From a virus: a stretch of 59,656 bases of DNA. The notes beneath the pieces were generated by a model, which was not told the origin of the DNA, made no database searches, and saw only the letters and a program-made list of their open reading frames with translations. Shown here piece by piece: positions 1 through 59,656 of this stretch (position 1 is the first letter of the stretch; every line of letters starts with the position of its first letter). The position numbers and the translations under genes are program-made. The DNA is taken from the IMG/VR virus record IMGVR_UViG_3300009499_000123, positions 1 through 59,656 of that record, one strand, 5' to 3'.

Positions 1-123
1 GAATCGCCGTCGTAGAGCGTGTTCGTCCGCGATGCGGCGGTTAAATCAAATGACTGAACTAAGTATGTAGAACGCTCTGTAGAGGACTTGCGGACGCGGG
101 TTCGATTCCCGCCGGCTCCACCA
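1..123 (+). ncRNA. ssrA: tmRNA 3' end (5' part outside window)
   Basis: The first 123 bases end in a T-arm (GGACGCGGGTTCGATTCCCGC, read across 91-112) followed by CTCCACCA, and the stretch GACTGAACTAAGTATGTAG matches the conserved 3' part of proteobacterial tmRNA. tmRNA rescues stalled ribosomes; its 3' end is a classic integration site for phages and islands. The 5' half and tag reading frame lie outside the window. The sequence looks intact to CCA, so the insertion to its right has preserved a functional 3' end. Confidence 0.93.
88..100 (+). other. Left att-like core in the tmRNA T-arm
   Basis: The 13-mer TTGCGGACGCGGG inside the tmRNA T-arm recurs exactly at 59342-59354 in the same orientation. 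This is what a direct repeat left by site-specific integration into ssrA would look like. That it is the actual crossover is inference; 13 bp in a GC-rich genome is suggestive but short. Confidence 0.5.
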
Positions 124-130
124 ATATCGA

Positions 131-160
131 AACCCCAACCACTCTCGGTTGGGGTTTTTT
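131..160 (+). terminator. Intrinsic terminator of ssrA
   Basis: A 10-bp perfect stem (AACCCCAACC / GGTTGGGGTT) with a 6-nt loop is followed by a run of T, seven bases after the tmRNA CCA end. A similar but degenerate hairpin stands at 59546-59577 at the far end of the island. Confidence 0.9.
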
Positions 161-408
161 CTTGCCTGATCGCAGCGGTTCCCGCGTGTTTGCGCGGATT
201 TCTGCGAACGCCTGCGGACTTCGCCGGCCGGCCAAGTGGCCCGTCCATGGCCGCTTTCCACTCTCTCCAGGCCATTCTTCTCTCCGGTCGTGCTCTCCGC
301 GAAAGGCCGGAAGTCCGCAAAGACCCTGATCTGCACCATTAAAAATCAACAAGTTACGCGCGGACCGATCAAGCGGTTGTTTTTCAGCATTGCCTACCCG
401 GAGGGAAC
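161..408. other. Island left-end intergenic region
   Basis: No convincing gene is seen between the ssrA terminator and the first minus-strand gene. The stretch contains a separated 9-bp inverted repeat, TGCGGACTT at 213-221 and AAGTCCGCA at 311-319, and several GCGGAC-like words that resemble the att core. It may hold recombinase-binding sites. Confidence 0.4.
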
Positions 409-858
409 TCATTTCGTCTCTGCGACGGCGCCGTGGAGCCTGGCGCGCTGCTCCTCCCATAGCGCCGGCGGATCGACAGCCAAGTCGAACAGCGTGACAT
501 GGTTCGGCATGGCATCGTCCAGGATAGCGGCAACGATGTCCGGCGCCAGCGTGGTCAAGTTGACCATGCGACTGACGTAGCTGTTGTCGATCCCTTCGGC
601 AGCGGCGATCTCCTTGAGGGACTTGGCCTCGCCCGACTCCAGTATGGCCAGCCACCGATGGCCTCTGGCCAGCGCCAGTTGCAGCGGTGTGGCCGCCGCG
701 TCCCACGGTCTGGCCTTGGTCGTTTCGCCGGTGGGCAGCGTGACCAGCTTGCGCCCGCTGCGCCGCTTGATCTGGATCGGCACCGACAACGTCAGCCGGC
801 CATCGCTGGCCTTGACGATGTCGGGCTCGCCCGTCTTGTGGATGCGGATCTCGCTCAT
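409..858 (-). CDS. Recombinase-associated HTH protein
   Basis: 149-aa protein whose ATG overlaps the stop of the upstream recombinase (ATGA), so it is translationally coupled to it. The centre (about residues 75-105) reads as a helix-turn-helix: 'SLKEIAAAEGIDNSYVSRMV', with 'LTTLAPDIVAAILD' behind it, similar to the ParB/KorB-like HTH of small proteins that trail serine recombinases in proteobacterial islands. A role in excision control or in modulating the recombinase is inference from position; the exact family is not recognised. Confidence 0.6.
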   Translation of the reverse strand: MSEIRIHKTGEPDIVKASDGRLTLSVPIQIKRRSGRKLVTLPTGETTKARPWDAAATPLQLALARGHRWLAILESGEAKSLKEIAAAEGIDNSYVSRMVNLTTLAPDIVAAILDDAMPNHVTLFDLAVDPPALWEEQRARLHGAVAETK

Positions 859-2210
859 GACAAGGCCTCCTCGGGCTGGGCAACGCCCGCCGGTTGCAGT
901 TCCAACACCAAGCGCTCGATGCCGTTGGCGCGCAATCGCACTTCGAGATCGTTGGGCGACACGATCACCTTCTCGACCAGCAGCTTGACGATGCGCGTCT
1001 GCTCGGCCGGGAACAGCTGGTCCCAAATCGTGTCGAGCCGTGTCATGGCGACCGTGACCTTGGCCTCGTCGAGACTGGGATCCAGTTCAATAGCGCGCGG
1101 CAGGACGTCGCCCAAGAGAGCCGGCGATCGCAGGATCGAGCGCAGCTGGTCCAGCACGGCGGATTCGAGTTCAGCGGCTGGTAGTCGCGGCAGCCCCGAC
1201 GCGCCCGCGTGCTCCTTGTTCTCGCGCTGCGGCACGTAGTAGCGGTAGCGCCGGCCGTTCTTCTTGGTGGTGTGCAACGGCGACAGCGCCCGTCCGTCGT
1301 TGCCGAATACGATGCCCTTGAGCAGGTACGGCACGGTCGCCCGGGTGGCATTGCCGCGCACCCGGCCGTTGGTGGCCAGGATGGCGTGCACCTGATCCCA
1401 CAACGCGCGGTCGATGATGGGTGGATGTTCGGCCTGGTACCACTGCTCCTTGTGGCGCAGTTCGCCGAGGTAGGTGCGGTTGTTGAGCAGCTTGTAGATC
1501 AGTCCCTTGTCGATCGGCTTGCCTTCGCGAGTCTTGCCGTCCTGCGTGGTCCATGCCTTGGAGGTCACGCCATCCAGCTTCAGCTCCTTGAACAGCAGCG
1601 TGCCGGAGCCGAGTTCGACGAAACGCTGGAAGATATTCCGGATGAGCTTGGCCTCCTTTTCGTTGGGTACCAGCCGCCGGTTCTCGACGTCGTAGCCGAG
1701 CGGCGGGACACCACCCATCCACATGCCCTTGCGCTTGCTGGCGGCGATCTTGTCGCGGATGCGCTCGCCCGTGACCTCGCGCTCGAACTGGGCGAAGGAC
1801 AGCAGGATGTTCAACATCAGTCGCCCCATCGACGTGGTGGTGTTGAACTGCTGGGTGACCGACACGAAGGACACGCCGTAGCGTTCGAACACCTCGACCA
1901 TCTTGGAGAAGTCGGCAAGGCTGCGTGTGAGGCGGTCGATCTTGTAAATGACGACCACATCGATCTTGCCCGCCTCGATGTCCGCCATCAGCCGCTTGAG
2001 TGCGGGACGATCCATGTTGCCGCCGGAGAACGCCGGATCGTCATAGTCATCTGCGACAGGAATCCAACCTTCGGCGCGTTGGCTGGCGATGTAGGCGTGG
2101 CCGGCATCGCGCTGGGCGTCGATGGAGTTGTATTCCTGGTCCAGCCCCTCATCGGTGGACTTGCGGGTGTAGACGGCGCAGCGCATGCGGCGCTTCAAAA
2201 CTTCGCTCAT
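855..2210 (-). CDS. Site-specific serine recombinase (integrase)
   Basis: 451-aa serine recombinase. The resolvase domain starts at once with 'AVYTRKSTDEG', putting the catalytic serine at residue 18, and continues with 'AFSGGNMDRPAL' and 'YKIDRLTRS', the conserved Arg-rich catalytic region. A recombinase domain and zinc-ribbon-type region follow. It stands first beside ssrA, where it would be expected to catalyse integration and excision of the element. It overlaps its neighbours by 4 nt on both sides, giving one minus-strand operon with the DUF2924 gene upstream. It is shorter than many large serine integrases but looks complete. Confidence 0.92.
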   Translation of the reverse strand: MSEVLKRRMRCAVYTRKSTDEGLDQEYNSIDAQRDAGHAYIASQRAEGWIPVADDYDDPAFSGGNMDRPALKRLMADIEAGKIDVVVIYKIDRLTRSLADFSKMVEVFERYGVSFVSVTQQFNTTTSMGRLMLNILLSFAQFEREVTGERIRDKIAASKRKGMWMGGVPPLGYDVENRRLVPNEKEAKLIRNIFQRFVELGSGTLLFKELKLDGVTSKAWTTQDGKTREGKPIDKGLIYKLLNNRTYLGELRHKEQWYQAEHPPIIDRALWDQVHAILATNGRVRGNATRATVPYLLKGIVFGNDGRALSPLHTTKKNGRRYRYYVPQRENKEHAGASGLPRLPAAELESAVLDQLRSILRSPALLGDVLPRAIELDPSLDEAKVTVAMTRLDTIWDQLFPAEQTRIVKLLVEKVIVSPNDLEVRLRANGIERLVLELQPAGVAQPEEALS

Positions 2211-2707
2211 CGCCGCGCTCCCTTCTTCGCCTTCGTCTTGGGTGTGGCGGGTGCCTTGAGCCCGAAGAACAGCGGCCCAGACCAGCGCGTGCCGGTGATT
2301 TCGCGGGCGATCATCGACAGGCTCGGGTACATCCGGCCCTGGAAGTCGTACTGACCGTCCTGGGTCACGATCACGCGGTGCTCAACGCCCTGGTACTCAC
2401 GGGTCAGCACGGTCCCGGCTGCCGGTCGGTAGTCGCGATCGCGCTTCTTGACCTTGCCGGTCTCGATCAAGGATGCGATGCGGCGCTTGTTGCGCTCCAG
2501 CAGGCCGACATCGACCTTGCGGAACTCCATCTCCTGCAGGCGGTAGGCAATGCGGCGCTCGAGAAACTGGCGGTTGTGGGTGGGCGTATCGCCGCCGAAG
2601 AGCCATAGCCAGAGCGCTTTGATTTCCGGCATAGGAAGCTCGGGCAATCGTGCGATCTGCGCAGCCACCGAGGGTGACGTGGTGAAGGTGCTTGTATTCG
2701 TTCTCAT
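2207..2707 (-). CDS. DUF2924 family protein
   Basis: 166-aa protein with the DUF2924 signature: an N-terminal 'LPMPEIKALWLWLFGGDTP' segment, an Arg-rich middle ('ERRIAYRLQEMEF') and a C-terminal 'LTREYQGVEHRVIV...DFQGRMYPSLSMIAREITGTRWSGPLFFG' (shortened here). DUF2924 genes are regularly found just upstream of serine recombinases in proteobacterial phages and islands. The biochemical role is unknown; a DNA-binding or accessory role in recombination is inferred from this linkage and the basic composition. Confidence 0.85.
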   Translation of the reverse strand: MRTNTSTFTTSPSVAAQIARLPELPMPEIKALWLWLFGGDTPTHNRQFLERRIAYRLQEMEFRKVDVGLLERNKRRIASLIETGKVKKRDRDYRPAAGTVLTREYQGVEHRVIVTQDGQYDFQGRMYPSLSMIAREITGTRWSGPLFFGLKAPATPKTKAKKGARR

Positions 2708-2922
2708 CAGGACTCCGTTTTTGTGTTGTTGACGGTGTCTGAATGAACGCTCTGGTTGCCATGAAAGCCAAGTAAAACTTCGCTATCTTCAGCACTATCT
2801 GCGGACCGGAGATCGTCGGCCAGTCGAAGGCGCGCGATCCCATTTGCCAGCAACGACGCGAGCTCGCGCCGACGCTGTTCGGGGGTCATCCGGTCGGGTG
2901 GTATTTGGTTGATTGCGTGCAT
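2707..2922 (-). CDS. Small protein upstream of DUF2924
   Basis: 71-aa protein whose stop codon overlaps the DUF2924 start by one base. It has 'MTPEQRRRELASLLANGIARL', a short segment found in small leader proteins of DUF2924-recombinase modules. Function unknown. Its last 20 codons overlap DNA similar to the sequence upstream of the DUF3489 gene at 17381-17854, so part of this ORF may be constrained as regulatory DNA. Confidence 0.65.
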   Translation of the reverse strand: MHAINQIPPDRMTPEQRRRELASLLANGIARLRLADDLRSADSAEDSEVLLGFHGNQSVHSDTVNNTKTES

Positions 2923-3093
2923 CGGTGTCGGTCCTCTCCGTCAAACTCGCTTGAATAGCGAAATTCTCCGGACGAATGCTGACCGACACCATGAGGGAGT
3001 TTCGGGCGCAGGCGTACTAGTGCGGGCCGCTGCGAATACACAGTATCGGCGCAGCCAGAACGCAGTGCCGTCAGAGCCCAAACCGCGCGCGAA
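2923..3093. other. Intergenic region, no gene seen
   Basis: Space between the recombinase module and the switch region. It probably holds the promoter for the minus-strand recombinase operon, but no consensus boxes stand out to me. Confidence 0.35.
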
Positions 3094-3210
3094 TCAGCCC
3101 GGCAAATGTTGGGCGAGGACTTCCTTGATACGCTGAATCGGCGTGTCGGATCGCCAGCCGAAGGCGTGACGGCGGAAGCGGGAACTGAACAGCCAGTTGC
3201 GCGCGCTCAT
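3094..3210 (-). pseudogene. Truncated third gene of the XRE-ImmA operon
   Basis: A 38-codon reading frame starts 3 nt after the ImmA stop and begins 'MSARNWLFSSRFRRHAFGWR' followed by 'SDTPIQRIKE'. From memory this is the N-terminus of a much longer conserved protein that follows ImmA-type peptidases in other mobile elements; here the frame ends after 8 more residues at a TGA. I read it as a gene remnant left when the recombinase module joined the switch region. It could also be a genuine micro-ORF. Confidence 0.5.
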
Positions 3211-3213
3211 GAT

Positions 3214-4122
3214 CTATCGCACAGGGAATTGGCCGTTGCGGATGAATCGGTCAAAGGTGTCCTCCTCAGCCTCTTCATCATGCCGAGGCCGTTGCCATTC
3301 GGCATCGGGCATCAACAGCAGCGTCAGTGTGTAGTCGTACTGCCCGGCCACGCGGGTCATTTCGGTGACGGGCATGCTCGCGGGCTCCCTTGGAAACCAG
3401 GACTGTGCGCGCCCCGTCTGCTGATCGCCTGCGTCCCAGCCGTTGTAGCTGTGGGCCAGCGCCTGGCGAGGCAACTCGACGGTGTTCTTGCGGGTGGCAA
3501 AGTATGCGCCGGACCGAAGGGCCGCCTCATTCGACTTGGCCCACAGCATGTGATCGTCACGGCTGGCTACCAACACGGCGCGCTTCGGGGCGATTTCGGT
3601 CCAGCGCAAGGCGGCGGCTGTCAGCGAAACACCGTAGCGATCGGCGCAGTGACCCAGCAGATCGAAGCTGATCGGCTGCCCATCCACTTGGCGCCGGAAA
3701 TCATCCAGCGGCATCAACAGGGTCGAGGCGAACGAGTCCGATTCGACCTCGATGTCGCGCTCATTGTTGTCCCCGGTTTCGATGTCGTCGCCACCGCACT
3801 CGAAGCGATCCTGTTGGTGGCGGTGCAGGAGGTAATGTCCAAACTCGTGCGCAATGGTGAAGCGCTTCCGACCTTCCGAGGCTGTTGCACTGTTGTAGAG
3901 GATCAGCCATTTCGAGCGCGACTTGTTGGCCGCCAACATGCCGTCGAAACCGTCCAGGTCTTCTCCCTGAACCTTGTCGATCGGCGACGCGGCAAAACAC
4001 TGGCGCGAATACTCCAGCGCCAGCTCATCGACCTTCACCGGAAATCGTTCGGTACCAAGCACCGCGTTGAGCATCTTCGAGATGCGGTTGGCCTCGGCCA
4101 TCGGTTTCTTGTGTTCGGTCAC
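3214..4122 (-). CDS. ImmA/IrrE family metallopeptidase
   Basis: 302-aa protein with 'FTIAHEFGHYLLH', the HExxH zinc-protease motif (H92, E93, H96). ImmA/IrrE peptidases cleave or relieve partner XRE repressors in mobile elements and stress responses. The chosen start is GTG at 4122, which overlaps the upstream repressor stop (GTGA); an ATG at 4137 would overlap it further and a later ATG exists at 4101. With the upstream XRE gene it forms an anti-repressor/repressor pair that probably controls the divergent genes at 4648 and beyond. Confidence 0.88.
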   Translation of the reverse strand: MTEHKKPMAEANRISKMLNAVLGTERFPVKVDELALEYSRQCFAASPIDKVQGEDLDGFDGMLAANKSRSKWLILYNSATASEGRKRFTIAHEFGHYLLHRHQQDRFECGGDDIETGDNNERDIEVESDSFASTLLMPLDDFRRQVDGQPISFDLLGHCADRYGVSLTAAALRWTEIAPKRAVLVASRDDHMLWAKSNEAALRSGAYFATRKNTVELPRQALAHSYNGWDAGDQQTGRAQSWFPREPASMPVTEMTRVAGQYDYTLTLLLMPDAEWQRPRHDEEAEEDTFDRFIRNGQFPVR

Positions 4123-4442
4123 TCGTCGTCTTCCCAAGCATCGAGAATTTTGCGGATCTTCTTCTTGTCCGGCTCGGACATGGCTTTGAACTTGCGGAAG
4201 AACGCCTCATCGAGCACAGCCTCGTCTGGCGTCGCCGAGGACTCGGTGAGCAGGAACTCTGTGGTCACCTCGAGCACCGCCGCAATCTTGCTGATCTTGT
4301 CCGCCGACGGTTTCGGATCGTCTTTGTTCTCCAGCTCCCAGATGTAGCTCTTGCTGGACTCGGTCAACTCCGCCAGCTGTTCAAGGCTGAGCTTCTTCTG
4401 CTTACGCAGTGCACGGATCTTGTCGCCCAGGGGGGATGGCAC
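4119..4442 (-). CDS. XRE family repressor
   Basis: 107-aa protein with an N-terminal HTH_3 domain ('LGDKIRALRKQKKLSLEQLA', then 'ELTESSKSYIWELENKDD') and a C-terminal tail of alternating helices ending 'KKIRKILDAWEDDE'. The start is GTG at 4442, preceded by an AGGAG ribosome site; the longer frame upstream runs antisense to the next gene and is unlikely to be translated. It overlaps the ImmA gene by 4 nt and is transcribed away from the plus-strand genes, a typical switch layout. The likely operators are the CCGAAC/GTTCGG elements at 4491-4563. Confidence 0.88.
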   Translation of the reverse strand: MPSPLGDKIRALRKQKKLSLEQLAELTESSKSYIWELENKDDPKPSADKISKIAAVLEVTTEFLLTESSATPDEAVLDEAFFRKFKAMSEPDKKKIRKILDAWEDDE

Positions 4443-4484
4443 CGTCTTCTCCTCATTCGTCTGCTTCAACCCAAAAATGATACC

Positions 4485-4570
4485 ACCATACCGAACAAAA
4501 CTGTACCTGCTTGACAAACCACTATCCGACCGGAAATAATCTGAATCGTTCGGTACGCCGAACGTTATCG
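4485..4570. promoter_or_regulatory. Divergent promoter and operator of the XRE switch
   Basis: On the plus strand TTGACA (4511-4516) and AATAAT (4535-4540) form a good sigma-70 promoter with an 18-bp spacer. Just downstream is a perfect palindrome, GTTCGG-TACG-CCGAAC (4548-4563), and the half site CCGAAC recurs at 4491-4496. Repressor binding here would block the plus-strand promoter and could autoregulate the XRE gene. Confidence 0.65.
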
Positions 4571-4647
4571 GTCTGAAATCCCCAACAAGAAGACGGGGGC
4601 CTGGGCTGGTGCCAACCCAATCAAAACCTTGCAAAGGGGGAATGTCG

Positions 4648-5877
4648 ATGAACGATGCTGAAAATCTGTCCAAGCTGCTCGGCCACCTGCCGCCGGCAGT
4701 CTTCCGTGAATTCATGGTGGGGGAATTCGGTCTGGCCATGCCGGAACTGGACAAAAAGCAGGGCAAACAGGACCAGCGCGCCGTCATGGAGCCGGTACTG
4801 TCGGCCCTGACGGTGAGCGAGCGCCAGAAGATCGAGGAAGTGGCCGAGCGCATCGTGCTGCTGTCGGACGGCGCCGGGCAGGACGTCATCGAAGGCATCA
4901 GTCAGGACATCTTCGGCGACGCAGAAAAAGCGGCGTTTGCCGCCATCCCGAATCAATATGAGCGCGCGCTGTGGCTTCACCTCCATGAGCCCGCGCTCTT
5001 CGAGGAGGCTTTGAACGCTCGCCAGGCCGACGTGTTCCGCCAGAGCGCGTCGTGCTATTCCGGCTACGTCGCGCCCAAGGACCTCACGGTGCTGGACGAC
5101 GCAACAGCGCGGCAGGCATTCCATCAGGCCGTCGCTCAGCACCTTGGTTGCGCGGCGGACACTGTCGCCGTCCAGGTCTTCAAGCGGCTGCGCCCCGACA
5201 CACTCACCGGCGAAGACGTCGACCTGTACCAGGTCAGCGTGCATCACAACCGCCCGCCCGAGATCATCGACCGCGTCCAGGCCAGCGAACTGGTGCCGCA
5301 GGAAGTCATCCGTGCGGTCTCCTCGCACATCACCTATGAGCCGGCCAACGGCCATCTGGAGGTCCTGTCCAAAGACACGGATGGCCGCGAGGCGCTGGCC
5401 CGCATCGTTGCGGACTCGCTGTTGCAGTCGCCCATCACCGGCGACAAGATTCCGCTGAAGCAATATGACTACCAGAGCCTGGCTGCCCCTCGCACCTTCG
5501 ATCTGTCCGGCGAGGACGTCGCGTCGGTCAAGGTGATCGAACTCGGCTACACCTTGGCCAACCACCGGTCCCTGCTGGTGAAAATCTGGTCCAAGGACGT
5601 CGACGACATCTACACTGCCGCCCGCTCACTGATCTCCCTGTCGTTCGATTTCCGCAACCACCATCTCAACTACGCAAAGCTGTCGATCCGCATCAAGAAG
5701 GTCGGCAAGGAACGTGCGCGCACGATCACGGTGATCCTGCGTGACGACAACAAGTGCAACGTCAAGACCAAGCGCGAAAAGGATCGGGCGCTGTGCGACC
5801 GTTTGCTGGCCAAGTGGCAGTTGGTGAAGGAAATCACAGATGTCGCCGAAGAGCCTGTCGACGCGCTCGTTGCTTGA
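4648..5877 (+). CDS. Conserved protein of unknown function, gene A of a pair
   Basis: 409-aa protein I cannot assign to a family. I chose ATG 4648 because the AAAGGGGG ribosome site ends 7 nt before it; an in-frame ATG at 4642 is too close to that site. The N-terminal half is helical and acidic, with 'LSKLLGHLPPAVFREFMV' and an Ala-rich segment. The C-terminal 150 residues look beta-rich and basic ('LSIRIKKVGKERARTITVI'), which could suit nucleic-acid binding. It overlaps gene B by 38 nt and is the first gene under the XRE-controlled promoter. The pair sits where phages often carry lysogenic conversion or defence genes; that role is inference. Confidence 0.6.
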   Translation: MNDAENLSKLLGHLPPAVFREFMVGEFGLAMPELDKKQGKQDQRAVMEPVLSALTVSERQKIEEVAERIVLLSDGAGQDVIEGISQDIFGDAEKAAFAAIPNQYERALWLHLHEPALFEEALNARQADVFRQSASCYSGYVAPKDLTVLDDATARQAFHQAVAQHLGCAADTVAVQVFKRLRPDTLTGEDVDLYQVSVHHNRPPEIIDRVQASELVPQEVIRAVSSHITYEPANGHLEVLSKDTDGREALARIVADSLLQSPITGDKIPLKQYDYQSLAAPRTFDLSGEDVASVKVIELGYTLANHRSLLVKIWSKDVDDIYTAARSLISLSFDFRNHHLNYAKLSIRIKKVGKERARTITVILRDDNKCNVKTKREKDRALCDRLLAKWQLVKEITDVAEEPVDALVA

Positions 5878-6844
5878 TTTGCTCGATCTCTTCGAGCGAT
5901 CGGCCGATGCCATAGCCGATGGAGATGGTCAGCGACTGCATGGTGTGCCCGGTTGGGATCTGTCGCGCCGCGCGACGCTCTCCGACCGGGATCTCGCGCA
6001 ATGGACCGAACGTATCGGTTATGCCGGATGCTATCCGGCGCCCAGAGGTGACGAAAGCGTGCCGGTTGAAATCGAGGAAGACGATGACCCGGGACGCTAT
6101 CGCTACCGGTGCCCCGAGACCTTCCGTACCAAATACGTGTCTGCCGATCTGGTGGCGGTCCATGCCATCACCGACACCAAGCTGCTGAACTACCTGGCGG
6201 ACCTGCTCGGAATTCCACAGGCACATCGACGTGGCATCACGGCGCCTGCCATCGGTGGCGTGCTGTGGAATCTCGGCAAGATGCGCATAGCCGATGCGCA
6301 GGTCGACGTATGGCTGGCGCGAGCGCTTTCTTCATCCATCGATCGGGTCTTCGACCATTTCCGTGCGGCATCACAACCCGAACAGGGCTTGATCTTCACA
6401 ACGGGCCAAGCCCTGCCCGACATCGTGCCGCCGCCCCGGAGCTACCGCATCGTTCCGATTGCCAGCGTTCTGGTGGACTACGCGGTCAAGCCACACCTTG
6501 ATACCGACCTGATCCACCGCTTGCTGGTCGCACCGGCAGGCAGCAAAGAGGAAAAATCCCTCCCGGTTCGCTTCGACCCGTACTCCAACACACTGGTCAT
6601 CGCCACCAAGGCCGACAAGCCTTGGGCCATCAAGGGTGCCAAGCAGGTCGCCGTGGTGAAGTACCTGGTCGAACAGTTCGAAAACGGTCGCGCGCGAGTT
6701 TCTGCGGGAGACATTCTGGTCGCGGCTCACGGTTCACGGGAGGCCGCACGCGGCAAGCGGGTTCCGAGCATCTTCAGCAGCAACAGCCAGTGGCTCGACT
6801 ACATCGAACATGACGACGATGGGTATGGCATCAAGCTGGAATGA
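5840..6844 (+). CDS. Conserved protein of unknown function, gene B of a pair
   Basis: 334-aa protein without a recognised domain. ATG 5840 has GAAGGAAA at a good distance inside the end of gene A, so the two are probably co-translated. Features seen are a cysteine near 'GYAGCYPAPRG' and another at 'YRCPETF' (possible metal or disulfide positions), and a C-terminal 70 residues ('VVKYLVEQFENGRARVSAGD', then 'SNSQWLDYIEHDDDGYGIKL') that read like a winged-helix. An intrinsic terminator follows, closing a two-gene transcription unit. Confidence 0.58.
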   Translation: MSPKSLSTRSLLDLLDLFERSADAIADGDGQRLHGVPGWDLSRRATLSDRDLAQWTERIGYAGCYPAPRGDESVPVEIEEDDDPGRYRYRCPETFRTKYVSADLVAVHAITDTKLLNYLADLLGIPQAHRRGITAPAIGGVLWNLGKMRIADAQVDVWLARALSSSIDRVFDHFRAASQPEQGLIFTTGQALPDIVPPPRSYRIVPIASVLVDYAVKPHLDTDLIHRLLVAPAGSKEEKSLPVRFDPYSNTLVIATKADKPWAIKGAKQVAVVKYLVEQFENGRARVSAGDILVAAHGSREAARGKRVPSIFSSNSQWLDYIEHDDDGYGIKLE

Positions 6845-6872
6845 ACCAGCGCCGACATTCATCCTCACGCAC

Positions 6873-6896
6873 AACCGCCTTCGGGCGGTTTTTTGC
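6873..6896 (+). terminator. Intrinsic terminator after gene pair A-B
   Basis: AACCGCC-TTCG-GGCGGTT followed by TTTT: a 7-bp stem with a stable UUCG tetraloop. It isolates the 4648-6844 unit from the phage early genes. Confidence 0.88.
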
Positions 6897-6929
6897 TTTC
6901 TGGGTCCCACTTTTTCCTGTTTTGGCTGA

Positions 6930-6973
6930 GCCCGTACATCAGCCCGTACATGGCGGTGGCTGACGCCCGTACA
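6930..6973. promoter_or_regulatory. Three GCCCGTACA direct repeats upstream of the early operon
   Basis: The 9-mer GCCCGTACA occurs at 6930-6938, 6942-6950 and 6965-6973, about 55-100 bp before the first early gene. Closely spaced direct repeats here suggest an operator or activator site for the replication operon. The protein that binds them is unknown. Confidence 0.5.
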
Positions 6974-7027
6974 GGCCGAATTTGAAGATGACCTCACGTT
7001 TTCGCAATCACCTGAAAGGAGAAAAAC

Positions 7028-7240
7028 GTGAGTGTCAAACACCTCAACCAACGCCAATTGGCCGACCGTTGGGACGTCAGCGAAGCCACCTTGGAACGCT
7101 GGCGGTCCGAAGGAATCGGTCCGGTCTTTCTGAAACTGCAAGGGCGTGTCCTGTACCGCCTTGAGGACGTCGAAGCCTTCGAGTCCGAGAGCCTGCGCAA
7201 GAGCACGTCCGAGCGCGTCGAAGCGGGAGGTGCGGCATGA
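7028..7240 (+). CDS. MerR-like/excisionase-type HTH protein
   Basis: 70-aa protein with a helix-turn-helix, 'LNQRQLADRWDVSEATLERW', followed by 'SEGIGPVFLKLQGRVLYRLE', the winged-helix pattern of HTH_17/excisionase-like regulators. It starts at GTG 7028 with GAAAGGAG upstream. The start lies in one arm of an 8-bp inverted repeat (CACGTTTT at 6995-7002, AAAACGTG at 7023-7030) with the ribosome site in the loop. First gene of the early operon; a role in excision or early-gene control is likely. Confidence 0.78.
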   Translation: MSVKHLNQRQLADRWDVSEATLERWRSEGIGPVFLKLQGRVLYRLEDVEAFESESLRKSTSERVEAGGAA

Positions 7241-7707
7241 ACCTCCTCTCCCCCGATCAAGTGCTGACCACGCCGGCCGGCGAACTCGCCCAGCAATCCG
7301 GCGAGTCGCTTTTCCAACTGAAGAACGACGCAGCTGACCTGCTGGCCGCTGCCAAAGCCATCGTCGAACACGTCGATCGCGCCCTGGATCTGAAGTACGC
7401 CCAACGCGCGCACGAACTGCGCCTGGCGGCCGGCAAAGACACCGGCGTCGTGCACTTCGATGACGGCCGTATCCGTATCACTGCCGACCTGCCCAAGAAA
7501 GTCGAGTGGGACCAGGCAAAGCTGGGCGACATCACCCGCCGCATCGCCGCCAACGGCGAAGACCCCGCCGAGTACGTCGAGATCAGCTACCGCGTCTCCG
7601 AAACCAAGTTCAACGCCTGGCCCGAGACGCTGAAGACCGCGTTCGCCTCGGCGCGAACGCTCAAGACCGGCAAGCCCGGGTTCCGTCTTGCATTGATTCA
7701 GGAGTGA
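7237..7707 (+). CDS. Phage early protein, unknown
   Basis: 156-aa protein, ATGA overlap with the preceding HTH gene. The text 'DGRIRITADLPKKVEWDQAK' and 'RRIAANGEDPAEYVEISYRV' is familiar from proteins in Sak4-type replication cassettes, but I know no activity for it. Mostly helical, no membrane segment or cysteines. Its conserved place before the Sak4-like ATPase suggests a role in replication or recombination. Confidence 0.65.
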   Translation: MNLLSPDQVLTTPAGELAQQSGESLFQLKNDAADLLAAAKAIVEHVDRALDLKYAQRAHELRLAAGKDTGVVHFDDGRIRITADLPKKVEWDQAKLGDITRRIAANGEDPAEYVEISYRVSETKFNAWPETLKTAFASARTLKTGKPGFRLALIQE

Positions 7708-7712
7708 TCCCA

Positions 7713-8027
7713 ATGAAAACCAAAACCATGTTGATCGAGCTGCTGCGCAAGCAGCCCGAGATGTACCTGCGCGATCTGCCGGAAACGATCCGCATCCCGG
7801 CGCTCGGTGACAACCGTGCCGACGAGGTGGTGCGCCCGCTGGAGGACGCGACCGTTGATGACCTGGCCTTCGCGATCCAGGGCATGGAAGCCGAGTCCCG
7901 CGTTCAACACCGCCGCCTGCAGGGCTTGCGCGATCTGTATGACCTGGCCCGCAAGCGCGGCGCCTTGGGCGTCACCACGGTGGCTGCTGCATTCGCCGAT
8001 CTGGGTGGTGAAGGAGGCCGGAAATGA
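7713..8027 (+). CDS. Phage early protein, unknown
   Basis: 104-aa protein beginning 'MKTKTMLIELLRKQPEMYLR', chosen at ATG 7713 with CAGGAG about 9 nt upstream. Predicted mainly helical. It overlaps the next gene by 4 nt (ATGA). No family recognised; co-transcribed with the replication genes. Confidence 0.65.
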   Translation: MKTKTMLIELLRKQPEMYLRDLPETIRIPALGDNRADEVVRPLEDATVDDLAFAIQGMEAESRVQHRRLQGLRDLYDLARKRGALGVTTVAAAFADLGGEGGRK

Positions 8028-8917
8028 GTCTGCCCATCATCACCGCAGACCAGCGTCTCGCAGAGCGCCGTGGCGTCAAGGGCGTGCTCGTTGGCAAGAG
8101 CGGCATCGGCAAGACCTCACAGCTCTGGACCTTGAAGCCAACGGCGACGCTGTTCTTCGACCTCGAGGCCGGCGATCTCGCCGTCGAAGGCTGGGCGGGC
8201 GACGCGATCCGCCCACGGACATGGCAGGAATGCCGCGACTTCGCCGTCTTCATCGGCGGCCCGAACCCGGCACTGCGCGAGGACCAGCCCTACAGCCAGG
8301 CGCACTTCGACGCGGTCTGCGATCGCTTTGGCGACCCGTCGGCTCTGGACAAGTACGAGACCGTCTTCGTCGACTCGATCACCGTGGCCGGACGCTTGTG
8401 CCTGCAGTGGTGCAAGGGCCAGCCACAGGCCTACTCGGAGAAGACCGGCAAGCCAGACAGCCGTGGCGCCTACGGTTTGATGGGCCAGGAAATGATCGGC
8501 TGGCTCACCCACTTGCAGCACACGCGCCGCAAGAACGTGTGGTTCGTCGGCATCTTGAACGAGGCCTTGGACGACTTCAACCGCCGGGTGTTTTCGCTGC
8601 AGATCGACGGCTCCAAGACCGGCCTCGAGCTGCCCGGAATCGTCGACGAGGTCGTGACCCTCGCCGAGCTCAAGGCCGACGACGGCAGCGGCTACCGCGC
8701 ATTCGTCTGCCACACGCTCAACCCATGGAACTACCCGGCCAAGGACCGTTCCGGTCGGCTCGACGCCATCGAGGAGCCGCATCTCGGCCGCCTGATGGAA
8801 AAGATCGCCGGCCCCGCGAGGCCCGCCACCGAGCGACTCGATTTCGCCCGTCCCAATCCGGCGTCTGCCTCTGATTCAGCTGCCGCCCCCGAATCCACTT
8901 CGACTCAGGAGTCCTGA
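8024..8917 (+). CDS. Sak4-like phage recombination ATPase (AAA_24)
   Basis: 297-aa RecA-fold NTPase. Walker A is 'VGKSGIGKTS' (residues 23-32), with a Walker B-like 'YETVFVDSIT' near residue 110. The 'ATLFFDLEAGDLAVEGW' segment is typical of phage nucleotide-binding proteins of the Sak4 group, which anneal or load single strands together with an SSB. The next gene encodes an SSB-like protein, as in other Sak4 cassettes. The C-terminal 35 residues are Pro/Ser/Ala-rich and probably disordered. Confidence 0.82.
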   Translation: MSLPIITADQRLAERRGVKGVLVGKSGIGKTSQLWTLKPTATLFFDLEAGDLAVEGWAGDAIRPRTWQECRDFAVFIGGPNPALREDQPYSQAHFDAVCDRFGDPSALDKYETVFVDSITVAGRLCLQWCKGQPQAYSEKTGKPDSRGAYGLMGQEMIGWLTHLQHTRRKNVWFVGILNEALDDFNRRVFSLQIDGSKTGLELPGIVDEVVTLAELKADDGSGYRAFVCHTLNPWNYPAKDRSGRLDAIEEPHLGRLMEKIAGPARPATERLDFARPNPASASDSAAAPESTSTQES

Positions 8918-8918
8918 T

Positions 8919-9524
8919 ATGACTTATTTCGATTTCAATTCCGCTTCCGAACAGACGTCCTTCGATCTGATCCCGAAGGGCACCCTGGTCCGCGTCCGCA
9001 TGACCATCCGCCCGGGCGGCTTCGATGACGCGTCGCAAGGGTGGACTGGCGGCTATGCCACCCGCAATGCCGAGACCGGCTCGGTCTACCTCAGCTGCGA
9101 GTTCGTCGTGACGGACGGCGAGTTCGCCCGCCGCAAGATGTGGTCGCTCATCGGCCTGCACAGCCCCAAGGGGCCGGAATGGGCCAACATGGGCCGCACC
9201 TTCGTCAAGGCGGTCCTCAACTCGGCGCGTGGGGTGCACCCCGGCGACAACAGCCCTGCCGCACAGAACGCGCGACGCATCGGTGGATTCGCCGATCTGG
9301 ATGGCATCGAGTTCCTGGGCAAGGTCGACTGGGAGAAGGACAAGAACGGTCAGGACAAGAGCGTCATCAAGGCCGCCGTCACGCCGGACCACAAGGACTA
9401 CGCCGCGCTGATGGGCGGTGCGCGTCAGCCAGCACCTACGTCCCCCGCTGCCAGCGCTCCCAACGCGTATGCACAGGCCACCGGCCGAGCACCCGTTTCG
9501 GGCCGCCCCAGCTGGGCGCAGTGA
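8919..9524 (+). CDS. DUF669-like/SSB-like phage protein
   Basis: 201-aa protein with an OB-like core ('GTLVRVRMTIRPGGFDD', 'SVYLSCEFVVTDGEFARRKMW', shortened here) and a disordered Pro/Ala-rich tail. It resembles the DUF669 or SSB-like partners that follow Sak4 ATPases. It likely coats single-stranded DNA during phage replication or recombination. Confidence 0.7.
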   Translation: MTYFDFNSASEQTSFDLIPKGTLVRVRMTIRPGGFDDASQGWTGGYATRNAETGSVYLSCEFVVTDGEFARRKMWSLIGLHSPKGPEWANMGRTFVKAVLNSARGVHPGDNSPAAQNARRIGGFADLDGIEFLGKVDWEKDKNGQDKSVIKAAVTPDHKDYAALMGGARQPAPTSPAASAPNAYAQATGRAPVSGRPSWAQ

Positions 9525-9539
9525 CGGAGGGCTAATCTC

Positions 9540-11213
9540 ATGATGCTCCGTCCCCGCCAATCCCTCCTGATCGAGCGCACGCTTGCGGCGCTCGACGAGC
9601 ACGGGAACACGCTGGCTGTCGCACCGACCGGGTCGGGCAAGACCATCATGCTGTCGGCAGTCACCGGCAGGGTGTTGGCCGAGCCCGATGCGAAGGCCTG
9701 CATCCTCGCCCATCGCACTGAACTGACCGGTCAGAACCGCGACAAGTTCTCGCGTGTGAATCCGAGCATGAGCACGTCGGTGTTCGATGCCAACGAGAAG
9801 TCCTGGCGCGGCCAAGCGACGTTCGCGATGGTGCAGACCCTGTCGCGCCAGACGCACCTCGACCAGATGCCTACCCTGGATCTGCTCGTGATCGACGAGG
9901 CGCACCACGCTTCGTCACCGACCTACCGCGCCGTCATCGACACGGTGCTGGCCCGCAATCCTCGGGCTGGCGTCTGCGGCCTGACCGCCACCCCGAATCG
10001 CGGTGATGGCAAGGGGCTGCGCGAGGTCTTCTCCAACGTGGCAGACCAGATCACCTTGGGCGAAATGATCGCCGCCGGGCACCTCGTTCCGCCGCGCACC
10101 TTCGTGATCGACGTCGGCGTACAGGACGCACTGCGCAACGTCCGCCGCACCGCGATGGACTTCGACATGGACGAGGTCGCCTCCATTCTCGACAAGCGCC
10201 TGATCACCGAGGCGGTGATCAAGCATTGGAAGGCGAATGCGTCGTCGCGCAAGACCATCGTCTTCTGTTCCACGGTCGCCCATGCGCAGAACGTCTGTGA
10301 TGCCTTTGTCGAATCGGGCATACACGCCGTGCTGATCCACGGCGAGTTGTCCGACGCCGATCGCAAAGCGCGCCTGGCCGAGTATGAGTCCGGGCACGCC
10401 CAGGTCGTGGTCAATGTCGCGGTGCTGACCGAGGGCTATGACTACACGCCCACCAGTTGCGTCGTCCTGCTGCGTCCCAGTTCCTACAAGTCCACCTTCA
10501 TCCAGATGGTCGGCCGTGGTCTGCGCACCGTGGACCCCGAGGAGTTCCCGGGCGTCATCAAGACCGATTGCATCGTGCTGGATTTCGGTACGGCCAGCTT
10601 GATGCACGGATCTCTCGAACAGGAAATTAACCTCGACGGGCATCCGGGCGACGGTGATGCGCCGACCAAGGACTGCCCGGAGTGTGGTGCCATCGTTCCG
10701 CTGGCCTGCATGGAGTGCCCCCTGTGCGGCCACGTGTGGGAGCGCGAGCCGCAGGAGCTTGGCGTACTGACGGACTTCGTCATGAGCGAGATCGATCTGC
10801 TCAAGCGCTCCAACTTCCGCTGGTGCGACCTGTTCGGGCATGACGACGCGCTGATGGCCACGGGGTTCAGCGCATGGGGCGGCATCTTCTATCTCAATGG
10901 CCGCTGGCACGCCGTCGGCGGCGGGAAAGACTTGAGGCCACACCTGCTGGCCGTCGGCGAGCGCACGGTGTGCATGGCCAAGGCCGACGACTGGCTCAAC
11001 GACCACGAATCCGCCGACTCCGCCCACAAGACCCGGCGCTGGCTGAACGAGCCGCCGACCGACAAGCAACTGCGCTACCTCCCAGAGCACATGCGGGTGG
11101 ACTTCGGCATGACCCGCTACCAGGCATCGGCCTTGTTGGCGTTCCAGTTCAACAAATCGTCAATTCAGCGGCTAGTGGTCGCGGCCAACGAAAGCCATCG
11201 GGAGGCCGCTTGA
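9540..11213 (+). CDS. SF2 DEAD/DEAH-box helicase
   Basis: 557-aa superfamily 2 helicase. Motif I is 'VAPTGSGKT' (about residues 27-35), motif II 'VIDEAHH' (near 117), motif III 'LTATPNR', and the C-terminal helicase half carries 'QMVGRGLRT' (motif VI). A four-cysteine zinc ribbon, 'CPECGAIVPLACMECPLCGH', follows at about residue 380. Preceded by a GGAGGG ribosome site. It probably unwinds DNA during phage replication; such helicases are standard in this early cassette. Confidence 0.9.
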   Translation: MMLRPRQSLLIERTLAALDEHGNTLAVAPTGSGKTIMLSAVTGRVLAEPDAKACILAHRTELTGQNRDKFSRVNPSMSTSVFDANEKSWRGQATFAMVQTLSRQTHLDQMPTLDLLVIDEAHHASSPTYRAVIDTVLARNPRAGVCGLTATPNRGDGKGLREVFSNVADQITLGEMIAAGHLVPPRTFVIDVGVQDALRNVRRTAMDFDMDEVASILDKRLITEAVIKHWKANASSRKTIVFCSTVAHAQNVCDAFVESGIHAVLIHGELSDADRKARLAEYESGHAQVVVNVAVLTEGYDYTPTSCVVLLRPSSYKSTFIQMVGRGLRTVDPEEFPGVIKTDCIVLDFGTASLMHGSLEQEINLDGHPGDGDAPTKDCPECGAIVPLACMECPLCGHVWEREPQELGVLTDFVMSEIDLLKRSNFRWCDLFGHDDALMATGFSAWGGIFYLNGRWHAVGGGKDLRPHLLAVGERTVCMAKADDWLNDHESADSAHKTRRWLNEPPTDKQLRYLPEHMRVDFGMTRYQASALLAFQFNKSSIQRLVVAANESHREAA

Positions 11214-11632
11214 AATGCGCGATCTGCTACCGCAAGGCCAAGGGCTATGGCTGGTCCAACCCTCGGTTCAAACCGGGCGACCCACAACGCTACTCAGATC
11301 GCTGGGTGTTCTGTTCGCGCCGTTGCCAGGACGCGTTCTGCAAATTGATGACCAAGACGGAGGCACGCATGATCGATCCGAGTGACATGGAACTGGCAGC
11401 CATGCGGGCGTGCCTGTCGCCGCTGGGTGAGTACGTCGGCTCCATCGGCATGGAGCGGCCCTTGGCGGACTACACGCGGGATGAGGTGCTGACCCTGATC
11501 GATGTCGTCGTCACCACCTATCAGGACCAGATGATCGAAGAGCACGAGCGCATGGCCGCCAAGGATCGTGCCTTCCTGGAGGAGCGCCTGGCCCGTCAAG
11601 GTCAAGCCGCTCCGAAGGGAGTGCCGTTCTGA
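11210..11632 (+). CDS. Zinc-finger phage protein (DUF6511-like)
   Basis: 140-aa protein. The start is TTG at 11210, overlapping the helicase stop (TTGA) with GGAGG 5 nt upstream; no ATG precedes the conserved region. It begins with a cysteine pair 'KCAICYRKAKGYGW' and a second pair 'VFCSRRCQDAFC', a zinc knuckle as in DUF6511 proteins. The C-terminal part is helical. Function unknown. Confidence 0.72.
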   Translation: MKCAICYRKAKGYGWSNPRFKPGDPQRYSDRWVFCSRRCQDAFCKLMTKTEARMIDPSDMELAAMRACLSPLGEYVGSIGMERPLADYTRDEVLTLIDVVVTTYQDQMIEEHERMAAKDRAFLEERLARQGQAAPKGVPF

Positions 11633-12387
11633 TGCTGGATTTCAACCACCGCCCCAAGATTCACGAACAGATCGGCGCTCTCATCGATGCCGCCCTCGCT
11701 AGCGATCGTGATGGACAGGCACCGCGCACCTACCTCGGCGCTTCGCGGCTGGGTGTGGCCTGCGAGCGCGCGCTGCAGTACGAGTACCTGCGCACGCCGG
11801 TCGATCCCGGCCGTGAAATTCCCGGTCGCATCCTGCGCGTGTTTGAGGTCGGGCATGCGCTCGAAGACCTGGCCGTTCGCTGGCTGCGTTTGGCTGGCTT
11901 CGACCTGTACACCCGCAAGGCCGGCGGAGGCCAATTCGGCTTTTCCGTGGCGGGCGGCCGCATCCAGGGCCATGTCGACGGTGTGATCAACGCCGCCCCA
12001 GGCGAGCTCGGGCTCCGGTGCCCGTCGCTATGGGAATGCAAGACCATGAACGACAAGTCCTGGCGGGACACGGTCAAGCTCGGCGTCGCCCGGTCCAAGC
12101 CGGTGTACGCAGCGCAGATGGCGATCTACCAGGCCTACATGGAAGCCGCCATTCCCGGCATATCGCGCAACCCCGCGCTGTTCACCGCGATCAACAAGGA
12201 TTCGCAGGAGATCTGGTTCGAGCTGGTGCCGTTTGACGGCGGACTGGCCCAGCGCATGTCCGATCGCGCGGTCCGGGTCATTTCCGCATCCGATGCCGGC
12301 GAGTTGTTGCCACGCCATGCAACGACCCCGACCCATTTCGAGTGCAAGTCGTGCTCCTGGCAAGACCGCTGCTGGGGGGCGACGTGA
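11632..12387 (+). CDS. Cas4/RecB-like PD-(D/E)XK nuclease
   Basis: 251-aa nuclease of the Cas4/RecB-like exonuclease group. 'GHVDGVI' supplies the Asp and 'SLWECKTM' the E-x-K active-site strand; 'QMAIYQAYM' is the QxxxY motif IV. The C-terminal 'FECKSCSWQDRCW' with an N-terminal Cys ('GVACERALQ') is compatible with the Fe-S cluster of Cas4-type nucleases. It likely resects DNA ends to feed the Sak4-like annealing system. ATGA-type overlap with neighbours. Confidence 0.85.
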   Translation: MLDFNHRPKIHEQIGALIDAALASDRDGQAPRTYLGASRLGVACERALQYEYLRTPVDPGREIPGRILRVFEVGHALEDLAVRWLRLAGFDLYTRKAGGGQFGFSVAGGRIQGHVDGVINAAPGELGLRCPSLWECKTMNDKSWRDTVKLGVARSKPVYAAQMAIYQAYMEAAIPGISRNPALFTAINKDSQEIWFELVPFDGGLAQRMSDRAVRVISASDAGELLPRHATTPTHFECKSCSWQDRCWGAT

Positions 12388-14573
12388 CGACGAACGATAT
12401 CGTGTGGCTCGACTTCAACGACGCGGCCGAACCTCGAAATGAACTCGTAAATGACACGGAGACGTTGCGTACCGGGTTGCTGGATCGGCTCGAAGCCGTC
12501 TTGCACTACCTGTTCCCCCAAGGCCGCATGCGGGGCGGCAAGTTCTATGTCGGCGACACCGACGGCTCACCCGGCAAAAGCCTGGTCGTCGAGCTCGACG
12601 GCGCTCGTCGCGGTTTGTGGAAGGACTTCGCCACCGACGATGGCGGTGATGTCATCGACCTGTGGGCACGATCCCAGGGGCTGTCCACGCGCCAGGATTT
12701 TCCCCGTCTTGCCACGGAGATTCGCCAGTGGCTGGGAGTCGCACCGCCTGCGCAGTCCATTGCTCCTCACGCGGTCCGTACCGTTGCTGTCGATGAGCTT
12801 GGCCCCTACACCGCGAAATGGGATTACCTCACGCCCGAGGGCGAGCTGATCGCCTGTGTGTACCGCTACGACCCACCGACCGGCAAGGAGTACCGCCCCT
12901 GGGACGTGCGCGCCCGGATGTGGCGGGCACCCGATCCGCGCCCGCTTTACAACCTGCCGGCAATCTCAAAGCTGCAGGACGTGGTGCTGGTCGAGGGCGA
13001 GAAATGCGCCGATGCGCTAATCGCCTGCGGCATTGCGGCCACCACCGCGATGAACGGGGCCAGGGCGCCGATCGACAAAACCGACTGGCGACCGCTCGCT
13101 GGCCGCTCGGTGCTGATCTGGCCAGACCGCGACGCGCCGGGCTGGGACTACGCCGAGAACGCCGCACGCGCTTGTGTCGCGGCGGGCTGCGCTTCCGTAG
13201 CCATTCTGGTGCCGCCATCCGACAAGCCCGACAAGTGGGACGCGGCTGATGCCGTCGCCGAAGGCTTCGACTGCGATGGGTTCATCGCGCAGGGCGAGCG
13301 CCGCGTGGTCAAGGCGGCATTGCCGATGCTGCCGACATTCACGCTGGGCGCGCTGCTGGATGACGATTCGCCGCTGCCGCCTGATCTCATCTCGCCGCGC
13401 GTGCTGACGCCGGCCGGAATGCTGGTCTTCGGCGGCGCGCCCAAGGTCGGCAAGAGCGACTTCCTGCTGGCCTGGCTGACCCACATGGCCGCTGGTGCCG
13501 CCTTTCTCGGCATGCGCCCGTCACGCCCTTTGCGCGTGTTCTACCTGCAGGCAGAGGTGCAGTACCACTACCTGCGCGAACGGGTCAAAGAGCTGCGCAT
13601 TCCACCCAGCCGGCTCCTGGATGCCCGCGCGAACTTCGTGGCCACGCCCCAGCTGCGCCTCGTGCTGGACGACGCCGGCCTCGCGCAGGTGATTCCTGCC
13701 ATTGCGAATGCGTTTGGTGGCGAGCCTCCGGACATCATCGCCATCGATCCCATCCGCAATGTGTTCGATGGCGGCGACGCCGGTGGCGAGAACGACAACG
13801 GCGCGATGCTGTTTTTTCTCTCGCAACGGGTGGACCGGCTTCGCCAGGCGGTGAATCCGGATGCCGGGGTGATCCTGGCCCACCACACGAGGAAGCTGGG
13901 CAAGAAGCAGTTCGAGGAGGACCCGTTCCAGGCTCTGGCCGGTGCCGGCAGCCTGCGCGGCTACTACTCGAGCGGAATGCTGCTGTATCGGCCCGACGAG
14001 CTGCGCACGACGCGGCAGCTCATCTTCGAATTGCGCAATGGGCCGGGCATCCCCCTCAAGCACGTGGACAAGGTGCAGGGGGAGTGGCGCGAGGTCGAAC
14101 CCAATGAGCGGCTGGTCATGCAGGAGTATGGCCAGCGGCTCGATGCCGAACGCCGCCGCAAACGCGATGTGATCCTGCAGATCCTGTTCGATGAGGCTGC
14201 GCAGGGTCGCTGCTACACCGCCAATCAGTTCGCCGAAGGCTTCGAAGGCAAGGCGGGGCTCGGCGGCGAGCGCACGATCCGCGAGCGGCTTTCTGCGCTC
14301 TCGACGCAGGGCTACATCAAGTATTTCCGCAATGCAGTCGACTACGGCCTGCCGCCAGCCCGCACCAAATTCGGCTACCTCTGCGTGGAAGGCATGGTCC
14401 TGCGCTCGGTCGCTGGCGAACCCGATCCAGACACCGGCGAAGTGCCGTTGCGCGAACTCGCCGTACAGCCCACCCACTTCAAATGCCCGCAATCGGGGGC
14501 CGCCTTGCCGGTCGAGAACCCCGAGGTGTGGGTTTACCAAGACGACATCAACGATCCTCAGGAGCCCGCATGA
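12384..14573 (+). CDS. Primase-helicase (Toprim plus RecA-like ATPase)
   Basis: 729-aa replication protein starting at GTG 12384, which overlaps the upstream stop (GTGA). An N-terminal segment of about 110 residues resembles the zinc-domain remnant of phage primases ('GLWKDFATDDGGDVIDLW'). It is followed by a Toprim fold ('VVLVEGEKCADAL', 'VLIWPDRDAPG') and a RecA-like ATPase of the AAA_25 type with Walker A 'GGAPKVGKSD' near residue 350 and Walker B 'IIAIDPIRNVF'. 'VILAHHTRK' is the sensor motif. The C-terminal 150 residues look like a winged-helix. It should prime and unwind phage DNA. Confidence 0.85.
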   Translation: MTTNDIVWLDFNDAAEPRNELVNDTETLRTGLLDRLEAVLHYLFPQGRMRGGKFYVGDTDGSPGKSLVVELDGARRGLWKDFATDDGGDVIDLWARSQGLSTRQDFPRLATEIRQWLGVAPPAQSIAPHAVRTVAVDELGPYTAKWDYLTPEGELIACVYRYDPPTGKEYRPWDVRARMWRAPDPRPLYNLPAISKLQDVVLVEGEKCADALIACGIAATTAMNGARAPIDKTDWRPLAGRSVLIWPDRDAPGWDYAENAARACVAAGCASVAILVPPSDKPDKWDAADAVAEGFDCDGFIAQGERRVVKAALPMLPTFTLGALLDDDSPLPPDLISPRVLTPAGMLVFGGAPKVGKSDFLLAWLTHMAAGAAFLGMRPSRPLRVFYLQAEVQYHYLRERVKELRIPPSRLLDARANFVATPQLRLVLDDAGLAQVIPAIANAFGGEPPDIIAIDPIRNVFDGGDAGGENDNGAMLFFLSQRVDRLRQAVNPDAGVILAHHTRKLGKKQFEEDPFQALAGAGSLRGYYSSGMLLYRPDELRTTRQLIFELRNGPGIPLKHVDKVQGEWREVEPNERLVMQEYGQRLDAERRRKRDVILQILFDEAAQGRCYTANQFAEGFEGKAGLGGERTIRERLSALSTQGYIKYFRNAVDYGLPPARTKFGYLCVEGMVLRSVAGEPDPDTGEVPLRELAVQPTHFKCPQSGAALPVENPEVWVYQDDINDPQEPA

Positions 14574-15358
14574 ACACGCATCGACAAGTTGGCAAAACCG
14601 TTGCCAACTTCCCCCTGCTTTTTGCCGACGTCGGCAAGTTGGCAAACACCTGCCAACTTCAATCCATTTCAAATCAACGCCTTGCGGAGTTGTCGGCAAA
14701 TTGGCAAGTTGGCAGCGCCGCCAACTTGCCAACTTCAGCAAACCCGCATGGATACTGGGTTTTCCGGGAATTCCAAGTTGGCGAAAACTCCCCCTCCTAC
14801 TACGTAGGAGAGGGAACAGCAGTTCCCTCTACCTTACGTGGAGGTTTGCCTGGAGGTCGGGATGGGGGCGGTCTGCCGGCGAACGGAAACGCGATCTTGG
14901 CGCTGGATCTCGGCACCCAGACCGGTTGGGCTCTGCTGGACCGTGACGGCGACATCAGCAGTGGAACCGAAGGGTTCAAGCCACAGCGCTTCGAGGGTGG
15001 CGGCATGCGCTACCTCCGCTTCAAACGCTGGCTCACCGAACTCAAGCAGGTTGCTGATGGTTTGGATGCCGTGTTCTTCGAAGAGGTCCGTCGTCATGCC
15101 GGCGTCGATGCCGCGCACGCCTACGGCGGTTTCATGGCCCATCTGACTGCCTGGTGCGAACACCATCAGATCCCGTACCAGGGCGTTCCGGTTGGCACGA
15201 TCAAGAAGCACGCGACCGGCAAAGGCAACGCAAGCAAGGACGACATGATCGCTGCCGCCCGGCTTCTTGGATATGCGCCTACGGATGACAACGAGGCCGA
15301 TGCCCTGGCGATCCTGCACTGGGCCATCCAGATCTACCACGATGGGCAGGAGGTGTGA
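14570..15358 (+). CDS. RuvC-like Holliday junction resolvase with long N-terminal extension
   Basis: 262-aa frame opening with an ATGA overlap. The RuvC-like RNase H fold occupies only the C-terminal 155 residues: 'ILALDLGTQTGWAL' (first Asp), 'AVFFEEVRRH' (Glu) and 'DDNEADALAILHWA' (final Asp pair), so the resolvase looks catalytically complete. The first 105 residues have no RuvC similarity and are encoded by a dense array of AAGTTGGCAA repeats in both orientations (14586-14784). No good alternative start is visible just before the RuvC core, so either the extension is translated or a weak TTG/CTG start is used. Confidence 0.75.
   Translation: MNTHRQVGKTVANFPLLFADVGKLANTCQLQSISNQRLAELSANWQVGSAANLPTSANPHGYWVFREFQVGENSPSYYVGEGTAVPSTLRGGLPGGRDGGGLPANGNAILALDLGTQTGWALLDRDGDISSGTEGFKPQRFEGGGMRYLRFKRWLTELKQVADGLDAVFFEEVRRHAGVDAAHAYGGFMAHLTAWCEHHQIPYQGVPVGTIKKHATGKGNASKDDMIAAARLLGYAPTDDNEADALAILHWAIQIYHDGQEV
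14586..14784. repeat. Iteron-like array of AAGTTGGCAA in both orientations
   Basis: Perfect or 9/10 copies of AAGTTGGCAA lie at 14586, 14636, 14698, 14706 and 14775 (plus) and of its complement TTGCCAACTT at 14601, 14650, 14718 and 14726. They pair into hairpins (14586/14601, 14636/14650, 14706/14726). The position beside the primase-helicase and inside a replication gene recalls the lambda origin, which lies inside gene O. A replication origin or a repressor operator cluster is the best guess. Confidence 0.65.
14792..14831. repeat. Tandem inverted repeats next to the iterons
   Basis: CTCCTAC-TAC-GTAGGAG is followed at once by AGAGGGAA-CAGCAG-TTCCCTCT. Two perfect stems of 7 and 8 bp in 40 bases inside a reading frame point to a DNA or RNA structure, perhaps part of the same origin or regulatory region. 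Confidence 0.5.
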
Positions 15359-15359
15359 C

Positions 15360-15572
15360 ATGAAGATCCCCACACCTCAGTACCGCAGCCCGCTGGGACG
15401 GCTCGTGCCAGAGCCCCGACGAGATCCCGAAGAGATCAAACGCGAGGGATGGCTCGACCAGCACATCCTCGTCATTTCACCCGAGGACACACGACTCGAC
15501 TGGTCCGAGCGTGAGCTGCTCCGTCGCATTGGCAACCGCCTGTATGGGAACAAGGAGCGTCGCCATGGCTGA
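15360..15572 (+). CDS. Small phage protein, unknown
   Basis: 70-aa protein starting at ATG 15360 with GGAGGTG upstream. Charged, with 'DTRLDWSERELLRRIGNRLY' at the C-terminus. No family recognised. It overlaps the next gene by 8 nt and belongs to the same operon. Confidence 0.6.
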   Translation: MKIPTPQYRSPLGRLVPEPRRDPEEIKREGWLDQHILVISPEDTRLDWSERELLRRIGNRLYGNKERRHG

Positions 15573-15945
15573 ATGGAGCATCGATGAACTTGCAGATCGT
15601 TTTGTCGAGGCTGCACGCACTGCACATCGATTGCCCCCTGTGCGGGTGCAAGGCTATTTCAACGTCTGGCCGACGATCGTGCGCACGGAGTTCGAACGCC
15701 TGGCCTCCGACGATCCTGCACCCATCCGTTTTCCGCCGAGCCCTGCCGATGTCGACAGAATGCTGGAGGTCATGCGATGGGTGCAGTGTTTGGAGATGGA
15801 CCAACGACACCTCGTGTGGATGCGGGCGGAGCGGTATCGCTGGTCAGAGATCGCCAAGCGCTTCGGTTGTGCACCGCGCACGGCACAACGACGGTGGGAC
15901 ATGGCCCTGCATCTCGTGGCACTCCATCTGGCATCGGGAAATTAA
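15565..15945 (+). CDS. DUF6362-like phage HTH protein
   Basis: 126-aa protein from ATG 15565 with AAGGAG upstream. The C-terminal half, 'HLVWMRAERYRWSEIAKRFG' then 'CAPRTAQRRWDMAL', is a sigma-factor-like helix-turn-helix as in DUF6362 proteins at the end of phage early regions. It may control the switch from early to late genes. Confidence 0.72.
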   Translation: MAEWSIDELADRFVEAARTAHRLPPVRVQGYFNVWPTIVRTEFERLASDDPAPIRFPPSPADVDRMLEVMRWVQCLEMDQRHLVWMRAERYRWSEIAKRFGCAPRTAQRRWDMALHLVALHLASGN

Positions 15946-16093
15946 GTGAAGTTGCTGGTGGCTGCTAACGAGCGCCAGCCATTGCTAACGCTTGATGGGA
16001 TTGCACGCTTTCCGGCGTGTCGCGTTTTGCGGCGATCGAGGGTAAATTCTCTCTATGGTTGCGAGAGCTGTGTCTCGCATCGAATCGACTTGT
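15946..16093. other. Early/late junction, no gene seen
   Basis: The stretch contains an inverted repeat GCGAGAgctgtgTCTCGC near 16061-16078 and leads into the terminator at 16094. It is a plausible site for a late promoter or antitermination signal, but no consensus boxes are clear. Confidence 0.4.
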
Positions 16094-16127
16094 AGCCCGC
16101 CCGGAGCATCGCTCTCGGCGGGCTTTT
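16094..16127 (+). terminator. Intrinsic terminator before the methyltransferase
   Basis: AGCCCGCC (16094-16101) pairs with GGCGGGCT (16117-16124) and is followed by TTTT. It ends only 10 nt before the next start codon. Confidence 0.75.
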
Positions 16128-16136
16128 CATTTATGA

Positions 16137-17399
16137 ATGCCGATGAGCGCGCTGCAGATCCACTACCGTCCGATCGACTCGCTGATCCCGTACGCCCGCA
16201 ATGCCAAGCAGCACTCGGATGCCCAGGTCGCGCAGATCGCCGCCAGCATCCGCGAGTTCGGTTGGGGTGCGCCGATCCTGATCGATGGCAAGAACAATGT
16301 GATCGCCGGCCACGGTCGCCTGCTGGCTGCCCGCAAGCTCGGCATGACGGAGGTTCCGGTCGTCCCGCTGGAGCATCTGACGGACACCCAACGTCGGGCG
16401 CTGATCCTGGCTGACAACAAGATCGGCGACAACGCCTCCTGGGAAGACGAACTGCTGGGCATTGAGTTGTCCGAGCTGAAAGACGCCGGCTTCGACCTCG
16501 GCCTGACAGGCTTTTCTCCCGACGAATGGGAAGCGCTGATCGCAGGCGACGAAGCTACCAAGGACGGGCTCACCGACGACGATGCTGTGCCGGAAGTGCC
16601 TGAAACACCCATCTCCAAAACGGGCGACGTGTGGTTGCTGGGCGATCACAATCTGCTGTGTGGCGACGCCACCAAGACGGACGACTACAAGCTGCTGCTC
16701 GGTGACGAATTGCCGGACATGGCTTTCACCGATCCACCGTACAACGTGAACTACGCCAACACGGCCAAGGACAAATTGCGCGGCAAGAATCGTCCGATCC
16801 TGAACGACAACCTGGGCGACGGCTTCGAAGCATTCCTGCTTGCCGCCTGCCAGAACATCTTGGGCGTCACCAAGGGCGCCGTCTATGTCGCCATGAGTTC
16901 CAGCGAACTCGACACCCTGCAATCGGCCTTCCGCGCTGCCGGCGGTCGCTGGTCGACCTTCATCATCTGGGCCAAGAACACCTTCACCCTCGGACGCGCC
17001 GACTATCAGCGCCAGTACGAGCCGATCCTCTATGGCTGGCGTGACGGCACCGATCACTACTGGTGTGGCGCCCGTGATCAGGGCGACGTCTGGAACATCA
17101 AGAAGCCGGCCAAGAACGATCTGCACCCGACCATGAAACCGGTGGAACTCGTCGAGCGCGCGGTGCGCAACAGCAGCAAGACCAAAGACATCGTGCTCGA
17201 TCCGTTCGGCGGCTCCGGCTCCACGCTGATCGCCTGCGAAAAATCCGGCCGCCGTGCCCGTCTGATCGAACTCGATCCGAAGTATGTCGATGTGATCGTG
17301 CGCCGCTGGCAGGACTACACGGGGCAAGAAGCGATACGCGCCAGTGATGGCGCGAAATTCGGAACGGTGCCGGAGGCGGATCAGCCGGTGATGGCGTAG
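16137..17399 (+). CDS. ParB-like domain plus DNA N6-adenine/N4-cytosine methyltransferase
   Basis: 420-aa two-domain protein. Residues 1-110 are a ParB/sulfiredoxin-type N-terminal domain ('AASIREFGWGAPILIDGKNN', 'IAGHGRLLAARKLG'). The rest is a beta-class DNA methyltransferase with motif IV 'TDPPYNVNY' and motif I 'VLDPFGGSGSTLIACEKSGR'. Such phage enzymes methylate phage DNA, for protection from restriction or to mark packaging substrates. The start is ATG 16137 (or 16143), right behind a terminator and with a weak ribosome site. The 3' end overlaps the convergent DUF3489 gene by 19 nt. Confidence 0.9.
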   Translation: MPMSALQIHYRPIDSLIPYARNAKQHSDAQVAQIAASIREFGWGAPILIDGKNNVIAGHGRLLAARKLGMTEVPVVPLEHLTDTQRRALILADNKIGDNASWEDELLGIELSELKDAGFDLGLTGFSPDEWEALIAGDEATKDGLTDDDAVPEVPETPISKTGDVWLLGDHNLLCGDATKTDDYKLLLGDELPDMAFTDPPYNVNYANTAKDKLRGKNRPILNDNLGDGFEAFLLAACQNILGVTKGAVYVAMSSSELDTLQSAFRAAGGRWSTFIIWAKNTFTLGRADYQRQYEPILYGWRDGTDHYWCGARDQGDVWNIKKPAKNDLHPTMKPVELVERAVRNSSKTKDIVLDPFGGSGSTLIACEKSGRRARLIELDPKYVDVIVRRWQDYTGQEAIRASDGAKFGTVPEADQPVMA

Positions 17400-17854
17400 A
17401 TCCGCTCGCCGCCGTTCACCTTGGTCGACGTGATCGTCAGGCCCAGCTTCTTCTTGAAGGCGCCAGCAAAGGTGCCGCGCACCGTGTGCGGCTGCCAGCC
17501 AGTCACCTCAACGATCTGCGCGATGGTGGCGCCCTCCGGTCGCTTGAGCATCGCGATCACCTGGGCCTGCTTGCTGTTCTCGCGCGTGCGCGGCTTGGCT
17601 TGTTCGATGGCCTCGTCGATCGCCTTGGCGCTGACCGGCGCCTTGCGCGGTACGCCCAGCGCCTCGTAACCCTCGGCGGCGATGAACCAGTCGTCGCCGG
17701 TGTTCGTGATCAGAGTGCGGTTGGACAGTCCGTCGAGAACCTTCTTGCGCGCGCCGCCTTTGATGTGGTCCGGGAACCAGGTGATCTTGCCCTCGGTGTG
17801 TTGATGGGCATAGGCCAGGATGGCGTGTTGGGCGGGTGTGAGCTGAGTGGTCAT
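17381..17854 (-). CDS. DUF3489 family protein
   Basis: 157-aa protein on the minus strand inside a plus-strand prophage. The start is ATG 17854, with GGAGATCC as ribosome site. The C-terminal 70 residues, 'SKQAQVIAMLKRPEGATIAQ' and 'VTGWQPHTVRGTFAGAFKKK', are the DUF3489 winged-helix-like signature. DUF3489 genes usually travel with DUF2924 and a serine recombinase. Here it is 15 kb from that module but retains a similar upstream sequence. A DNA-binding regulatory role is inference. Confidence 0.85.
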   Translation of the reverse strand: MTTQLTPAQHAILAYAHQHTEGKITWFPDHIKGGARKKVLDGLSNRTLITNTGDDWFIAAEGYEALGVPRKAPVSAKAIDEAIEQAKPRTRENSKQAQVIAMLKRPEGATIAQIVEVTGWQPHTVRGTFAGAFKKKLGLTITSTKVNGGERIYAITG

Positions 17855-17900
17855 TTGGATCTCCGTCGACGTGGTTGATGGTGTTCGCATGAACGCTTCA
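17855..17900 (-). promoter_or_regulatory. Leader shared by the DUF3489 and DUF2924 genes
   Basis: Read on the minus strand, GCGTTCATGCGAACACCATC (17877-17896) resembles GCGTTCATTCAGACACCGTC upstream of the DUF2924 gene (2733-2752); similarity continues through TCAACxAC to an ACGGAG ribosome site. In one frame both leaders also encode related residues (SVHANTINH versus SVHSDTVNN). Confidence 0.6.
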
Positions 17901-17961
17901 ATCCGCCACGAAGACAAGTCGTTTCGGCGCATTCGTCGCTTCTTTCTTGAACAGGCCATCG

Positions 17962-18360
17962 ATGCCCCGCAAAGCCCCCACGCCCTGTCGCCACCCCGGT
18001 TGCGGCAAGCTGGTCCAGGACGGCTCCGGCTACTGCGCCGAACATCAGCGGAACAAGGTCGGCTGGTACCAGGACCGTCGCAGTGCGCATCAGCGCGGGT
18101 ACGGCGCGAAGTGGCAAAAGCTGCGCGCCTTCGTCATGCGACGCGACCAAGGGCTGTGCCAGCCGTGCAAACGGTCCGGACGCCTGACGCCGGCCGTGGC
18201 GGTGGACCACGTCGTGCCCAAGTCACAAGGCGGCGCCGACCACCCCGACAACTGCCAGGCGATCTGCCACCGCTGCCACGTGCTCAAAACGGCCCAGGAG
18301 TCGCGCCAACCGCGTGACCCGGCGTTCAAGCCTGGGGCGCCCGGCAACGACAGCTTTTGA
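17962..18360 (+). CDS. HNH endonuclease (packaging-associated)
   Basis: 132-aa HNH nuclease from ATG 17962. N-terminal cysteines 'CRHPGCGKLV' and 'GYCAEHQ' form a zinc knuckle; the catalytic core is 'VAVDHVVPKSQGGADHPDNC' followed by 'QAICHRCH'. HNH proteins directly upstream of terminase genes assist genome packaging cleavage in HK97-type cos phages, which fits this location. Confidence 0.9.
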   Translation: MPRKAPTPCRHPGCGKLVQDGSGYCAEHQRNKVGWYQDRRSAHQRGYGAKWQKLRAFVMRRDQGLCQPCKRSGRLTPAVAVDHVVPKSQGGADHPDNCQAICHRCHVLKTAQESRQPRDPAFKPGAPGNDSF

Positions 18361-18479
18361 TGCCCCCGGGTAGGGGGTGAAATCCTTGGGCGCGATTCGC
18401 AAAAGACCGCGCGCCCCGTCAAATTTTTCCGCGTGCAAATTGAAACAGGGGGGACTCCCCCTGCGAGGACCCGAATCCA
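18361..18479. other. Structured region between HNH and terminase genes, possible cos
   Basis: Three perfect inverted repeats lie within 105 bases: CCCCC/GGGGG at 18363-18376, GGGCGCG/CGCGCCC at 18388-18416 and CAGGGGG-GACT-CCCCCTG at 18446-18463. Packaging sites of HK97-like phages often lie here, between the HNH gene and the small terminase gene. The exact nicking positions cannot be read. Confidence 0.45.
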
Positions 18480-18941
18480 ATGGCCGGACGCAAGCCGCTG
18501 CCCACCACCGTCAAGCAAATCAAGGGCACGCTGCAGAAGTGCCGCACCAACCTGCGGGAGCCCAAGCCGCAAGGGGATCTGGTCGAGCCACCAGAGTACA
18601 TGAGCGAGGGCGCGAAGTCCGCCTGGCGCTATGCGCTGGAATGCGCACCGCCGCACCTGCTCAAGAAACTCGACATGTCGGTCCTTGAAGTGTGGGCCTG
18701 CGCCGCTGATCTGTACCGCAAAGCGCAGGCCGGCATCAGCAAGACCGGACTGCTCGTGAAGGCGCCGAACACTGGCGTGCCGATGCAGTCGCCGTACCTC
18801 GCCATTGCCAACAAACAGGCGCAGATCATGACCAAGGCCGCGACCGAGATGGGCTTCACGCCGGCATCGCGCTCCCGTGTCACGCTGCCCATGGAAGCCG
18901 CTGAGGACGATCTCGATCCTTGGGCGGACATCGCGGGATAG
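18480..18941 (+). CDS. Terminase small subunit (P27 family)
   Basis: 153-aa protein starting 'MAGRKPLPTTVKQIKGTLQK', the standard opening of P27-family small terminases. It continues with 'AKSAWRYALECAPPHLLKKL' and a C-terminal helix. It recognises the packaging site on phage DNA and recruits the large subunit. Confidence 0.9.
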   Translation: MAGRKPLPTTVKQIKGTLQKCRTNLREPKPQGDLVEPPEYMSEGAKSAWRYALECAPPHLLKKLDMSVLEVWACAADLYRKAQAGISKTGLLVKAPNTGVPMQSPYLAIANKQAQIMTKAATEMGFTPASRSRVTLPMEAAEDDLDPWADIAG

Positions 18942-18946
18942 ATGGA

Positions 18947-19561
18947 ATGATGGCAACCCAAGCGCGTATCGATGTTCATCTGCTGACCCTCAACGAGCCT
19001 GATGAATGGCGCGAGGCCTGCATCGCCAGCCTCGCGGGCGCACCGATCCAGTTGCACGTCTTGCCGGGAATTCCTGGTCGCATCGGCCAGGCGCGTGCCG
19101 CTGGCTACATGCAAGGCACTTTGCCCCTGGTGTCCTTCGTCGATCCCGATGACCGGTACGAAGCCAGCACCTTCACTCAGCTGGCTGATGCGCTCGATGC
19201 TAACCCGCAGGCCGTGATGGCCTACACCGACGAAACGCTGACCGACGAACGTGGACGAGACATTGCTATGCGGCGCCTCCCCTACAGCCGCCAGCAGCAC
19301 GAGGGCAGCGCCAGTCATGTGCACGGCCTGATCGTGATGCGTCGATGGGCCGTCGAAGCCGTGCTGAAAGAAACCACCGACATCAACAATTTTTCCGACT
19401 GGCTGCTGACGCTGCTGGTTGCCAAGGCAGGCGAAGTGCTGCACCTGCCCGTCATCGGACGGCATTGGCGACAGCATCCGCGCCAAAGCCATCGCATGGG
19501 CGACCTTGGGGCCGTCCGGCGCGTTCGCCAGTCTTTGGATTTCTCGCCCGATGAGCTCTAA
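18947..19561 (+). CDS. Glycosyltransferase family 2-like protein
   Basis: 204-aa protein lying between the two terminase genes. It has a GT-A-like start ('IDVHLLTLNEPDEWREACIA'), 'PLVSFVDPDDRYE' with the DxD-type metal/nucleotide-sugar motif, and 'VMAYTDETLTDERG'. It overlaps the large terminase by 11 nt. It is short for a full glycosyltransferase but the catalytic half looks complete. The target could be host surface glycan or a virion protein; nothing in the sequence decides. Start is ATG 18947 or 18950. Confidence 0.72.
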   Translation: MMATQARIDVHLLTLNEPDEWREACIASLAGAPIQLHVLPGIPGRIGQARAAGYMQGTLPLVSFVDPDDRYEASTFTQLADALDANPQAVMAYTDETLTDERGRDIAMRRLPYSRQQHEGSASHVHGLIVMRRWAVEAVLKETTDINNFSDWLLTLLVAKAGEVLHLPVIGRHWRQHPRQSHRMGDLGAVRRVRQSLDFSPDEL

Positions 19562-21260
19562 CTACGCCACCGTCGCTCGTCGCTACGCCGAAGCGGTGGT
19601 GGCCGGAGAAATCCTGGCCTGCCGCTGGGTGCAACAGGCCTGTCGCCGGCAGCTCGATGATCTGGCCCGGTACACGGGCAAGGCCAGCCCCTACCGCTTC
19701 AACCCGAAGTTGAAGGACAAGGAAGGCCGGACCTTTCAGCCCGCCGACAACCTGTGCGCCTTCATCGAGCGGCTGCCGCACGTCAAGGGGCCGCTGGCCG
19801 GTGAGCCGATCAGCCTGGAACCGTGGCAGGTGTTCATCCTCTCGACGGTGTTCGGCTGGGTGAAGTCCGACGGCAAGCGACGGTTCCGCCGTTCTTACAT
19901 CGAGGTGCCGCGCGGCAACGCCAAGTCCACGCTGTCCTCGGCGGTGGGCCTGTACATGCTGGCCGCCGATGGCGAGGGGGGCGCCGAGGTGTATTCACTG
20001 GCCACCACGCGTGACCAGGCGCGCATCGTGTTCGGCGACGCGCAGACCATGGCGCGGCGCAGTGCCGGCTTTCGCAGCCGCTTCGCGGTGAACGTCGGCG
20101 CGCACAACATGCATGTGCTGGCCAGCGGCTCCAAGTTCGAGGCGCTGTCGGCCGAGGGCTCGACGCTGGACGGCTTGAACATCCACTTCGGCTGCGTCGA
20201 TGAGCTGCACGCCCACAAGACGCGCACGGTCTATGACGTGGTCGAAACCGGCACCGGTAAACGCGACAACTCACTGCTCTGGGTGATCACCACCGCCGGC
20301 AGCAACCGCGCCGGCATCTGCTACGAGGTGCGCACCTTCGTCACCAAGCTGCTCGACGGGGTGATCCAGGACGACACCCAGTTCGGGATCATCTACGGGC
20401 TGGATGACGGCGACGCCTGGGATACCGAGCCGGCGCTGATCAAGGCCAATCCCAACTGGGGCATCTCGGTGCGCCCGGAGGTGCTGGGACCGCTGCAGGC
20501 CAAGGCCATGCAGTTGCCCAGCGCCATCAACAACTTCAAGACCAAGCACCTGAACGAGTGGGTCAACGCCGACACGGCGTGGATGGACATGCGGGCCTGG
20601 GACGCCTGCGGCGACTCCACGCTCGATCTCGACGCCTTCGAGGGCCAGCCCTGCTGGGTCGGGCTGGATCTGGCCAGCAAGACCGACATCGCGGCGCTGG
20701 TGCTGGTGTTCCAGCATCCCGACATCGCTGATGCCTACGCGGTGTTCGGCAAGTACTACCTGCCCGAGGACACGGTCCAGGCCGCCGGCAACAGCCAGTA
20801 CCCAGGCTGGATGCGTACCGGGCGGCTGACCGTGACGCCCGGCAATGTGATCGATTTCGGCTGGATCGAGGCCGACCTGACGGAGATGGCCTCGCGCTTT
20901 CAGATCCAGGCCGTGGCCTTCGACCCGTTCCAGGCCACGCAGCTCTCGACCCGCATGCTGGCTGAGGGCCTGCCCATGATCGAGGTGCGGCCGACGGTGC
21001 TCAATTTCAGCGAGCCGATGAAGACCCTGGAGGCGCTTGTGCTGCAGAGGAAGCTGGTGCACGACGGCGATCCGGTACTGGCCTGGATGGCCTCCAACGT
21101 GGTCGCGCATCTGGACGCCAAGGACAACATTTACCCGAGGAAGGAGCGCCCGGAGAACAAGATCGACGGCATCGTCGCTCTGATCATGGCGATCTCGCGT
21201 GCGATCAAACCGGGTGACGGCATCGTGATCGACAGCAGCTACGAGCTGATGGTGCTGTGA
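19551..21260 (+). CDS. Terminase large subunit
   Basis: 569-aa packaging motor of the HK97/Terminase_1 type, beginning 'MSSNYATVARRYAEAVVAGE'. The ATPase Walker A variant is 'VPRGNAKST' (about residue 119); Walker B is 'FGCVDELHAH'. The nuclease domain starts at 'VGLDLASKTDIAAL' (about residue 370), with a second acidic site at 'AFDPFQA'. The start overlaps the glycosyltransferase gene. Complete in length. Confidence 0.95.
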   Translation: MSSNYATVARRYAEAVVAGEILACRWVQQACRRQLDDLARYTGKASPYRFNPKLKDKEGRTFQPADNLCAFIERLPHVKGPLAGEPISLEPWQVFILSTVFGWVKSDGKRRFRRSYIEVPRGNAKSTLSSAVGLYMLAADGEGGAEVYSLATTRDQARIVFGDAQTMARRSAGFRSRFAVNVGAHNMHVLASGSKFEALSAEGSTLDGLNIHFGCVDELHAHKTRTVYDVVETGTGKRDNSLLWVITTAGSNRAGICYEVRTFVTKLLDGVIQDDTQFGIIYGLDDGDAWDTEPALIKANPNWGISVRPEVLGPLQAKAMQLPSAINNFKTKHLNEWVNADTAWMDMRAWDACGDSTLDLDAFEGQPCWVGLDLASKTDIAALVLVFQHPDIADAYAVFGKYYLPEDTVQAAGNSQYPGWMRTGRLTVTPGNVIDFGWIEADLTEMASRFQIQAVAFDPFQATQLSTRMLAEGLPMIEVRPTVLNFSEPMKTLEALVLQRKLVHDGDPVLAWMASNVVAHLDAKDNIYPRKERPENKIDGIVALIMAISRAIKPGDGIVIDSSYELMVL

Positions 21261-22552
21261 TGGGCAAGGTCGCCGACTTCTTCCGACGTCTCGGGCCACG
21301 CTCGGACTCGGACGATCGCAGTCCGTGGGGATCGTTCTGGTTCGAGCCGGTCACCGTGCGCAGCATGAGCGGCGCGCGCATCTCGTCCGAGTCGGCGCTG
21401 CGGCTCTCCGCCGTCTATGCCTGCGTGCGCATCCTGGCCGAGAGCATGGCCTCGTTGCCGTTCATCCTCTATCGACCCGGCTCCAAGCGCGGCAAGGTGG
21501 AAGTGCGCGACCACTGGCTGTACCGCCTGTTCCATATCCGCCCGAACCGGTATCAAAACCCGTTCGAGTGGCGCGAGATGCTGATGGGCCACCTGGCGCT
21601 GCGCGGCAATGCGTTCTGTCGCATCGTCAGCAATGCCGCTGGCGAGATCACCGACCTGATCCCGATCCACCCGGACCGAGTCAGTCTGGTGCTCTCGAAT
21701 ACCCAGGCCGACGAGTACAGCTATCGCATCCTTGACCGCTTCGGCAACCAGACCATCCTGCCGCGCGGCGCGGTCTGGCATCTACGTGGACTGTCCTCTG
21801 ACGGCATGATCGGCCTGTCGCCGATCGAGATGGCGCGCGAGAGCTTTGGCCTGGCGTTAGCCGCCCAAGACTACGGCGCGCGCTTCTTCGCCAACGATGC
21901 CAAGCCCACCGGTGGCTGGATCGAATATCCGGGCACCTTCAAGGACAAGCCCGCCCGAGACAATTTCCGCGAGTCCTACCAGAACGCGCAGGGCGCGATG
22001 AATCGCGGCAAGGTGCTGGTGCTGGAAGCGGGCATGAAGTACCACGAGGTCGGCGTCACCAACAAGGAGGCGCAGTTCCTGGAGCTGCGCAAGTTCCAGG
22101 TCACCGATATCGCGCGCCTGTTCCGCGTGCCGCCGCACATGATTGCGGACCTGGACCGCGCGACCAACAACAACATCGAGCAGCAGTCGATCGAGTTCGT
22201 GCGCTACACCATGCGTCCCTGGGCCGAGCGCTGGGAGGCCAGCATCCGCGCCGACTTGATGCTCGACAACGAAGGGCTGGACTGCGAATTCGACTTCGCC
22301 GCTTTGATGCGCGGCGACGCCAACAGCCGGGCGACCTACTACTCCGCGATGGTCAGCATGGGCGCGCTCACGCGCAACGAAGTGCGCCTGGCCGAGAACT
22401 ATGCGCCGCTGCCAGGGCTCGACGAGCCGCTGGTGGCGCTCAACATGGGGGCGACCGGCACCAACCAGCAGCCGTTCCAGGCGCCGCCGCCCGATGACGA
22501 CAACGCGCAGCCGAACAAGATCAACGACCGAGAAGATGACGATGAAACGTGA
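21260..22552 (+). CDS. Portal protein (HK97 family)
   Basis: 430-aa portal protein; ATG overlaps the terminase stop by one base (TGATG). The N-terminal 'SALRLSAVYACVRILAESMA' and 'HPDRVSLVLSNTQADEYSY' are typical of HK97-type portals. It forms the dodecameric ring at the packaging vertex. The C-terminal tail is Gln/Pro/Asp-rich. Confidence 0.94.
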   Translation: MGKVADFFRRLGPRSDSDDRSPWGSFWFEPVTVRSMSGARISSESALRLSAVYACVRILAESMASLPFILYRPGSKRGKVEVRDHWLYRLFHIRPNRYQNPFEWREMLMGHLALRGNAFCRIVSNAAGEITDLIPIHPDRVSLVLSNTQADEYSYRILDRFGNQTILPRGAVWHLRGLSSDGMIGLSPIEMARESFGLALAAQDYGARFFANDAKPTGGWIEYPGTFKDKPARDNFRESYQNAQGAMNRGKVLVLEAGMKYHEVGVTNKEAQFLELRKFQVTDIARLFRVPPHMIADLDRATNNNIEQQSIEFVRYTMRPWAERWEASIRADLMLDNEGLDCEFDFAALMRGDANSRATYYSAMVSMGALTRNEVRLAENYAPLPGLDEPLVALNMGATGTNQQPFQAPPPDDDNAQPNKINDREDDDET

Positions 22553-23465
22553 ACTGCTGCTGGCCGAGTTCCTGGCCACGCCGTGGGCCTTGATGCCGGA
22601 ACGACTGAATGCATTGACCGCCGTCTTCGGGCGGTGGGCCAGGAACGAGCCGGCCGGCGACGACATCCTGGCCCGCGTGATGGCCGACCGTGACGCACGC
22701 CAGCTCAAACGCCAGGCGGCGCAGACCGCCGGTGGCAATGGCATCGCGGTGCTGCCGCTGTATGGCGTGGTGACCCAGCGCGGCAACATGGTCGACGACG
22801 TCTCTGGCCCGGGCACCACCAGCACGCAGATGTTTGGTGCCGCCTTGCGCCAGGCGCTCGCTGACGACTCGGTCGGCCAGATCCTGATCGACATCGACAG
22901 TCCGGGCGGCAGCGTCTACGGCGTCGCCGAACTCGCGGACCAGATCCAGTCGGCGCGCGCGGCCAAACCGGTCGTGGCGATCGCCAACAGCCTCGCGGCC
23001 AGCGCCGCGTACTGGATCGGCTGTGCCGCCGCCGAGTTGTACGTCACGCCCGGTGGCGAGGTCGGCTCCATCGGCGTGTGGCAGGCGCATTTCGATTACT
23101 CGCAAGCGCTGGCCACCGATGGGGTGAAGCCCACCCTGATCTCGGCCGGCAAGTACAAGGTCGAAGGCAATCCTTACGAGCCGTTGGACGAGGAAGCGCG
23201 CGGCTTCATGCAATCGCGCGTGGACGATTACTACGGCGCGTTCACGAAAGCCGTCGCCAAGGGGCGCGGCCAGCCGATTGCCAGTGTGCGCGAGGGCATG
23301 GGCCAGGGCCGGGTGCTCGGCGCGGATGCCGCGCTCACGCAGAAGATGGTCGATGGCATCGCTACCTTCGATGAGGTCGTCACGATGATGCAAAAGCGCG
23401 GACGTGCTCAAGGTCGAGCCACGTCCCGCCTCACGCAAGCCAGGAACACGCTTGCCTTGATTTGA
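22536..23465 (+). CDS. S49-family head maturation protease
   Basis: 309-aa SppA/S49 type serine protease starting within the end of the portal gene. 'ILIDIDSPGGSVYGVAELAD' and 'NSLAASAAYWIG' give the oxyanion region and catalytic Ser (residue 156); the general-base Lys is in 'SAGKYKVEGNPYEPL' (residue 206). In phages this protease processes the capsid or scaffold. The C-terminal 25 residues are basic and may act as scaffold. Confidence 0.9.
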   Translation: MTMKRELLLAEFLATPWALMPERLNALTAVFGRWARNEPAGDDILARVMADRDARQLKRQAAQTAGGNGIAVLPLYGVVTQRGNMVDDVSGPGTTSTQMFGAALRQALADDSVGQILIDIDSPGGSVYGVAELADQIQSARAAKPVVAIANSLAASAAYWIGCAAAELYVTPGGEVGSIGVWQAHFDYSQALATDGVKPTLISAGKYKVEGNPYEPLDEEARGFMQSRVDDYYGAFTKAVAKGRGQPIASVREGMGQGRVLGADAALTQKMVDGIATFDEVVTMMQKRGRAQGRATSRLTQARNTLALI

Positions 23466-23505
23466 TTTTCTGCCTGCCCGGCGTCACTGGGCAGACCCAA
23501 CGAAC

Positions 23506-23537
23506 AGCCGCTTGAGGGTGACCTCGGCGGCTTTTTT
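23506..23537 (+). terminator. Intrinsic terminator before the capsid gene, first of two
   Basis: AGCCGC (23506-23511) pairs with GCGGCT (23527-23532), followed by TTTTT. An additional stem CTGCCC/GGGCAG lies just upstream (23474-23494). Confidence 0.65.
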
Positions 23538-23540
23538 CAT

Positions 23541-23576
23541 ACCCGCTCCGGTGATGCTCACCCGCGCGGGTTTTTT
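23541..23576 (+). terminator. Intrinsic terminator before the capsid gene, second of two
   Basis: ACCCGC (23541-23546) pairs with GCGGGT (23566-23571), followed by TTTTT. Together with the first hairpin it separates the protease from the capsid gene with no clear promoter between. Confidence 0.65.
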
Positions 23577-23593
23577 CATTTGGAGAACCCGCA

Positions 23594-24979
23594 ATGAGCA
23601 AACACCTACGAGAGCTTCAGGCCAGGAAAGCGAATCTGGTCAAGGACGCCCGTGCCTTGACGGAAGGCGCCGCTGCCGAGAATCGCGATCTCACGGCCGA
23701 AGAGGCCAGCCGCTTCGACACCCTGCGCGCCCAGATCGAAACGGCCTCCGCCGCCATCGACCGGGAGATGACCCTGGTTGCGGAGGAGGCGCGCTCGGCC
23801 GGCGTCGCCGTGGCCTTGGCAACGGCTGGTGCCGTGCAGCCCAATCCGCCTGCCGCCAGCGCACCGGCAGGCGCGAGCATCATCACCGTCAGCGACAACC
23901 GCGAACTCGATCCCCGGCGCGGTTTTGCCAGCGTCGGCGACTTCCTGAAGTCGGTGCGACAGGCCGAGATCGCGCGCCGCGCGGGCGGCGTGGTCGACGA
24001 GCGGCTGCTGGTCGGCTCCGGGATCGGTGCCGTCGCCCCCGGCCTGGCGGCCAACGAATCGGCCGGCGTGGACGGCGGCTTTGCCGTGCCGCCTCAGTTC
24101 GCGCAGGAGATCTTCACGCTCTCGCTGGGTGAGGACGGCCTGCTGCCGATGACCGACAACGTCGAGATCTCCGGCAACAGCATGTCCTTCCCGAAGGACG
24201 AGACCACGCCCTGGGGATCGAACGGCGTGCGCGCCTACTGGCAGGGCGAGGCCTCCGTCGCCCAGGCCACCAAGCCGCAACTGGGCCTGACCACGCTGCG
24301 CTTGAAGAAACTCATGGCGCTGGTGCCCATCACCTCGGAACTGCTGGAGGACACCAACGCGCTCACCTCCTACCTGCCCAAGCAGATCGCCGAGCGTATC
24401 CGCTGGAAGACCAACGAGGCCATCCTGAACGGCCAGGGCGATGGCGTGCCGTTGGGCGCCTTCCAGTCCGGTGCGGTGATCACCGTGCCCAAGGACCAGG
24501 GCCAAGCGACCCAGACCTTGACCCTCACGAACCTGCTCAACATGCAGTCACGCTTCATGCCCGGCTCGGAGAACAAGGGCGTGTGGATCATCAACAAGTC
24601 GGTCCAGGCCGCCCTGTACGGCATCACCTGGAACGGCATGCCGGCCTTCATGCCGATCGGCTACCAGGTCAACCTCGGCGGCTCGCTCGCCCAGGTGCAG
24701 CGCAACACGCTGCTGGGCCTGCCAGTGATCTTCTCGCAGCACCCGGCGCCGTTCTCGAGCCAGGGCGACGTGCTGCTGGTGGACCTGCAGTACTACCACA
24801 CGATCACCAAGGCGGGCGGCCTGCAGACCGCCACCAGCATGCATCTGTATTTCGACGCCGACGCGGTGGCCTTCCGCACCACCTTCCGCATGGACGGGCA
24901 AAGCAAGATCGCGCAGGCCGTGTCGCCCGCCAAGGGCGCGGCCACGCTCTCGCCCTTCGTCCAGCTCGGTGCGCGCTGA
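23594..24979 (+). CDS. Major capsid protein (HK97 fold)
   Basis: 461-aa phage major capsid protein. The first 75 residues are a coiled-coil delta/scaffold domain ('LRELQARKANLVKDARALTE'), then an Ala/Pro-rich linker where the S49 protease may cut. The HK97 fold begins around 'DGGFAVPPQFAQEIFTL', with 'KLMALVPITSELLEDT' and 'NEAILNGQGDGVPLG' as typical phrases. Ribosome site GGAG at 23582-23585. Confidence 0.95.
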   Translation: MSKHLRELQARKANLVKDARALTEGAAAENRDLTAEEASRFDTLRAQIETASAAIDREMTLVAEEARSAGVAVALATAGAVQPNPPAASAPAGASIITVSDNRELDPRRGFASVGDFLKSVRQAEIARRAGGVVDERLLVGSGIGAVAPGLAANESAGVDGGFAVPPQFAQEIFTLSLGEDGLLPMTDNVEISGNSMSFPKDETTPWGSNGVRAYWQGEASVAQATKPQLGLTTLRLKKLMALVPITSELLEDTNALTSYLPKQIAERIRWKTNEAILNGQGDGVPLGAFQSGAVITVPKDQGQATQTLTLTNLLNMQSRFMPGSENKGVWIINKSVQAALYGITWNGMPAFMPIGYQVNLGGSLAQVQRNTLLGLPVIFSQHPAPFSSQGDVLLVDLQYYHTITKAGGLQTATSMHLYFDADAVAFRTTFRMDGQSKIAQAVSPAKGAATLSPFVQLGAR

Positions 24980-25007
24980 TCTTTTCACTCACACAGAAGG
25001 ACATCCC

Positions 25008-25463
25008 ATGGGCTTCCCCAACACCAAAGGCTCGGAACAGTTCGCCATTCTTGGCCGCACCGGCCCCCTCAATGCCAATGCCGCGCAATCCGCCTGGGTC
25101 CCGGTCAGCAACGTCCATCGCTTGCTGGCGCTGATCGATACCGGCGCCAACGCGAACGGCGTGCTCAATGCGCAGCTGCTGCAGGCACTGGACGCCACCG
25201 GCACCGGCGCCAAGCCGATCACCGGCGTCAATGGCCAGGCCAAGGCACTCACCCCGATCGCAGCCGGCAATGCAATCAACGTGCAGGCCCTGATCGATTG
25301 CTCGGTCGACGAGCTCGACACCAACAACGGCTACGCCTTCGTGCAGTTGCAGATCACGCTGTCGAACGCCGGCCTGATCGCGGGCCTGCTGCTGGGCATC
25401 AATGCGCGGTTTGAGCCGGCCAGCTCGCTCAACGCCGCATCCGTCGCCCAGATCACCGGCTGA
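25008..25463 (+). CDS. Phage head-region protein, unknown
   Basis: 151-aa protein starting 'MGFPNTKGSEQFAILGRTG' with AGAAGGA upstream. Beta-rich and Asn/Ala-rich. The place right after the capsid gene is that of head decoration or fibre proteins, but I see no diagnostic motif. Confidence 0.6.
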   Translation: MGFPNTKGSEQFAILGRTGPLNANAAQSAWVPVSNVHRLLALIDTGANANGVLNAQLLQALDATGTGAKPITGVNGQAKALTPIAAGNAINVQALIDCSVDELDTNNGYAFVQLQITLSNAGLIAGLLLGINARFEPASSLNAASVAQITG

Positions 25464-25532
25464 GCCACGACTGGTCGCGAACGGTCTTCCCATTCCTGAT
25501 TTTTTTCACCCCCCTCAACAAGGAGCTTTTCC

Positions 25533-26162
25533 ATGAACGTGATCCGCTATCTCATCGATTTCTTCCACATCAACGGCGCGGGCGTGCAGTCCGTCAAGTA
25601 CGCCAAGGGCCAGACCTATCCGGCTGACGACGAAACCCTGTCGCATGTGGAGGCCGGGCACGCCGAGATTGTGGTGATCGATGTCACCGCCACGACCAGC
25701 GACGCTGCGACTGCCGAGCCGGCCCAGCCCGACCCGACCCCGGTGTCGGATGCGACCCCGGACACCGCACCGGTCGCCCAAGCGGCAGACGTAGCACCGG
25801 CGACTACGGCGGCAGCGCCCGCCGCAGATCCCGCTCCGGCTGCGGATGCAAGCGCGTCCTCGGCGACTCCGGCGACCACCGCAACCGATCCTGTGCCGGC
25901 TCCCGCCGTCGTGGTGGCGGCAGCGCCTGTGACCAGTCCGTCGGCGACCGATACGCCTGGCGATCCGTCTCTGACGGCGGCCCAGCCTGCCGACGCCACC
26001 GGGACCCAGGCAAGCGCGGCGGCAGCCTCCGCTGACTCGGCGGCGCCGGCAGCACAGGCGACGACCGCTACGCCGCCTGACGCGCCCGCCGCTTCGACGA
26101 ACGAGCCGGCTGCTGCGGCGCCGTCGTCCGCGACCACGGCAACTGCCAGCACCCAAGGCTGA
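25533..26162 (+). CDS. Phage head protein with long Pro/Ala/Thr-rich tail
   Basis: 209-aa protein. Only the first 50 residues look folded ('MNVIRYLIDFFHINGAGVQS' and 'LSHVEAGHAEIVVID'); the remaining 155 are low-complexity Ala, Pro, Thr, Ser and Asp. The folded part resembles small conserved proteins near the capsid gene of related prophages. The tail would be extended and disordered and is one of several Pro-rich regions in this phage. AAGGAG ribosome site. Confidence 0.62.
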   Translation: MNVIRYLIDFFHINGAGVQSVKYAKGQTYPADDETLSHVEAGHAEIVVIDVTATTSDAATAEPAQPDPTPVSDATPDTAPVAQAADVAPATTAAAPAADPAPAADASASSATPATTATDPVPAPAVVVAAAPVTSPSATDTPGDPSLTAAQPADATGTQASAAAASADSAAPAAQATTATPPDAPAASTNEPAAAAPSSATTATASTQG

Positions 26163-26803
26163 TGCCATTTCACCTGGTGACACCACCGGCCGTCGATGCC
26201 ACCACCGGCATCGCCGAGCCGGTGTCCCTGGCCGAGGTCAAGCAGCATCTGCGCGTCGACATCCCGGATGATGACGCGCTGATCCTGGCGTTGATCAGCA
26301 GTGCGCGGCAGATGGCCGAGACGCTGACCAACCGTCAGTTGCTCCCGGCCACCTGGAACCTGGTGCTCGATGCCTTCCCTGGGCCAAGCCTAATGGGCGT
26401 GCCGGCGGGTCTGTCGTACTCGATCCCCGGGCACGCCATCCTCATTCCGAAGGGGCCGGTGCAAACCGTGACTTCGATCGTCTACCAGGACATGAATTTC
26501 AATCTGGTGACGATGCCGCCCGAGGACTACGTGGTGACCTCCACCGACGATCTGACCCGCATCACGCCGATCTTCGGCCAGATCTGGCAGCCGACGTTGC
26601 CGCAAATCGGCGCGGTCGCCGTGCAGTTCGTGGCGGGCTATGGCGATTCGACGCAGGTGCCCGAGGGCATCAAGCACTGGATCAAGCTGCGCGTCGACAG
26701 CCTCTACAACCAGCGCGGCGAAGTGGCCTTCGCACGCGGGCGCATGGACAAGCTGCCCTATGTGGACGCGCTGCTCGACCCCTACCGGATCGCCATCCTA
26801 TGA
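26162..26803 (+). CDS. Head-tail connector (phiE125 gp8 / gp6-like)
   Basis: 213-aa protein with 'EPVSLAEVKQHLRVDIPDDD' followed by 'ALILALISSARQMAETLTNR', the helical signature of gp6-like head-tail connectors, then a beta-rich half. It joins below the portal ring. The start overlaps the preceding stop by one base. Confidence 0.88.
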   Translation: MPFHLVTPPAVDATTGIAEPVSLAEVKQHLRVDIPDDDALILALISSARQMAETLTNRQLLPATWNLVLDAFPGPSLMGVPAGLSYSIPGHAILIPKGPVQTVTSIVYQDMNFNLVTMPPEDYVVTSTDDLTRITPIFGQIWQPTLPQIGAVAVQFVAGYGDSTQVPEGIKHWIKLRVDSLYNQRGEVAFARGRMDKLPYVDALLDPYRIAIL

Positions 26804-27183
26804 GCGAAGCGCTGATGCTCCCCGATACCGGGGAGCTCAACCGTCGCATCGTCATCCGGCGTTGGACCGACGTCCCCAATGCCAGCTTCAACGTCGATCA
26901 GACCTTCGATGCCGGCATCAACCGCTGGGCCAAGGTCGAGCCCATCCGGGGCATTGCCTCCCGCATGGGCGTGGCGACGGTGGAGGAAGCGACGCATTAC
27001 TTCTGGGTGCGCTACAGCGCCGAGACGACGGCTGACTATTTTTCGCAGGACCGCGTCATCGAGTACCGCGCCCGGCGCTATCGCATCCTCGACGCGCAGA
27101 ACTTCCAGGATGCCGACCGCTACATCCGGATCACCGCCAAGAATCTGGGTGCCATCGCTTCGCTCAACACGAGCGCACCGTGA
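26800..27183 (+). CDS. Phage head closure protein
   Basis: 127-aa protein; 'DTGELNRRIVIRRWTDVPN' opens a small beta-barrel of the SPP1 gp16/HK97 head-tail joining type, with 'VIEYRARRYRILDAQN' in the C-terminal half. It closes the portal after packaging. ATGA overlap with the connector gene. Confidence 0.82.
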   Translation: MSEALMLPDTGELNRRIVIRRWTDVPNASFNVDQTFDAGINRWAKVEPIRGIASRMGVATVEEATHYFWVRYSAETTADYFSQDRVIEYRARRYRILDAQNFQDADRYIRITAKNLGAIASLNTSAP

Positions 27184-27629
27184 GATTCGCCATGACTCAA
27201 CAAAGCAGTGACGGACAGGTGGCAGGCATCAGCCTGCACGTCGGTCTCGATTTCCACAGCACGATCGACTACGACCGCAAGGCCATGCGCCGTGCCTTGG
27301 TCAAGGGCGCGGCGGTCGTGCGCAAAGAGGCACGCACGCTGGTGTCCCGCCGCGTGGTGTCCCAGCCTGGCGAGTTCCCCGGTGAAGTGACGGGCGCGAT
27401 GCGCCGCGCCATCGGCGTGATCGGCAGAGGCTCCAAGGGCGGCTGGGTCAAGGTGGGTGTGCGCGCGATTCCCGGCAGCTTCTACTACCCGGCCGTGCTG
27501 TTCTACGGCAGCCCGGCGCGCCACATCGCCGCGCGCGGCAACTTCATGACGGCGGCGCTGGCGAATCGCGGCAGCGAGATCCGCGAGCAGGTGCGCGACG
27601 CGCTGCGCCACGCCTTGGTGCCCAGGTAA
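27180..27629 (+). CDS. HK97 gp10-like neck protein
   Basis: 149-aa protein, GTG start overlapping the previous stop (GTGA); an in-frame ATG at 27192 is an alternative. 'RKAMRRALVKGAAVVRKEAR' and a basic 'GWVKVGVRAIPGSFYYPAVL' fit HK97 gp10-family tail-completion proteins. Confidence 0.72.
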   Translation: MRFAMTQQSSDGQVAGISLHVGLDFHSTIDYDRKAMRRALVKGAAVVRKEARTLVSRRVVSQPGEFPGEVTGAMRRAIGVIGRGSKGGWVKVGVRAIPGSFYYPAVLFYGSPARHIAARGNFMTAALANRGSEIREQVRDALRHALVPR

Positions 27630-28312
27630 TGCAACTCGAACTCGTCATCGCGCAACTGCGCGCACTGTGCCCGTCGTTCAGCGGCCGGGTGGCCGGTGCC
27701 GCCGAATTCAAGCCGGTGCAGGAAGCGGCAGCGTTGCCGGTGCCGTGCGCCTTCGTCATCCCGCTCGACGACCGTCCCGAGCCACCCAAGGCGCTCAACG
27801 CCGTGGGGCAGGAGATGACCGACAGCTTCGGCGTGATCATCGCGCTCGACAACCGTGCCGATGAGAAGGGCCAATCTGCCTTCGATGGCGTGCATGCCGT
27901 CCGCGCCGAAATCTGGCGGGCCTTGCTCGGCTGGGTGCCGGGGCCGGTGAACACCGTCAATCCGGCCACCGACTACAACGGCATCTTCTACGAGGGCGGC
28001 AGCCTGCTGGCGATGGACCGCGCGCGGCTCTGGTACCAGTTCGAGTTCGGCGCGCAGATGTGGATCGGTGCCAGCGATGGCTGGGAAGCCGGTGCATTGC
28101 GCACCTTGCCGGACTTTGGCACCGAGGATGCCCAAGGTCGATGGCTACCGGGCTCCGCCGCCAACGTGGAAGTCGATGTCGGCAGGCCGATCTTCGACGC
28201 CACGGCCGATTACCCGGCCAACCCGATCGCCGACTTTGCCCAGGCTACCGTGAGCGCGCCGCGCACGCACGGCCCAGACGGACGCATCGAGTTCGACATT
28301 TCAGTTCCCTGA
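27629..28312 (+). CDS. Phage tail terminator-like protein
   Basis: 227-aa protein with N-terminal 'MQLELVIAQLRALCPSFSGR' and 'FGVIIALDNRADEKGQSAFD', as in tail terminator proteins of Mu-like tailed phages. It caps the tail tube so that head and tail can join. The C-terminal third is less conserved. Confidence 0.72.
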   Translation: MQLELVIAQLRALCPSFSGRVAGAAEFKPVQEAAALPVPCAFVIPLDDRPEPPKALNAVGQEMTDSFGVIIALDNRADEKGQSAFDGVHAVRAEIWRALLGWVPGPVNTVNPATDYNGIFYEGGSLLAMDRARLWYQFEFGAQMWIGASDGWEAGALRTLPDFGTEDAQGRWLPGSAANVEVDVGRPIFDATADYPANPIADFAQATVSAPRTHGPDGRIEFDISVP

Positions 28313-28347
28313 CCTGGCTGCCCAGGCCACGACGGATTTTCATGACC

Positions 28348-28380
28348 GCCCGCCACGACTCGCGTCGTCGCGGGCTTTTT
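28348..28380 (+). terminator. Intrinsic terminator between head and tail genes
   Basis: GCCCGC (28348-28353) pairs with GCGGGC (28370-28375), followed by TTTTT. It lies between the last neck gene and the DUF2635 gene. Confidence 0.7.
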
Positions 28381-28394
28381 GCACTGGAGCACGC

Positions 28395-28691
28395 ATGTTT
28401 GCCATTCCCACACCGGGCCGATCGGTCCCCATCCCTGGAACCAGGACACTGTTGCCGGCCACCGGCCAGAACATCGGCCAGGACACCCAGTACTGGCAGC
28501 GCCGGCTGCATGAGGGCGATATCACGCTGAGCGAGGCGCCTCCCGCTGCGACCCCGGCGGCGACGGAAGCAGCAAAGGCCGCGTCAACGGCTGCATCGCC
28601 GGCCCCGGCATCCGCACCGGCGGCAAACAGCCCGCCCCCAGCCACCTCCGTAGCACCTGAACCGGCGGCTTCCGCAAGGAGTACGACATGA
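28395..28691 (+). CDS. DUF2635 family protein with Pro/Ala-rich tail
   Basis: 98-aa protein. The first 45 residues ('PTPGRSVPIPGTRTLLPATG', 'TQYWQRRLHEGDITL') match DUF2635, a small protein that precedes the sheath gene in Mu-like phages. The rest is Ala/Pro/Thr-rich. It overlaps the sheath gene by 4 nt. Confidence 0.8.
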   Translation: MFAIPTPGRSVPIPGTRTLLPATGQNIGQDTQYWQRRLHEGDITLSEAPPAATPAATEAAKAASTAASPAPASAPAANSPPPATSVAPEPAASARSTT

Positions 28692-30256
28692 GCGGCGTGT
28701 CCTTCGAACACATTCCATCCAATCTGCGCGTGCCGCTGTTCTACGCGGAGATGGACAACAGCCAGGCCAATCTGGGCGACCAGGCGCTCAATGCGCTGTT
28801 GATTGGTCAGATGTTTCCCTGGGGAACAGCCACGCCCAACAAGGCGGTGCTGGTCACCGATCCAAAGTCGGCCTTGGTCCTGTTCGGCCAGGGATCGATG
28901 CTGGCGCGCATGGTGGCCAGCTATCGGCTGCAGGATGCTGGTTCCTGCAACCTGTGGTGCATCCCCGTACAAGATGACCCCGCTGCCTCGCAGGCCTCGG
29001 GCACGATCGTCATCAACGGCTTCGCCAGCGCGGCGGGCGCCATCGCCCTCTACATCGCGGGCCAGCGCGTGAATGTCGGCGTCCAGCTGGGTGACAGCCC
29101 GTTCAACATCGCCGCCAACATGGTCAGCAGCATCAACGCCAATGCCGATCTGCCGGTGACCGCCACGACGGGGGCGTATGCCTTCGCCGCCGTGCGCCCC
29201 ATGTCGGCGATCGCCGAGGGCTCGGCCGTCGTCACGCTCACCAGCAAGTGGGCTGGGCAGACGGCCAACGACATCACCGTCCTCGACTCCTTCCTGGGGT
29301 GGAGCGCCGGTGAGCGCGTGCCCGCCGGTGTGACGCTGAGTTATTCCGGCCCCACGCTTGCGGGTGGGTCCACCGACCCGACGCTGGCGGCCACCGCCAT
29401 CCCGGGCATGGGCGATGACCCCTACGACTTCATCATCCACCCCTATGGCCAGGCGCAGGCCCTGAACGACCTGCAGCTGGAACTCAACGACATCACCGGG
29501 CGTTGGTCCTACGCCAAGCAGATCTACGGACACGGCTACACCGCCTTGCGCGGCATGCTCAGTGATCTGGTCGCCTTCGGCATGACGCGCAACGACCAGC
29601 ACCACACCGTTGCCGCCATCGATGCCGATTGCCCGAATCCCTGCTGGGAATACGCGGCAGCCTATGGCGGCGCCAACGCGGTCGACATCGCCGCCGATCC
29701 GGCGCGTCCCACCCAGACGACGCCGCTGCTGGGCCTGCTCGCGCCGCGCGCCGGCAATCGCTTCCTGTTCGAGGATCGCCAGGCGCTGCTCAATTTCGGG
29801 ATCGCGACGAGCTTCGTCTCCGGCGGCCAGTTGCGCGTGGAGCGCGCGATCACGACCTACCAGCAGAACGCCTTCGGCGCGCCGGACACCAGCTACCTCG
29901 ACTCGGAAACCCTGCACACCTCGGCCTACGTGCTGCGTGCGCTCAAGGGCGTGATCACGTCGAAGTATCCCCGGCACAAGCTGGCGAGTGATGGCACACG
30001 CTTCGCCGCCGGCCAGGCCATCGTGACGCCCGCCGTCATCAAGGGCGAGCTCTGCGCGATCTACGGGCAGATGGAATACCTGGGCATCGTCGAAAACCTC
30101 GACACCTTCAAGCAGTACCTGATCGTCGAGCGCGACACCACGGACCCCAACCGGGTCAATGTCCTCTTCCCGCCCGACTACGTCAATCAACTGCGGGTGT
30201 TCGCGGTACTGAACCAGTTCCGACTGCAGTACCCGGCCAACCAGATCGTCAGCTGA
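28688..30256 (+). CDS. Tail sheath protein (Mu gpL-like)
   Basis: 522-aa contractile tail sheath protein, starting 'MSGVSFEHIPSNLRVPLFYA'. 'LALFGQGS'-like text here reads 'LVLFGQGSMLARMVASYRL', and 'NDITVLDSFLGWSAGE' is also typical of Mu gpL relatives. Its presence makes this a myovirus-type tail. Full length for the family. Confidence 0.93.
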   Translation: MSGVSFEHIPSNLRVPLFYAEMDNSQANLGDQALNALLIGQMFPWGTATPNKAVLVTDPKSALVLFGQGSMLARMVASYRLQDAGSCNLWCIPVQDDPAASQASGTIVINGFASAAGAIALYIAGQRVNVGVQLGDSPFNIAANMVSSINANADLPVTATTGAYAFAAVRPMSAIAEGSAVVTLTSKWAGQTANDITVLDSFLGWSAGERVPAGVTLSYSGPTLAGGSTDPTLAATAIPGMGDDPYDFIIHPYGQAQALNDLQLELNDITGRWSYAKQIYGHGYTALRGMLSDLVAFGMTRNDQHHTVAAIDADCPNPCWEYAAAYGGANAVDIAADPARPTQTTPLLGLLAPRAGNRFLFEDRQALLNFGIATSFVSGGQLRVERAITTYQQNAFGAPDTSYLDSETLHTSAYVLRALKGVITSKYPRHKLASDGTRFAAGQAIVTPAVIKGELCAIYGQMEYLGIVENLDTFKQYLIVERDTTDPNRVNVLFPPDYVNQLRVFAVLNQFRLQYPANQIVS

Positions 30257-30269
30257 CCAGGAGGCAACC

Positions 30270-30638
30270 ATGGCTCAACGTATCGCGGGCATCTGTTTCG
30301 TCAAGGTCAACGGCGCCCAATTCGAAATCTCCGGCGACATCGAGATTCCGCTGACCGAGTTCAAGCGCGAGGCCGTCATGGGCCTGTCCGGACCGGCCGG
30401 CTACAAGGAAACGGCGCTGGAACCCTACATCAAGGTGGTGGCGCTGTTCACGCCGGACTTTCCGGTGAACACCTTGCGCACCAACACCACACTGACCGTG
30501 ACGGCGGAACTCGCCAACGGCGTCGTCTACACGCTCTCCAACGCCTTCGTGCGCGGGGAGCCCAAAGCCAAACCCATCGACGGCACGATCGAGATCGAGT
30601 TCTCGGGAAGCCAGGGACAGTGGAGTAACAACCAATGA
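30270..30638 (+). CDS. Tail tube protein (Mu gpM-like)
   Basis: 122-aa tube protein, 'FVKVNGAQFEISGDIEIPLT' being the typical N-terminus. AGGAGG ribosome site at 30259-30264. It polymerises into the inner tube within the sheath. Confidence 0.9.
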   Translation: MAQRIAGICFVKVNGAQFEISGDIEIPLTEFKREAVMGLSGPAGYKETALEPYIKVVALFTPDFPVNTLRTNTTLTVTAELANGVVYTLSNAFVRGEPKAKPIDGTIEIEFSGSQGQWSNNQ

Positions 30639-31009
30639 GCGACCAAGAACTGACCATCCCCCTGTCCGCGCCGGTGATGGCGCATGGCGAGGAAATCACC
30701 TGCCTGGTGCTGCGCCAGCCGACCACGGCGGACCTGATCGAACTGGGGCAACCGATGCGGCTGCTGCCAGGCAATGGCATGGAGGACGCCGCCGTCGAAG
30801 TGCGCATGGGCGTGGTGGCGCATTACGTGGCGCGCCTTGCGTCGATTCCACTGTCCAGCGTCAAGTCCCTGTCGCTGGGTGACTTTGGCCGTGCGACGCA
30901 GGCGGTCCTGGGTTTTTTCGGGGAAGACGGCTCGGATCGGACGAACAGTTCGCCGAGCGCGTCTTCGAAGTCGCCTGGTTCTTCAAAACATCCCCGCGCG
31001 ACGTCCTGA
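30635..31009 (+). CDS. Tail assembly chaperone, zero-frame product (Mu gp41-like)
   Basis: 124-aa protein; 'PVMAHGEEITCLVLRQPTTA' and 'DLIELGQPMRL' match Mu gp41-type assembly proteins. The last 30 residues after the slippery site at 30910 are Ser/Pro-rich and unlike the family, as expected for a frame used only when the ribosome does not shift. ATGA overlap with the tube gene. Confidence 0.85.
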   Translation: MSDQELTIPLSAPVMAHGEEITCLVLRQPTTADLIELGQPMRLLPGNGMEDAAVEVRMGVVAHYVARLASIPLSSVKSLSLGDFGRATQAVLGFFGEDGSDRTNSSPSASSKSPGSSKHPRATS

Positions 31010-31086
31010 GCTTGACCCTCACCGAATTCGAACTCTGGAACCGGCAGGCCGAGCGCATCGCGCAGCGCCTGCAGGGCGACGAGTGA
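30635..31086 (+). CDS. Tail assembly chaperone, -1 frameshift fusion product
   Basis: A canonical slippery heptamer G-GGT-TTT (30910-30916) is in register with the zero-frame codons. A -1 slip there leads into a frame without its own start codon that encodes 'FAERVFEVAWFFKTSPRDVL' and ends 'LWNRQAERIAQRLQGDE' at the TGA 31084-31086, about 150 aa in total. The frame is clearly protein-like. Programmed -1 shifts in chaperone genes just before the tape measure are conserved in tailed phages (established), including Mu-like ones to my recollection. The ratio of products usually matters for tail assembly. Confidence 0.85.
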
Positions 31087-31110
31087 CGGCATCCGAATCA
31101 GAAACCAATC

Positions 31111-32916
31111 ATGTCTGACCGTTTCGAGCTCAAGGCCATTTTGTCGGCCAACGCGGAGAGCCTCATCCATGCCCTGAAGTCGGTCGAGGCCCCCGCGCAG
31201 GCTGCGCGCAAATACCTCACCGACATCGGCAAGTCCGCCTCCGGCCTGGCGGGCAAGTTCGGTTTGCCGGTCGGGATCGCCGGTGGCCTGGCGGCCGGTT
31301 TCGGCCTCGCCAAGGTCAAGGATGCGGTGCACACCTATGCCGAACTAGGTGAGGCGGTGCACCACGGCGCCACGCGCGCGGGCATGAGCGTCGAGCAGTT
31401 CCAGCGCATGAAGTACGTGGCGGAGCAAAACGGCGTCGCGGTCGAACAGATGGAAGGCGCCATGGGCAAGCTGAACCTGACGCTCGGGCGCGCGGCCGGC
31501 GGGCGAGGCAAGGAAGCCGCCGCGCTGTTCGCTCGCCTGGGCATCGCCATGCGCGATGCGTCCGGTCAACTGCGTTCGGGCATGACTGTGCTGCCCGAAC
31601 TGGCCGATGCGTTCGTGCGCAACGAAAACCCGGCCGTGCGTGCCCGTATGGGGATGGCCTTGTTCGGCAAGAAGTGGCAGGAGATCGTGCCGCTGCTGGA
31701 AGCCGGCGGCAAGGGCATCGAGGAAGCCCAGGCGCGCATGTCGCGCTTCAAGGGCGTCATGAACGAGGAGAATATCGACCGATCGCGGGAATTCGCCAAG
31801 TCGCTGCGCGATCTGGAGATGGTCAGCAAGGGCTTCCAGATGACCATCGCCAAGAGCCTGGTGCCGGCGATCAAACCGCTGCTCGATGGCTTCAACGACT
31901 GGATGGCAGCCAACAAGAAGCTGGTGTCCGCCGAGGTCGGCCGCATGGCCAAGGATCTCGGACATTGGCTGTCCAGCATCGACTGGCGCGGCATGGCCCG
32001 CAGTGTGTTGGCCTTCGGCCAGGGCATCGGCAAACTGGTCGATTTCGTCGGCGGCCCGCGCAATGCGCTGATCGGCCTGGCGGTCGTGATGAATGCCCAG
32101 ACGATCATGGCCCTGGGCGGCCTGGTTGGCGCCATCGGCCGCGCGGGCCTGGCATTTCTTGGTATGGCGGCACGGGCCTATGTCGCGAGCAATGCGGCGC
32201 TGCTGTCGATGGCGCGCACCGGCATCGCGGCCACGCTGCTCACCGGCCCGCTTGGGCGCTTGCGCGCACTGTGGACGTTGCTCGCCACCACGACGGTGTC
32301 GATGAGCGGCCTGATGTCGGGCGCCATGGCGATGGTCAGTGGCGGCATTCGCGCCGTCGGTGCGGCGCTGATGGCCAACCCGCTGGGCATCATTCTCGCG
32401 ATCGCCTCGGCAGCTTGGCTGATTTATGAGAACTGGGACACCGTCAAAAGCTGGTTCACCGGCTTCTGGAACTGGATCAAGGCCCATGCCGAACTGATCC
32501 TCACCTGCCTCGGCCCGATCGGCTGGGTCGCCAGCACGATCATCGAGCATTGGGAGCCGCTCAAAGCCTGGTTCGGCGATTTCGTGCGCTGGCTGTCGGA
32601 CAAGCTGCGCTGGATGGTCGATGCCGCCAAAGCCGTGGGCCATGCCTTCGGTATCGGTGGCGGCGACGAAAGATCGGCGAGCCCCGAGCCAGGCAACCCC
32701 TCCCGGGGCACGCCTCTGGGGGCGATGGCATCCCCGGTTGCCGGTAACCGCCCCTCCTTGCTGGGGACGGCTGCCGGCGCCGCCAAGGTGGAGGGCCAGG
32801 TGAACATCAAGATCGACGGCCTGCCTGCAGGTTCACGCGTCGAACAGGTGCGCGGCGGCACCATGCCGATCAATGTCGATGCCGGCTACAGCGCGCATGC
32901 GCTGCTTATGCCATAG
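31111..32916 (+). CDS. Tail tape measure protein
   Basis: 601-aa protein with a helical N-terminal domain, 'LGEAVHHGATRAGMSVEQFQ', typical of Mu-like tape measures, and several hydrophobic segments between about residues 325 and 470 ('LIGLAVVMNAQTIMALGGLV', 'LGIILAIASAAWLIY'). It sets tail length and is probably ejected into the host membrane. Ends in a Pro/Gly-rich tail. Confidence 0.9.
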   Translation: MSDRFELKAILSANAESLIHALKSVEAPAQAARKYLTDIGKSASGLAGKFGLPVGIAGGLAAGFGLAKVKDAVHTYAELGEAVHHGATRAGMSVEQFQRMKYVAEQNGVAVEQMEGAMGKLNLTLGRAAGGRGKEAAALFARLGIAMRDASGQLRSGMTVLPELADAFVRNENPAVRARMGMALFGKKWQEIVPLLEAGGKGIEEAQARMSRFKGVMNEENIDRSREFAKSLRDLEMVSKGFQMTIAKSLVPAIKPLLDGFNDWMAANKKLVSAEVGRMAKDLGHWLSSIDWRGMARSVLAFGQGIGKLVDFVGGPRNALIGLAVVMNAQTIMALGGLVGAIGRAGLAFLGMAARAYVASNAALLSMARTGIAATLLTGPLGRLRALWTLLATTTVSMSGLMSGAMAMVSGGIRAVGAALMANPLGIILAIASAAWLIYENWDTVKSWFTGFWNWIKAHAELILTCLGPIGWVASTIIEHWEPLKAWFGDFVRWLSDKLRWMVDAAKAVGHAFGIGGGDERSASPEPGNPSRGTPLGAMASPVAGNRPSLLGTAAGAAKVEGQVNIKIDGLPAGSRVEQVRGGTMPINVDAGYSAHALLMP

Positions 32917-32931
32917 CGCCGGATTCCTCTC

Positions 32932-34194
32932 ATGGCCAAGTATTCCGACTCTCTGCATACGGCATCCTTTCGCGGGGTGGTGTTCCAGGTCAATGGCGCC
33001 GACTGCGGCGCCGGCCGACGCGTGCAGGTCCATGAATACCCCCAGCGCGACATGCCCTGGGTGGAGGACCTGGGCCGTGCCACCCGCGAGATCGCGCTGG
33101 ACGCCTTTCTGATCGGTGCGGACTACATCGATCAGGCCAATCGCCTGCTCTCAGTTCTGGAGATGGCTGGGCCGGGGACGCTCGTGCATCCCTGGCTGGG
33201 AACGATGCAGGTGTGCCTGTCCGCACCGGCTCGCGTGCGCTTCGATTCCGGCCTGGGCGTGGCGACGGTATCCCTGTCCTTCGTCGAATCGGGCGAACTC
33301 ACGTTCCCGATTCCGACGAGTTCCACCCAGGCGGCCAGCCGGCTCGCGGCCGATGGACTGGCCACGGCGGCCATCCAGGATTTTGCGGGCAGTTTCACGG
33401 TCGCGGGCTTTCAGAGCTTCGTCGCGGCGGCGGCCCAAGGACGACTGGCCGCCATGCTGGGTTTCGTGGGGGCTGGGCAGATCGCGCAGGTGCTCGCGAA
33501 CTTCACATCGCAGGCCACCTCGGTCGCCAACCTGGTCACCCAGGCGGCGTCTTTTCTGAGCAATCCGGCGATGCTGGGTCAGACGCTGCTCAATGCCTTC
33601 GGCCTGTCGGGCGCGGCGGGCGCCGTCGCCGCCTGGTCCAACGTGGTCAAGCTGCTCACCGGCACGGCGTCGTCGAACGCCATGCTGGCGCGCACCCCGG
33701 TCGTGGCGGCCACGCCGTCACGCCGGCAGATCGATACCAATGCCGTCGCGCTCTACGGCCTGGGCCGGCAACTCCTGCTCGCGCAAGCGGTGGGCATTTC
33801 GTCCCTGGTGGGCACCGAGCAGGACAGCGTGCAGGCCGGCATCAGCCAGCCGTCGGGCGGCATGCCGGTCGCCCCACAACAGGTCACGCAAGACAGCATG
33901 CTGGCGGTGCGCGACGCGCTGCTCTCCACGCTCGACGCCGAGATGCGCCGCTGCGGGGACGCCGCCTATGAGGCGTTGCAGACCGCGAGCGCGGCGGTCT
34001 ATGTGGATTTGACGGCCCGGGCGCAGGGCGCGGCTCGTCTGACCGCCTGGACGCCGCCCGAGACGATGCCGATGCTGGCCGTCGCCTACGAGTTGTACGC
34101 GGATGCGTCGCGCGATGCCGAGATCCAGTCGCGCAACGGCATCCGCCATCCCGGCTTCGTGCCGCCCGGCGCGCTTTCCGTGATCGTGGCCTGA
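32932..34194 (+). CDS. DNA circularisation/tail protein (Mu gpN-like)
   Basis: 420-aa protein whose N-terminal 110 residues ('ASFRGVVFQVNGADCGAGRR', 'HEYPQRDMPWVEDLGR') form the DNA_circ_N domain of Mu gpN. It belongs to the tail hub/baseplate set and follows the tape measure as in Mu. Confidence 0.9.
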   Translation: MAKYSDSLHTASFRGVVFQVNGADCGAGRRVQVHEYPQRDMPWVEDLGRATREIALDAFLIGADYIDQANRLLSVLEMAGPGTLVHPWLGTMQVCLSAPARVRFDSGLGVATVSLSFVESGELTFPIPTSSTQAASRLAADGLATAAIQDFAGSFTVAGFQSFVAAAAQGRLAAMLGFVGAGQIAQVLANFTSQATSVANLVTQAASFLSNPAMLGQTLLNAFGLSGAAGAVAAWSNVVKLLTGTASSNAMLARTPVVAATPSRRQIDTNAVALYGLGRQLLLAQAVGISSLVGTEQDSVQAGISQPSGGMPVAPQQVTQDSMLAVRDALLSTLDAEMRRCGDAAYEALQTASAAVYVDLTARAQGAARLTAWTPPETMPMLAVAYELYADASRDAEIQSRNGIRHPGFVPPGALSVIVA

Positions 34195-34195
34195 C

Positions 34196-35491
34196 ATGGC
34201 GAGCACTGATCCAGGCTATCCGGCGGGCCTGCCGGAGAATCAGGTGCGCCTCGTGGTGGGCGGCCAGGAATTCGGCGGCTGGAAGAAGATCCGCATCGAG
34301 GCCGGGATCGAGCGGCAGGCGCGCAGCTTCGAGCTGGAAGTCACCGACCGCTGGCCCGGACCGACCTCGGCCGCCACCGCAGACACCGCACCACCGGTCT
34401 GGCGCCGTATCCGGCCATTCGATGCCTGTCAGGTGCTGATCGGCAACGACCTGGTGCTGACCGGCTATGTCGATGCCACCCCGATCCAGTATGACGGCAA
34501 GCGCGTCAGCGTCACCGTCAAGGGCCGCAGCCGCACCTGCGATCTGGTCGACTGCTGCCCGCCCGATTCCGGGCGGGCAGCACCGGCGGGCAACGGCCTG
34601 TGGGCGGACGTCAAAGGCAAGGACGGCAAGACCGGCACGGTCGTCAAGCCGGCGGCGGCCAACACCAACGTCTGGCGCAACGCCAAGCTGGAGACCATTG
34701 CCGCCGCGCTGGCCGCGCCCTATGGCGTGCGCGTGCTGACCGAGATCGACAGCGGTGCGCCGATCACCGAGCACCACGTCCAGGTCGGGGAAACCGTGTT
34801 CGAGAGCATCGACCGGCTGATGCGCCTGCGCCATGTGCTGTCCACCGACAACGCCCGGGGCGACCTGGTGTTCATCGATGTCGGCAGCGCCGGCAATGCC
34901 ACCACCACGCTCGAGTTGGGCCAGAACATCCGGGAGGGGAGTTGCGAACTCGACTTCAAGGCGGTGATGTCCAGCTACGTCGTGAAGGGCCAGCGTGCGG
35001 GCAATGACGGCGACTTCGGCGTCATTGCCAACGAGGTCGAAGGCGACGATGACGGCGAGGCCGAGTTCGAAGGCGGGATCTCCGACGCCGGCACGCCGGT
35101 GACGGCGAGTCTGACGGATGCGCGTTCCAAGCGCTTTCGGGTGCTGGTGCTCAAGCAAGCCGGCCATGCCGACGCCGGCACCTGCCAGGACCGGGCGCTG
35201 TACGAGCGCGCGCACCGGGCCGCCAAGGCGCTCGAAGCCACCTATACGGTCGCTGGCTGGCGCCAGGGTGACGGACAGCTGTGGGTGCCGAACCTGCTGG
35301 TACGCGTCCGGGACGACTTGATCGGCTTCGACCAGACCATGGTCATCGCCGAAGCGCATTACCTGCTCGACGACAACGGACTGCGCACGCAATTGCGTGT
35401 CGGGCCGCCCGATGGTTACCGCTCCAAGGCGGCCAAGCCGCGCAAGGGCATCAAGCGCGGCGGCGCCGACACCTGGGGAGATGTGGAATGA
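34196..35491 (+). CDS. Baseplate hub protein (Mu gpP/gp44-like)
   Basis: 431-aa protein; 'ENQVRLVVGGQEFGGWKKIR' then 'SFELEVTDRW' is the typical gpP opening. The hub connects the tube to the spike. The ATG lies one base after the upstream stop codon. Confidence 0.9.
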   Translation: MASTDPGYPAGLPENQVRLVVGGQEFGGWKKIRIEAGIERQARSFELEVTDRWPGPTSAATADTAPPVWRRIRPFDACQVLIGNDLVLTGYVDATPIQYDGKRVSVTVKGRSRTCDLVDCCPPDSGRAAPAGNGLWADVKGKDGKTGTVVKPAAANTNVWRNAKLETIAAALAAPYGVRVLTEIDSGAPITEHHVQVGETVFESIDRLMRLRHVLSTDNARGDLVFIDVGSAGNATTTLELGQNIREGSCELDFKAVMSSYVVKGQRAGNDGDFGVIANEVEGDDDGEAEFEGGISDAGTPVTASLTDARSKRFRVLVLKQAGHADAGTCQDRALYERAHRAAKALEATYTVAGWRQGDGQLWVPNLLVRVRDDLIGFDQTMVIAEAHYLLDDNGLRTQLRVGPPDGYRSKAAKPRKGIKRGGADTWGDVE

Positions 35492-35501
35492 GGTTCAATC
35501 C

Positions 35502-36140
35502 ATGACGGATTTCGCGCGCCTGGTCGCGCCCTATGCGCGCCGCCTGTCCAACATGGTCGCGCGTGGCAGCGTGTCCCTGGTCAACGCGGCGACCAAGATG
35601 CAGAGCCTGCAACTGCGCCTGTTGGCCGGCGAGTCCAAGGATGACGTCGAGCATTTCGAGCCGTATGGCTTGACCAGCCATCCCCAGCCCGGCGCCGAAT
35701 GCGTCGCGCTTTTTCTCGATGGCGACCGCTCGCATGGCGTCGTCGTGTGCGTGGCCGATCGTCGCTATCGGGTCAAGGGCCTGGCGAGCGGCGAAGTCAT
35801 CTTGCATGACGACCAGGGGCAGTCCGTCTATCTCATGCGCGGCGGCATCAAGCTGACTGACAAGGCGGGATCGACCGTTGTGATGCAAGGTGACGGCAGC
35901 GGATCGATGACGTTCGCGGCCGGCCTCACGATCAACGCGAACAGCAAGATCGTCGGCACGCTGGAAGTGACCCAGAACATCACGAGCGACGCCAGCATCA
36001 CGGCGGCACAGGACGTCGGTGACCAGGGTGGTGTCAAGACGATGGCCGGCATGCGGGAGATCTACAACGGCCACACGCATGCCGGCACCGACAGCCACGG
36101 CGACGGCTTCACCACCAACCCGCCGAACCAGCAGGAATAA
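35502..36140 (+). CDS. Baseplate assembly protein V / spike (Mu gp45-like)
   Basis: 212-aa protein from ATG 35502. An OB domain ('MQSLQLRLLAGESKDDVEHF', 'GAECVALFLDGDRSHGVVV') is followed by a beta-helical spike and a C-terminal 'GHTHAGTD' histidine-rich tip that could bind iron, as in Mu gp45. It pierces the outer membrane. Confidence 0.9.
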   Translation: MTDFARLVAPYARRLSNMVARGSVSLVNAATKMQSLQLRLLAGESKDDVEHFEPYGLTSHPQPGAECVALFLDGDRSHGVVVCVADRRYRVKGLASGEVILHDDQGQSVYLMRGGIKLTDKAGSTVVMQGDGSGSMTFAAGLTINANSKIVGTLEVTQNITSDASITAAQDVGDQGGVKTMAGMREIYNGHTHAGTDSHGDGFTTNPPNQQE

Positions 36141-36143
36141 GCC

Positions 36144-36611
36144 ATGCGCGACACCATGCCGCTGACCGTCACCTTCGACGGCCAGACGACCCCGCTCGGC
36201 CTGCTCCAGGACATCGACAACGACAAGGCCCATCCGCTGGTGCGGGCCGTGCTCATCAGTCTCTTCACCTGGCGCCGCGCCAATGCCGACGACACCTTGC
36301 CCGACCCGAAGGGGTTTCGCATGGGCTGGTGGGGCGACTCCTACCCGGCGGTGGCCAACGACCGCATCGGCTCACGCCTGTGGCTGCTGGCGCGCGCGAA
36401 GCTCACGCTGACCACGGTGCAACGAGCCCAGGACTATGCCGAAGAGGCCCTGCAGTGGCTGATCGACGATGGCGTCGCCGCCCGCATCGCCGTGCGTGCG
36501 GAGCGCCAGGGCCTGTCGACGCTGGCCCTGCAATGCACGCTGTTCGCGGCCGATGGCACGGCGAACGCGGTGCTCAGGTTCGACAACCTCTGGAGTCTCT
36601 TGAATGTTTAA
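36144..36611 (+). CDS. Baseplate protein (Mu gp46-like)
   Basis: 155-aa wedge protein of the GP46 family; 'RMGWWGDSYPAVANDRIGSR' is the diagnostic phrase. Overlaps the next gene by 8 nt. Confidence 0.9.
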   Translation: MRDTMPLTVTFDGQTTPLGLLQDIDNDKAHPLVRAVLISLFTWRRANADDTLPDPKGFRMGWWGDSYPAVANDRIGSRLWLLARAKLTLTTVQRAQDYAEEALQWLIDDGVAARIAVRAERQGLSTLALQCTLFAADGTANAVLRFDNLWSLLNV

Positions 36612-37665
36612 CCGTCCGTCCCTCGCGGACCTGATCAATCGCACGACGAACGACGTGTTTCAACGGCTGCAGCAAGACAACGTGCTGCGCCGCGCCGACG
36701 CCCAGGTCTATGCCCGCGTGCTCGCCGGCGTGGCCCATGGCCTGTACGGTTTCATTGAATGGATCAGCCGCCAGATCATCATCGACACCGCCGAAGCCGA
36801 GTTCCTGGAGCGCTGGGCCTCCATCTGGGGCGTGCAGCGTCTCGCGGCAACACCCGCCACCGGCACCATCACCTTCACGGTGGCGCCGGGGGCAGCGGAC
36901 ATCCCGGCCGGTACGCTGGTGCAGACGCTCGATGGCACGCAATTCCAGACGACAGCGGACATCACGGTCAGCGGACTCCAGGCCACGACCACCGTCACGG
37001 CGGTCGCACCGTCTGCCGCCAGCAACGGCTACGCCGGGCAGACGGCCAATCTGGTCACGCCGGTGCTGGGCGTGCAGACCGCTGCCGTGCTCGGGCTGCT
37101 TGCCGGTGGCGGCGACCTCGAGTCCGACGACAGTCTGCGCGAGCGGCTGCTCAACCGCATCCAGCAACCGCCGCAAGGCGGGGACGCCAACGACTACGTG
37201 CAATGGACCCTGGCAACGCCCGGCGGCGGCGCCACCCGTGCTTGGGTCGTGGCCGAGCAATTCGGGCAAGGCACGGTGGGCGTCGCCTTCGTCTGCGACG
37301 GCAACGGCGCGGGCGCGGCGATCCTTCCCTCGGCCGCGCAGATCGCGGCCGTCGCCGCCTTCATCGACACGGTCCGCCCGGTCACCGCGCATGTGACGGT
37401 CTATGCGCCGGTCGCCGTGCCGATCGATTTCGCGATCGAAGGATTGAGCCCGGACACGCTGGCCGTTCAACAGGCCATCACGGCCGAACTCGCCGATCTG
37501 CTGGCGCGTGAGGGGCAGCCCGGCGGCACGATCCTGCTGTCGCACATGCGCTCGGCGATTTCCTCTGCGGCCCAGGAATGGGACTACGTGCTGGTTACTC
37601 CGGCCGCCAACGTCGTGTTGTCGCCCGGCCAAATCCCGGTCATGGGGAGGGTGGTATGGCAGTGA
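36604..37665 (+). CDS. Baseplate J protein (Mu gp47-like)
   Basis: 353-aa baseplate wedge protein; 'ERWASIWGVQRLAATPATGT', 'LESDDSLRERLLNRIQQPPQ' and 'GGDANDYVQWTLATPGG' are typical of the Baseplate_J family. Complete. Confidence 0.92.
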   Translation: MFNRPSLADLINRTTNDVFQRLQQDNVLRRADAQVYARVLAGVAHGLYGFIEWISRQIIIDTAEAEFLERWASIWGVQRLAATPATGTITFTVAPGAADIPAGTLVQTLDGTQFQTTADITVSGLQATTTVTAVAPSAASNGYAGQTANLVTPVLGVQTAAVLGLLAGGGDLESDDSLRERLLNRIQQPPQGGDANDYVQWTLATPGGGATRAWVVAEQFGQGTVGVAFVCDGNGAGAAILPSAAQIAAVAAFIDTVRPVTAHVTVYAPVAVPIDFAIEGLSPDTLAVQQAITAELADLLAREGQPGGTILLSHMRSAISSAAQEWDYVLVTPAANVVLSPGQIPVMGRVVWQ

Positions 37666-38279
37666 CGCAGCAGGTCAGCCAGCCACTGGCCGCCGCCGAC
37701 TACCTGGCGTCGCTGCAAAAGCTCCTGCCCTATGGCCCGGCGTGGACCGATGACGCCGACGCGGCCATCACCCGGCTGCTGACGGGCCTCGCGCAGGAAC
37801 TGGCACGGATCGATGCCAGAAGCTGGCAACTCATCGACGAGGCCGATCCGCGCACCACCAACGAATTGTTTCCCGATTGGCAGCGGGTGGCGGGCTTGCC
37901 CGATCCGTGCGTGGTAGCGCTCGGCAGTCAGCAGACGTTTGCGCAGCGACGGGCCACGCTGGTGTCCCGGCTGATCCAGGTCGGCGGCCAGTCTCGCGGT
38001 TACTTCATCGCCGTGGCGCGGGCATTGGGCTTCGCCATCTCGATCACTGAAGGCTGGCAGGAAATCGACACCGTCATTTCGCCGGTCAACAACCCGCTGG
38101 CCAATAGCAACTGGATTTACACCTGGACGATTCACGTGCCCCTCGGGGACACGCGCAGCACGCTCACCGTCAACGGCCGCGTCTCCGATCCGCTCGCGGC
38201 CTGGGGCAACACCTTGCTCGAGTGCGTGATGCGGCGGCTCAAGCCCGCCCACACCACGCTGCTCTTCAGCTACACGTAG
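37656..38279 (+). CDS. Baseplate protein (Mu gp48 / YmfQ-like)
   Basis: 207-aa protein from ATG 37656; 'YLASLQKLLPYGPAW' and 'DPRTTNELFPDWQRVAGLPD' match the YmfQ/gp48 family that links the wedge to the tail fibre. Overlaps the gp47 gene by 10 nt. Confidence 0.9.
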   Translation: MAVTQQVSQPLAAADYLASLQKLLPYGPAWTDDADAAITRLLTGLAQELARIDARSWQLIDEADPRTTNELFPDWQRVAGLPDPCVVALGSQQTFAQRRATLVSRLIQVGGQSRGYFIAVARALGFAISITEGWQEIDTVISPVNNPLANSNWIYTWTIHVPLGDTRSTLTVNGRVSDPLAAWGNTLLECVMRRLKPAHTTLLFSYT

Positions 38280-38287
38280 GAGATCAC

Positions 38288-38782
38288 ATGGACAACCGCG
38301 TCTGGGAGGCCAACGCCGCCCAAACACCACCTGCCGTGCCGGCCAATCCGTCGATCGGCTACCCGACCGACGGGAATCCGGCCACCAATACGCCGGCCAC
38401 CACGCCGGGGGATTACTGGTTCTATCAGGTCAGCGAGGAGATCCGCAATGTCATCCTGGCCGCTGGGCTCGCACCCGACCGCAACGCGCTCAACCAGCTC
38501 AGGCAGGCGATCGAGGTCCTGATCAATGCAGCGGTCGCCGCCGCGCTGGCGAACTACCGACCACCGGCGCCAGCTCCCACGCCCACACCGACCCCCGCAC
38601 CGACCCCGACGCCGACGCCGACGCCGACACCAACACCAACACCAACACCGACACCGACACCAACGCCTACGCCTACGCCAACTCCACCACCGCCGCCTCC
38701 ACCACCTCCACCACCTCCACCACCGCCGCCGCCACCGCCACCGCCACCGCCACCACCCCCACCGCCACCGCCGGGCGGCTGA
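38288..38782 (+). CDS. Tail-fibre-like protein ending in Pro-Thr repeats and polyproline
   Basis: 164-aa protein. Residues 1-90 ('MDNRVWEANAAQTPPAVPAN', 'GDYWFYQVSEEIRNVILAAG') resemble the baseplate-attachment N-terminus of Mu-like tail fibres. Instead of a receptor-binding domain there are about 35 residues of Pro-Thr repeats, then about 30 consecutive prolines and Gly-Gly. The same locus encodes a prolyl 4-hydroxylase (41522-42193), so this tract is a candidate substrate. The tract DNA is a slippage-prone repeat, so its length may vary. A truncated fibre is the alternative. Confidence 0.75.
   Translation: MDNRVWEANAAQTPPAVPANPSIGYPTDGNPATNTPATTPGDYWFYQVSEEIRNVILAAGLAPDRNALNQLRQAIEVLINAAVAAALANYRPPAPAPTPTPTPAPTPTPTPTPTPTPTPTPTPTPTPTPTPTPPPPPPPPPPPPPPPPPPPPPPPPPPPPPPGG
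38575..38772 (+). repeat. Pro-Thr / polyproline coding repeat
   Basis: About 200 bases of imperfect CCGACA/CCGACG and CCACCG/CCTCCA hexamer repeats on the plus strand. They encode Pro-Thr and polyproline and give long Gly/Val frames on the other strand that are artefacts. Confidence 0.85.
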
Positions 38783-38797
38783 TCCAGGGAGATGCCC

Positions 38798-39397
38798 ATG
38801 TACCTGCAAATGGCCGGTCTGCAATTCATGCCGACCGGCGTGATCCTTTACGTCATCAACTACGTCGACCTCGATCGGCAGCACCTCGCCCGCGAGATCG
38901 ACGAGCGTTACGAGCCCTTCCACCACTGGGGCGAAGTGCCGGACGACTTCAGCTACCGCAAACCGTATCGCTACCGGTTGCGCGGCGGGGTGGTGGAAGC
39001 CTCGCCACCCGACGACCAGGACTACCGTTTCCACTACCGCCGGCTGCTGCTGATGGACAAGGTGCATGCGGCGTTGCGGGCGCAACGGACCTCATTCGGC
39101 TCGCGGTCCTTGCCGCTGCAGGAACGGCTGCTTGATCTCGCCCATGCCGAGTGCCAGGCGCTGAACGATCAGGGCGGCCAGAACGGTGAGGCGTTGCCGC
39201 TGCTGGAGGCGATGGCCACGGCCTGGAACACCACTCTGGCCACGGCGGCGGAGCGGGTGGGGATGGAGTACGCCGACCGGCAAGACGCGCTGATCCAGTC
39301 CGAGGTCCGCCGCTTACAGGCCCTGGCGGCCGTTTGTGCCGCGCGCGATCACCAGGACCTGGACGCGCTGTTCGTGAGGTACGGCTGCCATGACTGA
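38798..39397 (+). CDS. Unknown protein in the tail-modification module
   Basis: 199-aa protein; ATG 38798 has the AGGGAG ribosome site at 6 nt, whereas ATG 38792 directly abuts it. It begins 'MYLQMAGLQFMPTGVILYVI' and is rich in Arg and Tyr ('PDDFSYRKPYRYRLRGG'). No family recognised. It sits between the Pro-rich fibre gene and the PP-loop gene and overlaps the latter by 8 nt, so it is probably part of the same functional unit. Confidence 0.62.
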   Translation: MYLQMAGLQFMPTGVILYVINYVDLDRQHLAREIDERYEPFHHWGEVPDDFSYRKPYRYRLRGGVVEASPPDDQDYRFHYRRLLLMDKVHAALRAQRTSFGSRSLPLQERLLDLAHAECQALNDQGGQNGEALPLLEAMATAWNTTLATAAERVGMEYADRQDALIQSEVRRLQALAAVCAARDHQDLDALFVRYGCHD

Positions 39398-40406
39398 ATT
39401 GCTAGTCGCCCGCAATCTGGTGCGGGGCAATCCGTTCGCGAGCGGTCTGCGCCAGGTGATCGGGGGCGTCGTCACGACCTCGCGTCTGGCGTGCAAGCCC
39501 GATCTGTTGCGCTTTGGCGCGTGCTGCCCGATGCCCGATGCGACGACGGGGCCGCAGATGTCTTTCGCGGACTGCTGTGATGCCCGCGCGCGCGAATTGC
39601 TCGACGCGCATGCGCGGCTGCACGTCATGTGGTCGGGCGGTATCGATTCGACCGTGACGCTGGTCGCCTTGCTCAAGGCTTTGCCCGCCAACGAACACGA
39701 CCGGCTGACCGTGTACCTGTCGAGCCACAGCATCGCCGAGAATCCCGGGTTCTACCAGGCCCACATCGCCGGCCGGCTGCCCGTCCAACGGACTGTGGGC
39801 AAGGCAGGGTTGTACGACGAGGTGGTGGTCACCGGCGAGCTGGGTGACCAGTTGTTCGGTTCCGACCTGATGCTGGAGGCCACGCGGCGATTGGGCTTCG
39901 AGAGCTTGGCGCAGCCGCATGCCATGATCCTGCCCCGCCTGTTTGGCAGCATCGCCGGGGATGCCGAGGCAGGCGCCGCGATCTATCGGCGTTATGCGCC
40001 GATCGCCGACGAGGCTCCGTACCCTCTGGTCAGCGCCCAGGACTTCTTGTGGTGGTGGAACTTCTCCCAGAAATGGCAGCACGTGAAGTACCGGCATCTG
40101 CTCTATGAGCCACCGGGCTCGGACTATCGCGCGTTGCTCGGCAAGGTCCGGCATTTCTTCGATACGGAGACGTTCCAGCGCTGGAGCCTCACGCATCCCG
40201 CCGACAAACTGGGCGCCGGCATCGACACCTACAAGATGCCGGCCAAGCGCTACATCGTCGAGTTCACCGGCGATCAGAGCTACCTGACCAAGATGAAGAT
40301 CGGCTCGCTGTGCAAGGTCTTCAAGTATCCGCCGGTGGCCGCCATCACCACCGAGGGCGCGCCGGTCGATCAGGTCGGCTTGCAGGCGTTCGTCCTTTCT
40401 GACTGA
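39390..40406 (+). CDS. PP-loop ATP pyrophosphatase, asparagine-synthase-like
   Basis: 338-aa protein with a PP-loop 'VMWSGGIDSTVTLVALLKAL' (about residues 75-95) and 'VVVTGELGDQLFGSD', the second ATP-site motif of asparagine-synthetase C-terminal domains ('GExxDELFxG' type). The N-terminal glutaminase domain of AsnB is absent; residues 1-70 are unrelated. Enzymes of this fold adenylate a carboxylate before amide or ring formation (AsnB, beta-lactam synthetase, lasso-peptide cyclase). In a phage tail operon it probably modifies a protein, perhaps the adjacent fibre or the 108-aa protein. Substrate unknown. Confidence 0.78.
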   Translation: MTELLVARNLVRGNPFASGLRQVIGGVVTTSRLACKPDLLRFGACCPMPDATTGPQMSFADCCDARARELLDAHARLHVMWSGGIDSTVTLVALLKALPANEHDRLTVYLSSHSIAENPGFYQAHIAGRLPVQRTVGKAGLYDEVVVTGELGDQLFGSDLMLEATRRLGFESLAQPHAMILPRLFGSIAGDAEAGAAIYRRYAPIADEAPYPLVSAQDFLWWWNFSQKWQHVKYRHLLYEPPGSDYRALLGKVRHFFDTETFQRWSLTHPADKLGAGIDTYKMPAKRYIVEFTGDQSYLTKMKIGSLCKVFKYPPVAAITTEGAPVDQVGLQAFVLSD

Positions 40407-40489
40407 ACGCCTCACTCCGTTCGTTTTCGATTCGCGGCCCGCGCCGCTCCCCCATTTGTTCAACCCATCCTTCCGAAGGAGGAATAGCC

Positions 40490-40816
40490 ATGCCTTTCAC
40501 CGTCACCAAAACCACCACGCGCCCAGCCAATGACGTGCCCGTCTTCAAGGACAGCGCCAATCTCGATCCCGAGGTTGCGACCGCGATCGCCAACGTCGGC
40601 CATGCCGTGCGCACGCATCCGGCCGTGCAGTCCCGCTCGGTCGAGATGTCGGCCGACGGGCTGACCAAGACCACGACCACCGTCTGGGAGAGCCAGGAGG
40701 CTTATGACAGCTTTCAGGCCGCCAACAGCGGTGACCTGGGCAAGGTCTCCAGCGCGGCCAGCGCCTACAACAAGTCCAACGGCATCGTCGTCAACACCAC
40801 CAAGACGGGGGCCTGA
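40490..40816 (+). CDS. Small protein in the tail-modification module
   Basis: 108-aa protein with a strong AAGGAGGAAT ribosome site. It is Thr/Ser/Asn-rich, with 'HPAVQSRSVEMSADG' and 'TTTTVWESQEAYDSFQAANS', a pattern slightly reminiscent of ABM-type ferredoxin-like folds. It could be a minor virion protein, a partner of the enzymes on either side, or their substrate. Not assigned. Confidence 0.6.
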   Translation: MPFTVTKTTTRPANDVPVFKDSANLDPEVATAIANVGHAVRTHPAVQSRSVEMSADGLTKTTTTVWESQEAYDSFQAANSGDLGKVSSAASAYNKSNGIVVNTTKTGA

Positions 40817-40818
40817 TC

Positions 40819-41529
40819 ATGAAAACCGGCACCTATATCGACGCCCGGCACAGCATGTACCCGTGCCAGTCCTGGCTGCTGTCCAAGCCCGTCAAGGACC
40901 ACATCACCGTTCCGCCGTATTGCACACTGTACGGCTTTGTGGTTTCCGGCCACGCAGACCGGGCTGCCTCGATCATCGAGGGCGCGGCCGGAGCGGATGG
41001 TCCGAGGGTTCTGCGCCAAGCCGGACAGGGGCAGTATTTCTGCCACGCCACCGGCAGCGAAACGGCCACGCTGGTTCTCGATGACGAGGGCGACGTCCAG
41101 GTCTTTGCCGTGATCCGGCATGGTTTCCGTGGGCAGGGACTCGTCGGCGGGCCGATCGAGGCCTCGGGGCGGCTTTGCTACATCGACAACTGCTCGGACT
41201 CCCTGCTGGTCTACCCGCCGCGCAAGGGCGACCCGAGCCTGAATCACCTATCGTTCCCGGCCGGCGTGCGCCAGTCGTTTCACATCCATCCCTCGATTCG
41301 CCTGGGCGTGGTCGCCAACGGGTCCGGCTTTGCCTGCTTCGCGGACCGTGAGATGCCGCTGACGGCCGGCACCTTGTTCTGCATCGAGGAGCGCGAGCTG
41401 CATCGCTTCCGCACGGAAGATCAGCGGCTCGATGTCATCGCGTTCCACCCGGACGGCGATTGGGGGCCGACCGATCAGGATCACCCGATGCTCAACCGCA
41501 CGTATCTGTCGGCGGCGCGTCATGAATGA
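40819..41529 (+). CDS. Cupin-domain protein
   Basis: 236-aa protein. The C-terminal 80 residues carry the cupin metal site: 'SFHIHPSIRLGVVANGSGFA' (H-x-H) and 'FCIEERELHRFRTEDQRLDV' (distal His). The N-terminal half is beta-rich and may be a second barrel. It lies 2 nt after the 108-aa gene and overlaps the hydroxylase by 8 nt. It could be a metal-dependent oxygenase/isomerase or a binding protein in the same pathway. Confidence 0.75.
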   Translation: MKTGTYIDARHSMYPCQSWLLSKPVKDHITVPPYCTLYGFVVSGHADRAASIIEGAAGADGPRVLRQAGQGQYFCHATGSETATLVLDDEGDVQVFAVIRHGFRGQGLVGGPIEASGRLCYIDNCSDSLLVYPPRKGDPSLNHLSFPAGVRQSFHIHPSIRLGVVANGSGFACFADREMPLTAGTLFCIEERELHRFRTEDQRLDVIAFHPDGDWGPTDQDHPMLNRTYLSAARHE

Positions 41530-42193
41530 TCCGGCCCTCCTACGGATGACATACCCCGATGCGCAGCTGCATGCCGGCGGGCATCGGCACCAGGTGCTGA
41601 CGGCGGTCCGGTCGCCCAATATCGTCGTGCTGGGCGGGTTTCTGGACGAGGACGCCTGCCGCGATCTGATCGATCTGGCCCGCCCGCGCATGAAACGGTC
41701 CTCGGTCGTGCATCACGCCGAGGGGGTGCGCATCGACGAAACGCGCACCAGTTCCGGCTGCCATTTCCGGCGCGGGGAAGTGGCGCTGGTGGCGGGCATC
41801 GAGCAGCGCATCGCCGAACTCACCGACATCCCCCCGGAAAACGGCGAGGGCCTGCAGGTGTTGCATTACCTGCCTGGGCAGCACTACGTCCCGCACTGGG
41901 ATTACTTCCCGCCGGAGAGCCCTTCGTCCGCCGACATCGTCCGGCCGGAATTCGGCGGCCAGCGTGTCGCCACCTTCATCGCCTACCTGAACACCGTTCC
42001 CCTCGGCGGGGAGACGGAATTCCCGCGTGCCAGCGTCAAGGTGGCAGCCGTCCAGGGTAATGCCTGCTTTTTCTCCTACCGCACGGCGGATGGACAGCCC
42101 GATCCACTGACGCTGCACAGCGGCAACGCCGTCATCGACGGCGAGAAGTGGATCGCGGTCAAGTGGCTGCGCGAGGGGCGCTATCCCCAGTAA
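41522..42193 (+). CDS. Prolyl 4-hydroxylase-like 2OG-Fe(II) dioxygenase
   Basis: 223-aa enzyme. The iron ligands are H125 and D127 ('HYVPHWDYF') and H199 ('LTLHSGNAV'); K209 ('DGEKWIAVKWLREG'), ten residues after the distal His, matches the 2-oxoglutarate-binding lysine of prolyl 4-hydroxylases. 'YLNTVPLGGETEFPRASVKV' is the conserved central strand. It probably hydroxylates proline in a protein; the phage's own polyproline/Pro-Thr protein at 38288-38782 is the obvious candidate (inference). All catalytic residues are present. Confidence 0.88.
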   Translation: MNDPALLRMTYPDAQLHAGGHRHQVLTAVRSPNIVVLGGFLDEDACRDLIDLARPRMKRSSVVHHAEGVRIDETRTSSGCHFRRGEVALVAGIEQRIAELTDIPPENGEGLQVLHYLPGQHYVPHWDYFPPESPSSADIVRPEFGGQRVATFIAYLNTVPLGGETEFPRASVKVAAVQGNACFFSYRTADGQPDPLTLHSGNAVIDGEKWIAVKWLREGRYPQ

Positions 42194-42253
42194 GGCCGGC
42201 CGAGCCATGAGTCGGCTCGGCGGCATCCCAAATTTCAACGAAAGGAGTCAGAC

Positions 42254-42535
42254 ATGAGCGATGTCTGTGAATGCGGCCGTCCCATCGGTCCGCAAGTAGA
42301 GCGGCATGCCGGCGGCGTGCTGTCGGACAGCGATCGGCAGGCGCTGGCCGATGCGCTGTGCGAGGCATTCGAAAAATCGGCGCCGGTACTGTCCCAAGCC
42401 CTGTCCGATGCGCTGCAAGCGCAGTTCGAGCGCGTGATCGGGCGTGGTGTCGTGGGCTGGCTCAAACGCATCCTGATCGCCGGCATCTTGATTCTGGCCG
42501 GCTACACCTACACGAAAACCGGAGGTCTGAAATGA
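42254..42535 (+). CDS. Single-TM phage protein, possible holin/lysis component
   Basis: 93-aa protein with AAAGGAG upstream. It has an N-terminal Cys pair ('VCECGRPIG'), an amphipathic middle and one C-terminal transmembrane segment ('WLKRILIAGILILAGYTYT'). It starts the lysis-type gene group and overlaps the DUF5675 gene (ATGA). Role in lysis inferred from place. Confidence 0.62.
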   Translation: MSDVCECGRPIGPQVERHAGGVLSDSDRQALADALCEAFEKSAPVLSQALSDALQAQFERVIGRGVVGWLKRILIAGILILAGYTYTKTGGLK

Positions 42536-43008
42536 ACATCACTATCACCCGAAAACAGTCCACGCCCAGCGGCACCCCGGGTCAACTGGTCGCCACAAAT
42601 CCGGCAGGTGAGACCTTTACCTGCAACACCCTGGAGCTACCGTGGCAGGACAACACCCCGGGCGTGTCCTGCATCATCGATGACAGCTACGGCGCGACGA
42701 TCTGGCATTCCGATCATCTCGACTGCGACGTCCTGCGTCTGGAAGACAAGCATGGCCGGCAGAACTGCCTGATCCACTGCGGCAACTTTGCCGGGGACGT
42801 CTCGCAGGGCATGGAAACCCAGGTACACGGCTGCACGCTGGTCGGCAGCCGCTACGGGTCGCTGGTCAATGACGACGGAGATGGGCAACTGGCCATCCTA
42901 GACAGCCGCGTGACGCTGGCCAAACTGGTCGCCTTCGTCGGCAGCGGTGAGCACACCGTCAACTATCAATGGGCGGAAGGCTGTGACCCTGCCGCCTGCC
43001 ACGCTTGA
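42532..43008 (+). CDS. DUF5675 family protein, possible lysis enzyme
   Basis: 158-aa protein with the DUF5675 pattern: 'TFTCNTLELPWQDNTPGVSC', 'RQNCLIHCGNFAGD' and 'VHGCTLVGSRYG', with conserved His and Cys that could form an active site. It lies between two membrane proteins in the position where an endolysin would be expected, and I see no other endolysin in the cassette. Enzymatic activity has not been established to my knowledge. Confidence 0.72.
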   Translation: MNITITRKQSTPSGTPGQLVATNPAGETFTCNTLELPWQDNTPGVSCIIDDSYGATIWHSDHLDCDVLRLEDKHGRQNCLIHCGNFAGDVSQGMETQVHGCTLVGSRYGSLVNDDGDGQLAILDSRVTLAKLVAFVGSGEHTVNYQWAEGCDPAACHA

Positions 43009-43020
43009 GGAGGGAACACC

Positions 43021-43398
43021 ATGGACATCAGTGGCATCGGCACGGCGGCGGAAGCCGCCAAGAGCATCATCGGCATGTTCTTCCCCGACAAGACCGAGGA
43101 GGACAAGGCCAAGCTGGCAGCGACGCTGGCGCTCATTCAGACGCAGACCGATATCGACAAGGCCGAGGCGCAGAGCTCGGACCCGTTGCAGCACTGGCGC
43201 GGGGGCCTCGGCTGGGTGTGCGTCGCGGGGTATTTCTGGAACTTCGTCGGCGGGCCGCTCACGAACGCGGCAGCGGCCGCCGTCGGCCATCCGCTCAATC
43301 TGCCGTCGCTCGACCTCGGACCACTGGCCACGCTCACGCTCGGCATGTTGGGGCTCGGTGGGCTGCATGTGGCGGAGCGGGTGAACGGGGCGGCGTAG
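43021..43398 (+). CDS. Holin of the 3-TM family
   Basis: 125-aa protein with a charged N-terminus ('PDKTEEDKAKLAATLALIQT') and hydrophobic segments around 'GLGWVCVAGYFWNFVGG' and 'LATLTLGMLGLGGLHVAERV', matching the 3-TM holin family. GGAGG ribosome site at 43009-43013. It would permeabilise the inner membrane for host lysis. Confidence 0.8.
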   Translation: MDISGIGTAAEAAKSIIGMFFPDKTEEDKAKLAATLALIQTQTDIDKAEAQSSDPLQHWRGGLGWVCVAGYFWNFVGGPLTNAAAAAVGHPLNLPSLDLGPLATLTLGMLGLGGLHVAERVNGAA

Positions 43399-43463
43399 CG
43401 ATGTGCCAAGCTAGCCTCCCGGCATGGAATCGAGACGGGTGGGTAATTTCACGGCGCCCCGAA

Positions 43464-43496
43464 GCCTGCAAGCCAAGAAATCCTTGGCTTGCAGGC
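43464..43496. repeat. Perfect 14-bp inverted repeat after the holin gene
   Basis: GCCTGCAAGCCAAG and its exact complement flank the loop AAATC. No T-run follows, so it is not a standard intrinsic terminator; it may be a protein-binding site, a transcript-end stabiliser or a bidirectional terminator. Confidence 0.65.
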
Positions 43497-43541
43497 CGAA
43501 CCGAGCGTTCATGTCATCCACAGTCACAACGGAACATAGAG

Positions 43542-43832
43542 ATGGGTATTCGATACAAAAAAGCCATCATCGATGACGTCACGTCGCGTAACATGGACGC
43601 CAGTCTGCAAGACAATTTGCTTGACCTGTTCGAGTCGGCCATGAAGTCGGTAGCCACGACGCTGGCGCGTGAGGCCAAATTCGACACCACCGACTTCGCT
43701 ACCGCCAAGGCGCGCGGCTGCGAGGGTTTCACCCTGCTGGTGAGTCGCGCCCGCGCCGATTCACGAGACAGCTGGTTCGGCGCGTTTCAGCGTGGCGATG
43801 AACGCCTCGACGTGATCGGCCATCTGGAATAA
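43542..43832 (+). CDS. Small protein of unknown function
   Basis: 96-aa protein from ATG 43542 with 'LQDNLLDLFESAMKSVATTL' and a basic C-terminal half. No family recognised. It is the last plus-strand gene of the prophage and converges with the defence operon; the two stop codons are 4 nt apart. Confidence 0.5.
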   Translation: MGIRYKKAIIDDVTSRNMDASLQDNLLDLFESAMKSVATTLAREAKFDTTDFATAKARGCEGFTLLVSRARADSRDSWFGAFQRGDERLDVIGHLE

Positions 43833-43836
43833 CTCA

Positions 43837-44784
43837 TCAGTCCTCCATCTCGGGAACGTCCCAGTCCACCAGACGTGCCTCGCCGGTCTGGTAGAACTGC
43901 TTCACCAACTTCACGTACTCCAAAAAATCCCGGTTCTCCGTGGCCAGTCGGTTAGCCATATCCCAATCGATCTCGTCACGCTCGCGCGCCGGAATCAGCA
44001 CTTGGCTGTCAGCAGGGTTGTCCACATCCAGCTTGATGAAGCCGATGCCGTGGGCGGCGAAGAGCATCCGCAGCTCCTTCAGGGTGTCGGTGCCGCCAAT
44101 TTCCGCCGCAACCAGATAGCCGAAGTTGGCCCACGATGAGTTCGATACGGCCTGAAAGAAGCACTCACGCACGTTTGAACGGTTGATCAGCAGCTTGGCC
44201 TCGAACGACCACAGCTTGGTGCGCTTGTCGGAATACTGGTTGACGCAGTCGCGTACCTCCTGATGCCACTCAGCGCCCAAGTCCTCCATGCCGACCACGT
44301 CCGGGTACAGCCAGCGGTTGCCGTTGGGGCCGCGTTTGTTCGATGACCGCTTTTCGTCGATGCGCTTGGAGAACACGCCGAATTCTTCCCACAGGTATTG
44401 CGACAGCAATGGATACAGCGCATGCTCGTCGATCTTCAAAGCACTCGCATCTGCTGCCGCCGACGTTCCCTCGCTTTCGACCGCTGCCACTTCGGCGCTG
44501 TCTGAGCGCTCCGAGTAGTAGTACCTGCGTGGCCGCCCCTCGGTCGTTTTCAGCTCTGGGTGCCGCGTTTGCATGCGCGGGCGCTGCGAGCTGATCTCTG
44601 CAACGAGTTGCTGCACCAAATCAGCATCGGACTTGATGTAATCGCCCCGACTATTTGCCCGCTTTTCCTGACACTCATCCGGGTAGGTGGCGAATACCCA
44701 CTCGGCGATCTGCCGTGCAGTGAACTTCTCCTCGGGTCGTTCCTTCAGGTAGCCGATGACGGCCTTTGCCAGATTGAGTGCCAT
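43837..44784 (-). CDS. HrgA-like protein (COG2958)
   Basis: 315-aa protein. The first 90 residues form a winged-helix of the HARE-HTH sort ('AKAVIGYLKERPEEKFTARQ', 'IAEWVFATYP'). The C-terminal 190 residues ('LYPLLSQYLWEEFGVFSKRI', 'YPDVVGMEDL', 'SFEAKLLINRSNVRE') contain an acidic-then-E-x-K pattern that could be a nuclease-like fold. COG2958/HrgA proteins are recurrent companions of restriction-modification loci. Last gene of the operon. Confidence 0.75.
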   Translation of the reverse strand: MALNLAKAVIGYLKERPEEKFTARQIAEWVFATYPDECQEKRANSRGDYIKSDADLVQQLVAEISSQRPRMQTRHPELKTTEGRPRRYYYSERSDSAEVAAVESEGTSAAADASALKIDEHALYPLLSQYLWEEFGVFSKRIDEKRSSNKRGPNGNRWLYPDVVGMEDLGAEWHQEVRDCVNQYSDKRTKLWSFEAKLLINRSNVRECFFQAVSNSSWANFGYLVAAEIGGTDTLKELRMLFAAHGIGFIKLDVDNPADSQVLIPARERDEIDWDMANRLATENRDFLEYVKLVKQFYQTGEARLVDWDVPEMED

Positions 44785-44795
44785 TGTTCTTCCCC

Positions 44796-45572
44796 TCAGA
44801 GCCGGAACAGCTTCTTGATTTCATTCTCTGCCGTTACCGGCATGTCATCTTTTTCGTACTGCTTGACGTTGGCCGCGATGCTTTTTGCTCGGGTGATTTC
44901 GTTGTTCACCCACTGCGAGTAGGACGAGTTCGTATTCAGGTTCTCGATGACTGCCAGAAAGTAGTCCTTTTGGTTCGACAGAAACCAGAAGTTCAGGCCA
45001 CAGACCCATTTCTCCATCTCGAAGGATTGGAAAGGGAATCCGGCAGTTGCATTCCAGTACTTGAAAAGCCGAATCGTTGGTTTGATCAGCGATTTATGAT
45101 CTTTGTTCTTTGCTTCGAGCGTGGAGTTGAAGTCGTTCGGGTTGGTGGTCATCCAACCACCGGAGGTATTCGGGATTTGCAATCCGTCGAGCCATGCCAT
45201 CGTTGCTGGTACGAGGTCGAACTTGATGTGATTCAGTTCGAGCAAGATAGTTGGGCTGGACTGCCGGATCTCCGACGAGCCGTAATATTTCTCGACGAAG
45301 GTCTTGAGCCGATTCAAATATGTCTGAGGCGTGGCATTGTTCTCGCTGAAGACGATCATGTAATCGATATCCGAATGCTCGTCCATCGAGCGCGGCAGGA
45401 TGGTTCCCCGCGTCGATGAGCCGAAGCGGAAGTGCCGCTTGATTACACTACTGGCGAAATGCTGCCCGATCCGGGTTTGCAACGTCGAAATGGAGGTCGT
45501 GATCGACGACTGCTCGGTCGACGAAAGCACTGCATTGCTGGCAGTGTCCGTCAGAAAGCTCAATACTGACAT
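44796..45572 (-). CDS. CD-NTase-like nucleotidyltransferase (SMODS type)
   Basis: 258-aa nucleotidyltransferase. The active site is 'FRFGSSTRGTILP' (G51-S52) followed by 'HSDIDYMIVF' (D68, D70) and a third Asp in 'HIKFDLVPAT' (D119). C-terminal helices follow ('WVCGLNFWFLSNQKDYFLAV'). This is the SMODS/CD-NTase layout, which makes cyclic or linear oligonucleotide signals in CBASS-type immunity. Its upstream neighbour encodes a SLATT membrane protein, a known partner of SMODS. The DNA is visibly more AT-rich than the flanking phage genes, suggesting separate acquisition. Confidence 0.82.
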   Translation of the reverse strand: MSVLSFLTDTASNAVLSSTEQSSITTSISTLQTRIGQHFASSVIKRHFRFGSSTRGTILPRSMDEHSDIDYMIVFSENNATPQTYLNRLKTFVEKYYGSSEIRQSSPTILLELNHIKFDLVPATMAWLDGLQIPNTSGGWMTTNPNDFNSTLEAKNKDHKSLIKPTIRLFKYWNATAGFPFQSFEMEKWVCGLNFWFLSNQKDYFLAVIENLNTNSSYSQWVNNEITRAKSIAANVKQYEKDDMPVTAENEIKKLFRL

Positions 45573-45576
45573 CCTG

Positions 45577-46098
45577 TCACTCCTCCTTGTCCACCTTGTG
45601 GGTAGCTTCGCCTTCCTCGATTCCCCTGCGTGCGGCGACGAACGCCCTTCGAGGAATGCTCGGACTCTTCTGGTTCAATTCGTTACGCTCGGTCGCGAGA
45701 GCCTTTAATCTCTCGGACATCTCATTCAGCCGATCCGCCTGAAGTAGTTCGATTTCCCGGAAGAAGCGCACGTCATTTCTGAGAGCTAGGAATTTCCCGG
45801 CGGCGGCACGATGCATTGCCGCGCGTTCATTGGGCTTGAGAAACGTCATAAGCCCCGTCAGCAGCGATGCCAGCAATGCAAATGCGCTAGCCAATTCCGG
45901 CTGGCTCTTTATCAGCGTGGCCCCGGCAATCGCCGCGAGCGCCGTCGCGGGAATGCCCAACCAATAGTTCCGCCTTACCCAGGTGTCCTCAGCGTTGAAG
46001 TGCCCTTTGCTGGAGTATGTCGCATCCTCCTCTATCCGTTCGGCCTCGCGGTGCAGAGCCAAAATCATGGACTGATCGGTTGTTTGAATCTGGCTCAT
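45577..46098 (-). CDS. SLATT-domain 2-TM membrane protein, likely effector
   Basis: 173-aa protein. ATG 46098 is chosen because AGAGG lies 8 nt before it; a GTG at 46107 overlaps that site. Two hydrophobic segments (about residues 46-62 and 68-87) are followed by a long helical region ('FLALRNDVRFFREIELLQAD'), the SLATT pattern. SLATT proteins are proposed pore-forming effectors activated by nucleotide signals from SMODS enzymes. It lies 4 nt upstream of the nucleotidyltransferase. Confidence 0.8.
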   Translation of the reverse strand: MSQIQTTDQSMILALHREAERIEEDATYSSKGHFNAEDTWVRRNYWLGIPATALAAIAGATLIKSQPELASAFALLASLLTGLMTFLKPNERAAMHRAAAGKFLALRNDVRFFREIELLQADRLNEMSERLKALATERNELNQKSPSIPRRAFVAARRGIEEGEATHKVDKEE

Positions 46099-46112
46099 TG
46101 TGTGCACCTCTT

Positions 46113-49100
46113 TCAGGCCAACCCGAAATACCGCTCGAAGTACGCAGCGAGCTTTTCCAGCACCGTCTGTTTCTTGGCTGCATGGCCATTATTCTTTGAG
46201 AATCTCGACACAGGAGGCAGGATTTTGGTGATCGCGGTGCCAGTGACGGGGATGCTCCCGTCGCGGAAAGCGTTATCGATGAAGCTGCGCGTGGCCTCGG
46301 CGTTGAGGTTCTCTTCCGTGATGATGCGTTCCAGCTCCTCGAGCTTCTTCGTTGCCACGAATGCCTGCCATTGCTCGTCCACCTTGAATTTAGTGGTGAC
46401 CGAATCGACAAAATCTTCGATCAGGTCTTTCTTGTTGCGTAGGCCAGGACTGGAGTTGATGGCGCGCTCGATGGTGGCGCGAATTTCCTTGTCGTCGCCT
46501 GTGCCTTTTTTCTTCAGGTACTGCTCGACCAACAGCAGGATGTAGTCGACGTTGATTTCGACCTGTTTGATCAGCTCGATCTCAAACACCACGTCGTCGT
46601 TGATCGATTCTTTCTCGGCATCAGACGTGGCGCGGAATTCCGCGTACAGATTCAGGTACAGGCTTTGGTAGTCCTGAAACTCGCGATCTGTGAGTATTTC
46701 GTTCCCAGCGAAATCGTCGAAGGCCGTCAAGATGTTCTTCAAACGCAAGATCGAGCCGAACAGTTTGATGAACGCTTTCTGTGCCGCTTCGCCGACGATG
46801 GCTTTTCCGAGCGGGAATCCTGCCACCAACTCACCGACGCGTTTTTCGTACTCCTTGTAGTACTCTGCATAGGGCTTGAGCAGCACGATGCCCTTGGCAT
46901 CCTTGTTGCCGAACAGGGCCAGCGCGTCATTGGTCTCCTGCTCCAGATTGCGGAAGGAAACGATGTTGCCGTAGGTCTTGACCGAGTTGAGGATGCGGTT
47001 GGTGCGCGAGTACGCCTGAATCAAACCGTGCGCCTTGAGGTTCTTGTCAGCCCACAGGGTGTTGAGCGTGGTAGCGTCGAAGCCGGTAAGGAACATGTTG
47101 ACCACGATCACCATATCCAGCTCACGTTTTTTCAGGCGCTGCGACAGGTCCTTGTAGTAGTTCTGGAATTTATCCGCCGAGGTGTCGAAGCTGGTGCCGA
47201 ACAAGGTGTTGTAGTCCTGGATCGCAGCTTCGAGAAAATCGCGCGAGTTGGCATCCAGTCCCTCGGTTTCAAATTCCTCTTCACCCAGCAAGCCGTCGCC
47301 TTCTTCCTCATTGGCGGCAAAGCTGTAGATCAGGCCCACCTTTAGCCGTTGTGCCTCGGGTAAGTCTTTTTGCTGCGCGGTGAATTCCGCGTAGTAGCGT
47401 TTGGCGGCATCGATGGAGGCACAGGCGAACAGCGAGTTGAAGCCTGCCAGGCGCTTACCGTCGTGACGGTAGCTGCTGGCGCGCTTGGTCTTCTGATCGA
47501 AGTGCTCGCGAATGTAGCCCACGATCTGCGTGATGCGTTCCGGTGCCAAGAGCGCCCGCTCGGTGTCGATGGCCGACACCTTTTTGTCCTTGATGCCCGC
47601 CTGCGTTTTGATCGTGTTGATGTAGTCGATGCGAAACGGCAGCACGTTTTTGTCGTTGATGGCATCAACGATGGTGTAGGTATGCAACTTATCGCCAAAG
47701 GCCTGCTGCGTGGTACGCCGCAGCGGGTTGCCGGAGGTGCCGGAGTTCTCGGCAAAGATCGGCGTGCCGGTGAAGCCGAACAGGTGGTAGCGTTGGAACA
47801 CCCGGGTGATTTCGGCGTGCATATCGCCGAACTGGCTGCGGTGGCACTCGTCGAAGATCACCACCACATGTGCCTCATACACCGGGTGCTTCTTGTTCCT
47901 GGCCACGAAGCGGGAGAGCTTCTGAATGGTCGTAATGATGATGCGGGCGTTTGGGTCTTCCAACTGCTTTTGCAACACTGCCGTGGAGGTGTTCGAGTTG
48001 GCCGCGCCCTTCTCGAAGCGCTCGTACTCGCGCATGGTCTGGTAGTCCAGATCCTTACGATCCACCACGAACAACACCTTGTCCACGTCGGGCAGCCCCC
48101 GAGCGAGCTGCGCCGCCTTGAAACTGGTGAGCGTTTTTCCAGAGCCGGTTGTGTGCCAGATGTAGCCGCCCGCCGCCACTGTGCCCAACTGCTTGTGATT
48201 AGTGGCGGTGGCGATGCGCTGCAGGATGCGCTCGGCAGCCACGATCTGATAGGGCCGCATCACCAGCAGCTTGCGATCCACATCGAACACACAATATTTG
48301 GTGAGGATGTTGAGCAGCGAATGCTTGGCGAAAAAGGTCTTGGTGAAGCCCGTCAGCTCGGTGATCGGCTGGTTCTTCGCGTCGGCCCACCAGCTGGTGA
48401 AGGAAAAGCTGTTGGAGGTTTTGCTCTTGCTGCGCTTGCTGGACTGCTCCTTCAAATGCCCATCGCGTACGGTGTTGCTGTAGTACTTGGTCAGCGTGCC
48501 GTTGCTGATCACGAACAGTTGGACGTACTCGAACAGGCCAGAGCCCGCCCAGAAGCTGTCGCGCTGGTAGCGATTGATCTGATTAAAGGCCTCACGAATG
48601 TCCACTCCACGGCGTTTGAGTTCGATGTGTACCATCGGCAGGCCGTTGACCAGCACGGTCACATCAAAGCGGGTTGCACGTGCGCCTTCAGATTCGTACT
48701 GGTTGATCACCTGCAGCGCGTTGTTATGGATATTGGCCTTGTCGATCAGGTAGATGTTCTTGGTGCTGCCGTCGTCGCGCTTCAAAACCTGGACGTGGTC
48801 TTCCTGAATGCGCGCGGTCTTTTCCAGAATGCCATCGTTGGCGCCGGCGATGCTGGCCGTGAAGAATCGTTCCCACTCGGCATCGGAAAAGCTGATTTTG
48901 TTGAGCTTTTCCAATTGACGGCGCAGGTTGGTAATCAGCTCAGTTTCCGAGGTCAGGGCCAAGTAGTCATAGGCCTGTAGCTGCAATTGCTGGATGAATG
49001 CCTTCTCCAAAGCGGCTTCGCTTTGATAAGTGGCCTCCCGCACGCTCGGTACATCGGGCAAGAATTCGGCGACGACGGTGCTCTCGTTGGAAAGAGCAAT

Positions 49101-49136
49101 CGGTTCGTAACGAAATGGCTTGAGGTCTTCGCTCAT
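46113..49136 (-). CDS. hsdR: Type I restriction endonuclease subunit R
   Basis: 1007-aa motor and nuclease subunit. The PD-(D/E)XK site is 'TRFDVTVLVNGLPMVHIELK' (E-L-K). The translocase motifs are 'WHTTGSGKTLTS' (Walker A), 'VIFDECHRSQ' (DEAD-like) and 'FTGTPIF'. The C-terminal 170 residues are helical and bind HsdM/HsdS. It overlaps the second hsdS half by 4 nt. Full length, no frame damage seen. Confidence 0.95.
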   Translation of the reverse strand: MSEDLKPFRYEPIALSNESTVVAEFLPDVPSVREATYQSEAALEKAFIQQLQLQAYDYLALTSETELITNLRRQLEKLNKISFSDAEWERFFTASIAGANDGILEKTARIQEDHVQVLKRDDGSTKNIYLIDKANIHNNALQVINQYESEGARATRFDVTVLVNGLPMVHIELKRRGVDIREAFNQINRYQRDSFWAGSGLFEYVQLFVISNGTLTKYYSNTVRDGHLKEQSSKRSKSKTSNSFSFTSWWADAKNQPITELTGFTKTFFAKHSLLNILTKYCVFDVDRKLLVMRPYQIVAAERILQRIATATNHKQLGTVAAGGYIWHTTGSGKTLTSFKAAQLARGLPDVDKVLFVVDRKDLDYQTMREYERFEKGAANSNTSTAVLQKQLEDPNARIIITTIQKLSRFVARNKKHPVYEAHVVVIFDECHRSQFGDMHAEITRVFQRYHLFGFTGTPIFAENSGTSGNPLRRTTQQAFGDKLHTYTIVDAINDKNVLPFRIDYINTIKTQAGIKDKKVSAIDTERALLAPERITQIVGYIREHFDQKTKRASSYRHDGKRLAGFNSLFACASIDAAKRYYAEFTAQQKDLPEAQRLKVGLIYSFAANEEEGDGLLGEEEFETEGLDANSRDFLEAAIQDYNTLFGTSFDTSADKFQNYYKDLSQRLKKRELDMVIVVNMFLTGFDATTLNTLWADKNLKAHGLIQAYSRTNRILNSVKTYGNIVSFRNLEQETNDALALFGNKDAKGIVLLKPYAEYYKEYEKRVGELVAGFPLGKAIVGEAAQKAFIKLFGSILRLKNILTAFDDFAGNEILTDREFQDYQSLYLNLYAEFRATSDAEKESINDDVVFEIELIKQVEINVDYILLLVEQYLKKKGTGDDKEIRATIERAINSSPGLRNKKDLIEDFVDSVTTKFKVDEQWQAFVATKKLEELERIITEENLNAEATRSFIDNAFRDGSIPVTGTAITKILPPVSRFSKNNGHAAKKQTVLEKLAAYFERYFGLA

Positions 49137-49720
49137 GCGGCGTCCCTAAAGGTGAGCAGCCGGTCGCGGTAATGCGCGTACTGCTGGCGGCGTGCCTTGA
49201 TTTCAGCCGGCAGGCCGAAAGAAATATCGTTTACCAGCGTGTCAAATTTATCGAGGATGGCGACGATGCGTTCTTGTTCTTCGAGCGGCGGGACAGGAAT
49301 TGTCAGTTTGGCCAGGCTTTCACCGGACAAACGCTTAACCTTTGCACGGGCGACAAATTTATTTTTCTCAGCATTGAATCTCTCTGTCTGGAAGCAATAC
49401 GACACAAACTTTGGATTCATTGAGTGCTGAAATGCAAAGCAGTCGTCGTGAATCGCAACTTTATCCGCGCCCAGCCAAGCAACGGCCTTGCCGACGTCCT
49501 CAACCGTCTCGCCGACAGCAGCAATAACGATGTCGCCCTGTTGCGCGAAACGCAGTGTTGACACCAGGTCAGCGCGCACATGCGAAACCGCCTGCGTTGC
49601 GGAGGTTCCGTACTGGGTATAAATATCGCCATAGTGAATGCAGCCGATTCCGTCCGGGACGTAATCACCCTTGGTGAATCGGCGGCCGCGCGTGAATTTT
49701 CCAATCTCACCCAAGGTCAT
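49133..49720 (-). CDS. hsdS: Type I specificity subunit, second half (TRD2)
   Basis: 195-aa frame beginning 'MTLGEIGKFTRGRRFTKGDY', which reads as the internal start of TRD2 in a full HsdS (an in-frame fusion would give 'SIRWMTLGEIGKF'). It ends in the conserved helix 'EIKARRQQYAHYRDRLLTF'. The preceding stop codon (49726-49728) is 5 nt upstream, so reinitiation at ATG 49720 is conceivable, with AAGGTGG just before it. TRD2 is clearly similar to TRD1 ('GCIHYGDIYTQYG' versus 'GCIHYGQIYTYYG'). Confidence 0.85.
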   Translation of the reverse strand: MTLGEIGKFTRGRRFTKGDYVPDGIGCIHYGDIYTQYGTSATQAVSHVRADLVSTLRFAQQGDIVIAAVGETVEDVGKAVAWLGADKVAIHDDCFAFQHSMNPKFVSYCFQTERFNAEKNKFVARAKVKRLSGESLAKLTIPVPPLEEQERIVAILDKFDTLVNDISFGLPAEIKARRQQYAHYRDRLLTFRDAA

Positions 49721-49725
49721 CCACC

Positions 49726-50417
<692 letters not shown>

Positions 50418-50421
<4 letters not shown>

Positions 50422-52058
50422 GCTTGTTCTCCTTCCAGATCTGCAACGATGGCATCGATCTGCTCCCTCAATTCCACTTGTCGAGCCACGATGCGGCTGA
50501 TCTCGGCGTTGAGCACCCGGATGTCCACGGCTACGCTAGTGTCGGCCTGCTCGACATAGCTGGACACTGCGATGTTGTAGCCATTGGCGGCAATGTCACC
50601 GTTCTCGACCAGCCGCGCGAAGTGTTCGATGCTCTGGCGACGGGCGAAGGCATCGAGGATTCTTTGCTGGTGCTCGGGCAGCAGCTTGTTCTTATTGCCG
50701 CTGCGAATGAATTCGGCGCTGGCGTCGATGAAGAGCGTGGCGTTGTCACGTTTGGATTTCTTCAGCACGATGATGCACGTGGCGATAGTGGTGCCGAAGA
50801 ACAGGTCGGGCGGCAGCTGGATGACCGCATCAACATAGTTGTTGTCAATCAGGTACTGGCGAATCTTCTGCTCCGCGCCACCGCGATAGAGCACGCCGGG
50901 GAATTCAACAATCGCTGCAGTGCCGTTGACCGCCAACCAGCTCAGGATGTGCAAGGTGAAGGCCAGGTCGGCCTTGCTCTTGGGTGCAAGCACACCCGCC
51001 GGGGCGAAGCGCGGGTCGTTGATCAGCAGGGGGTTGGCGTCACCGTCCCATTTGATCGAGTACGGCGGATTGGAGACGATGGCCTCGAACGGTTCGTCGT
51101 CCCAGTGCGCCGGATCGGTGAGTGTGTCACCGTGGGCAATGTTGAACTTTTCGTAATTCACATCGTGCAGGAACATGTTGATCCGGCACAGGTTGTAGGT
51201 GGTGAGATTGATTTCCTGGCCAAAGAAGCCCTGGCGCACCTTGTCGTGGCCCAGCACCTTGACGAAGTTGAGCAGTAGCGAGCCGGAACCGCAGGCGGGG
51301 TCATAGACCTTGTTAACTTCGGTTTTGCCCGCCACCGTGATACGCGCCAGGAGCTCAGAGACTTCCTGGGGAGTGTAGAACTCGCCGCCGGACTTGCCGG
51401 CAGTGGAGGCGTACATCTGCATCAGGTATTCGTAGGCGTCGCCGAACAAGTCGATGCTGTTGCTGGTAAAGCGGCCCGAGCCATTGGAGAGCGGCAGATC
51501 GCCGATGGCGTCGAGCAGCTTTACCAGCTTTTCATTGCGCTTGGCCACCGTGGGTCCGAGCTTGCTGCTGTTGACGTCGAGGTCGTCGAACAGGCCTTTG
51601 AAATCGTCCTCGCTATCGGAGCCGGTGGCAGAGCCTTCAATGTCGGCGAATACCCGGCTTAGCGTTTCATTGAGGTTGGTATCCAGTCGGGCGCGTTCGC
51701 GCACATTGGCGAACAGTTCCGAAGGTAGGATGTAAAAGCCCTTTTCCTTCACCGTCTCGGCGCGACCGAACTCTGCATCCGTATCGCTCAGGGCGGCGTA
51801 GTCGAAATCTGCGCTGCCCGCCTTGCGTTCCTGTTCATTGAGGTAGCCGGTTAGGTTCTCCGAAATAAAGCGGTAGAACAACATGCCGAGCACATAGCTC
51901 TTGAAGTCCCAGCCGTCCACACTGCCGCGCAGATCGTTGGCGATGCGCCAGATGGTCTTGTGAAGCTCTGCTCGCTCGGTTTCTTTACGACGACTGCGGG
52001 CGTCTGACTCACAGCGATTGTCCTCGCCCTGTTTTATTGCCATTTCAATGTTGGTCAT
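50418..52058 (-). CDS. hsdM: Type I DNA methyltransferase subunit M
   Basis: 546-aa subunit. An N-terminal helical domain ('[20 protein letters not shown]') is followed by motif I '[14 protein letters not shown]' and motif IV '[11 protein letters not shown]', as in N6-adenine methyltransferases of Type I systems. It forms the M2S core with hsdS. 15 nt downstream of the PIN gene, so part of the same operon. Confidence 0.95.
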
Positions 52059-52073
52059 ACTCGTTCTCGTCTT

Positions 52074-52577
52074 TTATGTCTTTGGAGGCTGCGCTGCATC
52101 GAGCGCCACCAACATTTGTTCAGCCGCATCCCACGGTAGACGCCTGCCGTTGAGACGCATCTTGTTCAATGCCGCTCTGGCCACCGCGACCGTGATGCGC
52201 TGCTCGCGTACCATCTCGCCTATCAGCCAGATCGTGCCCTTGACTTCCACCTGCTCGGCGTCCGCCGCTTGTCTCAACGCAGCATCGCCCGTCAACAGTG
52301 GGCATTTCTCGACCTCGGCCAATGCCAGTGCAAACAAGTCGTTGCGGCCTGGCTTGGCGTAGGTCTGCGCCAACATCTGAACGCGCTCAACGCTTTTCGC
52401 CGAAAGCGTTCGCGTCTGCAGGCCCATGTCGAGCAAATGGGCGTGCTGCTCTTCCAGTTCCTCGTAGTACAAAATGTCCGGCACGGCGAACTGGTAGCCG
52501 AGACTGAACATTGGTGCCACCAGATCGCCCACTTCAACATCCATCAAGATGTTGGCATCACTGATTAACAGCAGCAT
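52074..52577 (-). CDS. PIN-domain protein (DUF3368-like)
   Basis: 167-aa protein with PIN acidic residues: 'LLISDANILMDV' (first Asp), 'YYEELEEQHAH' (Glu), 'GRNDLFALALAE' (Asp) and 'LLTGDAALRQA' (Asp). It overlaps the XRE-ImmA gene by 20 nt. PIN proteins of this size linked to ImmA peptidases are common in mobile elements and may form a toxin-antitoxin-like or RNase regulatory pair. Confidence 0.78.
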   Translation of the reverse strand: MLLLISDANILMDVEVGDLVAPMFSLGYQFAVPDILYYEELEEQHAHLLDMGLQTRTLSAKSVERVQMLAQTYAKPGRNDLFALALAEVEKCPLLTGDAALRQAADAEQVEVKGTIWLIGEMVREQRITVAVARAALNKMRLNGRRLPWDAAEQMLVALDAAQPPKT

Positions 52578-53625
52578 CGCCGCCCTCCATCGAGCGGACG
52601 CGCCGAAACTGTTGCAGCGGCATGTTCATCAGTTCTGCGGCTTTCGATTCGCCGATGTATTCCTCGGCTAATGCGTGGAACACCAGTTGTTCGAAGATGT
52701 GTGCCTTCTCGGTGGGGTAGTCGCGCCCCGGCTCCTTCCGGTACCAGCCCTTGAAGCGGAATAGCTTGGCTTGTTCTTCGCGGTAGGCAGGCGAGATGAT
52801 TCCGAGATCGCGAGCGCGATAGAGAATGCCGGCCATCGACAGGCCGAACTCTTCCTTCAGCAGCCCCAGTTCCTTGAGTTCGATGGCATTACGATGTTCG
52901 CCGAGCTCTTGCAGCACGGAGGCACGCGGAAACAGGAAGGCACCGGCAAAGCGGTTGCACGCCATCTCTTCGTCAAGATCATCTGGGAGGCGACCTTCAA
53001 GCATGAGGTGCCCCAGTTCGTGCGCCAGCGTGAAGCGCTGGCGATCCCCTGGCCAATGGCGGCCAACGACCACGATAGGCATCCCATTGACGCGAGCGGC
53101 CAAGCCGTCAAATTTGTTTTCGGCGTCTGCCTCGATCATGAAGACACGGATGCCGTTGGTCTCCAGCACGTCGATCAGATCGGGGATCGGATCGAAGCCC
53201 AAATCCCAAGTCTCACGGACGCACTCAGTGACCGCTTCGATCTCATCCATCCCGGTGATGGAGCCCGGCAACCCTTCGACTGTGGCAAAGGCCTTGACCG
53301 GCGACTGCGGAAACAGATTTTCTAGCTCGACGCGCCGCTCGATCTGGTCGATCACCTCGTGAGTGATCGCATCCAGCCGCTTCTTGGGTAAGGAGCTGCG
53401 CTTGCGGTATTCGATCCCTTCAAGTGCAACCGGCTCCGGTCGGAAGAAATACTCGGTGCGTACATTGAGCGCGCGCGACAGCCCCAGCAGGATGTCGCTG
53501 GATGGCATAGCGAGCCCGTCCTCGTACTTCTTGATGGCTGCGTGGGACACGCCGACGCGCTCGCCCAGATCGCGCAGGGATAGCCCGGCCGCCTTACGAG
53601 CACGATGGAGTCGAACGCTGAACAT
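52558..53625 (-). CDS. XRE-ImmA fusion regulator
   Basis: 355-aa protein with an N-terminal HTH_3 ('ARKAAGLSLRDLGERVGVSH') and an ImmA/IrrE peptidase with 'LAHELGHLMLEG' (H202, E203, H206). The combination lets one protein bind DNA and carry its own protease. First gene of the nine-gene defence operon, directly behind a strong promoter with an inverted repeat at 53641-53679 that it probably binds. Confidence 0.9.
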   Translation of the reverse strand: MFSVRLHRARKAAGLSLRDLGERVGVSHAAIKKYEDGLAMPSSDILLGLSRALNVRTEYFFRPEPVALEGIEYRKRSSLPKKRLDAITHEVIDQIERRVELENLFPQSPVKAFATVEGLPGSITGMDEIEAVTECVRETWDLGFDPIPDLIDVLETNGIRVFMIEADAENKFDGLAARVNGMPIVVVGRHWPGDRQRFTLAHELGHLMLEGRLPDDLDEEMACNRFAGAFLFPRASVLQELGEHRNAIELKELGLLKEEFGLSMAGILYRARDLGIISPAYREEQAKLFRFKGWYRKEPGRDYPTEKAHIFEQLVFHALAEEYIGESKAAELMNMPLQQFRRVRSMEGGDAAVNQ

Positions 53626-53640
53626 GATTGACCTCTTGTG

Positions 53641-53679
53641 GGTTTACATACACCTGTATTATAGTAGAATTTGTAAACC
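53641..53679. promoter_or_regulatory. Divergent promoter/operator of the defence operon
   Basis: GGTTTACA (53641-53648) and TGTAAACC (53672-53679) form a perfect 8-bp inverted repeat around a perfect minus-strand TATAAT (complement of 53658-53663). On the plus strand TTTACA and TAGAAT are 16 bp apart and could drive the gene at 53762. Repressor binding to the two arms would close both promoters. Confidence 0.75.
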
Positions 53680-53761
53680 GAAGTCCAGGCCGATCTTCGG
53701 TTCCTCAAGGTGCCCGGGTCGCTGCGGCGTCGGAGGTCCATCGCGGCCGAAGGAGCACGAC

Positions 53762-53971
53762 ATGGCTAAGCATTTTCCGAAGGGCCTGGATGGCCGCATG
53801 CGCGATCAGAACGGCGAAATCCGTCAGAAGCGCAGTGACACGAAGGTGGAAACCTTGCGCAAGACCTACGGCGATGACTTCGCCAAGGGCTATCGCTCCG
53901 ATGCCCACCTCGGGACCGTCTTGAAGCGTGAAGGCGTAGATACGCTCGATCAGTTGCTCAAGAAGAAATAG
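53762..53971 (+). CDS. Small conserved basic protein
   Basis: 69-aa protein with AAGGAG upstream; 'MAKHFPKGLDGRMRDQNGEI' followed by 'DTKVETLRKTYGDDFAKGYR'. Similar short proteins are known to me from proteobacterial islands, without assigned function. It is transcribed divergently from the defence operon and may share its operator, so a regulatory link is possible. Confidence 0.68.
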   Translation: MAKHFPKGLDGRMRDQNGEIRQKRSDTKVETLRKTYGDDFAKGYRSDAHLGTVLKREGVDTLDQLLKKK

Positions 53972-54037
53972 CCCCGACGTTGGGCCGGTCCGTTCTCGAC
54001 GCTAGTGGCGGCTTGCCTGTCAAGCCAGAAAGGTGAC

Positions 54038-54991
54038 ATGGAATCAGCACGCGATAAGCACACGGGCGAGATCGTCGACGCCGAACAGTTGTGGATCATC
54101 AATCCGGTCGACCCCCTGGGCTATGAATGTCGGGGCTGCGCCGCCCAAGCGACCCCTTGCTCGTATCGGCCGGAGAACAAGGTCCGCCCGTACTTCAGCG
54201 CGAAAGATGGGCACAAAGCTGGCTGCGACGTCGAGGGTGAAGTCGAGCTGGTGAAGCGCGCACGGAAGCAGCGGGTCACAACCCGTGAGGGCTTCCCTGG
54301 CGGCTTCCCGAACCGGCTCGTGCTCCGTGAAACTCGTCCTGTGTCCAGCCCAGATGGGTCTCCGACCGCTCCGGCGGGCGGTGGAGGACGCCGAACCGGC
54401 TCGAACGGATCAAGCGAGACGCGACGGGATCGCCATTGGGCAGCGCAGACCATTCGGCCAATTTGCCGCACTTTCCTAAATTACCCGTTCGACCGCGACC
54501 TCCCTTTGGCAGTGCCTGGAATCGAGGCTGACACCTACCAGCGTGTCTTCCGCTCCCTCAAGAGCGATCAAATCGTCCAGTATCCCGAACCGCGCCTTTT
54601 CTACGCTCCCATCAGTTGGAAGGCGCCAATCGCCGATGATGTCCAGCTCGAAATCCAATTGAGCTACGGTGAATGGAAAGAGCGAAAGCTCACTCGACCA
54701 TACCGGGTGAGGTTGGACTGGAAAGACTGGAGCGCAGCGAAGCGCAACTATGTTTCCCGAGAGATCGAGACCGCCAAGTCTGAGTACATGGCGGCAAAAA
54801 AGCGCGGCGACAAAGAAAAGGGATGGCTGTTCTTCATTGGAAGGCAGGACGAAAGTGACCCCACGCTCTTCCACGTCGATGATCATCGTCTTGTCTGTTG
54901 CGTGGTTGCCGAAATGATCTACCCGCCGTGGCCCGCTAACCGCCAGAATGAGAAGCAGGCCATTGACCGCCCTGCGCCGTCAAATTATTGA
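54038..54991 (+). CDS. CoiA-like zinc-binding protein, unknown
   Basis: 317-aa protein from ATG 54038 (AAAGGTGAC upstream). The N-terminal 70 residues contain 'YECRGCAAQATPCSY' and 'RPYFSAKDGHKAGCDVEGE', a zinc-binding layout like that before CoiA-type nuclease domains. A Gly/Ser/Arg-rich linker follows, then 'WKDWSAAKRNYVSREIETAK' and 'WLFFIGRQDESDP'. A PD-(D/E)XK fold in the C-terminal half is possible but I cannot identify catalytic residues. Confidence 0.55.
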   Translation: MESARDKHTGEIVDAEQLWIINPVDPLGYECRGCAAQATPCSYRPENKVRPYFSAKDGHKAGCDVEGEVELVKRARKQRVTTREGFPGGFPNRLVLRETRPVSSPDGSPTAPAGGGGRRTGSNGSSETRRDRHWAAQTIRPICRTFLNYPFDRDLPLAVPGIEADTYQRVFRSLKSDQIVQYPEPRLFYAPISWKAPIADDVQLEIQLSYGEWKERKLTRPYRVRLDWKDWSAAKRNYVSREIETAKSEYMAAKKRGDKEKGWLFFIGRQDESDPTLFHVDDHRLVCCVVAEMIYPPWPANRQNEKQAIDRPAPSNY

Positions 54992-55237
54992 AAGCACACC
55001 CTCAAGATCAAATCATTACTATCCCGCCCGTAATGAAAAAGTGCCGCTGTTCGCCCATTTGCATCCGGCACTACAAATGCGCAGGCCAGCGGCCGGCCTG
55101 TTGGCCGCCGCACCCGCTCACGCGCAGAGATGGAATCTCCGTTGCGGGCACGACGACCCCAAATCATCCGGATTGTTAAAGAGCAGCGTATCGCCCACAC
55201 GGGCAACACTACGATCTTCCAGCTGGAAGGGTTTCGA
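54992..55237. other. Intergenic region, no gene supported
   Basis: Short frames exist on both strands but none has a ribosome site with protein-like composition. The sequence is mixed in GC and may be debris between two modules. Confidence 0.4.
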
Positions 55238-56119
55238 TCATTGATCCAATGACGTCGTCGCGACAATGGCCTCGAACTGCTCCAACACTTCCGGGTGCTG
55301 CTGCCGGATGTAGCGGACCACCGCCTTGTTGTCCAACAGCTTCACCAGAAAGCCCTTGGCCAGCACCAGGTTGAGCACATCCTGACCGTAGGATTTTTCG
55401 ACCAGCTTCAGTTGCCCTTGCAGGTTGCCCATTTCGCGCTCCATCTTCACCATCTGTTCCGCCGTCACGCCGGACATCTTCCGTGGCCGCTTCTCGCTGA
55501 CCAGCAGCTGCGGCGGCGTGGCCGCGAGCAAGGCTTCGGCGTAGGCGACCGTCATGTTGTTGGCTGTGAGCATCAGCTCTACGCACTCGACCTGCCGGGT
55601 GGGTTTGAGCTTGCGCAGCACCGCGCCGAGGTTGGCGGAGAAGTGCTGATCCTTCAGCATCTCGACCGCCTCCGGGCAAATGCCGTCTAGCAGACTCATC
55701 TTCTTATGAATCTGGCTGATGTCCACGTTCAGAGCCTTGGCCAGCCGCTCGGGCGTGACGCCCCGTTCGACTGCGCGCCGAAGCATGTGGTGCTCTTGAA
55801 TGGACGAGATACGGTTGATCCGATTGTTATAGGTGTAGCTTTCGTCGTCGGTGGCGATCAGGCAGGGTGCGTCGGTGTAGCCGAGCTGCCGCAGTGCCAG
55901 CAGGCGCATGTGCCCATCGAGCAAGACGTGCTGGCCGGTGGCCTTGTCGGCCTTGCCCACGCTCAGGGGCTCGATCAGGCCGACCGCTTCCATCGACGCC
56001 ACGATCTGCTTGAACTTGCGCGAGGTATGCAAGCCCTCCGGCGTCTTGCGCGACGGCAGAATCCGATCCAGCGCAAGCGTGATCGGCTCCGGGATGAACC
56101 CCAGCAGCGGCCGGCTCAT
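55238..56119 (-). CDS. ParB/RepB-like protein 1
   Basis: 293-aa protein; ATG 56119 overlaps the preceding stop (ATGA). A ParB N-terminal domain ('KFKQIVASMEAVGLIEPLSV', 'LLDGHMRLLALRQLG') is followed by an HTH ('RGVTPERLAKALNVDISQIH') and a RepB-type C-terminal region ('KMSGVTAEQMVKMEREMGNL'). It is second of two ParB-like proteins behind a serine recombinase. Without a ParA partner, plasmid-type partition is unlikely; a role in recombination or island maintenance is inferred. Confidence 0.82.
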   Translation of the reverse strand: MSRPLLGFIPEPITLALDRILPSRKTPEGLHTSRKFKQIVASMEAVGLIEPLSVGKADKATGQHVLLDGHMRLLALRQLGYTDAPCLIATDDESYTYNNRINRISSIQEHHMLRRAVERGVTPERLAKALNVDISQIHKKMSLLDGICPEAVEMLKDQHFSANLGAVLRKLKPTRQVECVELMLTANNMTVAYAEALLAATPPQLLVSEKRPRKMSGVTAEQMVKMEREMGNLQGQLKLVEKSYGQDVLNLVLAKGFLVKLLDNKAVVRYIRQQHPEVLEQFEAIVATTSLDQ

Positions 56120-57015
56120 GTCGCGTGGCCTCCGATCCATACGCGCTCGGCAAGTTGCTTGGGCAAGGTATCCAGGCCTTCGGCACGTAGCAAATTGGAG
56201 AAGTGCTCGTCGGCCAGCAACTGGCGTAGCGCCTCGATCACGAACAGCAGGCGTTGCTGCGCCGATTCGGCCTTCTTGACCATCAGCTTCTGCCGCTCGA
56301 CCTCGTGCTGATAGTTGCGCACCAGGCTGGAGGTGGTGACGGATGCTCCCTTGCGTGCGGGCCGGTGGGCCAGCGTTTTGCCGAGGGCGCTGCGCCGCTG
56401 AAGCACACGCCGCGCCTGCATCAATTGCCCGCCGCGCAGTTGGCCGCTTTCATATGCGTCCTGCAACGCAGCCTGCACCGCTTCTTCGTCGCTTGCGCCC
56501 GCGATGGTGATGGCGACATTGAGTGGAACTCTTCCGGCTTCGACGGCGGCCAGCAGACGTTCCTCGCCTTTTTCGAAGAGGAGCAGGATGCCTTTGATGT
56601 AGTCGAGGCTCAGGCCGGTCTTCTGGGCGATGACGCGCTTGTCGTATCCCTGCTGGCTCAACTGCTCGATGCTCATCAGCAGTTCCAGCGCGCTGTATTT
56701 CCTGCGGGCGATGTTTTCGGTCAAGCTCATGATGAAGGCGTCTTCGTCGTTGACCCGCACCACCAGCGCCGGAATCTCCTTTTCGCCAAGCGACATGAAC
56801 GCTTTGAGCCGGCCTTCGCCGCAGATCAGCAGATAGCGTTTGCCATCTTCCAGATCGTCGCGCGGCGTCACCGTGACCGGCTTCTTCAGGCCGACGTTCT
56901 TGATGTTGCCGACGATCTCCTCGAACACGCGGCCATTGCGCTCGCGCGGATTGAGCACGGCAATCTGATCGACCGGGATCATCTGCAGGTCGATGGCGTG
57001 ATGCGGTTTGGTCAT
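56116..57015 (-). CDS. ParB-like protein 2
   Basis: 299-aa protein from ATG 57015, overlapping the recombinase stop (ATGA). ParB N-terminal domain with 'GNIKNVGLKKPVTVTPRDDL', 'LICGEGRLKAFMSLG' and 'LTENIARRKYSALELLMSIE', then an HTH 'VIAQKTGLSLDYIKGILLLF'. Shares the fold but little sequence with ParB-like protein 1, suggesting an old duplication or a heteromeric pair. Confidence 0.85.
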   Translation of the reverse strand: MTKPHHAIDLQMIPVDQIAVLNPRERNGRVFEEIVGNIKNVGLKKPVTVTPRDDLEDGKRYLLICGEGRLKAFMSLGEKEIPALVVRVNDEDAFIMSLTENIARRKYSALELLMSIEQLSQQGYDKRVIAQKTGLSLDYIKGILLLFEKGEERLLAAVEAGRVPLNVAITIAGASDEEAVQAALQDAYESGQLRGGQLMQARRVLQRRSALGKTLAHRPARKGASVTTSSLVRNYQHEVERQKLMVKKAESAQQRLLFVIEALRQLLADEHFSNLLRAEGLDTLPKQLAERVWIGGHAT

Positions 57016-58577
57016 GTGGCCCTCCGGATGCGGCTGCGCTCGGCCATGCCGTAGAGGTAGTCCAGGCTGTCGAAGCGGTAGCTCTCGAATTCGAGGCCGT
57101 TGTGATCGGCCAAATGGATGCCCGACTGGCCGAAGTCCAGACGCGGCAGCAGGTAGTAGTCCAGCGGCGCTTGATTCGTTTCGTCGAGCCGGACGGCGAC
57201 CGTGATGTCGGGCGTCAGGCTGGTGTCGAAGCGCACCTTCCAGCGGCGGCGGTCGTTGTCGAGCAACTGGCAGCGCGAGAGCACCAGCGAGACGGTGAAC
57301 TCGTGGTTGACCGTGAGCAGGTCGGTCGCCGGATCGCGCGCGACCATTCCGCCGACGTCTGCGATCATCCGCTCCGTCTGGCCAACGATTTCCGGGTGCA
57401 GGCGGCGCAGAAACTGGTTGACCTCCAGATACTGGTAGTCCCGATCCGGCGTGAAGCCGACTGTCTGGTATGCGCGGATCAGGCTGCCGAAGCGGTGCGC
57501 GTAGGCCGCCGCCGAGGGCATGCCTTCGGACTCGTTGATGATCAGGCCGGAGAGGTAGCCGTGCTGCTGGAACAAGCGGCGTAGCTTTTCGATCAGCTCC
57601 TCGTTGCTGAAGCGGTGCGCGCGCTCGCGCAGGATGCCCTGTGCTGTGTAGAACAAATCGGGCGGCACGATGCCTTCGAACGCGCCTTCCTTCTTGATCC
57701 ACATCTCCGGCTGGTTCACCACCCGCACCTTCTTGAGCTTGAAGGAGCGCCGGTTGTAGACGTTGTTGCCGATGTACTTTTCGTTCGACAGCACCTCGCG
57801 CACCGTGGCCCGAGTCCACGCACGGCCCAGGTCGGTGAGAATGCCCTGGGTATTGAGCCGGTCGGCGATTTCCGACTCGAACAGGCCGCCCTCGACGAAC
57901 CAGCGGTAGATCTGGTTGACGACGGCGACTTCGTTGTCCGGACCGGGCTGCAAGATCACGCGGTCGGTTTGCAGGCTCTTGTGCTCGCCGCGTGACAGCT
58001 GCCCCTTCACCGCGCCGGACTGGTCGATCAGCACGCGGCGCAGACCGTAGCCCGCTGGCCCGCCTTGCCGGAAGCCGAGTTCGATCAGGCGGCACTGCCC
58101 GGCGAACACCTTGGCCGATAGCTCCCGGCTGTACTCGCCCGCCATCGCGCGCTTGACGCCCTTGACGATGGTGGACACCGGCGAGCCATCGTTCTCGAAC
58201 TGCTCGGCGCAGTAGGCGACCTGGATGCCGGCGCGGCGGCAGACGTATTCGTAATAGGCGCTTTCGTCAGCATCCTGGAACCGGCCCCAGCGGCTCACGT
58301 CATAGACCAGGATGATCTGGAAGTCCGCGTTGCCTGCCTCGACGTCCTTGATCAGTTGCTGCAAGGCTTGCCGGCCATCGATGCGCAGGCCGCTCTTTCC
58401 CTCGTCGGCGTAGGTGCGGACGATTTCGATGCCCCGCCGCTGGGCGTACTCGCGGATCTTGTCGGCCTGGTTCTCGGTCGAGTACTGCTGGTGCTCGGTC
58501 GACATCCGAACGTACTCGGCGGCGCGGAACACTGCCGGGCGATCCGGCAGATCTATTGCTGGCTCTTCTGGCTGCAT
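57012..58577 (-). CDS. Serine recombinase, right border
   Basis: 521-aa serine recombinase. 'AAEYVRMSTEHQQYSTENQ' places the catalytic serine at residue 26, with 'DEGKSGLRIDGRQALQQLI' and 'YDVSRWGRFQDADES' following. The recombinase domain continues with 'GGPAGYGLRRV' and 'SNEKYIGNNVYNRRSF'. It is not close in sequence to the 451-aa enzyme at the left border, so the island carries two different serine recombinases. It lies about 0.8 kb from the right att-like core. Confidence 0.92.
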   Translation of the reverse strand: MQPEEPAIDLPDRPAVFRAAEYVRMSTEHQQYSTENQADKIREYAQRRGIEIVRTYADEGKSGLRIDGRQALQQLIKDVEAGNADFQIILVYDVSRWGRFQDADESAYYEYVCRRAGIQVAYCAEQFENDGSPVSTIVKGVKRAMAGEYSRELSAKVFAGQCRLIELGFRQGGPAGYGLRRVLIDQSGAVKGQLSRGEHKSLQTDRVILQPGPDNEVAVVNQIYRWFVEGGLFESEIADRLNTQGILTDLGRAWTRATVREVLSNEKYIGNNVYNRRSFKLKKVRVVNQPEMWIKKEGAFEGIVPPDLFYTAQGILRERAHRFSNEELIEKLRRLFQQHGYLSGLIINESEGMPSAAAYAHRFGSLIRAYQTVGFTPDRDYQYLEVNQFLRRLHPEIVGQTERMIADVGGMVARDPATDLLTVNHEFTVSLVLSRCQLLDNDRRRWKVRFDTSLTPDITVAVRLDETNQAPLDYYLLPRLDFGQSGIHLADHNGLEFESYRFDSLDYLYGMAERSRIRRAT

Positions 58578-58752
58578 AGGACCCGATCTCTTTGTTATTG
58601 GGGTTCTTGCTCTCGGGTCAGCCTTTCAATTCATAGGTCGGGCCATGGCCGGGGAGGCACGGCCGTGGCGTTTTCCGCCGAAATCGTTCTCATGCAGGGC
58701 GATCGAGGGCACATTTGGGCTCGAAATTAACGAGTCCCAGCCGAAAAGCCCA
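58578..58752. other. Leader region of the right recombinase operon
   Basis: No gene seen. It presumably contains the promoter for the recombinase-ParB-ParB operon, though the zinc-binding gene upstream has the same direction and could share its transcript. Confidence 0.35.
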
Positions 58753-59208
58753 TCACGTCCTCTCTTTGCAAGCGTCCTTTTTGCAAGGGCAGTCGACGCA
58801 CACGGGGGTGATTTCGACGACCAATGCTTTACTGTTGGACGCGTCAGTCCTTCTTGTCGGCGTGATCCTGTACAGCCCAGGGGGCAGTGAAGGTGTCCAG
58901 CACACGTCCATCTTTGCAAGGGAATGGGTGTTGCCAGATTGATCTGCCCGTTGCCGATCTCGATTGCGTTCCGCATACTCTGGGTGGGCGTCGCGATAGT
59001 TGCGCCAGTAGTCTGGATGGCGCTCAAGCCACGCTCGCTGGGCATCACGCTGGTTGCCCCGGTAGTCAGGGTCGGATTGCAGCTTATTGTGATGCCACTG
59101 GCGTTTTCGGGCGCGTTGGCACTCTGACAATGAACAGTAGGTCTGGTTCGGAGCTTGTGGGCGTGGCAGGAAAGTCTGGCCACAGCAGGCGCAGCGCTTG
59201 GTCGTCAT
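58753..59208 (-). CDS. Zinc-binding protein with Tyr/His-rich repeats
   Basis: 151-aa protein from ATG 59208 (GGAG 8 nt upstream). The N-terminus 'KRCACCGQTFLPRPQAPNQT' and 'YCSLSECQRARKRQW' is a zinc ribbon. The middle repeats a short unit ('SDPDYRGNQRDAQRAWLERH', 'PDYWRNYRDAHPEYAERNRD'). A second cysteine cluster ends the protein ('VCVDCPCKKDACKERT'). Proteins of this pattern occur beside recombinase-ParB modules; a DNA-binding accessory role is likely. Confidence 0.65.
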   Translation of the reverse strand: MTTKRCACCGQTFLPRPQAPNQTYCSLSECQRARKRQWHHNKLQSDPDYRGNQRDAQRAWLERHPDYWRNYRDAHPEYAERNRDRQRADQSGNTHSLAKMDVCWTPSLPPGLYRITPTRRTDASNSKALVVEITPVCVDCPCKKDACKERT

Positions 59209-59216
59209 CAATTTTC

Positions 59217-59237
59217 TCCATACGAAAAACGTATGGA
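59217..59237. promoter_or_regulatory. Perfect inverted repeat upstream of the zinc-binding gene
   Basis: TCCATACG-AAAAA-CGTATGGA, an 8-bp palindrome with a 5-base spacer, lies 9 nt before the ATG and includes its ribosome site. It could be an operator or a translational hairpin. Confidence 0.55.
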
Positions 59238-59341
59238 AACCATGCGTGACGGAGGTGCAGCCCGACCACCAGGAACGGCGTGGCGGCTCGCCAATGCGTT
59301 GTATTGGCGGCAGCGTTAAGGACCGGGGTGAAATTGCAGGT

Positions 59342-59354
59342 TTGCGGACGCGGG
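59342..59354 (+). other. Right att-like core
   Basis: Exact copy of TTGCGGACGCGGG from the tmRNA T-arm (88-100), followed by a degenerate ATCAATTCCGC where the tmRNA has TTCGATTCCCGC. Likely attR of one integration event. Confidence 0.5.
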
Positions 59355-59515
59355 ATCAATTCCGCAATCGGGAATCGAACTGGCAGATGATCACGGGCCG
59401 CAAGTTGGATGAGGTGGCGACTTGATTGGCTACCGTTCACGGCATAAACGGTCAGATTTCGCACCCTTTTGCAGCAGTTCGCAGCAGCCATAATGGCCTG
59501 AACTGGCGCGGTTTA

Positions 59516-59577
59516 GCGCGGGATTCCACCCCACCACCATTTACCAAAAGCCCAACCCTTATCGGTTGGGTTTTTTT
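59516..59577 (+). pseudogene. Degenerate second copy of the tmRNA 3' end and terminator
   Basis: CGCGGGATTCCACC...CCACCACCA (59517-59539) is followed at a similar distance by CCCAACC-CTTATC-GGTTGGG-TTTTTTT (59551-59577). The order T-arm, CCA, terminator repeats that at 95-160 and the downstream text CTGCCTG is also shared. It looks like a relic of the ssrA end at the island's outer border; the hairpin itself may still terminate transcription. Confidence 0.5.
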
Positions 59578-59656
59578 CTGCCTGGAACGCCAGAACTGGC
59601 GAGGTTCCATATCCTGGCCTCTTGAGCACATTCCTCCCGAAGCCATCGTTCCCGGC

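Follow-up and report, generated by a model that had tools for sequence, protein, structure and literature searches.

A candidate phage replication origin overprinted on a resolvase gene and probably read by the upstream primase-helicase

A 59,656-nt stretch of DNA from the IMG/VR virus record IMGVR_UViG_3300009499_000123 (positions 1-59,656, one strand, hereafter the window) carries an array of short repeats at 14586-14784 that, judging from sequence comparison, very probably represents the cis-acting replication origin of this phage, bound by the primase-helicase encoded immediately upstream through its C-terminal winged helix. The system is most likely a self-initiating helicase of the P4 alpha/SaPI Rep type, and its downstream origin would in this case be overprinted on the following gene. 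An origin at this array had been proposed in an earlier note, and comparison with relatives strengthened the proposal, through an array in the same slot of 201 out of 224 related loci, covariation with the HTH of the helicase, an IHF-type motif and constraint acting on the DNA.

Nine copies of AAGTTGGC(AA) occurred in both orientations at 14586-14784, while the repeat was almost absent from the rest of the window. Searching for AAGTTGGCAA with at most one mismatch gave 11 matches across the 59.7 kb of the window, where 1.96 were expected, a count of 11 being reached by none of 100 shuffles, and 8 of the 11 fell within 14586-14784. The nine 10-mers first read from the letters are thus real, eight of them with at most one mismatch and the ninth with two. 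Their orientations were, in order, + - + - + + - - +. The mismatch scan retrieved AAGTTGGCAA at 14586-14595 (plus), 14601-14610 (minus), 14636-14645 (plus) and 14726-14735 (minus), AAGTTGGCAG at 14650-14659 (minus) and 14706-14715 (plus), AAATTGGCAA at 14698-14707 (plus) and AAGTTGGCGA at 14775-14784 (plus). The seventh iteron in order, AAGTTGGCGG at 14718-14727 (minus), was found by direct reading and is the copy with two mismatches to AAGTTGGCAA. A further degenerate AGTTGTC lay near 14686, beside the nine iterons. The primase-helicase stops at 14573 and the array starts 13 nt further on, within an open frame that runs into the RuvC-like core beginning at 14888, which confirmed its placement between the primase-helicase and the resolvase core.

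The primase-helicase (12342-14573, plus strand), the proposed initiator, combines a TOPRIM-type primase with an AAA_25 helicase (PF13481, 4e-21; PHROG 239 DNA primase/helicase, 1.6e-68) and a C-terminal winged helix in one protein. The C-terminal domain (about residues 600-690, 14139-14411) displayed an HTH-plus-wing topology in the AlphaFold2 model (pLDDT 88), with residues 627-633 and 643-656 forming the second and third HTH helices, followed by the wing. Residues 643-656 (14268-14309; helix 56-69 of the model), including E643, R644 and R647, form the presumed recognition helix, to which the covariation also points. Pfam HTH_65 was detected in 11 of 71 family members, the window protein scoring slightly below the curated cut-off. 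Sequence and fold searches of this domain against the PDB returned nothing significant; the best fold matches, to Fur/Zur winged helices, had E values of 0.44 or more.

Related loci from prophages of many Proteobacteria, together with further viral loci, yielded 224 distinct slots downstream of the helicase. An array was scored when the roughly 330 bp after the helicase stop contained at least six copies of one 9-mer; several of the 23 slots without a clear array at this threshold still held three to five copies. The comparison of array and flanking genes in relatives, proposed earlier as a check, thus came out in favour of conserved repeats. Iteron type was lineage-specific (AGTTGGCA, AGATTGCA, AGTTTGCA, AGAATCCA, AGTTGGGA and others). 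Arrays were also present where the slot was non-coding, and still followed the helicase where no RuvC was found (L148, L149), which suggests that the array belongs with the helicase and not with RuvC.

Several loci at the margins of this comparison were of separate interest. Acidithiobacillus phage AcaML1 (L004:5914-6055) carried a different repeat, GTCTGACGG, in both orientations between primase and RuvC; its RuvC homologue was present, and the C-terminal half of its helicase was non-homologous and could not be aligned to the query. Viral loci L376-L397 matched the helicase and winged helix alone (about query residues 325-732), the primase part being unmatched, and several of them held AGTTGGGAA arrays. 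One MAG, labelled as uncultured Ralstonia, contained a prophage (L092) whose primase-helicase was identical to that of the window, which suggests a host for the phage. Scanning viral contigs for the DNA pattern gave few matches, among them one unrelated phage contig (L086).

Across more than 200 related loci, changes in the iterons appear to be matched by changes in the helicase tail. The test covered 72 representatives (effective number about 36) and set the iteron bases against 396 protein columns, correcting for background signal between columns. The top five columns by summed signal were residues 628, 627, 643, 644 and 647, which sit in the AlphaFold model where the second and third HTH helices begin; residue 647 ranked first for iteron base 5, and residue 644 did so for bases 6 and 7. 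Among 11 independent pairs differing at base 5, drawn from a tree of the helicase domain alone, the association of R647 with G and N647 with T was concordant in 6.3 and discordant in 0 (sign test, median p 0.03), and residue 647 ranked first of 178-182 variable columns. The recognition code seems partly readable from these data, as in the pairings of GERTIR with TTGGC, ANRTIN with [A/T]TTGC, KDTIR with TTGGG and RSTIA with AATCC. It depends on context, since base 5 is T rather than G in most R647 relatives from the Alphaproteobacteria.

Outside the fit, four new loci with clear arrays (L445, L446, L450, L451) carried the iteron expected from their helix, the repeat of L457 did not fit its helix, and L447, L454, L455 and L456 showed no clear array. 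Agreement of loci close to the fitted set counts for little as evidence; phage WO, at 33% identity, makes the stronger case. Covariation bears out the C-terminal domain as the probable determinant of specificity and points to the primase-helicase as the reader of the array, while being silent on whether this reading starts replication.

The array overlies the 5' end of the resolvase gene, where constraint acts on the DNA and hardly at all on the protein. The frame of the RuvC-like resolvase (14570-15358, plus strand) most likely starts at the ATG at 14570, in an ATGA overlap with the primase-helicase stop, and so includes a 106-residue N-terminal extension (14570-14887). The match of the longest ORF to PHROG 159 (RuvC-like resolvase, 9.3e-35) was confined to residues 138-284, in line with the earlier statement that the N-terminal region lacks RuvC similarity. 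In about 70 close relatives from IMG/VR, the slot measured 309, 312, 315, 318, 327, 453 or 480 nt, every length being divisible by three. All 67 distinct in-frame relatives were free of stops in this frame, while every one of the 67 had a stop in the +1 frame and 57 had one in the +2 frame, so the extension has been kept open; the frame was broken in two relatives (L028 and L051). In more distant relatives (e.g., L114, L121, L126, L127, L129, L145, L153), the slot was non-coding and RuvC started near the core.

Between close pairs, iteron codons showed a pS of 0.027 and a pN of 0.030, the codons between iterons 0.145 and 0.085, and the RuvC core 0.263 and 0.036. Synonymous change was thus about ten times lower in the iterons than in the core, with an iteron pN/pS near 1, and pN/pS reached about 0.6-1.1 in the extension against 0.14 in the core. 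The encoded tail evolves almost without constraint. AlphaFold (shallow alignment of 25 sequences) gave residues 1-104 of the resolvase a pLDDT below 50, predicting disorder, followed by a confident core. The extension, seen in this way, does not have the character of a conserved protein domain, which the earlier note had set against its own proposal.

Additional cis signals were found in and beside the array. The spacer between the two iteron clusters contained a plus-strand IHF-consensus motif, AATCAACGCCTTG (WATCAANNNNTTR), at 14672-14684. The exact consensus occurred in the spacer of 21 of 72 representatives, compared with 0 flanking coding windows and 0.65 expected by shuffling; when up to one mismatch was allowed, the count was 44 of 72 representative slots, where coding controls gave 1 of 72 and shuffles 6.9. 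This spacer was mildly AT-rich (median 55%, against 51% for the array). No DnaA boxes were detected in the representative slots, and the GC-skew check proposed for the origin gave no support, the skew of the window having no turning point at the array.

A conserved structured element followed the last iteron (14794-14844, plus strand), composed of the hairpin CTCCTAC-TAC-GTAGGAG, the hairpin AGAGGGAAC-AGCA-GTTCCCTCT and a third segment able to pair back over both. Its folding z was -4.7 in the window, with a median of -3.4 in 68 relatives and values below -2 in 75% of them, and the second stem showed paired changes (GGGAAC/GTTCCC to GGGACC/GGTCCC). The tandem hairpins allow two mutually exclusive folds, and some lineages have unrelated hairpins in a similar layout. 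An Rfam search returned sub-threshold chance matches alone. The element may serve in priming, as a signal in transcription or in the control of translation.

Other functions of the array were weighed against that of an origin. It is improbable, though the least so of these alternatives, that the array is an operator through which the primase-helicase or another early protein controls downstream transcription, with no part in initiation. Initiators often autoregulate, the array sits inside the early operon, and the structured element behind it could act in transcription or translation. Against this, the array is located at the 3' end of its binder's own gene, away from the promoter of that gene, the protein that covaries with it is a replicative helicase-primase, and two iteron clusters with an IHF-type spacer resemble known origins such as the PICI ori (PMC6092414).

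A partition or maintenance site read by another protein is very unlikely. The gene for a ParB-like protein lies 1.3 kb further on (16137-17399, a fusion of a ParB-N domain and a DNA methyltransferase), and its product could be such a reader, but iteron type tracks the helicase HTH and the array stays beside the helicase. There is equally little probability that the repeats are the by-product of a conserved N-terminal domain of the resolvase. The frame open in all 67 in-frame relatives and the recurrence of the short peptides QVGK, ANLPT and VGEN would fit such a domain, but these peptides arise from reading the iterons in several frames and on both strands, the slot gives different peptides or stays uncoded in relatives whose iterons differ, and the iteron codons combine suppressed pS with a pN/pS near 1. 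Together with the predicted disorder, pN/pS largely refuted the extension as a protein domain.

The proposed origin shares features with several known systems. The alpha protein of satellite phage P4, which acts with ori/crr, joins primase and helicase to an origin-binding winged helix at its C-terminus, the same domain combination as in the window primase-helicase. The latter has an AAA_25 helicase domain, and searches with its C-terminal domain gave neither a sequence match nor a significant fold match to alpha; the P4 cis regions are not known to fall inside the next gene. In the lambda ori, iterons lie inside a translated frame, that of gene O encoding their own binding protein. The parallel with lambda drawn in the earlier note held for iterons inside a coding frame and failed for their host gene, as the window iterons are in the resolvase gene after the initiator, encode a peptide almost without constraint and covary with the upstream primase-helicase. 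This protein being the most likely binder, P4 alpha and SaPI/PICI Rep are closer models than lambda.

SaPI Rep helicases recognise iterons directly downstream of rep with their C-terminal domain (PMC7581432), and the PICI ori consists of an AT-rich region flanked by two iteron sets (PMC6092414). SaPI/PICI Rep (or Pri-Rep) and the window system both pair an initiator helicase with iterons directly 3' of its gene. The window differs in its helicase/primase families, as far as tested, in belonging to tailed-phage prophages and not satellites, in the overprinting of the array on the next gene and in the IHF-type motif of the spacer. The SCCmec Cch2 helicase also binds direct repeats downstream of its operon, at a putative ori (PMC7581432), in a different element with a separate primase-polymerase. 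A precedent for residue-iteron covariation is the iteron-related domain of geminivirus Rep, in which initiator residues vary with iteron sequence between viruses (PMC10653810), although these plant viruses use an unrelated initiator of the rolling-circle type. The overprinting on a resolvase gene, the breadth of the family and the residue-to-base covariation are new here.

Wolbachia phage WO extended the comparison outside the fitted set. Its RepA was homologous to the window primase-helicase (33% identity, 97% coverage) and carried the helix ERSIRER, with an AAG[T/A]TGGCA array after RepA, in agreement with the covariation. This unannotated array, accompanied by an IHF-consensus site downstream of RepA (L440:3618-3850), is a candidate for the phage WO origin. 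Homologous helicase, iteron array and IHF-consensus site follow the arrangement of the window, whereas the WO slot is largely intergenic with no RuvC annotated beside it. The parts of the phage WO literature consulted treat the Wolbachia chromosomal origin and discuss no phage origin.

Initiation at the proposed origin would begin with binding of the iterons by the C-terminal winged-helix domain of the primase-helicase, which would assemble on the two iteron clusters, the intervening spacer probably being bent by an IHF-like protein of the host. The primase-helicase would then open the duplex, load as helicase and prime. Iteron sequence and recognition helix would drift together, giving each lineage its own initiator-origin pair. 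In the clade of the window, overprinting would have placed the origin within the 5' part of the RuvC gene, with the encoded tail acting as a spacer and the open frame plausibly kept for RuvC translation by coupling from the ATGA overlap.

A broader proposal, whose chances we rate as even, is that these loci form a widespread family of phage origins marked by many joint switches of specificity in initiator and iterons, by a residue-to-base code readable in the helicase winged helix and by overprinting of the origin on a translated leader of the next gene that is free in sequence. The loci offer hundreds of natural initiator-origin pairs whose specificity may be predictable from a few helix residues, which opens initiator-origin co-evolution and replicon incompatibility to direct testing. 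Annotated proteins can also hold conserved-looking repeats that are in truth DNA sites. A likely origin is placed for a prophage group of many Proteobacteria and for Wolbachia phage WO and, if the proposal is true, specificity switching would stop co-resident phages or parasites from sharing replication.
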